NCBI GenBank assembly: GCA_947462535.1
Contig: CANHPN010000020.1
Location: 1 to 36,146 of the forward strand
Source: Akkermansiaceae bacterium
GTDB lineage: Bacteria > Verrucomicrobiota > Verrucomicrobiia > Verrucomicrobiales > Akkermansiaceae
Direction: 5' to 3'
Length of the DNA stretch: 36,146 nt
A program made the translations under genes and the position numbers. Shown here one piece after another: positions 1 to 36,146 of the stretch. Every line of letters starts with the position of its first letter. The first letter of the stretch is position 1. The notes beneath the pieces were generated by a model. That model was not told the DNA's origin and did not search any database. It saw nothing but the letters and a program-made list of their open reading frames with translations.

Positions 1-736
1 GATCGTCGATCGTGATCTGCCCGCCGTAACCCGCGTTGAAAACACCGGTCACGCCCGGCGTCTCCGCGGCGAAGACAAGCGCTCCGGCGATGTCCTTGAC
101 GAAGATGAAATCACGGGTCTGCCCGCCGTCGCCGAAGACCGTGATGTCCTCGCCGCGCACGGCCTTTTCGATGAAGATCGGAACCGCGGCGGCATAAGCT
201 CCTTTGGGATCCTGGCGCGGGCCGAAGACGTTGAAAAAACGCAGGGCGGCGGTCTCCAGCCTGCCTTCGCGCTGGAACATGCCCAGGTAATACTCGCCAT
301 CGAGCTTGGTGATCGCATACGGGCTCTTCGGCTCGGGAAGCATGGTCTCGAGTTTCGGCACCGTCGGGTTGTCCCCGTAAACGGCGGCCGAGGAGGCGAA
401 AACGAGTTTGCTAACACCGGCAGCGGCCGCTTCCTCGAGGATGTTGAGCAGGCCGTGGACGTTGATGTCCACGCACTCGCCGGGTTTCGCCATCGACTCG
501 GGAACGCTGACCATGGCTGCCAGGTGGAAGACGCGGTCGATTCCCTCCAGCGCTTTCTTCACCAGCTCGCGGTCGGTGACCGAGCCCTCGATGAAGGTAT
601 GCCGGAGCCCGTCGAGATTGTGGCGGTGGCCGGTGCGGAGGTTGTCGAGCACGCGGATTTCCTCCGCCTTGTCCTGATAGTGCTCGACGATGTGGGAGCC
701 GATGAACCCGGAGCCGCCAGTGATGAGGATTTTCAT
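1..736 (-). CDS. NAD-dependent UDP-sugar epimerase/dehydratase (GalE-like), 3' part outside window
   Basis: Extended short-chain dehydrogenase that would epimerise a nucleotide sugar (UDP-glucose or UDP-GlcNAc type) in the cytoplasm to supply glycan synthesis. Reading from the ATG at 736, the NAD-binding GGSGFIG motif is at residues 7-13, followed by the acidic DN pair at 31-32 that binds the NAD ribose. SSAAVYG is at 115-121 and the catalytic Tyr/Lys pair YAITK at 140-144. RFFNVFGPRQ and a GDGxQTRDFI motif are typical of the UDP-sugar 4-epimerase branch. The frame stays open to base 1, so about 245 residues are visible and the C-terminal substrate lobe is missing. The gene starts 57 bp after the cysS stop on the same strand and may be co-transcribed with it. 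The exact substrate cannot be told. Confidence 0.9.
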   Translation of the reverse strand, partial: MKILITGGSGFIGSHIVEHYQDKAEEIRVLDNLRTGHRHNLDGLRHTFIEGSVTDRELVKKALEGIDRVFHLAAMVSVPESMAKPGECVDINVHGLLNILEEAAAAGVSKLVFASSAAVYGDNPTVPKLETMLPEPKSPYAITKLDGEYYLGMFQREGRLETAALRFFNVFGPRQDPKGAYAAAVPIFIEKAVRGEDITVFGDGGQTRDFIFVKDIAGALVFAAETPGVTGVFNAGYGGQITIDD

Positions 737-793
737 GTTTGAGAGTTGCTGTCTGGAGTTCTTCAGCCGACCCACCGGAAGCCGGCGGCGTGG

Positions 794-2194
794 CTAACTG
801 TTCGAAGGCTCCAGCACGTAGCTGTCCTTGCCGTCCTTGACGAGCCAGCCTTGCTCGGCAAGCCGGGCGCGGAGAGTGTCGGACTCGGCCCAGTTCCTCG
901 CAAGGCGCGCCTGCCAGCGCTCTTCTGCTAGAGCCTTGATCGCTTCCGGAACGGCGCTGGAATCCTGATGGACCTCCTCCGGCAGTGTGAGTCCGAGGGC
1001 GCGTAGGAGGCGGTTGAATCCGGCGAGCGCGGCGGCGGCCTCCTCGCCAGTTAGGTTCGCGGCCTCGCGAAGGCCGGTGAACATCCCGCCGAGCGCGCCG
1101 GGGGTGTTGAGGTCGTGGTTCAGGCTGTCCCACGCGGCTTGGAACGGGCCGAAGTCCGCGCTGGCAAGGCGGGTGCCGGGCTCGATTTTCGAAGCGAGCT
1201 GGCGGGCGCCCTTGGCGAGTTTCGCCAAAGCCTCGCGAGCGGCTGATAGAGAGTCGAGGGTGAAATTGAGCGGCTTGCGGTAATGCGCGCCGATCAGGAC
1301 GTAGCGAACTTCCATCGCCGAAAACCCACGGGCGGCGAGGTCTTCGAGCGTGTAGAGATTGCCGAGCGACTTGGACATTTTCCCGCCATCGACGAGGAGG
1401 TGGGTGATGTGGAACCAATGCGCGGCGAAGTGGCCGCCGCACGCGCACTCGCTCTGGGCGATTTCGTTTTCGTGGTGCGGGAAGACGAGATCGACGCCGC
1501 CGGAGTGAAGATCGAACGACTCGCCGAGGTATTCCTGGATCATCGCCGAGCATTCGAGGTGCCAGCCGGGTCGGCCTTCGCCCCACGGGGACGGCCAGAA
1601 ATTCTCGCCGTCCTCGGGCTTGCGGCCTTTCCAAAGGACGAAGTCGGAGAGGCTGTCTTTTTCGTATTCGTCGGAGCTGGAGCGGGCGTTCTGGGTTTTG
1701 CCGATGTCGAGCTCGCGCTGGTCAAGACGGGACAGGCGGCCGTAACCGGGAAACGAGGAGATTTTGAAATAGACCGAGCCGTCGTCGGAGGCGTAGGCAT
1801 GGCCTTTTTCGATCAAGGTCTCGATCATTGCGATCTGCTGCGGGATGTGTTCGACTGCGCTCGGCTCGATGTGCGGCGGGAGCAGGCCGAGTTTTTCGCA
1901 ATCCGCGTGGAATTTCGCGGTCCAGTCGGCGGTGAATTCCTTCAGGGACTTGCCGGCTTTTTGGGAATCGCGGATCGTTTTGTCGTCCACGTCGGTGACG
2001 TTGCGGACGTGGAGCGTGCGGGTGCCGCCGGTTTCCAACGTGCGGCGGAGCACGTCCTGCAGCACGAAGGTGCGGAAATTTCCAATGTGCGCGGGGCCGT
2101 AAACGGTGGGTCCGCAGCAGTAAAATCGAAAGGTCGAGCCATCGATGGGGCGGAGGTCGCGTTCGGTCCGGGTCAGCGTGTCAAAAAGCCGCAT
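794..2194 (-). CDS. cysS: Cysteinyl-tRNA synthetase
   Basis: Class I aminoacyl-tRNA synthetase that charges tRNA-Cys with cysteine in the cytoplasm. The 466-residue length is usual for bacterial CysRS. The N-terminus carries the CCGPTVYGPAHIGN block (HIGH-like signature at 36-39). The zinc ligands are expected at Cys27, Cys215 (in WHLECSAM) and the His/Glu of the HHENEIAQSE segment around 240-244. KMSKS is at 272-276 in GGKMSKSLGN. A C-terminal DALR-like helical part with the family's anticodon-binding tail follows, ending in a DGxDSYVLE-like stretch. The ATG at 2194 fits the family's N-terminus. A UDP-sugar epimerase gene follows on the same strand after 57 bp. Nothing unusual is seen. Confidence 0.97.
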   Translation of the reverse strand: MRLFDTLTRTERDLRPIDGSTFRFYCCGPTVYGPAHIGNFRTFVLQDVLRRTLETGGTRTLHVRNVTDVDDKTIRDSQKAGKSLKEFTADWTAKFHADCEKLGLLPPHIEPSAVEHIPQQIAMIETLIEKGHAYASDDGSVYFKISSFPGYGRLSRLDQRELDIGKTQNARSSSDEYEKDSLSDFVLWKGRKPEDGENFWPSPWGEGRPGWHLECSAMIQEYLGESFDLHSGGVDLVFPHHENEIAQSECACGGHFAAHWFHITHLLVDGGKMSKSLGNLYTLEDLAARGFSAMEVRYVLIGAHYRKPLNFTLDSLSAAREALAKLAKGARQLASKIEPGTRLASADFGPFQAAWDSLNHDLNTPGALGGMFTGLREAANLTGEEAAAALAGFNRLLRALGLTLPEEVHQDSSAVPEAIKALAEERWQARLARNWAESDTLRARLAEQGWLVKDGKDSYVLEPSNS

Positions 2195-2256
2195 GGCCGG
2201 GGTTTAGGCAGCGGCGGGCCTGGAGCCAAGAGCAATCCGAGGGAGTTTCGCCCGAT

Positions 2257-2385
2257 CTATCCACGCTGGCAGCGGAAGACGAGAAGAAGCGTGATCAAGG
2301 CGAGCCGCGAGAGCATTCCCAGCTCGGGAACCGCCTAGCTGCGGACCTCGACATCGACCCACTGCGGCGCAAACGTAGTTAATTT
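2257..2385 (-). pseudogene. Remnant of the 3' end of a PEP-CTERM protein gene
   Basis: Reading the minus strand in one frame from about 2385 gives a short beta-strand-like stretch (TTFAPQWVDVEVRS), then TAG. It continues in the same frame as AVPELGMLSRLALITLLLVF plus RCQRG and a stop at 2257-2259. The second part has the layout of a PEP-CTERM sorting tail: a VPE(P)-like motif, a hydrophobic helix, then a basic end. The join (WVDVEVR then AVPE) is where the sorting tail normally starts in such proteins. No start codon or upstream domain survives; a TGA/TAA pair lies just upstream. The sequence shows the frame and the internal amber stop. The reading as a decayed gene is inference from the family pattern. 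Confidence 0.4.
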
Positions 2386-2492
2386 TTAAAACAATCAAGT
2401 TTGACGAAATATTTTATAAATTTAGAGGATTGGGTTTTCAACCGATGAGGGCTAGGCTCCTGCCGGAAATGATGCGACTACAGGACGAACGA

Positions 2493-3014
2493 ATGAAGCA
2501 AGTCGCCATCGGAGTGAGCATTCTAGTGGTGCTGACCGTGGTGGTGACGGGACTTTTGATGGGCTGGCGGCTGCTGCCCGGCCTTCTAGGCGAGTGGGTG
2601 GGAACGATGATCGGGATCCTGACGACGCCGTTTTTCATGGAGGCGTCGTTCGCGATTCTTGGCTTGGTCACGGTGATTTCGCTGAATCACTGGCACCAGC
2701 GCAAGGACGGAGACGATTTCGTCTATCTGGAGCAAGTGACCGGACCGGAGCTGCCGAAGGGTTTACCCGAGCAGGCGAAATGGGCGGTTTACCGGGAGAA
2801 ACCGCTGGCCGGGGAAGACCCGTCGCTGTTGGCGCAGGCGGAGGGAGCGTTTGCCATCGGCGACTATCCGGCGGCCGGCGAGTGGATCGGCGCGATGAGC
2901 CACCACGAGCTCAAACAGCCAACAACTCTCAGATTGCGACTGGATCTCGCGAAAGCGACCGGCAGGGACGATCTGGCGAGACAACTGGAAAATGAGCTCC
3001 GGCAGCTGCCGTGA
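2493..3014 (+). CDS. Conserved hypothetical inner-membrane protein
   Basis: Not recognised. From the ATG at 2493, which has an AGGA Shine-Dalgarno-like sequence at 2482-2485, the protein is 173 residues. There are two hydrophobic segments: residues about 3-27 (AIGVSILVVLTVVVTGLLMG) and about 37-62. A soluble C-terminal part follows, with helix-turn-helix-like alanine-rich repeats (LLAQAEGAFAIGDYPAAGEW...) that resemble a single TPR-type helical pair. This suggests a membrane-anchored scaffold protein, but no function can be assigned. In-frame earlier starts exist (TTG 2430, ATG 2445, 2469); the Shine-Dalgarno and the position of the first membrane helix favour 2493. It precedes a run of small plus-strand genes. 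Confidence 0.6.
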   Translation: MKQVAIGVSILVVLTVVVTGLLMGWRLLPGLLGEWVGTMIGILTTPFFMEASFAILGLVTVISLNHWHQRKDGDDFVYLEQVTGPELPKGLPEQAKWAVYREKPLAGEDPSLLAQAEGAFAIGDYPAAGEWIGAMSHHELKQPTTLRLRLDLAKATGRDDLARQLENELRQLP

Positions 3015-3079
3015 TCGTTTGAACACTCCGCGATTATTGACTTCAAGAACAGGCCTGACTTCGGCTCAGACTGGCCGCA

Positions 3080-3418
3080 GTGAACAGCGATCTAGCACCC
3101 ATGAACCCGGCGAACTTTTTGAAAACGGCCCACGGTGATTTGGCCGGGCTGCGCGAGCCGGCGTTCGATTACTTCGACGACACCCGCCGCCAGATGACCA
3201 GCTGGATGGCGCTCCTGGAAGCGGGAAATTTCAAACAACGGCGCGACGAACTGCATCGTTGCAAAGGGGGCGCGTCGCTCTTCGGGCTCGGACGGATCGT
3301 CGCCCTGATCGGCTCCTGCGGGGGTGCTTCGGTCCTTGAGGAGCGCGGCTCCGACCTGACGGGTTTTGAAACCGAGCTCACCGAGGCGGGACGGGCCATG
3401 ATGGCGATGACGGATTGA
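3080..3418 (+). CDS. HPt-like (histidine phosphotransfer) domain protein
   Basis: Small all-helical protein of 112 residues with the segment LHRCKGGASLFGL at about 58-70. This matches the HPt signature (H-x-x-KG-x-x-x-x-x-G), with His59 as the candidate phosphorylated residue. Family knowledge: HPt domains relay phosphate between response regulators or hybrid kinases in the cytoplasm. Here it stands alone, with no kinase or response regulator in the window, so it would have to act with distant partners or may be a non-signalling relative. The start is GTG at 3080 or ATG at 3101; both leave the domain intact. The next gene begins 10 bp downstream, suggesting one transcript with 3429-4436. Confidence 0.55.
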   Translation: MNSDLAPMNPANFLKTAHGDLAGLREPAFDYFDDTRRQMTSWMALLEAGNFKQRRDELHRCKGGASLFGLGRIVALIGSCGGASVLEERGSDLTGFETELTEAGRAMMAMTD

Positions 3419-3428
3419 CCCGCTAACG

Positions 3429-3911
3429 ATGGCAGCCACAATTCAATCCCCCGAGAAAGAACTTCGATTCACCCGTTCCGGGCAGGCCGGCTTGTTCTGG
3501 ATGATCGCGGCGGTGCTCGCATCGGTCGGGATCACAATGCTGGCGACGTCGATTTACCGCGACATCAACCCCGAGCTGCCGCACCCGGCATGGGCGTTGG
3601 TGCCATTGGTTCTCGCGCTGCTCATGGCCCGCGTGGCCGTCCGGCTGACGCGGCATGCTTATCTGATTCTGACGCCGCTGGGGATCGAGATCTTCCCGTT
3701 TTTCCGGCCTGCCGCAGGGATGCGGCTGGTCACCTGGCAGGAAGTGAACCACGCGGAGGTGGATGAAAAAACCAAGTGGCTCACCCTCCACCACGATCCC
3801 GAAAAAACCTCGGGCATCCATCTCTCGCTCACGCCGATCCGCGAGGAGCGGCGGACCTTGCTTGCCAAGGCCGTCCTCGGGCGGCTATCTCCCGCCAGCC
3901 CCAACGGCTGA
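3429..3911 (+). CDS. Hypothetical membrane protein with a PH-like soluble domain
   Basis: Not recognised at gene level. The 160 residues have two hydrophobic helices near the N-terminus (about 22-45 and 55-70). A soluble part follows that starts with AYLILTPLGIEIFPFF and continues with a TWQEVNHAEVDEKTKWLTLHH pattern of alternating strands. This looks like the bacterial PH-like domain found after two membrane helices in YdbS/DUF2244-type proteins; the comparison is inference from the strand pattern. It sits in a tight plus-strand run (10 bp after the HPt-like gene, 9 bp before the YbjN-like gene), so the three are probably co-expressed. Confidence 0.65.
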   Translation: MAATIQSPEKELRFTRSGQAGLFWMIAAVLASVGITMLATSIYRDINPELPHPAWALVPLVLALLMARVAVRLTRHAYLILTPLGIEIFPFFRPAAGMRLVTWQEVNHAEVDEKTKWLTLHHDPEKTSGIHLSLTPIREERRTLLAKAVLGRLSPASPNG

Positions 3912-3920
3912 AAAATTCAC

Positions 3921-4436
3921 ATGCGCTCCCATTCCCGACAAATCCTCACGGTGGAAGAAACCTTCGGCCAGAACGGCTGGCATTGCGAACTCGTCGAGGG
4001 CCGCGATGTTCTCCGCGCCGGCTTCGACGCCCATCACACGCGGATCGATCTGATCGCGCAGGCATACCCGCAGCTCAACGCGCTGGTCGTCGTTTCCGAA
4101 TCACCGCTGAATCTCGATGACAAGCATCTGCCCAAGGTCCTCGAACTCCTCGCCCGCGCCAACAAACAGCTAACACTCGGCGGCTTTGAATACGACTTGG
4201 ACCGCGAATACCTGGTCTTCCGCATTACCAATCTCTTCGAGCGCGAGAAATTCGACAGCGACATCATTTCCTCGATGGTCCATTGCGCGATCGCCGAGCT
4301 CGACCGGATCACCCCCTACGCCGCCATCGTCCGCGACACGCCGGGCGATTTGCTAGACGACCTCGACCTCGGCCGCCTGCTGATGCGCGAGGACATCATC
4401 CCACCGGTGCCGGGCGACGAGGAAGAGGAGTATTGA
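3921..4436 (+). CDS. YbjN-like domain protein
   Basis: Cytoplasmic protein of 171 residues without membrane segments. The middle part fits the YbjN/bacterial sensory transduction regulator fold, which resembles type III secretion chaperones. The relevant segments are NALVVVSES..., then a helix KVLELLARANKQ, then LGGFEYDLDREYLVFRITNLF, with the conserved G-x-F and alternating strands. The last 30 residues are very acidic (DDLDLGRLL..., GDEEEEY). Proteins of this family have been linked to stress responses and surface behaviour, but no molecular activity is established, so no specific role is claimed. It is the last gene of the short 3080-4436 run; the downstream DUF1080 gene starts about 50 bp later. 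Confidence 0.55.
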   Translation: MRSHSRQILTVEETFGQNGWHCELVEGRDVLRAGFDAHHTRIDLIAQAYPQLNALVVVSESPLNLDDKHLPKVLELLARANKQLTLGGFEYDLDREYLVFRITNLFEREKFDSDIISSMVHCAIAELDRITPYAAIVRDTPGDLLDDLDLGRLLMREDIIPPVPGDEEEEY

Positions 4437-4487
4437 ACTGGCGTTGCCTTGACAGCCACAAGGGCCCGACCCAGCCTATGCGGCGTC

Positions 4488-5141
4488 ATGAAATTCAAAT
4501 TACTATCCCTGCTGGCAGGCGTCCTATGCAGCGCGGCCGCCACCGCCGCTGATGGTTGGACATCGATGTTCAACGGCAAAGATCTGAGCGGTTGGAAGTC
4601 CAACACCGCCACCGAAAATCAGCCCCCCGGCGTGTTCAGCGTGAAGGACGGCGAACTCATCGTCAGCGGAGGGCGTGCGCACCTGTTCTATGTGGGCGCG
4701 GATGGCAATGCGCAGTTCAAGAACTTCGAGTTTAAGGCGAAGGTCAAAACGACTCCCGGCTCCAACAGCGGCATCTATTTCCACACGCAGTTCCAGGAGA
4801 AGGGCTGGCCGGGCGCGGGCTACGAGTGCCAGGTCAACGCGACCCACAGCGACCGCAAAAAGACCGGCGGACTTTACGCCGTGGCCGACGTGATGGATAA
4901 CGCCCCTAACAAGGATGGCGAATGGTTTGACTATGCGATCAAGGTCGAGGGCAATCACATCGTGATTTCGATCAACGGCAAGGTCACCACCGATTGGACG
5001 CAGCCCGAGGATTGGGATCCGGCCAAAAAGCTCTCCAACATGCCCGGACGCAAGCTGGGAGAAGGCATCATCGCGATTCAGGGGCATGACCCGAAGAGCG
5101 TGGTTCATTACAAGGATCTCTTCATCAAGGCACTGCCATGA
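4488..5141 (+). CDS. Secreted DUF1080 protein (3-keto-disaccharide hydrolase-like)
   Basis: Periplasmic or secreted beta-sandwich protein of 217 residues. From the ATG at 4488 it begins with a signal peptide (MKFKLLSLLAGVLCSAAATA, predicted cut near ATA-AD). The concanavalin-like DUF1080 fold follows: GWTSMFNGKDLSGWKSN at the start, NSGIYFHTQF in the middle (about 98-107), and the closing GIIAIQGHDPKSVVHYKDLFIK. Characterised members of the family hydrolyse glycosidic bonds of 3-keto-glycosides; many others are untested. It begins a plus-strand series with TIM-barrel, mutarotase-like and cupin genes, which fits carbohydrate breakdown. An in-frame upstream ATG would add residues in front of the signal peptide and is not preferred. 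Confidence 0.88.
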   Translation: MKFKLLSLLAGVLCSAAATAADGWTSMFNGKDLSGWKSNTATENQPPGVFSVKDGELIVSGGRAHLFYVGADGNAQFKNFEFKAKVKTTPGSNSGIYFHTQFQEKGWPGAGYECQVNATHSDRKKTGGLYAVADVMDNAPNKDGEWFDYAIKVEGNHIVISINGKVTTDWTQPEDWDPAKKLSNMPGRKLGEGIIAIQGHDPKSVVHYKDLFIKALP

Positions 5142-5210
5142 CGAAGACGCCGCCGTGAATCCTTGAATTTCAAACCTCCCCCGGCGGACTTCGCCGATTT
5201 CACTCCGCGC

Positions 5211-6227
5211 ATGCCCTCGAAAATCCTTCTGAAACCCAATGTCCAGCTCGGCGTCGTGCCGACTCATCTCAAATTCGTCGGCGGCCTTCTCCCCGACGAG
5301 AACGGCAAATTCCCCCGCGATGCCAACGGCGTGTTGCGGGTCGTCGCCGGTATGAGGGAGCTCTGCGAGATTTCCCCGGTAAAGATGAGCATCGTGCAGA
5401 TCTCCTACTTCGCCTTCGCCGATCCGGCGGATGTCGCGGAGATGGTCGAAGGCCTCCAGGCGCTGGATCTGGAAGTTCACTTTATCATCATGGTCGGCGG
5501 CGCGAACCCGATGAACCCGGCGGACGAGGACGCGGTGGTCGCCCAGTTGGTGCCGTCTGTCAAGGTCGCCATCAGCCACGGCGTCCGCTACGTTTCCTCG
5601 ACCTCCATCGAGGAATGGATGAGCGCGGACCAGCCCCGCGAAGGCGCGGAATTCGACGCGGCGGTCGCCCAGAACGTCAAGCTCCACCTGCGGGTTTACG
5701 AGGAAGCCGGGATCGCGGGATCCTGCGTGGAAAACTGGGGCATTGAGTTTCTGCGGCCCGGCGAGTTCAAGACATTCACTAATCTCGATCGCGGCTGGTC
5801 GTTCGTGAGGGCGGCCAACGAGGCGCTCGGGAAAAAGTTTTTCAAGCTGCTGGTAGATGCCGCGCATTGCGGCGACTCCGGCCTTTCCATCCCGGAAAAC
5901 GAGGCGCTCATCGCCCGCATCGCGGCGGCGGGGGAGTTGGGAGCTTTCCATGCTTCGGCGAAAACCACACGCGGCTGCCTGTCCACCGACGACGGCTGGA
6001 TCAGCGCACTGCTCGCCGCGTCTGCCAAAACCGGCGAGCTGCGGCACGTGTTCGTGGAGCTTTTCGACCACTCGGATGAGGCGCTGGAAAAGCTGCGCCA
6101 GCTCGAACCCGGCCACGGCGTCGATACCCGCGACGGCCGGACCTACACCGAGGTGATGGCAGACGGACTGGGCGACATCGCCCGCCGCCTCAATAACCTG
6201 AAAGCCCGCGGATTTCTCAAAGCCTGA
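5211..6227 (+). CDS. Xylose-isomerase-like TIM-barrel protein (sugar isomerase/epimerase superfamily)
   Basis: Cytoplasmic TIM barrel of 338 residues (ATG 5211). A TTG at 5163 would add 16 residues, and no ribosome binding site decides between them. Candidate metal ligands at strand ends fit the AP-endonuclease-2/xylose isomerase superfamily: Glu174 in SCVENWG, Asp216 and His219 in VDAAHCGDS, His247 in GAFHASAKTTRG and Glu283 in FVELFDHSDE. The superfamily includes sugar isomerases, 3-epimerases and 3-keto-glycoside lyases/hydratases. The conserved KTTRGCLSTDDGW segment looks specific to a subgroup that I cannot name. It lies 69 bp after the DUF1080 gene and 7 bp before the next gene. The substrate is unknown; the neighbourhood suggests sugar catabolism. 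Confidence 0.7.
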   Translation: MPSKILLKPNVQLGVVPTHLKFVGGLLPDENGKFPRDANGVLRVVAGMRELCEISPVKMSIVQISYFAFADPADVAEMVEGLQALDLEVHFIIMVGGANPMNPADEDAVVAQLVPSVKVAISHGVRYVSSTSIEEWMSADQPREGAEFDAAVAQNVKLHLRVYEEAGIAGSCVENWGIEFLRPGEFKTFTNLDRGWSFVRAANEALGKKFFKLLVDAAHCGDSGLSIPENEALIARIAAAGELGAFHASAKTTRGCLSTDDGWISALLAASAKTGELRHVFVELFDHSDEALEKLRQLEPGHGVDTRDGRTYTEVMADGLGDIARRLNNLKARGFLKA

Positions 6228-6234
6228 TCCGGCC

Positions 6235-7323
6235 ATGAATGTCATCCACGGCGAACCGTCCTTTCATCTGGCGACTCCCGAACTGGACCTATTCGTCACC
6301 GCCCGCGGCGGCCACCTCGCGCCGGTGGTGTTCCACCTGCCGGGCCGCGACGTCTCGCCCTACGCGCTCGCCCCGTGGCGGCCTGCAGAATATCCGGAAA
6401 TCCCTCCCCTGTTATCACTGCTGCGCGGGGATTTCCTGTGCCTTCCCTTCGGCGGCCAGACCGACGGACCGCCGCACGGCGAGCCGGCTAACAGCGAGTG
6501 GGCCCCGCTCGCTGTTGCCGAAAACTCACTCCATCTCGCAATGGACGCCGGGGGCCGCTTCGAGAAAATCCTAACCACCCGCACGGGTCAGCATGCCGTT
6601 TTTTGCGAGCACCGGATTTCCAATCTCGATGGGGATTTCAATTACGGAAATCACCCGGTCCTCGATCTGTCAGGACTTCCCGCGCAGGCCGGGCGCGTCA
6701 CGGTGAGCCCGTTTCGCTGGGCTTCGGTCTTTCCCGGGGCGTTTTCAAACCCGGCTGCCGGGGAAACCCAGGCGTTGGCAGAAGGCGCGCGGTTCTCGGA
6801 TTTGCGCGCAGTCCCACTCGCCGCCGGTGGCACGACGGATCTGACAAAATACCCCGCACGTCCCGGAAACGACGACCTCGTGATGATGGTCAACGAAGCC
6901 GCCACGCCCGAGCAACCGTTCGCCTGGTCCGCGGTCGTCCTCGACGGCTACGTCTGGTTTTCCCTGAAAAACCCAGCGGATTTCCCGGCCACGATGTTCT
7001 GGCTCTCCAACGGCGGACGGACGGCCGCACCTTGGAATGGCCGCCACATCGGACGACTTGGAGTTGAGGAGGTTTGCTCCTATTTCGCCAACGGCGTGGA
7101 TGTCTCGCGGCAGGATTTACTCGCTGCGGAGGGAATCCCGACGACACGCCAGTTCAAAAGTGATGAAATCGTGTCGCTCAAAACGATCCAAGCGGTCGCC
7201 GCCGTGGGTCCGGATTTCGGAGCGGTTTCAAAAATCCTTCCTGTCGGCGACGAAGCCGTGACTCTGGCCGGCGAATCGGGCGTTTCCATCAAAGTGCCGA
7301 TCGACTGGAAATTCCTGTTCTAA
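6235..7323 (+). CDS. Putative galactose-mutarotase-fold protein, function unknown
   Basis: Cytoplasmic protein of 362 residues, rich in predicted beta strands and without signal peptide or membrane helix. Features that recall aldose-1-epimerase-like folds are the early GGHLAPVVFHL segment (G-x-x-L-x-x-V/F), EHRISNLDGDF followed by NYGNHPVLDL (a conserved NHP-like His), VTVSPFRWASVFPG, and a late FWLSNGGRTAAPWNGRHIGRLGVEE block. The family assignment is inference; no catalytic residue pair is proven. The gene starts 7 bp after the TIM-barrel gene and is probably co-transcribed with it. Mutarotase-like proteins often interconvert anomers or act as sugar-binding modules in sugar operons. Confidence 0.6.
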   Translation: MNVIHGEPSFHLATPELDLFVTARGGHLAPVVFHLPGRDVSPYALAPWRPAEYPEIPPLLSLLRGDFLCLPFGGQTDGPPHGEPANSEWAPLAVAENSLHLAMDAGGRFEKILTTRTGQHAVFCEHRISNLDGDFNYGNHPVLDLSGLPAQAGRVTVSPFRWASVFPGAFSNPAAGETQALAEGARFSDLRAVPLAAGGTTDLTKYPARPGNDDLVMMVNEAATPEQPFAWSAVVLDGYVWFSLKNPADFPATMFWLSNGGRTAAPWNGRHIGRLGVEEVCSYFANGVDVSRQDLLAAEGIPTTRQFKSDEIVSLKTIQAVAAVGPDFGAVSKILPVGDEAVTLAGESGVSIKVPIDWKFLF

Positions 7324-7435
7324 TACCTCGCGACATCTCCATTCTCATCCAATATCCACCCGCCAGAAAGCCAATTCGGACGCATCCCTTGATAGATCAA
7401 ATTCTTCCAGACGTATCCACCCGATCCAAATCCTC

Positions 7436-8698
7436 ATGACCAACCCACTCACCACTGCCGACCTGTCCACCACTTCCACGAATCTCAAAGCCCTAGTCGA
7501 CGGCCACCTCGAGGACACCGGCGGACTCCTGCGCCTCTCGCCCACCTGGGTCCCCCGCTCTTTCCTGCAACCCGGCCTGCGCATCAAGCTCCACCCGGAC
7601 GACACCTACGCCTACGGACTCAACCGCGGCGGCATCGACGAGCGCTGGTTCGGCTCGACCACTGAGACCGCCAACGAAGGCCGCGCGGCGGATGAAGGGC
7701 TTTCCTACGTCGTCGTCGGCAATGAGCGCTTCACCCTGCGCGACGCCATCGCCGAGTCCGGCGCGGGTATCATCGGCAAGACGATGTGGGACAAATACGG
7801 GAAATGGCCGGTTTACTCGAAGTTCTTCGACAACATGGGCCCCATCCCGCACCACATGCACCAAAGCGCCGAGCAAGCCGCGCTCGTCGGCCAGGAAGGT
7901 AAGCCGGAGTCGTATTATTTCCCGCCGCAACACAACAACGTCGGCAATAATTTCCCCTACACCTTCATGGGCTTCGAGCCCGGCACCACCCGCGACCAAG
8001 TCCGCAAGTGCATCGCCAACTGGAACAAAGGCGAAAACGGCATCCTCGATCTATCCAAAGCCTATCGCCTCAAAGTCGGCACCGGCTGGCTCATCGACCC
8101 CTGCATCCTCCACGCGCCCGGCTCGCTCTGCACCTACGAACCGCAGTGGGGTTCCGACGTCTTCGGCATGTATCAGAACCTCGTCGAAGGCCGCGAAGTC
8201 CCGTGGTCGCTGCTCGTTAAGGACATGCCCAAGGACAAGCACCAGGACATCGACTTCATCATCGACCAGCTCGACTGGGAGAAAAACGTGGAGCCTAACT
8301 TCAAGGACAACCACTACCTCGAACCCGTCACCGCAGAGAAGGGCGAGGGCTACCACGACAAGTGGATCGTCTATGGAAAAGTCGATGGCTTCCAATACTT
8401 CACCGCCAAGGAAATCACCGTCGAGCCCGGCCAGACCGTCAGCATCAAGGACAACGGCGCCTACTCGCTCATCGTCGTCCAAGGCGAAGGCTTCGCCAAC
8501 AAGCTGCGCCTTAACTGCCCGAAACTCCTGCGCTTCAACGAGCTCGCCAACGACGAGTTCTTCTGCACCGAGTCCGCCGCCCAACAAGGAGTCACCTTCA
8601 AAAACACCTCGCTCACCGAGCCTCTCGTCGCGCTCCGCTACTTCGGTCCCGAAGTGAATCCAAACGCCCCCGCCATCGGAGCTTACAAAAACCAATAA
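7436..8698 (+). CDS. Cupin protein resembling type I phosphomannose isomerase
   Basis: Cytoplasmic double-cupin-like protein of 420 residues. The metal site of type I phosphomannose isomerases appears to be kept: PIPHHMH at 136-142 supplies two His, PESYYFPPQ supplies Glu159, and [18 protein letters not shown] supplies His226. A C-terminal cupin-like strand set follows, including [26 protein letters not shown]. Members of this superfamily isomerise aldose/ketose phosphates, but the substrate here is unproven. Codon use is strikingly biased to C-ending codons compared with the genes before it, which hints at high expression. It is followed after 56 bp by the second TIM-barrel gene, and the two look like a functional pair. 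Confidence 0.75.
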
Positions 8699-8754
8699 GT
8701 CATACAGGACCTATTCTTCACTCCCAATTCTCAACCATAAACTCTCAACTCCCC

Positions 8755-9756
8755 ATGAAACTACACAACGCCATGTGGCCCGGTCTTGTCGGCAAGGAGC
8801 CCGGCACCGATCATCCACCCATTTCCCTCGACCGCATGCTCGAACTCACCGCCGCCGCGGAGGTGAACGGCCGCAAGTTCGACGGCGTCGATCTTTTCCT
8901 CTTCCACCCGCACACCGATCCCGACGCCTCCGATGACACGATCAAGGCGATAGCCGACAAGATCGCCTCGCACGGCCTCAACGTCGGTTCGCTGGTCGCC
9001 CCGGTCTGGCCCGGCACCGTCGGCGGCCCGGCTTTCGGTTCGGACGATGACCGCAAGAATTTCGTCCTCGCCGTGGAAAAAGCCTGCCGCATCGCGAAAA
9101 TCCTCAACGACCACGGCGTGCGCCAGTCCGGCATCATCCGCGTCGATACCGCAGGCGGCGTGGCCGACTGGGCCAAAGACCCCGCCGGCAACACCCAAAA
9201 AATCGCCGAAACATTCCGCGAAGCCGGCAAGGTCGCCGCACAACACGGCGAGCGCATCGCGGCGGAAGGCGAAATCTGCTGGGGCGGCATGCACTCGTGG
9301 AAGGCCATGCTCGACACCCTCGAAGCCACCGACATGCCGGAAACCGTCGGCTTCCAGGCCGATCTCGCCCACACCTATCTCTATCTGATGGGTTACAACG
9401 CACCGGAGGCCGCGCTGCTTCAGGAAGGCTATTCGGACGAGGAATTCTGGGCCGCTTACAAGACCCTCACCGACGCCCTCCGCCCGTGGACTTTCGATTT
9501 CCACGTCGCGCAGAACGACGGCACCGTGCACGGCACCGGCTCCCACGACAAGACCGGCCGCCACTGCCGCGCCGACGATCCTAACGGCAAGCTCGACATC
9601 CCCCGCGCTTCCGCCTACTGGCTCAAGGACGCTGCCAGCCGCGACATGAAACACATCTGCTGGGATGGCTGCATGTTCTCCAACGAGGTCCTCGAAACCC
9701 CATCCACCTGGCAGCACATCCTCGAAGCCATGATCAAAGTGGACAAAGCCCTTTGA
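8755..9756 (+). CDS. TIM-barrel sugar isomerase/3-epimerase-like protein
   Basis: Cytoplasmic (beta/alpha)8 protein of 333 residues from the xylose-isomerase/AP-endonuclease-2 superfamily. The likely metal ligands are Glu171 or Glu173 in [10 protein letters not shown], Asp203 in [11 protein letters not shown], His250 in [12 protein letters not shown], and an acidic residue in [11 protein letters not shown] near 309. The set E/D/H/E(D) at strand ends is the ketose 3-epimerase/isomerase pattern. It is directly downstream of the phosphomannose-isomerase-like cupin and shares its strong C-ending codon bias. Family knowledge supports sugar or sugar-acid isomerisation; the actual substrate is unknown. 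It closes the carbohydrate cluster; remnant DNA follows it. Confidence 0.8.
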
Positions 9757-9819
9757 ACGCCCCACATCGAAGCTCTCCACAGCGCCACCCTTGCATAGCT
9801 GCTCGACCGCCATTAATTC

Positions 9820-10044
9820 CGTATCCGCGCCCGCCGTCTGCTGGAACGCTGCCATCTCGCCTCCGGCTCCGTGCAGGACGCCGCCCACCGGGCCGGGTTC
9901 TTCACCGCGCGCCACTATCTGAACACGGTGCGCACAGGGCTCCCACAGGAGATCGACCTGGTTACCCAGACGGCGTGCGGGAAAATCCTGGTCTGCGCTA
10001 GCTCGACGAGAAGTCCGTGTTCAAGTAGCTCCGGGGTTTCCTGA
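9820..10044 (+). pseudogene. Decayed AraC-type DNA-binding domain fragment
   Basis: The 475 bp between 9757 and 10231 hold no intact gene. One frame from 9820 reads RIRARRLLERCHLASGSVQD, then AAHRAGFFTARHYLNTVRTG. This follows the second helix-turn-helix of AraC/XylS regulators (basic start helix, AR-x-LL, a hydrophobic-S-V-x-x-A helix, GF-x-x-x-x-Y). In-frame stops lie just upstream (TAA at 9814-9816 and a TAG before it). After about 45 residues the frame runs into non-homologous sequence and a TGA at 10042. No start codon, sensor domain or first HTH helix is visible. I read it as the degraded end of a regulator of the adjacent sugar cluster. The rest of the gap (10045-10231) shows nothing I can support. 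Confidence 0.4.
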
Positions 10045-10231
10045 AACACCCCGCGACACGACTCGCGGACGGGTAAGCCGCAGGCAATGTTGAAACCCGT
10101 CTCCCACCCGAAAATCTGACGCGCAACTGGATGTGCAGGCCAGTGCGCGGAACATCATCGTTGACCCGGTTCCAGTTGTTATACAGATTCGCATCACGAT
10201 GAAAACCGCAACTCATCCCGCTGCTTAACAC

Positions 10232-11149
10232 ATGCAGTCGTCCCTGAAAATCGCGGCCGTCTTTGCGACGATGAACCGCAGGGAGACCGCGAAGGCCTGC
10301 GTGCTGGCTTTGGCACGGCAATCCCGCCCGCCGGATCTGGTGATCGTGGCGGACAACTGCTCGGCCGATGACACGGTGGCCGTGTTGGAAAATCTAGCGG
10401 ACCTGCCTTTCAACCTGGTGGTGCGGCGGATGCCGGAAAACCGAGGCAACGCTGGCGGGGTGGAGGAGGCGATGAACCAGGCGTTCGGGGAAGGTGCCGA
10501 CGCGGTTTGGATTTTGGACGATGATTCCTGGCCGCGCGCGACGGCGCTGGAGGCGATGCTTGAGGGACAATGGAATCCTCACATTGTGCGGCACGCGTTG
10601 CAGGTGGATCCGCGGAGCGGGAAATTCACCTGGCCGCTTCAGATCGAGGATGGCCGCGGCGGCTGGCGCTTGGTTTGGAGCGAGCAGGAGTTACCTAACG
10701 GCCTGCGAACGCGCAGCAGGATTTCATGGACGGGAGCGCTCGTTCCGCGCGAAGTCCGTGAGGCGGTGGGACCGGTGAACAGGGAATTATTCATCCGCGG
10801 CGAGGACGAGGAATATCCCTGGCGCATCGAGCGGGCGGGTTTCTCCCAAGAGGCGGTCCGCGGCGCGGTGATGGATCATCCGGGTCCGGAGAACGTGGTC
10901 CACTGGCGGTTTTTCGGGAAGAGTTTCTTCTTCGAGCGAGGGCTGGCGGACTGGAAACTCTACTACAAGGTCCGCAACATGGTCTGGCTGAAGCGCAGGC
11001 AGGCGGGCGATTTGCGGGCGCTCGCGATCGCGCTGACCTACGCCTTGGCCAGCGCGTGGATCGATAGTCCGCGCCGTCTGCTGCTGATCGGTTCCGCAGT
11101 CCGGGACGGATGGACGGGACGGCTCGGAAAATGGCGCGGACACGGGTGA
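10232..11149 (+). CDS. Family 2 glycosyltransferase (rhamnosyl/galactofuranosyl-transferase-like)
   Basis: GT-A fold glycosyltransferase of 305 residues, probably at the inner face of the membrane, adding a sugar during surface polysaccharide synthesis. It has an N-terminal nucleotide-binding region (AAVFATMNR...; VIVADNCSADDT at about 37-48) and PENRGNAGGVEEAMNQA at 68-84, typical of the rhamnosyl/galactofuranosyl group. The metal-binding ILDDDSWP has DDD at 96-98. An acceptor region with RGEDEEYPWRIERAG at about 189-203 supplies the usual ED-x-x base region. The short C-terminal stretch is amphipathic rather than clearly transmembrane. Its stop is one base from that of the convergent VanZ-like gene. 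It lies at the start of the polysaccharide/exosortase region. Confidence 0.88.
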   Translation: MQSSLKIAAVFATMNRRETAKACVLALARQSRPPDLVIVADNCSADDTVAVLENLADLPFNLVVRRMPENRGNAGGVEEAMNQAFGEGADAVWILDDDSWPRATALEAMLEGQWNPHIVRHALQVDPRSGKFTWPLQIEDGRGGWRLVWSEQELPNGLRTRSRISWTGALVPREVREAVGPVNRELFIRGEDEEYPWRIERAGFSQEAVRGAVMDHPGPENVVHWRFFGKSFFFERGLADWKLYYKVRNMVWLKRRQAGDLRALAIALTYALASAWIDSPRRLLLIGSAVRDGWTGRLGKWRGHG

Positions 11150-11150
11150 G

Positions 11151-12305
11151 TTAGGATTCCCGGGGTAGCCATGGAGCCGCCCATTCGCGCTGTTTGAGGC
11201 GGCCATACAGCCACAGTCCCAGCGCGATGCCGCCGGCGTCGCTGGCGAGGTCGAAAACATCGACCCAGTCAAAGCCATAGCCGAAGGCCAATTGCGCGGT
11301 CTCGATGGCGGAGGCGAGGAGGACGGCGAGCGAGCGGGCCGGTTTTCGCCCGACGAGGCAGGCCATCGCCAAGGTGGGCGCGAAGAGCAGGATGATATGG
11401 AGCAGTGGCCGGGCGTTTGCAGCGTAGCGCTTGAAGCGCAGGGTGAAATCCCCTTGATCCGGAATCTCACCCACGGATTCCAGAACCGTGGGATTGGCGG
11501 AAGACCTGTGGATTGTCGCAGCGGCGGGCCTTGAAGCCGGCGCGGAAAGATCCGGAGCGCCCGTGGTTTCCAGGCCGATTTGAAACGGTCCGGCAAACGA
11601 TCTTACGTTCTTCCAAGGGCCGGGAACCACGAAATAGAGGCCCATGACAAGCCAGATGGCGGAGGCGAGCAGGGCGCGGATTCGCGCCGCTTTGCCGCGC
11701 GGTCCGATCCATGCGACCGCCCAGGCCAGCCAGCCCGCCAGCAGAAACCAACGGCCGATTTTCCAAACCCGCCTCTCCCGCAGGACGGTGGCTTCGAACA
11801 GCGTAAGCTCGAGATCGCCCGAGACTCCGAGGTTTTCAAGACGCAGCGCCGGAATAGCTGGCGGGTGATCGGGTCTGAGGACCATTTCCATGACCCCGCT
11901 GGTCTGACTGCCCCTGACCGAGCAGAACGGATCATTTTCCCAAGCCGAGTCGCCGGCTTGCGCGTGCCACTCGATCAGGCCACGACCGTCCTCCCACATT
12001 TGCTTGCCCGGCCTGAGGTTGGCTGCGGAGACTTGGAACCGGACATGCAGAAAATCCACCGCCTTGATCTCTGGCAAATCGACGTGCGCCACGACCTTGG
12101 AATGCGTCTGACCCACCCGCAGCCTCAGTCCGGAGCCGGTTTCCGGACCCAGCCAATCGACGCCGGGAAACGGATTGGCGGTCGCGCGGAGATCGGAAAG
12201 CCGCAAGGTCGGAAACTCTGGCACACGCTCGAAGCGATGCTGCCAGAGACCATAGAGCGCCCCCAGGAGGAGTAGGAAAATTCCGGCTAAGGTGAGGCTG
12301 CGCAT
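11151..12305 (-). CDS. VanZ-like membrane protein with large extracytoplasmic domain
   Basis: Membrane protein of 384 residues from the ATG at 12305; a TTG 24 bp further upstream is possible. It has one N-terminal membrane helix (LTLAGIFLLLLGALYGLW), then about 150 residues of beta-rich extracytoplasmic domain. Two helices follow at about 178-215 (WFLLAGWLAWAVAWI; ALLASAIWLVMGLYFVV). The C-terminal VanZ-type block shows hydrophobic segments LLHIILLFAPTLAMACLVG and the diagnostic ETAQLAFGYGFDWVDVFDLA followed by SDAGGIALGLWLYG. VanZ-like domains are common in exopolysaccharide and exosortase loci, but their activity there is not known. It converges with the GT2 gene (1 bp gap) and is divergent from the sugar transferase gene. 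Confidence 0.75.
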   Translation of the reverse strand: MRSLTLAGIFLLLLGALYGLWQHRFERVPEFPTLRLSDLRATANPFPGVDWLGPETGSGLRLRVGQTHSKVVAHVDLPEIKAVDFLHVRFQVSAANLRPGKQMWEDGRGLIEWHAQAGDSAWENDPFCSVRGSQTSGVMEMVLRPDHPPAIPALRLENLGVSGDLELTLFEATVLRERRVWKIGRWFLLAGWLAWAVAWIGPRGKAARIRALLASAIWLVMGLYFVVPGPWKNVRSFAGPFQIGLETTGAPDLSAPASRPAAATIHRSSANPTVLESVGEIPDQGDFTLRFKRYAANARPLLHIILLFAPTLAMACLVGRKPARSLAVLLASAIETAQLAFGYGFDWVDVFDLASDAGGIALGLWLYGRLKQREWAAPWLPRES

Positions 12306-12484
12306 TTCTTGCGTCAGAAAACACTTCAAGCCCCGGTTTCCAACTAAATTCCGACCGCCGGGCTGAATCGGGCGGACGGTGACTAAATCGGCACTATTCG
12401 AGAATCTACGGTTGCAGAGCGTGGATTTTTAGGGACTCTTCCGCCATCGGTTTCTCCGATTCCCATCGCCCGCTTGATAAACCC

Positions 12485-13879
12485 ATGGCTATCAGTCGCA
12501 AAGATTCTTTCACCCTCCAAGCACTCCAACTGACGGACGCCCTGCTGGTCTGTCTGTCCTTCTGGCTCGGAGGAGAGTTCCGGGGCTGGCTCGGGATCGG
12601 CGCTGCGGAGGAAGAGCTCTGGAAGAGCATGAACTGGGTGCTTTACATTGCGGTGCCCTTCACGCCGTTGATCCTCGAACGATTCGGCTTTTACGATCGT
12701 CTCAAGCACAAGAACGCCAGCTTGGCCATGTGGCAGCTGCTTCGCTCGGTCCTGGTAATCGTGCTCATACTCGTATTGTTCGCGGTCTTCGCGAAACAAA
12801 CGGACACACGGCGGCTGGTGCTCGGGCTCGGGCTGGTTTTCGTGTTCTTCATCCTCCTCGCGCGGGACCGGGTCACGGCCATGTGGTTGAAGCGCCAGGT
12901 CGAGAGCGACGCCACCAAGGAGCGGATCGTAGTGGCGGGTTCGGGCGGGGAAATGAAGGAACTGCTGGCGGAGCTCGACCCGGAAATCGTCTCCAGCTGG
13001 AAGGTGGTGGATCACTTCGACCTGCGTGAGCGCGACGTGTCCGAGCTTTTCAGCCTGCTGAAGGAGCAGTCGGTGAGCCGGGTCGTTTTCGCGGCGAAGA
13101 ACACGGAGTTTGAAAAAGTCGCCCGCGCGGTGGAGGCCTGCGAGCTGCAGGGGGTGGAGGCGTGGGTCGCCGCCTCGTTCATCCGCGCTCAGATCGCGCG
13201 GCCGGTTTTCGACGTGATCGGGAACAAGCCGATGATGGTGCTGCGCTCGACGCCCGAGCTTTCGTGGGAGCTTCTGTGCAAGGAGGTTTTCGACCGGGTC
13301 GCCGCGTCGGCCATCATCCTGACCACCTCGCCGCTGTGGATTTTCGCGGCGGTCGGCATCGCGATCAAAAGCCCCGGAGCACCGGTGTTTTTCTCCCAGA
13401 TGCGGGCCGGCCGCTATGGCCAGCCGTTCCGGATGTGGAAATTCCGGACGATGGTGGCCAATGCCGAGAAAATGCTCGACCAGATCAAGGAGAACCACGG
13501 CAACCAGATGGACGGGCCGGTCTTCAAGCTCCACAACGACCCGCGGATTTTCGCGTTCGGCGCGTTTCTCCGGAAGTTCAGCATCGACGAGCTGCCCCAG
13601 CTGCTCAACGTGGTCACCGGTGAAATGAGCCTGGTGGGTCCGCGGCCGCTGCCGATCTATGAAGTCGAGGCGTTTTGCGAGTTTTCCCACCGCCGCAGGC
13701 TGAGCGTGAAACCCGGGATCACCTGCGAGTGGCAGGCCGGCGGCCGCAACACCATCACCAGCTTCGAAGAATGGGTGGCCCTGGACCTCAAATACATCGA
13801 CAACTGGTCGCTGTGGTTGGATTTCAAGATCCTGGCGCGGACCATCCCGGCGGTCTTGTTCGGCAAGGGCGCGGCTTGA
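12485..13879 (+). CDS. Undecaprenyl-phosphate sugar phosphotransferase (exopolysaccharide initiating transferase)
   Basis: Polyisoprenyl-phosphate hexose-1-phosphate transferase of the WcaJ/PssY group. It loads the first sugar onto undecaprenyl phosphate at the inner membrane to begin repeat-unit synthesis. The 464 residues show four N-terminal membrane helices (within 12-125), a Rossmann-like middle domain (RIVVAGSGGEMKELL from 147), a membrane re-entrant helix at about 270-295, and the catalytic domain. The catalytic part has KFRTM at 319-323, DELPQLLNV at 368-376 and SLVGPRPLP at 382-390. All signature motifs are intact. The following O-antigen-ligase gene lies about 100 bp downstream, behind an inverted octamer-repeat element. 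The position fits the start gene of the polysaccharide locus. Confidence 0.95.
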   Translation: MAISRKDSFTLQALQLTDALLVCLSFWLGGEFRGWLGIGAAEEELWKSMNWVLYIAVPFTPLILERFGFYDRLKHKNASLAMWQLLRSVLVIVLILVLFAVFAKQTDTRRLVLGLGLVFVFFILLARDRVTAMWLKRQVESDATKERIVVAGSGGEMKELLAELDPEIVSSWKVVDHFDLRERDVSELFSLLKEQSVSRVVFAAKNTEFEKVARAVEACELQGVEAWVAASFIRAQIARPVFDVIGNKPMMVLRSTPELSWELLCKEVFDRVAASAIILTTSPLWIFAAVGIAIKSPGAPVFFSQMRAGRYGQPFRMWKFRTMVANAEKMLDQIKENHGNQMDGPVFKLHNDPRIFAFGAFLRKFSIDELPQLLNVVTGEMSLVGPRPLPIYEVEAFCEFSHRRRLSVKPGITCEWQAGGRNTITSFEEWVALDLKYIDNWSLWLDFKILARTIPAVLFGKGAA

Positions 13880-13882
13880 GGT

Positions 13883-13974
13883 AAATGCTGAAATTCTGAA
13901 ATTCTGAAAACTAAAATTTCAGACATCATCTCAAGGTCCATTTCAGCGTTTCAGTTTTCAGCATTTCAGCATTT
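13883..13974. repeat. Imperfect inverted repeat built of octamer units between sugar transferase and ligase genes
   Basis: Left arm 13883-13912 is AAATGCTGAAAT, TCTGAAAT, TCTGAAAACT. Right arm 13953-13974 is AGTTTTCAGCATTTCAGCATTT. The reverse complement of the right arm matches the left arm except for one substitution and the absence of one 8-base TCTGAAAT unit. The RNA could fold into a stem of over 20 bp around a loop of about 40 bases. The loop carries TTTCAGCGTTTCAGTTT at 13941-13957, which is also found at 19751-19767. The right arm ends 9 bases before the GTG start of the next gene, where a ribosome binding site would lie. A role in attenuation or translation is inference. Confidence 0.7.
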
Positions 13975-13983
13975 ATTTCCTCA

Positions 13984-16194
13984 GTGCCTGCCGTTTCCGC
14001 CATCTTTCTCGTCGCCGCGTTGATCCTCGCGGTGGTCATCGGCCCGCAGACGCGGCCTTGGACCTGGGGTCCGGCGATGCTGGCGCTGGGCCTTGCCGTC
14101 ACTGCGGCGCTGCCGGCGTTCTGGCGGAAGGGCCGCTTCGCCGCAGATTTCGGCCTGATCGCCTTCGGGACGATCACCGCAGCCTGGTTCGCGTGGCGGG
14201 CATGGATTTCTCCGGTGGCGGAACTGGGCGAGGCCGACCTGTTATTGCTGGCCGGCGCGGTCGGCAGCTTCATCAGCATCCGGGCCATTGAGGGCAATGC
14301 GGCGGCCGAGCGGATTCTGATCTGGGGCGTCGCCCTGCTGCTGCTGGCAAACGTGGTGGTAGTCGGCAAGCAGGTGATAGAACCGTCGTTCACCCCGGTG
14401 TTCCACTCGCGCATCGCGGGATTTCCGTCGGGGTTTTACGCGCATTACAACGAAGCCGCGAACTTCCTGATCGCCTCCTCGTTGCTGGTCGCGGCCGCCG
14501 CGTTGTTCGGGCGGCAGCGCGTGCTGATCCGCGTCTTTTGGGCGCTGATCGCGATCGCTGGCCTGGCGGCCGTGTATTTCACCCGGTCCCGCGGCGGGAT
14601 ACTGGGAGCAGCGGTCGGCACGGGGGTCTTCGCGGCCGCCGCGCTGGCGATAGGCGAGCGCCAAAAAGCCCGCTGGTTCGCGCCGGCGTTGATCGCCATT
14701 CCGATCATCGGTCTGGCGGTCGGAGGGTTTCTTCTCAACGGCTGGGAGGACTCCCAGGAGCTCAGGCGCGCCGGAAGCGGGATCGACGGGATATTCGATA
14801 ACACCTGCCGGCTCTATTTCCTGGGAGTCGCGCTGTCTTGCATCGGCCTGCATCCGCTGGCGGGCGGCGGCAGCCGGAGTTTCAGCTGGGAGAGTTTCCG
14901 ATTCGCTGACAAGTCGCTCCAGGGCGACATCGCCACCCACATTCCCGAGCAGGTGCACAACGAATGGCTCCAGTCCGCCACCGACTACGGGATCATCGGG
15001 ACGGGCCTGCTGACCGGTCTGCTAGGGACGCTGGTGATCGTCGCGGTGATCCGGATTCTGTTTCCAGCACCTTCGCGGGAGCCCACTTCAGGGGATGCCT
15101 GGCGGCTTGGAGGTCTCGCGGCCCTCGCGGGGATGTTCGTCCAGTCCTGCTTCAGCTTCGTTTTCCACCTGCTGCCGGGAATTCTCCTGCTAGGAATCTG
15201 CCTCGGCCAGCTGGCCCGCGCGTCGGCCCATCCGGACGACGCTTCCACACGGGTCTTCTCACGGGTCCTGCTTTCCCTCGCGGCGGTCGCCTGCGCGATC
15301 CTCCTGCTTCCGACGGGATGGAAAGCCACGCAAGTCACCAAAATCCTGTGGCCCGAGTATCTGAGCAGGGTGGCGGCGACATCGGACGCGGCCCGCGTCG
15401 AGGCTCTCACGGAGGCCATCCGGCTGTGGCCCCGGCCAAGCTTGTATCAGGACCGGGCGTTTATTTTTCAGGAGGCCGCCGCTTCCAGTCAGGGGCCGAA
15501 AGCCCGGGAAGCCGCCGAACAGGCGATCCGCGATTTCGAGGCCACCGAGCTCCTTCACCCGTATGATCCGAGCCCCGTGGTCAACCGTGCCAATTTGCTG
15601 AGCCAGCTGCGCCGGGATGCCGAGGCGGAGGACGCCTACAACCGCGCGATCCAGCTGCAGGGCGGGATGGAGCCCGGGTTCCGCGGCTGCTTTTCCCTCG
15701 CCAACCACTTCCTGCGCAAAAGCATCCGCCAGTTCAGCACGCAGAATCCCTCCCCCGCCCTCGTGTCCTTGGAAATCGCCGCCCAACAGATCGAGAAGGC
15801 TGTCGACCAGATGCACTGGGTCATCGCGGACATGACGGATGCGAGAGTCTCCATCCACGAAAGCCTCGGCGCGGCGCGCGAGGCCAACGGCGACTATCAG
15901 GGAGCCATGGAGGCCTATGATTTCGCCGTCACGCTGCCCACCGGTGCCCGCGCCCATTACCGCGCCGGGGTTCTCCATGGAAAAATGGCGGCTTCGGACT
16001 GGAACGCCCGCCGGCCAGCAGAGGCCCTCGGTCGTTTCATCGAGGCGAAAGGCCGCATCGGCCGGACCCACGAACTCCCCCGGGGCGTCACGCCCAGCCA
16101 GCGCGTCGAATACCTCGCTTATCTCGACCGGACGATCGCGTTTCTCAAAGGGGCGAAAATCGAGCCGGTCAAACCCGAGCCGCTGAGACGCTGA
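13984..16194 (+). CDS. O-antigen ligase/Wzy-like polymerase with C-terminal TPR region
   Basis: Multi-pass inner-membrane protein of 736 residues. About ten hydrophobic helices lie within residues 5-440. The Wzy_C-type signatures are FTRSRGG at 199-205 and, in the large periplasmic loop, IPEQVHNEWLQSATDYGIIG (320-339), with the HN-x-x-LQ-x-x-x-D/E-x-G pattern of O-antigen ligases/polymerases. The remaining 290 residues are soluble and alpha-helical with TPR-like units (for example AEDAYNRAIQLQGG and YQGAMEAYDFAVTLPTG). It would join or polymerise lipid-linked glycans at the periplasmic face. The start is GTG at 13984, with no clear Shine-Dalgarno because a repeat element abuts it. It converges with EpsI; the two stops are one base apart. 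Confidence 0.87.
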   Translation: MPAVSAIFLVAALILAVVIGPQTRPWTWGPAMLALGLAVTAALPAFWRKGRFAADFGLIAFGTITAAWFAWRAWISPVAELGEADLLLLAGAVGSFISIRAIEGNAAAERILIWGVALLLLANVVVVGKQVIEPSFTPVFHSRIAGFPSGFYAHYNEAANFLIASSLLVAAAALFGRQRVLIRVFWALIAIAGLAAVYFTRSRGGILGAAVGTGVFAAAALAIGERQKARWFAPALIAIPIIGLAVGGFLLNGWEDSQELRRAGSGIDGIFDNTCRLYFLGVALSCIGLHPLAGGGSRSFSWESFRFADKSLQGDIATHIPEQVHNEWLQSATDYGIIGTGLLTGLLGTLVIVAVIRILFPAPSREPTSGDAWRLGGLAALAGMFVQSCFSFVFHLLPGILLLGICLGQLARASAHPDDASTRVFSRVLLSLAAVACAILLLPTGWKATQVTKILWPEYLSRVAATSDAARVEALTEAIRLWPRPSLYQDRAFIFQEAAASSQGPKAREAAEQAIRDFEATELLHPYDPSPVVNRANLLSQLRRDAEAEDAYNRAIQLQGGMEPGFRGCFSLANHFLRKSIRQFSTQNPSPALVSLEIAAQQIEKAVDQMHWVIADMTDARVSIHESLGAAREANGDYQGAMEAYDFAVTLPTGARAHYRAGVLHGKMAASDWNARRPAEALGRFIEAKGRIGRTHELPRGVTPSQRVEYLAYLDRTIAFLKGAKIEPVKPEPLRR

Positions 16195-16195
16195 C

Positions 16196-16930
16196 TCAGG
16201 GTTTCACCTGGTTCCAGTCGATCTGACGCTCGGCAAAATCTGCTAGAAACTTTTGCAGCTTGGCATCCGCCTCCGCCTCGGTGACCTCGTTTTCGATCCA
16301 TGGCACCTTGCCATACCACATCGAAACCGAGGTGTAGGCCCAGCGCTGGTCCATGCCGCGCACCAGGCGGTCCTTCATGTCGATGAAGGTCCGGGCCAGG
16401 TGGTCGTTGGTCACTTGATGGTGCCCGACGAAAAAGTAATACGTCAGGCAGTTGAATTTCGCATACTCCTCGCGCTCCTCGTTAGACCTCACACGTTGCG
16501 ACTGGACTGAAACCAGCCGCTTGGTCGCGAACTGGCGGCCGTTCGGAAGCTTGAGCATCCGGTCGCCGGAGGAAGTGATGTTATGCCCCTGAGCCGGCAT
16601 GCAGCGCTCCGGCCGGTGGATCGAGTTGTTGATGTCCGCGCCCGAGAGGACGATCGAAAGATCGACTCGGTCGGGGACGAGATAACCGTCCGCGTTGACC
16701 TCGCCGGGCCGGGCAGCCAGGCAGATCGCCTTGGAGAACTGGGTGTCGCTTTTGAGCGTGCCGATCTCCGCCTCGCTGGGCGACTGGCCTTCCAGCGACC
16801 ATCTTCCCGAAGTGGCGGGCAACTCCATCCTCACTGCGGACTGGGCGACCGCGCCCACCTTGGGCAGGAAATAGATCGCGCTGAACGTGCCTCCCAGAAA
16901 CAAGGGCAGAAGCCAGGATTTGGTTTTCAT
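16196..16930 (-). CDS. Exosortase-associated EpsI-family protein (DUF3485)
   Basis: Periplasmic, membrane-anchored partner of the exosortase, 244 residues from the ATG at 16930. It has an N-terminal signal/anchor (MKTKSWLLPLFLGGTFSAIYF). The EpsI/DUF3485 core includes VDLSIVLSGADINNSIHRPE followed directly by RCMPAQGHNI (105-118). This is the characteristic His-x-Pro-x-x-Cys block of the family. YYFFVGHHQVTNDH and the closing helical region follow. The family often appears fused to the C-terminus of exosortase or right behind it; here it is a separate gene. Its ATG overlaps the exosortase stop (ATGA at 16927-16930), a sign of translational coupling. The molecular role of EpsI is not established. 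Confidence 0.88.
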   Translation of the reverse strand: MKTKSWLLPLFLGGTFSAIYFLPKVGAVAQSAVRMELPATSGRWSLEGQSPSEAEIGTLKSDTQFSKAICLAARPGEVNADGYLVPDRVDLSIVLSGADINNSIHRPERCMPAQGHNITSSGDRMLKLPNGRQFATKRLVSVQSQRVRSNEEREEYAKFNCLTYYFFVGHHQVTNDHLARTFIDMKDRLVRGMDQRWAYTSVSMWYGKVPWIENEVTEAEADAKLQKFLADFAERQIDWNQVKP

Positions 16931-17928
16931 GATTCCGGTAGAAAAGGTTTGGATTCGTCCGTGCGGGTGACGACCACCCGGCGGAGTCGGCGCTGGTTGT
17001 GCTTTCTCCATGGCAGGCCGCCTTCGAGCAGCGAGTGGATGACCAGCAAAAGCATCAGCGAGAACGGATAAAACAGCAGCAGCCCCGACCAGTCATGCCA
17101 GGTAGTGCGCGCCCACTCCGCATTGCCATACTCCGCGATCACGAAGATGGAGGTCACCCGCAGCGCGTTGCCGAGAATCGCCAGCGGAAAGGCCGACAGG
17201 AACAGCAGCACCTTTTTCCAGAGCGCCATCTTCGCGATGTAGGCCCACGCCGCCGAGATCATCAGCAAGGCCATCAGCGAGCGGATGCCGCTGCATCCCG
17301 CCGCGATATCCAACGGCTCCCAGTCCCCCTTGAGCGGCAGCACCTTGGTGCCCTCCACATAGGTTTCCACCCCGAACAAGCCCGAGCCGTGATGGGCCAT
17401 CGAAGTGGCGAGCAACTGGAGGTGCGTGGTCGCCTGTTGGAAACTCGGCAACGGGACGGCCAGCCAGAAAAAGAACAGCGGGAAGGTCAGCAGCTTCGCC
17501 ACACGCCAGCCCCATAAATACCAGGCACCGCCCCAGACAATGAACGGCAGCCCGGCCATCGCGATCCGCGGCTGGAGCGTCCGGTAAGCGGCCACGTAAA
17601 ACAACACCCCCACCAACACCGCCAGCAGCCCCCAGACGTTCTCCTTGCCGGCTGCAGCCTTGAGATCCTTGAGTCGATAGAAAATCAAGCCCGCGATCAC
17701 GAAGGGGAACAACAGTCCGTGCTCGTAGTCGGTCTCGCCGTTCCACGCGCTGTAAATCCAGCGGAAAGCCGACTGCCCGCGGCCGGAATCGTAGCGCGTT
17801 TCAAACCCGTAAAACCAGACCACCAGCGCCACCGACAACAATACCGAGGCCCACAAAACCAGTTTCCCCGCGCCTTGAGAGCAGGATTTCGGTGGGGCGG
17901 CGATCGCCTCAGGTGAGCTGGATGACAT
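16927..17928 (-). CDS. Exosortase (PEP-CTERM sorting transpeptidase, EpsH-like)
   Basis: Polytopic inner-membrane cysteine transpeptidase-like enzyme that processes the C-terminal sorting tail of PEP-CTERM proteins. The protein is 333 residues from the ATG at 17928. The catalytic residues of the family are present: Cys212 in IAAGCSGIRSL, Arg257 in LGNALRVTSIFVIAEYG and His278 in TTWHDWSG. The early YEHGLLFPFVIAG (68-80) and the FPLFFFWLAVPLPSF segment are also family-specific. About eight membrane helices are visible. A promoter-like TTGACA/AATACT pair ends about 33 bp upstream of this ATG, so longer starts further upstream (up to 18039) are unlikely. EpsI is coupled downstream, and a PEP-CTERM protease gene occurs at 33003 in the same window. 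Confidence 0.94.
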   Translation of the reverse strand: MSSSSPEAIAAPPKSCSQGAGKLVLWASVLLSVALVVWFYGFETRYDSGRGQSAFRWIYSAWNGETDYEHGLLFPFVIAGLIFYRLKDLKAAAGKENVWGLLAVLVGVLFYVAAYRTLQPRIAMAGLPFIVWGGAWYLWGWRVAKLLTFPLFFFWLAVPLPSFQQATTHLQLLATSMAHHGSGLFGVETYVEGTKVLPLKGDWEPLDIAAGCSGIRSLMALLMISAAWAYIAKMALWKKVLLFLSAFPLAILGNALRVTSIFVIAEYGNAEWARTTWHDWSGLLLFYPFSLMLLLVIHSLLEGGLPWRKHNQRRLRRVVVTRTDESKPFLPES

Positions 17929-17961
17929 CAGGGAAGAGTGGGTTGGACGATTTCCGAGCAA

Positions 17962-17990
17962 AGTATTGCCGACGCCCTCTCCACTGTCAA
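17962..17990 (-). promoter_or_regulatory. Sigma-70-like promoter for exosortase-epsI
   Basis: On the minus strand TTGACA (17990-17985) is followed by a 17-base spacer and AATACT (17967-17962), four of six matches to the -10 consensus with the ideal spacing. Transcription would begin near 17955 and give a leader of about 25-30 bases before the ATG at 17928. It lies in the 100 bp divergent gap to prs. Confidence 0.55.
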
Positions 17991-18028
17991 CAATCCGCCC
18001 GCCTGCCCGCTTATCGCTCATTTTTCTC

Positions 18029-18955
18029 ATGAAAATCATCAGTGGAACCGCTCACCGAGCCCTTGCCGAACGTATCGCCGACAGTCTCGGCCAACCCCTC
18101 GCCGACGTCCACGTCTCCGCCTTTCCCGACGGCGAGACCGAGGTGAAAATCAACGAGAACGTCCGCGGCGCGGATGTGTTCATCGTCCAACCAAGCTGCC
18201 CGCCGACCAACCACAACATCATGGAGCTGCTGATCATGGTGGACGCCGCCCGCCGCGCCAGCGCCGAGCGAATCACCGCAGTGATGCCATTCTTCGGCTA
18301 CGCCCGCCAGGATCGGAAAGACCAACCGCGCGTGCCGATCACCGCCAAACTGGTCGCCAACCTGCTGACCTCCGCCGGCGTCAACCGGGTTCTAACCATG
18401 GACCTCCACGCGCCGCAGATCCAAGGATTTTTCGATATCCCCGTGGATCATCTCTACGCGAAATCCGTGCTCATCGGCTACCTCCGCGAGCGCCACCCGG
18501 ACACCTCTAACCTCACCGTCGTCTCGCCCGACGTCGGCGGAGTGAAAATGGCCCGCGCCTACGCCGACGCCCTCGGTGCCGAGCTCGCCATCGTCGCCAA
18601 ACACCGGGTCAGCGCCACCCGCGTCGAAGCCATGAACGTCATCGGCGAGGTCAAAGGCCGCGACGTCCTGCTGGTGGACGACATGACCGAAACCGCCGGC
18701 ACCCTCACCGCCGCTGCGGAAATCCTCCACAAAAACGGCGCCAAGCGCATCTACGCCGGAGTCTCCCATGCGATTCTCGCCGAGCTCGGCCACCAGCGCA
18801 TCCGCGATTCCAAGATCGAGGAAGTCATCACCACCGATTCCGTGCCGCAAGCCGCCGGGCCGAAAGTCCAGGTCGTGAGCATCGCCCCGATGCTCGCCGA
18901 GGCAATCCGGCGGATCCACGGCGGCCAGTCGATCACCTCGCTGTTCGCCGTCTGA
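18029..18955 (+). CDS. prs: Ribose-phosphate pyrophosphokinase (PRPP synthetase)
   Basis: Cytoplasmic enzyme that transfers pyrophosphate from ATP to ribose 5-phosphate to make PRPP for nucleotide, histidine and NAD synthesis. From the ATG at 18029 it has 308 residues, normal for class I Prs. Family motifs in order: SAFPDGETEVKINENVRG (30-47), MPFFGYARQDRKD (86-98), TMDLHAPQIQGFFDIPVDHL (123-142), VVSPDVGGVKMARAYAD (164-180) and the PRPP loop VLLVDDMTETAGTL (213-226). An in-frame upstream ATG at 17966 would add an uncharacteristic extension and sits inside the exosortase promoter, so it is rejected. It is divergent from the exosortase and upstream of rplY. Confidence 0.97.
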   Translation: MKIISGTAHRALAERIADSLGQPLADVHVSAFPDGETEVKINENVRGADVFIVQPSCPPTNHNIMELLIMVDAARRASAERITAVMPFFGYARQDRKDQPRVPITAKLVANLLTSAGVNRVLTMDLHAPQIQGFFDIPVDHLYAKSVLIGYLRERHPDTSNLTVVSPDVGGVKMARAYADALGAELAIVAKHRVSATRVEAMNVIGEVKGRDVLLVDDMTETAGTLTAAAEILHKNGAKRIYAGVSHAILAELGHQRIRDSKIEEVITTDSVPQAAGPKVQVVSIAPMLAEAIRRIHGGQSITSLFAV

Positions 18956-18987
18956 AAAAGCCACGCCGCCGATTCTCGAACAAATTT

Positions 18988-19016
18988 TTGACAAGCGCCG
19001 GTCCGGCCGCTACACA
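18988..19016 (+). promoter_or_regulatory. Sigma-70-like promoter upstream of rplY
   Basis: A perfect TTGACA (18988-18993), a 17-base spacer and TACACA (19011-19016, three of six matches to the -10 consensus) lie just after the prs stop. The predicted start near 19023 gives a leader of about 55 bases before the rplY ATG. No strong hairpin or Shine-Dalgarno is seen in the leader. Confidence 0.5.
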
Positions 19017-19078
19017 CGCCGCCCCCGTACTGGGTGCAGTAATCCCCGGCGGCAAATCATACACAACGACCTCACGTC

Positions 19079-19675
19079 ATGGCCAAGAAGACAACACTCC
19101 AAGCAGCACCACGCGCACGCAGCGGCACAGGCCGCCTCAAACAAATGCGCCGTGAAGGCTGGGTTCCCTCCGTCATCTACGGAAAAGGCACCGAAAACAT
19201 CAATCTCAAGGTCGATGCCAAGACCTTCGCCGACCTCCTCGCCCACAGCAGTTCGGAAAATATCCTCGTCAACCTGGAAATCGAAGGCCACGGCACCCGC
19301 CTCGCCTTCCTCCAGTCCATCCAGCACGACTCGCTCTCCGGCGTCACGCTCCACGCCGACTTCCGCGCCATCGACGAAAACACCGCCATCACCGCCCACA
19401 TCCCGACCCACCTCAACGGTGAATCGGCAGGCGTCAAGGCCGGCGGCCTGATCGAACAATACGTGCACGCAGTCGAAATCACCTGCCTTCCCAACGATCT
19501 TCCCGAAACCATCGAGGTTGACATCAGCCACCTGCAAGTCGGCGACTCGCTGCACATCGGCGACATCACCTTCCCGGCCGGCGTCCGTGCCACCCACGCC
19601 GCGGAAGTCGTGGTCGCCCACGTCGGCAAGCCGGCGGGTGCCGTTTCCGAGGAAGCGACCACACCTGCCAAGTAA
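19079..19675 (+). CDS. rplY: 50S ribosomal protein L25, long CTC form
   Basis: Binds 5S rRNA in the central protuberance of the large subunit. The 198 residues match the long CTC-type L25: an N-terminal L25 domain (about 1-95, with RSGTGRLKQMRREGWVPSVI followed by YGKG) and a C-terminal TL5/CTC beta domain (about 96-185, with AGVKAGGLIEQYVHAVEITC and IEVDISHLQVGDSLHIGDI). A short acidic, Thr-rich tail follows (SEEATTPAK). The gene has its own promoter-like sequence and is followed by a strong terminator, then by pth. rplY-pth adjacency is widespread in bacteria and supports the call. No Shine-Dalgarno is visible before the ATG. Confidence 0.95.
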   Translation: MAKKTTLQAAPRARSGTGRLKQMRREGWVPSVIYGKGTENINLKVDAKTFADLLAHSSSENILVNLEIEGHGTRLAFLQSIQHDSLSGVTLHADFRAIDENTAITAHIPTHLNGESAGVKAGGLIEQYVHAVEITCLPNDLPETIEVDISHLQVGDSLHIGDITFPAGVRATHAAEVVVAHVGKPAGAVSEEATTPAK

Positions 19676-19696
19676 GCGGAATCCCGTTTCTCCCAA

Positions 19697-19734
19697 AACG
19701 CCCGGTCTGCTCACGCGGTCCGGGCGTTCTTTTT
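19697..19734 (+). terminator. Rho-independent terminator after rplY
   Basis: ACGCCCGG (19698-19705) pairs perfectly with CCGGGCGT (19720-19727). The 14-base intervening segment forms the loop. The T-rich run TCTTTTT follows directly. It sits 22 bp after the rplY stop and would separate rplY transcription from pth. Confidence 0.85.
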
Positions 19735-19750
19735 GATTTCAAATCCCCGA

Positions 19751-19852
19751 TTTCAGCGTTTCAGTTTCTCAGTTTCTCAGTTTCTCAGTTTCTCAGTTTC
19801 TCAGTTTCTCAGTTTCTCAGTTTCTCAGTTTCTCAGTTTCTCAGTTTCTCAG
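19751..19852. repeat. Tandem octamer repeat (11 x TCAGTTTC) in front of pth
   Basis: After TTTCAGCGTTTCAGTTT (19751-19767), the 8-base unit TCAGTTTC is repeated 11 times without a mismatch from 19761 to 19848, plus a partial TCAG to 19852. The array ends 13 bases before the pth ATG and fills the space between the rplY terminator and pth. The same 17-base entry sequence occurs at 13941-13957. Perfect short units such as these can change copy number by slippage; an effect on pth expression is inference. Confidence 0.95.
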
Positions 19853-19865
19853 CTTTTACCCCACC

Positions 19866-20483
19866 ATGTCCTTCTCCCTCATCGTCGGCCTCGGAAACCC
19901 CGGGAAGCAATACGAGCAGACCCGCCACAACGTCGGGTTCATGGTGCTCGACCGCCTGGCTGCCGCCTCCGGAGCGACCTTCCAGTCCGCCCCCAAGTGG
20001 CAGAGCCAGCTCGCCAAAATCCCCGGCGACGGCACCCTCCTCTTCAAGCCCCAGACTTTCATGAACCTCAGCGGCCGCGCGGTGCAGCAAATCCTCTCGT
20101 TCCACAAATGGACGCCCGAGCAAATGCTGGTCGTTTACGACGACGTCGCCCTGCCGCTCGGCACCCTGCGCTTCCGCGAAAAAGGCTCCGCCGGCGGCCA
20201 CAACGGCATCAAATCCATCATCCAGCATCTCGGCACCGACGTCTTTCCCCGCCTCAAGCTCGGTATCGGTGCCAGCGAACCCGGCGAAATGACCGGCCAC
20301 GTCCTCGGGAAATTTTCTCCCGGCGAGCGCCCGCTTCTCGAAAACATGCTTGCCACCGCTGTGGATGCCGTGCAGCTTGCGCGCTCCCAAGGCATCGCCG
20401 CCGCGGCGCATCGCTTTCACACACGTAACAATCCACTCCCAGCACCAGATGAGTCGCAAATACCAAGGCCTGATAATCCTTAA
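19866..20483 (+). CDS. pth: Peptidyl-tRNA hydrolase
   Basis: Cytoplasmic esterase that frees tRNA from peptidyl-tRNA dropped by ribosomes; normally essential. The 205 residues contain the family motifs VGLGNPGKQYEQTRHNVGF (7-25, catalytic His21), FKPQTFMNLSGRAV (60-73, Asn67), VVYDDVALPLGTLRFREKGS (89-108, Asp92 or 93) and AGGHNGIKSI (109-118, Asn113). All catalytic positions are intact. The C-terminal 15-20 residues are Pro-rich and extend past the usual end. They overlap the rpsF start by 35 bp, so the two are translated in different frames. The 13 bases before the ATG (CTTTTACCCCACC) contain no Shine-Dalgarno and abut a perfect octamer repeat array. Confidence 0.97.
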   Translation: MSFSLIVGLGNPGKQYEQTRHNVGFMVLDRLAAASGATFQSAPKWQSQLAKIPGDGTLLFKPQTFMNLSGRAVQQILSFHKWTPEQMLVVYDDVALPLGTLRFREKGSAGGHNGIKSIIQHLGTDVFPRLKLGIGASEPGEMTGHVLGKFSPGERPLLENMLATAVDAVQLARSQGIAAAAHRFHTRNNPLPAPDESQIPRPDNP

Positions 20484-20736
20484 CACCAAGTCCCTCGAAG
20501 GCACCGTCGACGAGCTAGTCGCCTCCGTTTCCAAGGAAATGGAAGCCGAGGGCGCCAAGCTCGACAAGGTCGCCCAACTCGGCCGCCGCGAATTCGCCTA
20601 CGAATCCCGCCACCTTCAGTCCGGCCACTACGTCAACTACACCTTCCAAGGCGCACCCGAAGTGATCACCAAGATCCAGAACCGTCTGCGCTTGAACGGC
20701 CACGTCCATCTCCAACACTTCGTCCGGGTCGCCTAA
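20449..20736 (+). CDS. rpsF: 30S ribosomal protein S6
   Basis: Small-subunit platform protein, 95 residues from the ATG at 20449. The ferredoxin-like S6 pattern is clear: YQGLIILNTKSLEGTVDELV at the start, then KLDKVAQLGRREFAYESRHL, then GHYVNYTFQGAPEVITKIQN and the closing LRLNGHVHLQHFVRV. Earlier in-frame starts (20350) lie inside pth and are not credible. It overlaps the end of pth by 35 bp and precedes ssb by 47 bp. In many bacteria rpsF is followed by ssb/rpsR/rplI; rpsR and rplI are absent here. Confidence 0.96.
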   Translation: MSRKYQGLIILNTKSLEGTVDELVASVSKEMEAEGAKLDKVAQLGRREFAYESRHLQSGHYVNYTFQGAPEVITKIQNRLRLNGHVHLQHFVRVA

Positions 20737-20783
20737 GTTTCCGCTCGCAGCCGCGGGTCCAAAGCTCCACAAATCCTCCTGTT

Positions 20784-21260
20784 ATGGCCAATCTCAATAA
20801 AGTCATGCTCATCGGCAACCTCACCCGGGATCCCGAATTGCGCCACACTCCGAAAGGCACCGCTGTTTCAGAAATCAGCATGGCCATCAATCGCGTTTGG
20901 AACAACGACCAAGGCCAGAAGCAGGAAGAGACGACCTTCGTGGAAGTCACGTTGTGGGGCCGCCAGGCGGAACTTGCCCAGCAATACCTCGTCAAGGGAC
21001 GCCCGGTTTACATCGAAGGCCGCCTCCAGCTCGACAGCTGGGACGACAAGGAAACCGGCAAAAAGCGCAGCAAACTGCGGGTCATCGGCGAGAACATGCA
21101 GTTCCTCTCCAGCGGCTCCGGCGGTGGCGCTGGCGGCGGCAATTTTTCCGAACGCCCGCAACAATCCTCCTCCTCCCCGCAGCAACGCTCCGGCCCGCCG
21201 CAAGGCGCGTCTGCAGCCCCCGCCGACGAGTTCCAGGAAGAGGACGATATCCCGTTCTGA
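20784..21260 (+). CDS. ssb: Single-stranded DNA-binding protein
   Basis: Binds single-stranded DNA in replication, recombination and repair. The 158 residues have an OB-fold domain (1-110: NKVMLIGNLTRDPELRHTPK, FVEVTLWGRQAELAQQYLVK and KGRPVYIEGRLQLDSW). A Gly/Ser/Gln/Pro-rich linker follows (about 111-145). The acidic C-terminal tip EEDDIPF recruits partner proteins, as in other bacterial SSBs. It follows rpsF, the usual neighbour, and ends before a terminator. No Shine-Dalgarno is seen (AATCCTCCTGTT before the ATG). Confidence 0.97.
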   Translation: MANLNKVMLIGNLTRDPELRHTPKGTAVSEISMAINRVWNNDQGQKQEETTFVEVTLWGRQAELAQQYLVKGRPVYIEGRLQLDSWDDKETGKKRSKLRVIGENMQFLSSGSGGGAGGGNFSERPQQSSSSPQQRSGPPQGASAAPADEFQEEDDIPF

Positions 21261-21287
21261 TTTCCTGACAGCAAACGGGTTTTTCCC

Positions 21288-21320
21288 AAAGCGGGGCCGC
21301 GCAAGCAGCCTCGCTTTTTT
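21288..21320 (+). terminator. Rho-independent terminator after ssb
   Basis: AAAGCGGGG (21288-21296) pairs with CCTCGCTTT (21309-21317), nine pairs with one G-T wobble. The 12-base loop and following T run end at 21320. It is placed between the convergent ssb and glycosyltransferase genes and is better suited to stop the plus-strand transcript, since the minus-strand side has only three T after the stem. Confidence 0.75.
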
Positions 21321-21334
21321 CATGCCCGGGCCCG

Positions 21335-22054
21335 TCAATCCGAGCGGACGTCATACCAGAACCGATCCGCCGCCTGCCGGTCGTCGCCGCGGAAAACCTT
21401 GCGGACAAAGGCGGGGTTCCGGAACAGATACCAATCGCCGAACTGGTCGAATTTCCGGCACGAAGTGACCAGCGGAGTCCGCAGCAGCGTGCCCCATGAG
21501 CGCCCGGACTTCCGGCCGTGGGCTTTCAGGCGTTGCGCGAAATCAACGTCCTCCACCGAGATGAAGCGGGTGTCGAAGCCGCCGATCGCCTCGAAATCCC
21601 GCTTCCAAAGCCAGAACAGCCCGAAGCTGACACCGGTGAACGCGAGATAGGGAAGGATAGCGAATCCGCTGGCGATAATTCCCGGCGACCAGCGTTCGGG
21701 CAGAACCACCGCACCGCCGCCGACGACCTTCCCCGAGCCGAGCCGCTTGAGGATTTCAAGAAAACTATCAGGATGCATCCGGCTGTCGGCGTCGCAGGTG
21801 ACGATGATCTCGCCCGCAGCGGCAGCGACTCCGGCGTTGCGGATGGCGGATAGATTTTTCGCGTCCTCGCGGACGATCACGCAGCCGTGGCGACGCGCGA
21901 TTTGCTCCGTGTCATCGGTGCAGCGGTTGAGAACAACGACGATCTCGACCGTGGAATCGATCCGATTCGCGGCTTGCCGCGCGGCTTCGAGGCACGCGGG
22001 AAGGAACGCCGCTTCGTTGTGGGCGGGGATGATGAGGGAGACCCGGGGCTTCAA
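21335..22054 (-). CDS. Family 2 glycosyltransferase
   Basis: GT-A fold glycosyltransferase of 239 residues. It has SLIIPAHNEAAFLPACLEA at 6-24, the nucleotide-binding VVVLNRCTDDT (38-48), and the metal-binding VTCDADSRMHPDSF with DAD at 88-90. A membrane-associated hydrophobic segment GIIASGFAILPYLAFTGVSF lies at about 125-144, and the GGFDTRFISVEDVDFAQRLK region at about 157-177 supplies the ED catalytic-base motif. The sugar and acceptor are unknown. The start is TTG at 22054, which overlaps the stop of the upstream AsmA-like gene (TTGA at 22051-22054), so translation is probably coupled. No better start exists because the SLIIPAHNE core begins only five residues in. Confidence 0.9.
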   Translation of the reverse strand: MKPRVSLIIPAHNEAAFLPACLEAARQAANRIDSTVEIVVVLNRCTDDTEQIARRHGCVIVREDAKNLSAIRNAGVAAAAGEIIVTCDADSRMHPDSFLEILKRLGSGKVVGGGAVVLPERWSPGIIASGFAILPYLAFTGVSFGLFWLWKRDFEAIGGFDTRFISVEDVDFAQRLKAHGRKSGRSWGTLLRTPLVTSCRKFDQFGDWYLFRNPAFVRKVFRGDDRQAADRFWYDVRSD

Positions 22055-23556
22055 TGCGGTTCGTCCTCCTTTGCCGGCTCCTCCGGTGTTCCGCCGAGGA
22101 TTCCATCGAGAATCCCGCTGATTTCACGCACGGTCTTGCGGGTTTCCTTGATGATTTTCCCGCTCTTCTCGATCGTCTTGGAAGAAGGCTCACCGAGCAG
22201 CGACCGGGTGAACTTGAGCGCCTGTTCTCCTGTTTCGGGAAGCTGCTCGAACATCCGCAGGCCCGCCGCCGCTATCAGCCGGTTAGTCAGGTCCTCCTTC
22301 GGATCATCAAGGGTGCCGGTGATGCGCAGCGTGGTCCAAAGCAAACCGCGCTCGCCGGGCGCGAACACGTCGGTCTCCGCACCCGGAATGGTGGCCAGCG
22401 TGCCGGGAGCGAGCCCGAGGCGGAAAACGCCGTCCAAATTCCGCCCGCGGATGGTGATGCCGCCCTCGATCCGCACCAAGCCCTCGCTGCCAAGCACCAG
22501 GTTCGTCAGGACGAGCTCGCCCGATTTCCAGTTCCAGTCGGTGTGCGCCTCGTTGAGCGTCAGGACCCGGAACCGCCGCGTGTCGGCGTAAGCGGCGAGC
22601 GCGTCGAGCATCGGCAAGGCGGTGAGCACGCCGTTCTGGATGGTGAGTGTGCCGCTCGCCTGCGGAAATCCCGGCCGATTGTTCAACGCGAAGGTCGAAG
22701 TCACATCCCCCGTCAGCCGCTTCGACCAATCCGCGTTAAGAACATTTTCACACTTCGCGCCGGTAACGTCGCCCTCAATAAAAAACCGCCGGGACGCCAT
22801 GTCCCACTCGCCGGTGCCCTCGATGCGGCCGTTGTCCCATGCGGCGACCTTCATCTCGGTTAGAAAAACCCGCCCGTCCTGATAGCGCAGCCGGGCGCGG
22901 TCGAGCCGGAGCTCCGGCACCATCCCAAACGGCAACCGGACCGTCCCGCCTTCGATCTCCGCCCGGTAGGCATCCTTCGCCCCCGCCGGTTCGGCGTGGA
23001 CGCTCATGCCGCCCGCCGTCGCCAGTCCTTCCTTGAGAATCACCTTCAACACCAACTCGCGCACGTCGATGCCTTGAAGTTCCGCCTCCTTGGGAAACCA
23101 GCCCGCAGGCTTCGCTTTCTTCGCCACGGCGCGCTCGATCTGCGGCGGCGGCGGAGTTTCATCCAGAGGTTTTCTCGCATCCACGGAAACTTCCAGACGC
23201 CGCACGTTAGAGCCGAGGATTTCCCAAACGCCACGCCGCACGCTGCCGAGCCCGATCTCCGTGTGCAATCCGTCCGCCCGCAGTCCGGTGACCGGGCCGT
23301 CGCCCCGCGCCTCGAACGACTCGGTACCCACCGCCAGGCCCTGCCAATCGAAAGGCGCGAACTCGCCCGTCACGCCAGCGGCCTTGCCGGCCTCGGTGGA
23401 TAGAAAAATCCGGAACGAGTCGCTGTGCAGGTAACGACGCAGAAATCCGTAGCCCGCGCCCAATCCAACCACTCCGAGCACCAGCAGCCAGACCGCCGCC
23501 CTGACCAGCCAACGGCGCCCCCCCGCCTCCCCGCGTTTTCTCGATCGCCGACTCAT
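22051..23556 (-). CDS. AsmA-like envelope protein
   Basis: Protein of 501 residues from the ATG at 23556. It has a basic N-terminus (MSRRSRKRGEAGGRRW), one membrane helix (about 17-39, LVRAAVWLLVLGVVGLGAGY) and a long periplasmic beta-rich region. The latter part fits the AsmA/YhdP-type bridge proteins: the repeated short strand pattern G-x-G-x-W/F, EGDVTGAKCENVLNADW, TSTFALNNRPGFPQASGTLT, then a GxxxIRGRNLDGVFRLGL segment and LRITGTLDDPKEDLTNRLIA near the end. Such proteins are thought to move or organise lipids between the membranes. The start at 23556 is preferred to an upstream one because the membrane helix then lies at a normal position. It is coupled to the glycosyltransferase gene downstream. 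Confidence 0.75.
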   Translation of the reverse strand: MSRRSRKRGEAGGRRWLVRAAVWLLVLGVVGLGAGYGFLRRYLHSDSFRIFLSTEAGKAAGVTGEFAPFDWQGLAVGTESFEARGDGPVTGLRADGLHTEIGLGSVRRGVWEILGSNVRRLEVSVDARKPLDETPPPPQIERAVAKKAKPAGWFPKEAELQGIDVRELVLKVILKEGLATAGGMSVHAEPAGAKDAYRAEIEGGTVRLPFGMVPELRLDRARLRYQDGRVFLTEMKVAAWDNGRIEGTGEWDMASRRFFIEGDVTGAKCENVLNADWSKRLTGDVTSTFALNNRPGFPQASGTLTIQNGVLTALPMLDALAAYADTRRFRVLTLNEAHTDWNWKSGELVLTNLVLGSEGLVRIEGGITIRGRNLDGVFRLGLAPGTLATIPGAETDVFAPGERGLLWTTLRITGTLDDPKEDLTNRLIAAAGLRMFEQLPETGEQALKFTRSLLGEPSSKTIEKSGKIIKETRKTVREISGILDGILGGTPEEPAKEDEPH

Positions 23557-23711
23557 TTCCCGAACCCTAGCGCGCCCGCCCGCCACCGCAAGCCCGCACA
23601 CCTCGCAAAACCCTGCTCGCAACCACGCCATCTTGTGTGACTCCGAGTCGCTGGTGCTTTGCGATGGCTCCTACGAGAGTTGGATCCCAACCCACAAGGT
23701 CATCATGATCC

Positions 23712-23934
23712 ATGCCAGCCGATGATCCGCACTCCCCCGCGCCCCCGGGAGCCTGGCAATCACGCCCTCCGCTGCCGCCGGTGGTCTATGAGGCGGTTGT
23801 CTGTCTTCAGAGAACCACTGCCGGGCCCGCCTCGCTGAAGCTGAGCTGTCTGGTCAACGATTGCGGCTGGAGCCCGTCCTATAACTTCCTCAGGGAGCCC
23901 GCCGAAGTCCTCGACTCCGTGAAACCGGCGCTGC
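23712..23934 (+). pseudogene. Fragment of a DUF4139 (MuiA-like) gene
   Basis: The 378 bp between 23557 and 23934 hold no intact gene. In one frame, bases 23817-23891 encode TAGPASLKLSCLVNDCGWSP and then SYNFL. This closely follows the conserved entry of the DUF4139 domain (A-G-x-A-x-L-x-L-S-Y-L-V-x-x-x-G-W-x-P-x-Y). The following segment (REPAEVLDSVKPALHAP) already departs from the family and the frame runs on as a shadow of the next gene. No start, coiled-coil region or the rest of the domain is present. I read it as the leftover of a deleted gene; the family match is from memory of the motif. Confidence 0.45.
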
Positions 23935-24687
23935 ATGCTCCCGTCGATGCGCCGCACGGAAATCGTCCACACTCGCTTTCAATCGCTGGAGATCTGGAAA
24001 TCGGAGCTGGCCACCGAGTTCCGCGTCGCCGGAGCGCTGCATGCGTCGTTCCACAAGACCCGCTTCCTAACCGGACTCGCGTGGGACCTCATCGCCGCCG
24101 CCGCGCTGCTGCGCAAGGGCGGCCCGCCGCGCTCGGTCCTGATGCTCGGCTTGGCCGGCGGCACCGCTTACCGGGTGCTGCGCCACTTGCTGCCGGACTG
24201 CAAACTCACCGCCATCGACATCGACTCGGAAATCCTCGGTCTCGCCCGCGAGCACATGGAGCTCGACGCGCTCGACATCGAGATGATCACCACAGACGCC
24301 TACCCGTGGCTCGCGCGAAACCAGCGTAAGTTCGACGTGGTTTTCGACGACATCTATCTGGCAGGAAAAACCGATGTGTTCCGCCCGCAGGCGTGGAATC
24401 CCGAGCTGCTGGTCCATCTCCGCCGCGCCACCAAGCCGGGCGGCGTGCTGGCGGTGAACCTGGTGACCGGGGCCGGCCACCGGAAAATGCAGTCGCTCAC
24501 GCGGAAAATCCTGCGCGACGCTTTCCCAAAGGTGCGAGGCCTAACAACCCCGGCAGGCATGAACGAAGTGCTCGTCGCCGGCGAGGCGGTGGCCACCCGT
24601 CGGCAACTCGATGCCTATCAGGAAATTTTCAGCGACTGGCGGGACCGGATGTTTTGGGACCGCATCGAAGTCAGCCAGATTTCTTGA
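23935..24687 (+). CDS. Spermidine-synthase-like SAM-dependent methyltransferase
   Basis: Cytoplasmic Rossmann-fold protein of 250 residues. After a short beta-hairpin start (RRTEIVHTRFQSLEIWKSEL) it has the SAM-type motif I SVLMLGLAGGTAYRVLRHLL (67-86), the acidic ribose-binding LTAIDIDSEILGLAREHMEL (92-111), motif II TTDAYPWLARNQRKFDVVFD (119-138) and DIYLAGKTD. These fit spermidine-synthase-like (PF01564-type) methyltransferases, but the full polyamine-site signatures are not seen. The substrate is therefore unknown. Alternative ATG at 23947. It lies after the DUF4139 remnant and converges with the fatty acid hydroxylase gene. Confidence 0.75.
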   Translation: MLPSMRRTEIVHTRFQSLEIWKSELATEFRVAGALHASFHKTRFLTGLAWDLIAAAALLRKGGPPRSVLMLGLAGGTAYRVLRHLLPDCKLTAIDIDSEILGLAREHMELDALDIEMITTDAYPWLARNQRKFDVVFDDIYLAGKTDVFRPQAWNPELLVHLRRATKPGGVLAVNLVTGAGHRKMQSLTRKILRDAFPKVRGLTTPAGMNEVLVAGEAVATRRQLDAYQEIFSDWRDRMFWDRIEVSQIS

Positions 24688-24766
24688 TTTCATCAGACCG
24701 GTTGGATGTTCGGGAGTTCTGGCCGTTTCGCCCCGGAAACTCCAGCATTCTCTCTCCGCCCGGAAA

Positions 24767-25342
24767 TCAGCTCAGCGGCTGGATGTTCGGCACCGAAGGA
24801 CCCGTCGCTTGGGCGAAATGGGTTTTCGAGCGGGCCATGAAGGTCCCGAGGCACAAGTCGGCGATCGGCAAAACGACGTTGAAATTCTTGTGCATGTAGC
24901 GGTGATGCAGCAGGTGGTGGCCGTTGAGCCGGCGGAACCACCGAGGTTTTTCCACGCGGCGAGCCTTCGGCAAATGCATGCACCAGTGGATGTATTCGTA
25001 AAAGCAGTAGTAAGAGGCGAAGGCCAGCGCGCCGCCGACCACGAAGGCCCACTGCCCGGTCAACCAGGAAAGCAGCGCGAACGGAATCGCGCCGATCAGG
25101 ATGATCACCGGGCCATTCCACCACGCCATCGGGATGGTTTCCTTGTCCTTCTCATCGAGCAGGTGATAGGTCTTGTCCGCCTTGAAAGTCCCGTGATGGA
25201 CGATGGCGTGCGCCTGGAAAGCGTAGCGGAAATTCCCGACCGGGCGGTGCATCACATACTTGTGAAGCGTCCATTCGAAAAACGAAGCGAAGACGATGCC
25301 GACGGCGAGGCCTGCGAGGCACCAGAGGATGAAAAAAGTCAT
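24767..25342 (-). CDS. Fatty acid hydroxylase/sterol desaturase family protein
   Basis: Inner-membrane di-iron enzyme family that hydroxylates or desaturates lipids. From the ATG at 25342 the protein has 191 residues. The His motifs are EWTLHKYVMHR (about 24-34), AHAIVHHGTF (44-53), YEYIHWCMH (about 116-124) and NGHHLLHHRYMHKNFN (about 140-155). The spacing fits PF04116. Four hydrophobic helices are visible (MTFFILWCLAGLAVGIVFAS; GPVIILIGAIPFALLSWL; WAFVVGGALAFASYYCFY). Close homologues include carotenoid and ceramide hydroxylases, so the lipid is not determined. A longer reading frame to 25414 exists but the ATG at 25342 begins directly at the first helix. It is divergent from the YheT-like gene. 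Confidence 0.87.
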   Translation of the reverse strand: MTFFILWCLAGLAVGIVFASFFEWTLHKYVMHRPVGNFRYAFQAHAIVHHGTFKADKTYHLLDEKDKETIPMAWWNGPVIILIGAIPFALLSWLTGQWAFVVGGALAFASYYCFYEYIHWCMHLPKARRVEKPRWFRRLNGHHLLHHRYMHKNFNVVLPIADLCLGTFMARSKTHFAQATGPSVPNIQPLS

Positions 25343-25480
25343 GGGTAAATTGGCGAAATGATTCCTTAAGCCGCTGTGCGGGTATACCCCGCCGCGGAGG
25401 ATGACAAGCGCCATTGTGGGCCGTGTCCGGAGAGGCCTTGCGGCGTCAAGGATCCGCAGCTAAATCAGGGGCAGACATCC

Positions 25481-26473
25481 ATGCCATTGATTCAGGATTC
25501 CAGCTGCCGCGCGCCATCGTGGCTCCCCGGCGGACACGTGCAAACCATCTACCCCGCTCTGTTCCGGCGGGTGGTCCGGGTCACGAACCGGCCCGAGCGG
25601 CTGGAGCTGCCGGACGGCGATTTCCTCGATCTGGAATGGGCGGATCAAGGCCGCCCGCGCCTCGCCATCCTATCCCATGGCTTGGAAGCCGACCTAAAAA
25701 CCGGCTACATCCAAGGCATGGCCGCCGCCCTGGTCCGCCGTGGCTGGGACGTGCTGGCGTGGAATTTCCGTGGCTGCGGCGGCCAGCCGAACCGCCTGCT
25801 GCGGATGTATCACAGCGGCGCGACCGGAGATCTGCACGCGGTCATCTCCCGCGCTTTGGCAAACCACCCGGCGGATTCCATCGATCTCATCGGCTTCAGT
25901 CTCGGTGGAAATCTCACGTTAAAATATCTAGGCGAGCGTCCGGCGGAGCTCTCGCCGCGGCTGCACCGGGCAGTGGCGTTCTCCGTCCCCTGCGATCTCG
26001 CCTGCTCGTCGCGGCAGCTCGCGCTCCCGTCCAACCGGATTTACATGGGCCGCTTCCTGCGGGAAATGCGGGCGAAGCTCCGCGCGAAAAACCTCATATT
26101 CCCCGGCCGGCTCGACCTCACCGGACTCGACCGCATCCGCACCTTCCGGGAATTCGACGACCGCTTCACCGCGCCCATCCACGGCTTCCGCGACGCCGAG
26201 GACTATTGGGCGCGCAACAGCTGCCGCCAATTTCTCCCGCACATCACGCTCCCCACCCTGCTCGTCAACGCGGCGAACGACCCGTTTCTGGGAGAAGGCT
26301 GCTACCCGCGGGAAGAAGCGGCGGCCAGTGACTTCTTTCATTTTGAATCCCCCGCGACCGGCGGCCACGTGGGATTCATGAGCCCCTGTGCCTGCGGCGA
26401 ATACGCCTCGGAAACACGGGCGGCGGAGTTTCTCGGGGGTGTTATTCCTGACGGAAAATTTTCCGAGACATGA
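25481..26473 (+). CDS. YheT-family alpha/beta hydrolase
   Basis: Serine hydrolase of the YheT/EMB8 group, 330 residues from the ATG at 25481. The family opening is exact: RAPSWLPGGHVQTIYPALFR (10-29). ILSHGLEADLKTGY (63-76) and WNFRGCGGQPN (94-104) follow. The nucleophile elbow LIGFSLGGNLTLKYL has Ser140. The acid/base partners are in VNAANDPFLG and SPATGGHVGFM near the C-terminus. Members hydrolyse small esters in vitro; the biological substrate is unknown. It is separated by 138 bp from the divergent fatty acid hydroxylase gene. A longer frame to 25376 is possible but begins before the conserved domain. Confidence 0.93.
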   Translation: MPLIQDSSCRAPSWLPGGHVQTIYPALFRRVVRVTNRPERLELPDGDFLDLEWADQGRPRLAILSHGLEADLKTGYIQGMAAALVRRGWDVLAWNFRGCGGQPNRLLRMYHSGATGDLHAVISRALANHPADSIDLIGFSLGGNLTLKYLGERPAELSPRLHRAVAFSVPCDLACSSRQLALPSNRIYMGRFLREMRAKLRAKNLIFPGRLDLTGLDRIRTFREFDDRFTAPIHGFRDAEDYWARNSCRQFLPHITLPTLLVNAANDPFLGEGCYPREEAAASDFFHFESPATGGHVGFMSPCACGEYASETRAAEFLGGVIPDGKFSET

Positions 26474-26587
26474 GATTCTCTGACGTTTAAACTACGCCAT
26501 CTCAATCTACCGTCCCCCGCCATTTCCCGCAGGATCAAGCTTGGCGAATCGCTCGTCCGCGCTCATGTTCCGGCACTTCCATCCGGC

Positions 26588-27877
26588 ATGAAAATTCTCA
26601 GCTACCTTGATTCCGGCTACGCGCCGTTTGTCCGCCGCCTCAACCGCCGCGCTTTGCCGGAGCCCGGCACCCGCGATCTGGTCACCGAGATCATCGCGGA
26701 GGTCGCGCTCAAGGGCGACGAGGCCCTGTTCACTTTCACCAAGCGCTTCGACGGCGCGACGCTCACCGCGAAGACGCTTTTCGTGAGCGATGCGGAATTT
26801 TCCGCCGCCGAAAAAGCCGTCACCGACGAGACGAAAACCGCAGTCGCCCGCAGTTTGGCGAACATTCACAGCTTCGCGAAACGGAGTTTGCGCAAGGATT
26901 GGTCCGCGAAAAACGCGGAAGGCGCGACGGTCGGCGAGCGCTTCACACCGTTTGACCGTGTGGGCGTTTACGTTCCCGGCGGCAAGGCTCCGCTGGTTTC
27001 CACCGCGCTGATGACCGCCGGATTCGCACAGGCGGCGGGCGTCCCCGAGATTCTAGCAGCCACGCCCTGCGGCCCCGACGGCTCGGTAAATCCTGCGCTG
27101 CTCTACGCGCTGAAAGCCGCCGGCGTGACCGAGGCGATCAAGGTCGGCGGCGCGCAAGCCATCGCCGCGCTCGCGCTGGGCACCCGCTCCATCAAGCCGG
27201 TGGAGCGGATCTTCGGCCCCGGTAACAGCTTCGTCGTCGAAGCGAAGCGCCAGCTTGTCGGTGCGGTCTCCATCGACCTGCTACCCGGCCCTAGCGAAAT
27301 CCTCATCCTCGCCGACAAGACCGGAAATCCGGATTTCATCGCCGCCGACATCCTCGCCCAGGCCGAGCACGGCGGCGACAGCGTGGTCGGCTTCGCCACA
27401 GATTCCAAAGCATTGCTCGGCAAGGTCGTCAAAGCCATCGAGCGCCAGCTGCCGACGCTTTCCCGCGGGAAGATCATCCGCGAGGTCCTCAAGCGCGGCA
27501 CCTTCCTGCTGCACCTTAAATCCTTCGCGGAAGGCGTGGCCATTTCCAACGCCTTCGCCCCCGAGCACCTTTCGCTGATCACCGCGGACGAGGCCCGCTG
27601 GCTGCCTCAGATCCGCAGCGCCGGCGCGATCTATCTTGGCAACGACTCGCCGGTCGCGGTCGGCGATTTCCTCGCAGGCCCCAGCCACACGCTACCCACC
27701 GGCGGCTCTGGCAGGTCGTTCTCCGGCATCCGCGCGGACCAGTTCCAGCGCCGGACCAGCATCGTCCGGCTCGACAAGAATTCTGTCAGGAAATCCCTCT
27801 CCGTCGTCGAGGAGTTCGCCCGCATCGAAGGGCTCGACGCCCACGGCAGGTCCACGGCCATCCGCCTGGAAAAGTAA
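26588..27877 (+). CDS. hisD: Histidinol dehydrogenase
   Basis: Cytoplasmic NAD- and zinc-dependent enzyme that makes histidine from histidinol in two steps. The 429-residue length is standard. Motifs in order: VGVYVPGGKAPLVSTALMTA near 118-137, EAIKVGGAQAIAALALGTRS, FGPGNSFVVEAKRQLVGAVS, DLLPGPSEILILADKTGNPD, ILAQAEHGGDSVV (zinc Gln and His), AFAPEHLSLI (base Glu/His), and GDFLAGPSHTLPTGGSGRSF with Asp and His zinc ligands. No other his gene is in the window. It converges with folP; only 5 bp separate the stops. Confidence 0.97.
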   Translation: MKILSYLDSGYAPFVRRLNRRALPEPGTRDLVTEIIAEVALKGDEALFTFTKRFDGATLTAKTLFVSDAEFSAAEKAVTDETKTAVARSLANIHSFAKRSLRKDWSAKNAEGATVGERFTPFDRVGVYVPGGKAPLVSTALMTAGFAQAAGVPEILAATPCGPDGSVNPALLYALKAAGVTEAIKVGGAQAIAALALGTRSIKPVERIFGPGNSFVVEAKRQLVGAVSIDLLPGPSEILILADKTGNPDFIAADILAQAEHGGDSVVGFATDSKALLGKVVKAIERQLPTLSRGKIIREVLKRGTFLLHLKSFAEGVAISNAFAPEHLSLITADEARWLPQIRSAGAIYLGNDSPVAVGDFLAGPSHTLPTGGSGRSFSGIRADQFQRRTSIVRLDKNSVRKSLSVVEEFARIEGLDAHGRSTAIRLEK

Positions 27878-27882
27878 CGCTC

Positions 27883-28755
27883 TCAGCGCGCCTTTGAAAT
27901 CGCGTCGAGCACTTTGATCGCCTGCCACGCCGCCTCGACGTGGTGGACCCGGAAAATCTGCGCGCCGCACGCCATCGCCGCGCAGATGCACGCGACGGTT
28001 CCGGCGTCCCGGGCGGATGGGTCGGGAAGCTTCAGCACCTCGCCGATGACCGTCTTCCGCGAGACCGGAACCAGCACCGGCCGCCCGAATTTCCGCAAAC
28101 GCGCCAGCTCGCGGAACACCGTGAGATTATCCTCCCGCTGCTTCGCGAAATCGATGCCGGGATCGAGAATCACGGATTCCGGTGAGAGTCCGGCGGCCTC
28201 CGCCAGCGCGAGTTTTTCCTCAAAAAACCGCTCCATTGCGCCCATCACGTCGCCCCATTGCTGTTGAAAATGCGGGATCTTCGGCTCGCCCACGCTGTGC
28301 ATCACGAGCAGCGCCGCGCCCTGATCCGCACACAGGCGCGCGTTCCGGGCGTCCGGCAGCGCTCCCATGTCATTGACCAGCTCGACGTTTCCCCCTTGCA
28401 AAATGCCCTCAACCGCCTCCGGCCGCCACGTGTTAGCGGACAAGACCGGCGGCCAGATTTGCTCCGCGTCGCGCGGTTCCACGCCCTGCCAGATTTCATC
28501 CCAGCGCTCCAGAAATCCCCGGAAACGCCGCAATTCCTCCGCCACCGGCACAGCCGACCGGTTCGTCCGCGCACTCTCCGCTCCCACGTCGATGACGTCC
28601 GCGCCCGCCGCCACCTGGCTCCGCGCCAGCGCGACCGCAGTCTCAAAATCCAACGTCCCGTCGCCCGAAAACGAGTCGTCGTTCACGTTCACGATCCCCA
28701 TCACCAGCGGACGCCGGGGAAACTCGATCGCCCGCGCGGGCAGCTTCAATCGCAT
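27883..28755 (-). CDS. folP: Dihydropteroate synthase
   Basis: Joins p-aminobenzoate to dihydropterin pyrophosphate in folate synthesis, cytoplasmic. The 290 residues form the TIM barrel of the family: MGIVNVNDDSFSGDG (19-33; most homologues read N-V-T-P-D-S-F-S, so TP is replaced by ND), ADVIDVGAESARTN (52-65), LSANTWRPEAVEGIL, ELVNDMGAL, LLVMHSVG, ILDPGIDFAKQREDNL and PVSRKTVIGEVL. The last block carries the K-R/K-x-x-I binding region, and RVHHVEAAWQA (the R-x-H end motif) closes the domain. An AGAGGGGG ribosome-binding-like sequence lies just before the ATG, one of the few strong ones here. It is next to hisD in convergent orientation, and 13 bp downstream of a heptamer repeat. Confidence 0.9.
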   Translation of the reverse strand: MRLKLPARAIEFPRRPLVMGIVNVNDDSFSGDGTLDFETAVALARSQVAAGADVIDVGAESARTNRSAVPVAEELRRFRGFLERWDEIWQGVEPRDAEQIWPPVLSANTWRPEAVEGILQGGNVELVNDMGALPDARNARLCADQGAALLVMHSVGEPKIPHFQQQWGDVMGAMERFFEEKLALAEAAGLSPESVILDPGIDFAKQREDNLTVFRELARLRKFGRPVLVPVSRKTVIGEVLKLPDPSARDAGTVACICAAMACGAQIFRVHHVEAAWQAIKVLDAISKAR

Positions 28756-29088
28756 GGCCCCCTCTTAATTCCGCAATCCGCGTTCCGCAATCCGCATCAA
28801 ACGAGACCTGAAGAAATAGGGGCGGCGGGTAGTTTCCGACCATGATTACCGGGGAGATCACGCAGACTTTGGGAACGCTTCAAGCGGAGATCTTAGAGTC
28901 GAAACGCTCCGTGGCCGAGCTGCGCACCATGATTCCGGCGGCCCAACCGGCCCTGGATCGCCATGGCGAAACACGAACTGGACAAGCCCGGGCTGACGGC
29001 GCTCCTGCGACGGATTTTCCAGTAGCACAACCCACGCGGAGTCGCATTCACCAGCCCCGCTTCGTCGGCGGCGTGGAAAAGCCGCGGA
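28756..29088. other. Gap of about 330 bp without a supported gene
   Basis: It contains the heptamer repeat at 28769-28796. Plus-strand frames beginning at 28842 (MITGEITQTLGTLQAEILES) and 28964 (MAKHELDKPGLTALLRRIFQ, then stop) have no recognisable family and do not extend convincingly. The first could be the start of a small coiled-coil protein or a remnant. I see nothing firm in the remainder. Confidence 0.5.
28769..28796. repeat. Four tandem heptamers upstream of folP
   Basis: TTCCGCA, ATCCGCG, TTCCGCA, ATCCGCA in a row. The unit is (T/A)TCCGC(A/G), and the set can also be read as two 14-base copies with one difference. It starts 13 bp upstream of the folP ATG on the minus strand and is intergenic. 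Confidence 0.8.
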
Positions 29089-29664
29089 TCAAGACCCCTT
29101 CCCCGCCAGCAGTAAAAACGGCGCGGGCCGCCGCGTCCCCACGGCACCATACCTCGCGATCCTCCAGCCGTCGGAGGCTTGCCTGGTCAGCCAGGTTTCC
29201 ACCGCCACCGCCTCGGCGGCCCCCGCCGGGTGGCCGGGATAACAGATCACTGACAGCGCGCCGCCGCGCTTGATCAAGCGGACCGCCGCCTCCAAGGCCA
29301 CCAGCGTCTCGGCGGATTGAGTCGTTAGCCGGTGGTCGTCTCCCGGCAGGTAGCCAAGATTGAACATGACCACCGCCACCGATTCCCCGGCGGCGTGGGC
29401 TGCCATTTTCCCGTGCGACTCATGGAAAAAATCTACGCACCCCTTCTCGCCCACCCTTGCCCTGGCAGACGCCAGCGCCGCTTCCTGCACGTCGAAGGCG
29501 AGCACCTTTCCCGTCGGACCGACGCATTCCGCTAGAAAAACCGTGTCGTGGCCGTTGCCCGCCGTCGCGTCGATCACCAGATCCCCCGGCTGGATCAAAG
29601 GCCTCAAGATTTCCTGCGCCAAAGCCGTTGGGCGCGGGGGAAACAGCGGATCAGCGGGATTCAT
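29089..29664 (-). CDS. MnmM/YtqB-like tRNA methyltransferase
   Basis: Class I SAM methyltransferase of 191 residues (ATG 29664; GTG 29667 also possible). The MnmM/YtqB family (formerly called rRNA methylase, PF06962) is recognised by VIDATAGNGHDTVFLAECVG (31-50), VLAFDVQEAALASARARV (55-72), VMFNLGYLPGDDHRLTTQ (100-117) and VICYPGHPAGAAEAVAVE (140-157). Known members methylate the 5-aminomethyl group of wobble uridine in tRNA, giving mnm5(s2)U. The start overlaps the end of an MnmC2-like oxidoreductase by about 14 bp, which supports this role. Function is inferred from family and context. Confidence 0.8.
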   Translation of the reverse strand: MNPADPLFPPRPTALAQEILRPLIQPGDLVIDATAGNGHDTVFLAECVGPTGKVLAFDVQEAALASARARVGEKGCVDFFHESHGKMAAHAAGESVAVVMFNLGYLPGDDHRLTTQSAETLVALEAAVRLIKRGGALSVICYPGHPAGAAEAVAVETWLTRQASDGWRIARYGAVGTRRPAPFLLLAGKGS

Positions 29665-30658
29665 CACGGCGAGTTTGTTCGTAAAACACCCGGAAGTCTA
29701 TTTCCGGCTCGGGCTCGACGCCGTCCAACAACCAACGGGCGAGCCGCCCCGCCATGCCCGGCGCGTAGAGCGAGCCTTTCGAGCCAAGCGCGTTGAACAT
29801 CCAGCCGCCGCCGTCGAGCGGCCCGATCAACGGCTCGCTGCGCCGCAAAATCGGCCGCACTCCGGCTTCGTGGGTGATCACCTCGAAAACCCCGCCGCCC
29901 AGCCGACTCGCGATTTCCTCCACCCGCGCCCGTCCTTTTTCAGTCGGCAGCTCATCGAGCTCATTCCACTCGTAAGTCGAGCCCGCCTTGAAAACGCCCC
30001 CACCCTGCGGCACCAGCCAGCCGCCCGCGCCGATCCGGATGCGGGTCTCATCCCAGCCCGCCGCACGCAGCGTTAGAATCTCGCCCTTCGCGCAGCGGTG
30101 CGGACCGTAGCGACCCGCCATCAAGCCCGCCGCGCCCTCGCACCAGATCGTGTCCTCGCCAGCATCCGCTAGAGAAACCTCACCGCTGCGATGACAACCG
30201 AGCTCTTCAAAAAACTCCCGCGAGCCGTCCATAAAAGCCCGCGTGTCCAGCCGTCCGCCGCCACTGACCTCCACCGCGCCGACCCATCCGTCCGGCGCGG
30301 GGACCTCCCCCGCGACCCACGGCACGACGTCCGGCGAATCCAGTTTCGAGACGATTTTCCGCCATTCCTTGTCCGATCCAGCCAGCCGCAACACCGGAAA
30401 CGGACACCAGACCTGCCGCCCGATCCGCTCCTCCACGGCCGCGTAAAACTCCAGCGCCTCCGGCAAAAAACCGGCGATCCGCCAGCTCGGTTCGAAATTT
30501 TTCCCGGTGATCGGATTCACCATCCCCGCCGCGACCCGCGAGCTGCCCCCCGCGCCACGATCCACTAACATGAACTCCGCCCCACGCCGCCAAAGCGCCC
30601 ACGCGAGACAAGTCCCCGCGAGTCCCTGTCCGGCGATGGTCCATGGCGGCGCGCTCAC
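29651..30658 (-). CDS. FAD-dependent oxidoreductase, MnmC2-like (DAO family)
   Basis: Flavoenzyme of 335 residues. N-terminal FAD site IAGQGLAGTCLAWALWRRGA (8-27, G-x-G-x-x-G), then VDRGAGGSSRVAAGMVNPIT (32-51), the R-x-x-G-x-x-N-P-x-x-G block shared with the FAD domain of MnmC. The late region includes GVRPILRRSEPLIGPLDGG and MFNALGSKGSLYAPGMAGRL, the second flavin-binding part. MnmC2 removes carboxymethyl from cmnm5U in tRNA to give nm5U. Here it is a free-standing protein lacking the methyltransferase half of bifunctional MnmC. It overlaps the MnmM-like gene downstream and the small helical gene upstream (GTGA at 30655-30658; GTG start). The role in tRNA modification is inference; a general amine oxidase role is not excluded. 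Confidence 0.7.
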   Translation of the reverse strand: MSAPPWTIAGQGLAGTCLAWALWRRGAEFMLVDRGAGGSSRVAAGMVNPITGKNFEPSWRIAGFLPEALEFYAAVEERIGRQVWCPFPVLRLAGSDKEWRKIVSKLDSPDVVPWVAGEVPAPDGWVGAVEVSGGGRLDTRAFMDGSREFFEELGCHRSGEVSLADAGEDTIWCEGAAGLMAGRYGPHRCAKGEILTLRAAGWDETRIRIGAGGWLVPQGGGVFKAGSTYEWNELDELPTEKGRARVEEIASRLGGGVFEVITHEAGVRPILRRSEPLIGPLDGGGWMFNALGSKGSLYAPGMAGRLARWLLDGVEPEPEIDFRVFYEQTRRDESR

Positions 30659-30975
30659 TTCGCCATCAACTCCTCGTTCGGATCTACCCAGGCGGCGTCA
30701 TGGCCCTTGGCGTAATTGAACAAATGCTTGTGCAGATAAGGCACGAAGTTAGGCCGCTGCTCCTTCGGCAGCTTCGCCAGAACCGCCTCGTTGACGGCCC
30801 GCATCAGCTTCTGCATCAGGTGCAATGTGAGCTGGCGGCCCTTGCGCGCCTTTTGCACCTGCTTGTGGTTCAGTTGTTCTTCGGAAACTTCCACCAATTC
30901 ATGATTGGTCAAATTCCAGCGGTCCATCAGGCCATCGAGGGGCTGCGGTCCGTGATCGCGTGTCAGTTCATCCAT
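30655..30975 (-). CDS. Small helical protein, possible HTH, unknown function
   Basis: 106 residues from the ATG at 30975; an ATG at 30993 and a GTG at 31014 are also possible. It is strongly basic and alpha-helical, with NLTNHELVEVSEEQLNHKQV followed by QKARKGRQLTLHLMQKLMRA. That arrangement recalls a Cro/C1-type helix-turn-helix (first helix with an A/E-x-L-V, a turn, then a K/R-rich recognition helix), but I do not recognise a named family. The stop overlaps the GTG start of the MnmC2-like gene, so it is translated with the tRNA-modification pair. A DNA- or RNA-binding role is inference. Confidence 0.65.
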   Translation of the reverse strand: MDELTRDHGPQPLDGLMDRWNLTNHELVEVSEEQLNHKQVQKARKGRQLTLHLMQKLMRAVNEAVLAKLPKEQRPNFVPYLHKHLFNYAKGHDAAWVDPNEELMAK

Positions 30976-31109
30976 GCCCCGGATGTAGCGCATGCGCCGC
31001 CCGCGGCTAAGCACAAAATTTTCTCATTCCCCGGTCACCGTTTCCGCCTGCCACGGCGCGTTCAGAAAATTGTGTTCCGGCTGTCTCCGTCGCATTCGAA
31101 GCCTCCGTC

Positions 31110-31130
31110 CCCCGGCTGAGACAGCCGGGG
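31110..31130. repeat. Perfect palindromic hairpin between two minus-strand genes
   Basis: CCCCGGCTG (31110-31118) and CAGCCGGGG (31122-31130) form a nine-pair GC-rich stem with an AGA loop, just after the ABC transporter stop. There is no T run on either side, so it is not a classic intrinsic terminator. It could be an RNA 3'-end stabilising stem or a repeated intergenic palindrome. Confidence 0.6.
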
Positions 31131-31140
31131 CACTTTGCGC

Positions 31141-32907
31141 TCACACCAGCTGCGTCTCCACCAGCAGCTTGTATGTCCCGCCACATGCGATGAGCTCCTC
31201 GTGCGTCCCGCTCTCCACGATCTTGCCGTGGTTGAAGACGAGGATGTTGTCCGCGTGCCTGACGGTGGACAGGCGGTGGGCGATGACGAGGCTGGTGCGA
31301 CCGGCCATCGCGCGTTCGAGGGCTTCGTTGACGAGCCGCTCGCTCTCGGAATCGAGGGCGGAAGTGGCCTCGTCTAGCAGGAGGATGCGCGGATCGGCGA
31401 GGATGGCGCGGGCGATGGCGATCCGTTGGCGCTGGCCGCCGGAAAGCTTGGTGCCGCGCGGGCCGACCATGGTGTCGTAGCCTTCCGGCAGCGCGCTGAT
31501 GAACTCGTGGGCGTTGGCCATTTCCGCGATGCGGGCGATTTCCTCGCGGCTGGCACCGGGATTTCCATACTCGATGTTTTCCAAAATCGTGCCGCCGAAG
31601 AGCATGACTTCCTGCGGGACGACGGCCATCTGCGCGCGCAGGCAGGGCAGGCTGATTTCCGCGGCGTTGGCGTCGTCAAACAAAATGCCGCCGGACTCGG
31701 GGTGGTGGAAGCCGAGGATGAGCGAGAAGATGGTGGATTTCCCCGCGCCGGAGGGGCCGACTAACGCGACGCGCTGGCCGGGCTGGACTTGGAAATCGAT
31801 GTCCTGGAGGACCTGCACGTCGGGGCGCGAGGCATAACGGAAGTTGACGCGGTTGAAGGCGAGCGAGCCTTTCAGGGTGACGCCCGTGTCGCCGTCGGCG
31901 CGCTCGGTGGGGGTGTCGAGGATTTCGCGGAGGCGGTCGGTGGCGCCGGCGGTCTGCTGGAACTGGGAGATGATTTCCGGGAAGGAACCTAACGACGCGC
32001 CGACGAAGATGGAGAAGAGGATGAAGGCGGCGAAGTTCGTCCAGCCGATTTCGCCATGGGCATACATCCGCGAGCCATACCAGGTGACGAAGGCGATGGT
32101 GCCGAAGAGCGCGAAGATGATGAAGGACAGGAACGCAGCGCGGTGGCGGGCTCCGCGCAGGGTGACCGCGAAGAAGGAATCCAGCGCGCGGTCGTAGCGG
32201 CGCGCTTCGAACTCCTCGTTGCCGAAGGCTTTGACGTCGGTGATGGACTGGGTGGTCTCCTCGATGACGGTGCCGGCCTCGGCCAGCGAGTCCTGCGCGT
32301 CGCGGGAAAAGCCGCGGACTTTCCTCCCGAAGAACGCGATGGCGAGCACGACCACCGGCACGCTGCCGAGCATGATGAGCGAGAGTTTCCACGAGGCGAC
32401 GAAGATGAAAATCAGACCGCCGATGAGGATGACGGTGTGGCGCACGGCTTGAGGGACGGCGTTGAGCAGGGTGTCGCGGACGATGCCGAGATCGGCGGAG
32501 ACGCGGTTGCTGAGAGCTCCCGAGCGTTGTTCTTGATAGAACGGCACCGGCAGTTTCACCAGGTGCGCGAAGATATCGCGGCGCAGCCGGTTGAGCGCGG
32601 CCTCGCCGGAGCGAATGAAGCCCTGGACGCGGAAGAAGGCGATGATGGATTGCACGGCGAGCACGCTGATGAGCATGAGCACGACGTGGTTGGATTTCTC
32701 CAGGACCTGCGCGGGATCAACGCCCTGGCGGAGGGCGTCGGTGGGATTTCCGATGAGCTCTTTGAGATAATACGGGAATGCGAGCGAGAGGATGGCGGTG
32801 AAGAAAAGCGCTGCGAGCGAGGGCAGGAAAATCGTCTTCTCTTTCATCAGATAACCGACAACCCATCGGTGGGAGGAAATGGGCGACTTCGATTTCGGCT
32901 CGGACAT
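31141..32907 (-). CDS. ABC transporter, fused permease and ATPase (MsbA/exporter type)
   Basis: Inner-membrane half-transporter acting as a homodimer; the exporter fold of the MsbA/LmrA group exports lipids, peptides or drugs. From the ATG at 32907 it has 588 residues; a further ATG at 32997 would add 30 residues without a membrane feature. Six membrane helices lie in residues 1-310 (for example IFLPSLAALFFTAILSLAF and HTVILIGGLIFIFVASW). The nucleotide-binding domain has Walker A GPSGAGKS (384-391), the signature LSGGQRQR (488-495), Walker B ILLLDEATSALD (508-519), and an H-loop in LVIAHRLSTVRHADNILVFN. The substrate is not indicated by the sequence. It is divergent from the PEP-CTERM protease gene. 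Confidence 0.93.
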   Translation of the reverse strand: MSEPKSKSPISSHRWVVGYLMKEKTIFLPSLAALFFTAILSLAFPYYLKELIGNPTDALRQGVDPAQVLEKSNHVVLMLISVLAVQSIIAFFRVQGFIRSGEAALNRLRRDIFAHLVKLPVPFYQEQRSGALSNRVSADLGIVRDTLLNAVPQAVRHTVILIGGLIFIFVASWKLSLIMLGSVPVVVLAIAFFGRKVRGFSRDAQDSLAEAGTVIEETTQSITDVKAFGNEEFEARRYDRALDSFFAVTLRGARHRAAFLSFIIFALFGTIAFVTWYGSRMYAHGEIGWTNFAAFILFSIFVGASLGSFPEIISQFQQTAGATDRLREILDTPTERADGDTGVTLKGSLAFNRVNFRYASRPDVQVLQDIDFQVQPGQRVALVGPSGAGKSTIFSLILGFHHPESGGILFDDANAAEISLPCLRAQMAVVPQEVMLFGGTILENIEYGNPGASREEIARIAEMANAHEFISALPEGYDTMVGPRGTKLSGGQRQRIAIARAILADPRILLLDEATSALDSESERLVNEALERAMAGRTSLVIAHRLSTVRHADNILVFNHGKIVESGTHEELIACGGTYKLLVETQLV

Positions 32908-32957
32908 GAGCGGATGGGAACCGATGGAGCGTCTGGCGTCAATGACGAGGAATCCGC

Positions 32958-32986
32958 TTGATTCATCTCCGTTGAAATCATATTTT
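32958..32986 (+). promoter_or_regulatory. Possible promoter of the PEP-CTERM protease gene
   Basis: TTGATT (32958-32963), a 17-base spacer and TATTTT (32981-32986) lie immediately upstream of the GAGGG ribosome binding sequence and the ATG at 33003. The leader would be only about ten bases long. Confidence 0.35.
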
Positions 32987-33002
32987 GCGAGGGTCATCCC
33001 CG

Positions 33003-34010
33003 ATGTCCATGAAAGCCCTTTTATCTATCATCGCCAGCCTGACGGTTCCCGCGTCCGCCGTGATCGTGGCCGGAGCCAGTGGCGGCGGAAACACCGCGAA
33101 CAACACCACGGCGGCGCAGTTTCAGAGCGAGTATGGGATTTCCTTCCCCGCCTATGACAATGTGATCCGCTACTCGGACGCATCCGGGATTTATCTGGGC
33201 TATGACACGGCCACCAAGGACATCTGGGTGCTAACGGCCCGCCACGTCAGCAGCAGCCTCACCCAGGGAGCCACCGTCACCATCGACGGACTGGTTTACA
33301 ACCGCCAACCGAACGGGGCGGATGGCTTCGGCCTGCTGCCGGGCGGCGACCTGCGCCTGGTCCGCTACAATCGGGGAGATCTCGCGGTGCCGACGCTCCC
33401 GGCGGTGAATATTTCCACGTCTGTCCCTACTGCGGGAACCGGACTTTTGATGGTCGGCTACGGCCAAAACCGGACTCAGAACGCGACGCTCAACGGCTTC
33501 ACGTCGGACGCGGTTTCCGTCACCGTGGGAACCGGTTACAACTGGTCCGGCACGACGATCAAACGCTGGGGCACCAACCAGATCGAAACGGAATTTCTCG
33601 ACGGTTTGGAATCGACCATACCGGTTGCCGGCACCACCGGAACCTTCTCGCTCGGCCCTTACAACACCATCGGCTACATGACCGATTTCGACCAACCAGG
33701 CACCGGACAATGGTTGAACAGCAACGAAGCACAGGGCTCGCTCGGCGATTCCGGTGGCAGCGCGTTCTATTATTCCGGCGGCCGGTGGTATCTCTCCGGC
33801 ATCTTCACGGCGGTGCTTGGATTCAGCGGACAAGCTGGAAACACCGCCGCATTTGGCAATCTGAGCCTGCTCACGGATGTCGCGAGTTACAGCGGTGCCG
33901 TCAACACGGCACTGGCCGACGTCACTTTGATCCCCGAGCCGGCCTCCCCCGCACTGGTGTTTCTTGCTGGCCTGGCAATTTTCTCCAGGTGCCGCCGTTC
34001 ACGCGTTTGA
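33003..34010 (+). CDS. Secreted PEP-CTERM trypsin-like serine protease
   Basis: Secreted protein of 335 residues. The ATG at 33003 is preceded by GAGGG about ten bases upstream. The N-terminal signal peptide is MSMKALLSIIASLTVPASA. Trypsin-like features are WVLTARHVSS (His, about 74-83), GDLRLVRYNRGD (candidate Asp, about 113-124) and QGSLGDSGGSAFYYSGGRWY (GDSGG, nucleophile Ser). The C-terminus is a PEP-CTERM sorting tail: IPEPASPALVFLAGLAIFSR followed by CRRSRV, with P-E-P, a hydrophobic helix and a basic end. It is therefore a candidate substrate of the exosortase at 16927-17928. The target of the protease is unknown. It is divergent from the ABC transporter. Confidence 0.9.
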   Translation: MSMKALLSIIASLTVPASAVIVAGASGGGNTANNTTAAQFQSEYGISFPAYDNVIRYSDASGIYLGYDTATKDIWVLTARHVSSSLTQGATVTIDGLVYNRQPNGADGFGLLPGGDLRLVRYNRGDLAVPTLPAVNISTSVPTAGTGLLMVGYGQNRTQNATLNGFTSDAVSVTVGTGYNWSGTTIKRWGTNQIETEFLDGLESTIPVAGTTGTFSLGPYNTIGYMTDFDQPGTGQWLNSNEAQGSLGDSGGSAFYYSGGRWYLSGIFTAVLGFSGQAGNTAAFGNLSLLTDVASYSGAVNTALADVTLIPEPASPALVFLAGLAIFSRCRRSRV

Positions 34011-34048
34011 GTTGCGCGCCGCACCTCGATGCTGCATGAACGGCGGCC

Positions 34049-35383
34049 ATGACCGGTCGGGAAATTCGAGAAGCGCTGATTCACGCGGGGGTGATGCCGA
34101 GCAAGCAGCTCGGGCAGAATTTCCTCATCGACCCGAACATGGCGCGCTGGATCGTCTCGCAACTGGAAATCACGGCGGACGACGCGGTGGTGGAAGTCGG
34201 CCCCGGCACCGGATCGCTCAGCGAGCATCTGGTCGGAAAAGTCCGGAAATTGATCCTCATCGAGTTCGACGCCCGCCTCGCGGAAGCCCTGAAACACCGC
34301 TTCCGCGACGACCAGAGCGTGGAAGTCCACCACGCCGACGGCGTGAAATTCGACGGCCGCCAGCTCTTCAAACACCGGCCGCTGAAATTCCTCGGCAACC
34401 TCCCCTACTCCTGCGGCGGCGCGATTCTCAAAAACCTGCTCAGCCGCCCGCACCCCTTTGAGCGCGCGGTGATCATGCTGCAAAAGGAAGTCATCGACCG
34501 CCTCGCCGCCGCACCCGGCACGAAGGATTACGGCATTCTCTCACTGCGGACCCAGGCGAACTGGGAGGTAAAATCGCTGCGCACCGTTCCGCCCGAGGCG
34601 TTTTACCCGCAGCCGAAGATCGATTCCAGCGTCGCCGTGCTCACGCCACGGACCAGCGGGCTGCCGACCTTCGACTACCGCCTGTTCGACGAACTCATCC
34701 GCCGCGGCTTCGCCCAACGCCGCAAGCAGCTCAAAAAGCAACTCCCGGAAGGCCCGCCGTGGGAGGACATCACCACCGGCCTCGGCGTCACCGCGACCGT
34801 CCGCGGCGAGGAACTCACGCTCGCGCAATGGGTCGATCTCACCCGCGCCTACGATCCGCATCCGCTCAAGGACGTGCCGCAGAAATCCGGGGAAATCTTC
34901 GACGTGGTGGATGCCGACGACCAAGTGACCGGCACCGCCACCCGCGCGGAGATCCACGCGCAAAAGCTCACCCACCGCGCCGTCCACGTCTTCGTTTTCA
35001 ACAAACGCGGCGACCTGCTCCTCCAAAAACGCTCCCTCCTCAAAGACATGTGCCCCGGCCTCTGGGACTCCAGCGTTTCCGGCCACCTCGACTCCGGCGA
35101 GTCCTACGAAACCGCCGCCGTTAGGGAGCTCGAGGAGGAAATGGGCATCGCCGCCGAGACCGCGCCCGAGGAAATCGCCCGCATCACGCCCGGCGTCGAA
35201 ACCGGCTGGGAACACGTCCGCCTCTATCGCATCCGCCACGACGGAGCCCTCCGTTTCCCCTCCGCCGAAGTGGATGCGGCAATGTGGTTTCCGCCAGCAG
35301 AAATCACCGCCTGGATCTCCGCCCACCCGGCGGATTTCGCGCCGGGCTTCCTGGAATGTTGGAAAAAATTCTCCGAACTATGA
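34049..35383 (+). CDS. rsmA: Fusion of 16S rRNA dimethyltransferase RsmA and NUDIX hydrolase
   Basis: 444 residues with two complete domains. RsmA (KsgA), residues 1 to about 268, makes m6,2A in helix 45 of 16S rRNA: SKQLGQNFLIDPNMARWIV (18-36), VVEVGPGTGSLSEHL (47-61), KFLGNLPYSCGGAILKNLL (113-131) with the NLPY motif, and a C-terminal helical domain ending near RAYDPHPLKD. A NUDIX hydrolase (about 281-444) follows: EIFDVVDADDQVTGTATRAE, HRAVHVFVFNKRGDLLLQKR, and a complete NUDIX box at 345-367 (GHLDSGESYETAAVRELEEE, then MGI). The second domain resembles YfcD-type/IPP-isomerase-like NUDIX proteins. Both parts look functional and there is no stop between them, so this is a real fusion rather than two genes. 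A new enzyme pairing is inference. Confidence 0.93.
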   Translation: MTGREIREALIHAGVMPSKQLGQNFLIDPNMARWIVSQLEITADDAVVEVGPGTGSLSEHLVGKVRKLILIEFDARLAEALKHRFRDDQSVEVHHADGVKFDGRQLFKHRPLKFLGNLPYSCGGAILKNLLSRPHPFERAVIMLQKEVIDRLAAAPGTKDYGILSLRTQANWEVKSLRTVPPEAFYPQPKIDSSVAVLTPRTSGLPTFDYRLFDELIRRGFAQRRKQLKKQLPEGPPWEDITTGLGVTATVRGEELTLAQWVDLTRAYDPHPLKDVPQKSGEIFDVVDADDQVTGTATRAEIHAQKLTHRAVHVFVFNKRGDLLLQKRSLLKDMCPGLWDSSVSGHLDSGESYETAAVRELEEEMGIAAETAPEEIARITPGVETGWEHVRLYRIRHDGALRFPSAEVDAAMWFPPAEITAWISAHPADFAPGFLECWKKFSEL

Positions 35384-35387
35384 CTTC

Positions 35388-36146
35388 ATGAAATGGTTCG
35401 CCCCGCTCGCAGCCGCCTTGCTGGCGCTCACCTCCTGCCAGAAATCCGCACCGGAGCAGCTCGGCTATCAGATCGTTTCCACCCGCCCGCACGATCCCGC
35501 CGCCTACACCCAGGGTCTGCAACTCACCGGCGGTCGCTTGTTTGAAAGCACCGGCATGTATGGCGAGTCCACCCTCCGCGAAATCGAGCCCACCACCGGC
35601 AAAGTCCTCCGCAAGCGCCCGCTCGCCAAGACCGTCTTCGGCGAGGGCCTCACCATCCTCAACGGTGAAATGCTCGTGCTCACCTGGAAGGAAAACACCG
35701 CCTACGTCTTCGAGCCGGACACCTTCAAGCCCATCCGCAGCCACACCTATCAGGGCGAGGGCTGGGGCCTCACCAGCGACGGCAAACAGCTCGTCATGAG
35801 CAACGGCAGCAGCGATTTGAAATTCATCAACCCCAAGGATTTCTCCGTCGTCAAAACCCTCGAAGTCAAAGACGGCAAAACCCCGCTCACCAACATCAAC
35901 GAGCTGGAGTGGATCGATGGCCAGATTTTCGCCAACATCTACCAGACCGACAGGGTCGTCCGCATCTCGCCTGAAGACGGCCAGGTCACCGGCTGGCTCG
36001 ACCTCGCCGGCCTGAGAAAACAGCTTCCGAAACCCAACCGCGCCGAGGCCCTCAACGGCATCGCCCACGACCCCGCCACCGGCCACCTGCTCGTCACCGG
36101 CAAATACTGGCCGCAGATGTTCGAAATCAAGGTCGCGAAAAAATAA
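35388..36146 (+). CDS. Glutaminyl-peptide cyclotransferase-like lipoprotein
   Basis: Predicted lipoprotein of 252 residues that forms N-terminal pyroglutamate on exported peptides or proteins. From the ATG at 35388, MKWFAPLAAALLALTSCQ shows a lipobox with Cys17 as the lipidated residue. The mature part is a beta-propeller of the bacterial/plant-type glutaminyl cyclase family (PF05096): RPHDPAAYTQGLQLTGGRLF (about 33-52), FESTGMYGES, GEGWGLTSDGKQLVMSNGSS, INELEWIDGQIFANIYQTDR, and LNGIAHDPATGHLLVTGKYW near the end. The gene starts 4 bp after the RsmA-NUDIX stop, so the two are probably one operon. The stop is the last three bases of the window, so the gene is complete. Confidence 0.92.
   Translation: MKWFAPLAAALLALTSCQKSAPEQLGYQIVSTRPHDPAAYTQGLQLTGGRLFESTGMYGESTLREIEPTTGKVLRKRPLAKTVFGEGLTILNGEMLVLTWKENTAYVFEPDTFKPIRSHTYQGEGWGLTSDGKQLVMSNGSSDLKFINPKDFSVVKTLEVKDGKTPLTNINELEWIDGQIFANIYQTDRVVRISPEDGQVTGWLDLAGLRKQLPKPNRAEALNGIAHDPATGHLLVTGKYWPQMFEIKVAKK

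Follow-up and report, generated by a model that had tools for sequence, protein, structure and literature searches.

How is cmnm5U34 converted to nm5U34 in bacteria that carry MnmM? In the MnmM paper, the MnmC(o)-like enzyme of such organisms is described as unknown at that time (PMC9976899). The question is raised here by the window, that is the whole analysed stretch of 36,146 nucleotides from a member of the Akkermansiaceae, in which a gene for an FAD-dependent amine oxidase overlaps mnmM (Table 1). A preliminary description of this DNA had given the two open reading frames an overlap of exactly 14 bp, and the sequence confirms both when mnmM is read from its ATG. With an alternative GTG start, mnmM would span 29089-29667 (192 aa). 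Upstream, direct reading shows that the end of a 119-aa ORF overlaps the start of the oxidase gene by 4 bp (GTGA). Because of these two overlaps we read the three genes as a single operon, of which the 119-aa ORF is probably the first gene. Homologues of this ORF adjoin the oxidase in 12 genomes, the window's genome counted. Searches with it against Pfam (E≤0.001) and NCBIfam (E≤0.1) gave no match.

Table 1. Features of the oxidase-mnmM locus, in window positions
Feature	Positions	Strand	Remarks
FAD-dependent amine oxidase, DAO/glycine-oxidase fold	29651..30658	-	335-aa ORF, GTG start; proposed cmnm5U34 -> nm5U34
mnmM (ytqB family) methyltransferase	29089..29664	-	191 aa from ATG; proposed nm5U34 -> mnm5U34
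Overlap of the end of the oxidase gene with the mnmM start (ATG)	29651..29664	-	14 bp; sequence read directly
FAD-binding GxGxxG (GQGLAG), oxidase residues 10-15	30614..30631	-	invariant columns
Oxidase family motif VAAGMVNP, residues 42-49	30512..30535	-	alignment
Oxidase Arg268	29855..29857	-	invariant; aligns with E. coli MnmC Arg567 and the glycine oxidase Arg (alignment)
Oxidase ALGSKG, residues 290-295	29774..29791	-	G-S-K/R-G like MnmC(o), unlike the glycine oxidase row (alignment)
Small gene directly upstream of the oxidase	30655..31014	-	119-aa ORF from GTG; ORF reading

The methyltransferase had been placed in the YtqB/MnmM family, and this assignment holds. The protein scores 178.9 bits against the MnmM model NF053511 (cut-off 135) and 124.4 bits against Pfam PF06962, and phmmer matches it to the solved structures 4pon (1e-37) and YtqB 8h0s (6.5e-36). 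In B. subtilis MnmM, mutation at K11, D34, N101, Y104, K110, Y141 or H144 leaves very low activity, and little activity remains when K11 or K110 is changed to E (PMC9976899). We compared these seven positions, which comprise the U34/U33-contacting and the phosphate-contacting residues. The window MnmM retains five of them (D34, N101, Y104, Y141 and H144) and carries Q at K11 and H at K110. Among the 44 MnmM sequences of the phylum, the window's counted, D34, N101 and Y104 are found in 43 and Y141 and H144 in 42. K110 is K in 31, R in six, H in six and E in one, and K11 is retained in two, so the substitutions are a trait of the group and not of this gene alone. The changes at these two positions weigh against the role proposed for MnmM. 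Compared with B. subtilis MnmM/YtqB (8h0s) and its homologues, the window protein is thus alike in passing the equivalog cut-off and in the five retained residues, but differs at K11 and K110 and in having an FAD oxidase as its partner.

The oxidase belongs to the DAO/glycine-oxidase superfamily, as seen from its FAD-binding GxGxxG motif and its DAO fold. It matches Pfam DAO (PF01266) with 77.6 bits (1.7e-21), and a structure model built on 30 alignment rows reached a pLDDT of 92.4. The closest solved fold is CmiS2 (Z 32.6, rmsd 2.5, 317 aligned residues), followed by B. subtilis glycine oxidase (1ng3; Z 32.4, rmsd 2.6, 318 aligned), IdaA (Z 30.4, rmsd 3.0, 320 aligned) and E. coli MnmC (Z 30.4, rmsd 3.0, 324 aligned); matches with Z scores within 1 of each other were treated as tied. 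Homologues are present in 51 of the 57 genomes of the window's order, with one copy each. In one genome (G009) the homologue appears as two matches side by side. A search for a plasmid homologue found none.

The match to the B. subtilis glycine oxidase fold (Z 32) would fit a ThiO for thiamine synthesis whose closeness to mnmM is incidental. ThiO (TIGR02352) is also the best NCBIfam match of the oxidase, with 51.1 bits, and since none of the 57 genomes of the order has a protein over the ThiO cut-off, ThiO could be missing there. However, the score is far under the cut-off of 250.8, and on this ground the ThiO assignment was rejected. Similarly, the fold shared with MnmC would be expected if the oxidase were a true MnmC(o) orthologue, that is one half of a split MnmC whose methyltransferase half was replaced by MnmM. 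All 30 members of the oxidase set A1 match the MnmC model TIGR03197 (MnmC_Cterm) at E≤0.001, but the window oxidase scores 35.1 bits against a cut-off of 174.2.

To place the family, an unrooted tree of 82 rows was used, in which the oxidase family comprises 57 rows from the phylum and 11 from Bacteroidota. These 68 rows form one clade (support 100/98). The MnmC(o) rows, namely E. coli and four of family f38, form a separate clade (100/98), and so do the glycine oxidase of B. cereus and eight paralogues (100/98). The separation from the B. cereus enzyme argues against ThiO, and that from the MnmC(o) rows, in a tree that is unrooted, against MnmC(o) orthology. At the level of sequence, the oxidase is therefore a family of its own within the glycine-oxidase/MnmC(o) superfamily and not a member of MnmC(o), and this family is apparently uncharacterised so far. 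The oxidase and MnmC(o) may nevertheless derive from a common tRNA-modifying ancestor, the tree being unrooted.

Residue comparisons show features that the oxidase has in common with MnmC(o). More than 98% conservation in MnmC1 is reported for G271, G273, G287, G518, R567, G578, G619 and R653 (PMC3648344). With R653 left out, all seven residues compared have a counterpart in the oxidase (G10, G12, G26, G226, R268, G279 and G295). Arg268 is present in all 57 phylum rows, all 11 Bacteroidota rows and all five MnmC(o) rows. The G-S-K/R-G of the oxidase aligns with G616-S-R-G619 of MnmC, while the single glycine oxidase row reads Y-R-N-G. This flavin-side loop, with K/R as in MnmC(o) where the one glycine oxidase row has N, again speaks against ThiO, which we regard as a very unlikely identity. 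The loop and the arginine are in turn common ground with MnmC(o), but given the low model score and the separate clades, we consider orthology with MnmC(o) quite unlikely.

The preliminary description had called the oxidase MnmC2-like. This label inverts the published usage, in which MnmC1 or MnmC(o) is the FAD half and MnmC2 or MnmC(m) the methyltransferase half (PMC3648344), and the protein is also under the MnmC cut-off. The SRVAAG-x-x-NP-x-x-G motif on which the label drew is present, with SSRVAAGMVNPITG found at residues 39-52 of the oxidase, but it marks the oxidase family and not MnmC(o): in the five MnmC(o) rows, the VAAG-x-x-NP site reads S-x-N-x-[QRW]-G-x-x-x-P. The idea that only the methyltransferase half of an MnmC had been exchanged finds no support either. 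The oxidase fails the MnmC model and sits in a separate clade, and both halves therefore differ from MnmC. The two enzymes are alike in the DAO/glycine-oxidase fold, GxGxxG, the arginine (R567 in E. coli MnmC), G-S-K/R-G and the presence of MnmEG, and the same reaction is proposed for the oxidase. They differ in family cut-off, clade and motif, and in architecture: the oxidase is free-standing or, once, N-terminal to MnmM, whereas MnmC(o) is C-terminal to MnmC(m).

The association of the oxidase with MnmM was followed in a sample of 288 genomes from 151 genera of the phylum Verrucomicrobiota (G, f and g label genomes, families and genera). The oxidase was called present at a profile E≤1e-10 and MnmM when over its own cut-off, which gave 63 and 46 genomes, respectively. 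All 46 MnmM genomes harbour the oxidase, compared to 17 of the 242 genomes without MnmM (Fisher p = 1.8e-39 by genome, kinship ignored). Counted by genus, the oxidase is found in 21/21 MnmM genera and in 9/130 others (p = 5e-19, kinship ignored); all 21 MnmM genera thus fall within the 30 oxidase genera. Since the oxidase search scored the best seven first-look candidates per genome, some absences may be misses. The recovery of the oxidase in every MnmM genome under the same scoring suggests that these are few. The two genes are also absent together within a single genus, g2, in which they lie apart: MnmM was detected in 13 of the 14 genomes with the oxidase and in none of the eight without it (p = 2.8e-5), so that both were undetected in 8/22 genomes. 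This is a sister genus with small genomes.

A search for the gene pair across Verrucomicrobiota, proposed in the preliminary description, bore out the pairing. The genes are directly adjacent, on the same strand and in the order oxidase-mnmM, in 14 of the 46 MnmM genomes (window and fusion counted), and these pairs are spread over 11 genera and five families. Within the sample of the window's order, in which about 1.5 kb of flank was covered, the order oxidase-mnmM was seen at 10 of 29 other loci. In G280 the two genes are 2.7 kb apart. One of the 14 genomes (G261, a single contig) encodes both in one 553-aa ORF, with the oxidase at 13-352 (Pfam DAO 14-336) and MnmM at 375-523; matched to the MnmM model, the second part (371-552) scores 188.7 bits, which is over the cut-off. 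Such complete co-occurrence, together with adjacency and fusion, would be hard to reconcile with a ThiO that lies beside mnmM by chance. In the open-access literature searched, which covered titles and the start of abstracts and left Jaroch et al. 2024 outside, no flavin enzyme outside MnmC was found to be paired or fused with MnmM.

Other enzymes of the same steps (ALTERNATIVES) were sought in the window's genome and in the 288 genomes with TIGR01212, which NCBIfam names MnmL/YtqA, and PF05430, for MnmC(m). The window's genome (G000; 2.82 Mb, 95% complete) encodes MnmG (774.5 bits) and MnmE (358.2 bits), both over their cut-offs; the presence of these genes had been suggested as a check of the pathway. 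It has no TIGR01212 protein over the cut-off (best 28.2 against 180 bits) and no PF05430 match at E≤1e-5. Across the phylum, TIGR01212 was found in 71/288 and PF05430 in 79/288 genomes. In 56 genomes the two matches share contig and open-frame length, so that they are apparently MnmL-MnmC(m) fusion ORFs; one of them (L108) was scanned and is such a fusion. The oxidase was detected in none of these 56. Furthermore, four f38 genomes have strong PF05430 matches in frames of 635-653 aa, all four of which weakly match the DAO profile. One of these ORFs (L104) was scanned and is an MnmC, and no oxidase at E≤1e-10 was found in the four genomes. TIGR01212 and the oxidase occur together in 9/288 genomes (p = 0.03). 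Four of the MnmM genomes have a TIGR01212 protein (G089, G170, G214 and G266). These were considered as MnmL backups and dropped, as in a tree they join E. coli YhcC (100/98), apart from the MnmC(m)-fused proteins. The MnmL side of this tree was set by fusion to MnmC(m) because B. subtilis YtqA is absent from it. In another MnmM genome (G146), a weak PF05430 match lies in a 689-aa frame that is probably a TGT fusion.

Several observations count against a strict pairing of the oxidase with MnmM. Among the 63 oxidase genomes, 17 are without MnmM, of which 10 have a PF05430 match. Six of these are in family f26, with a free-standing PF05430 protein, and the other four are in f9 (G130, G133, G202 and G297), with PF05430 frames of 691-725 aa; the three f9 frames scanned are TGT fusions. 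In the remaining seven of the oxidase genomes, neither MnmM nor PF05430 was found as nm5U methyltransferase; they include a weak 48-bit oxidase match (G096), a truncated match (G188) and four genomes of f9. In five of the f26 genomes the oxidase and the PF05430 protein are accompanied by a TIGR01212 protein that the tree places on the MnmL side; the step would then be doubled there and the oxidase redundant. Relatives of the oxidase also turned up in Flavobacteriia when genomes outside the phylum were scanned, and in the flanks of the best 80 of 468 loci none of the genes for MnmM, MnmC(m) or MnmL was found. At the four loci viewed gene by gene, the oxidase sits after genes that resemble gldK-gldN.

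Such genomes raise the question of whether the oxidase acts on another small N-substituted glycine, such as iminodiacetate, sarcosine or an N-carboxymethyl amino acid, its link to MnmM then reflecting co-regulation or an indirect route of substrate supply. The seven genomes in which no nm5U methyltransferase was found and the Flavobacteriia context without a tRNA gene of the pathway fit this reading, as do the nearest folds, which work on small glycine derivatives. CmiS2 (6j38/6j39), IdaA (6pxs) and ThiO (1ng3), the closest solved structures, share 16-22% identity with the oxidase in structural alignments and use small-molecule substrates, unlike the tRNA proposed here. Going by their PDB titles, IdaA and ThiO presumably act on the CH2 of glycine or of an N-carboxymethyl amine. 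A small-molecule substrate would, however, leave it to be explained why the oxidase is paired, and once fused, with a tRNA methyltransferase, why it and MnmM are missing together inside g2, and why there is a single copy per genome across most of a large order (51/57). We therefore regard it as highly improbable.

We consider it likely that the oxidase converts cmnm5U34 to nm5U34 and that MnmM then makes mnm5U34; the substrate tRNA, the reaction on it and the succession of the steps are inferred from the genes and their overlap, the predicted fold, co-occurrence, joint absence, the fusion, the presence of MnmEG and the failure to detect alternatives. This reading is also favoured by the closeness in fold to CmiS2, by Arg268 and the G-S-K/R-G loop, and by the oxidase going undetected in the 56 genomes with an apparent MnmL-MnmC(m) fusion and in the four with MnmC-type ORFs. 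The preliminary description's mnm5U pathway of two genes, one of them mnmM, is well supported by the 46/46 co-occurrence, adjacency, fusion and MnmEG, with no MnmL or MnmC(m) detected. MnmE-MnmG would first put cmnm5 on U34, using glycine, as has been described for MnmEG (PMC9976899). The FAD oxidase would then bind the modified anticodon loop and oxidise the glycine-derived CH2 beside the secondary amine, and the resulting imine would hydrolyse to nm5U34 and glyoxylate. Finally, MnmM would methylate nm5U34 to mnm5U34. Chemistry of this kind is reported for CmiS2, which dehydrogenates an N-carboxymethyl amine; hydrolysis of the resulting imine gives glyoxylate and the free amine (PMC11284099). 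MnmC1 is likewise described as using FAD to cleave the carboxymethyl group from cmnm5U34 (PMC3648344).

As the oxidase is a separate family, it would be a third solution to the step from cmnm5 to nm5, beside MnmC(o), which uses FAD, and the radical-SAM enzyme MnmL. MnmL/YtqA (TIGR01212), which appears as a table entry with a reference in PMC12548931, is like the oxidase in the step proposed for it and in being the partner of an nm5U methyltransferase. The two differ in cofactor (radical SAM versus flavin), being unrelated in fold and chemistry, and MnmL was not found over the cut-off in the window's genome. In this phylum the partner of MnmL is MnmC(m), by fusion. MnmL partners MnmM in Bacillus, and it was reportedly proposed for Gram-positives after the MnmM paper.

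In Bacteroidota, the oxidase was found in 161/335 genomes at E≤1e-20, in a search that scored the best six first-look candidates per genome; the matches shown extend down to about 120 bits, and the lower-scoring ones may include paralogues. TIGR01212 is over the cut-off in 2/20 oxidase-bearing Flavobacteriia. In the 335 genomes it was found in 14, and together with the oxidase in two (p = 0.012). These counts were dropped as evidence on MnmL because all six Bacteroidota TIGR01212 rows in the tree (four of the 14 and the two Flavobacteriia) lie on the YhcC side. According to the MnmM paper, mnmC(m) occurs in Bacteroidetes, and Bacteroides has an orphan mnmC(m) without mnmC(o) (PMC9976899). The frequency of the oxidase, the YhcC-like nature of the TIGR01212 proteins and the reported mnmC(m) without mnmC(o) together make the oxidase a candidate in this group too, on weaker evidence than in Verrucomicrobiota. 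That these oxidases take the place of the missing MnmC(o)-type enzyme both in the MnmM-carrying members of the phylum and in many Bacteroidota is a tentative proposal, to which we give somewhat less than even weight.

Neither the pathway nor the fold nor MnmM is new. The oxidase-MnmM pair provides a concrete candidate gene that could close the gap in the phylum of the window, and one to consider in Bacteroidota, with a proposed product that is a modified base serving codon reading. If the family does serve many Bacteroidota as well, it would be among the most widespread enzymes for the conversion of cmnm5U to nm5U and an oxygen-using counterpart of the radical-SAM enzyme MnmL. A parallel is found in ThiO, the oxygen-using counterpart of ThiH. 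These data suggest that evolution has put together the last two steps of a conserved tRNA modification on several occasions, drawing on exchangeable components, namely an FAD oxidase or a radical-SAM enzyme and either of two unrelated methyltransferases, which are fused at times.

Across the 288 genomes sampled from the phylum, an MnmL-type radical SAM protein and the MnmC(m) methyltransferase look fused in 56, the genome of locus L108 included, because matches to the respective profiles, TIGR01212 and PF05430, share both a contig and an open-frame length. The L108 ORF, the only one of the 56 that was scanned, indeed carries both parts in a fusion. By profile search, open frames of 677-867 aa with a PF05430 match were found in 11 of the 288 genomes. 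ORFs of ~700 aa join queuine tRNA-ribosyltransferase (TGT) with an MnmC(m)-like methyltransferase, as seen in all four proteins scanned (L146, L147, L148 and L153). TGT and the MnmC(m)-like methyltransferase are both enzymes of anticodon position 34.

Profile scans of the small gene next to the oxidase gene in the window returned no Pfam and no NCBIfam match; its homologues adjoin the oxidase in 11 further genomes. At four loci in Flavobacteriia (L227, L244, L256 and L261), the oxidase homologue occupies a constant place, just 3′ of genes that we take from their appearance to be gldK-gldL-gldM-gldN of gliding/T9SS.

Features of the window and of the fusion loci
Feature	Location	Strand	Basis or position
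MnmL-type radical SAM + MnmC(m), fusion ORF	L108:73-1977	+	domain scan
TGT + MnmC(m)-like (PF05430), single ORF	L146:1816-3930	-	protein domain scan
TGT + MnmC(m)-like (PF05430), single ORF	L147:454-2526	+	protein domain scan
TGT + MnmC(m)-like (PF05430), single ORF	L148:1844-4018	-	protein domain scan
TGT + MnmC(m)-like (PF05430), single ORF	L153:300-2498	+	protein domain scan
Small gene	window 30655-31014	-	directly 5′ of oxidase gene
KsgA-type rRNA adenine dimethylase + NUDIX domain, one 444-aa ORF	window 34049-35383	+	domain scan
Exosortase EpsH with DUF3485 neighbour	window 16196-18039	-	domain scan
Protein with PEP-CTERM-like tail at its end	window 32985-34010	+	direct sequence reading
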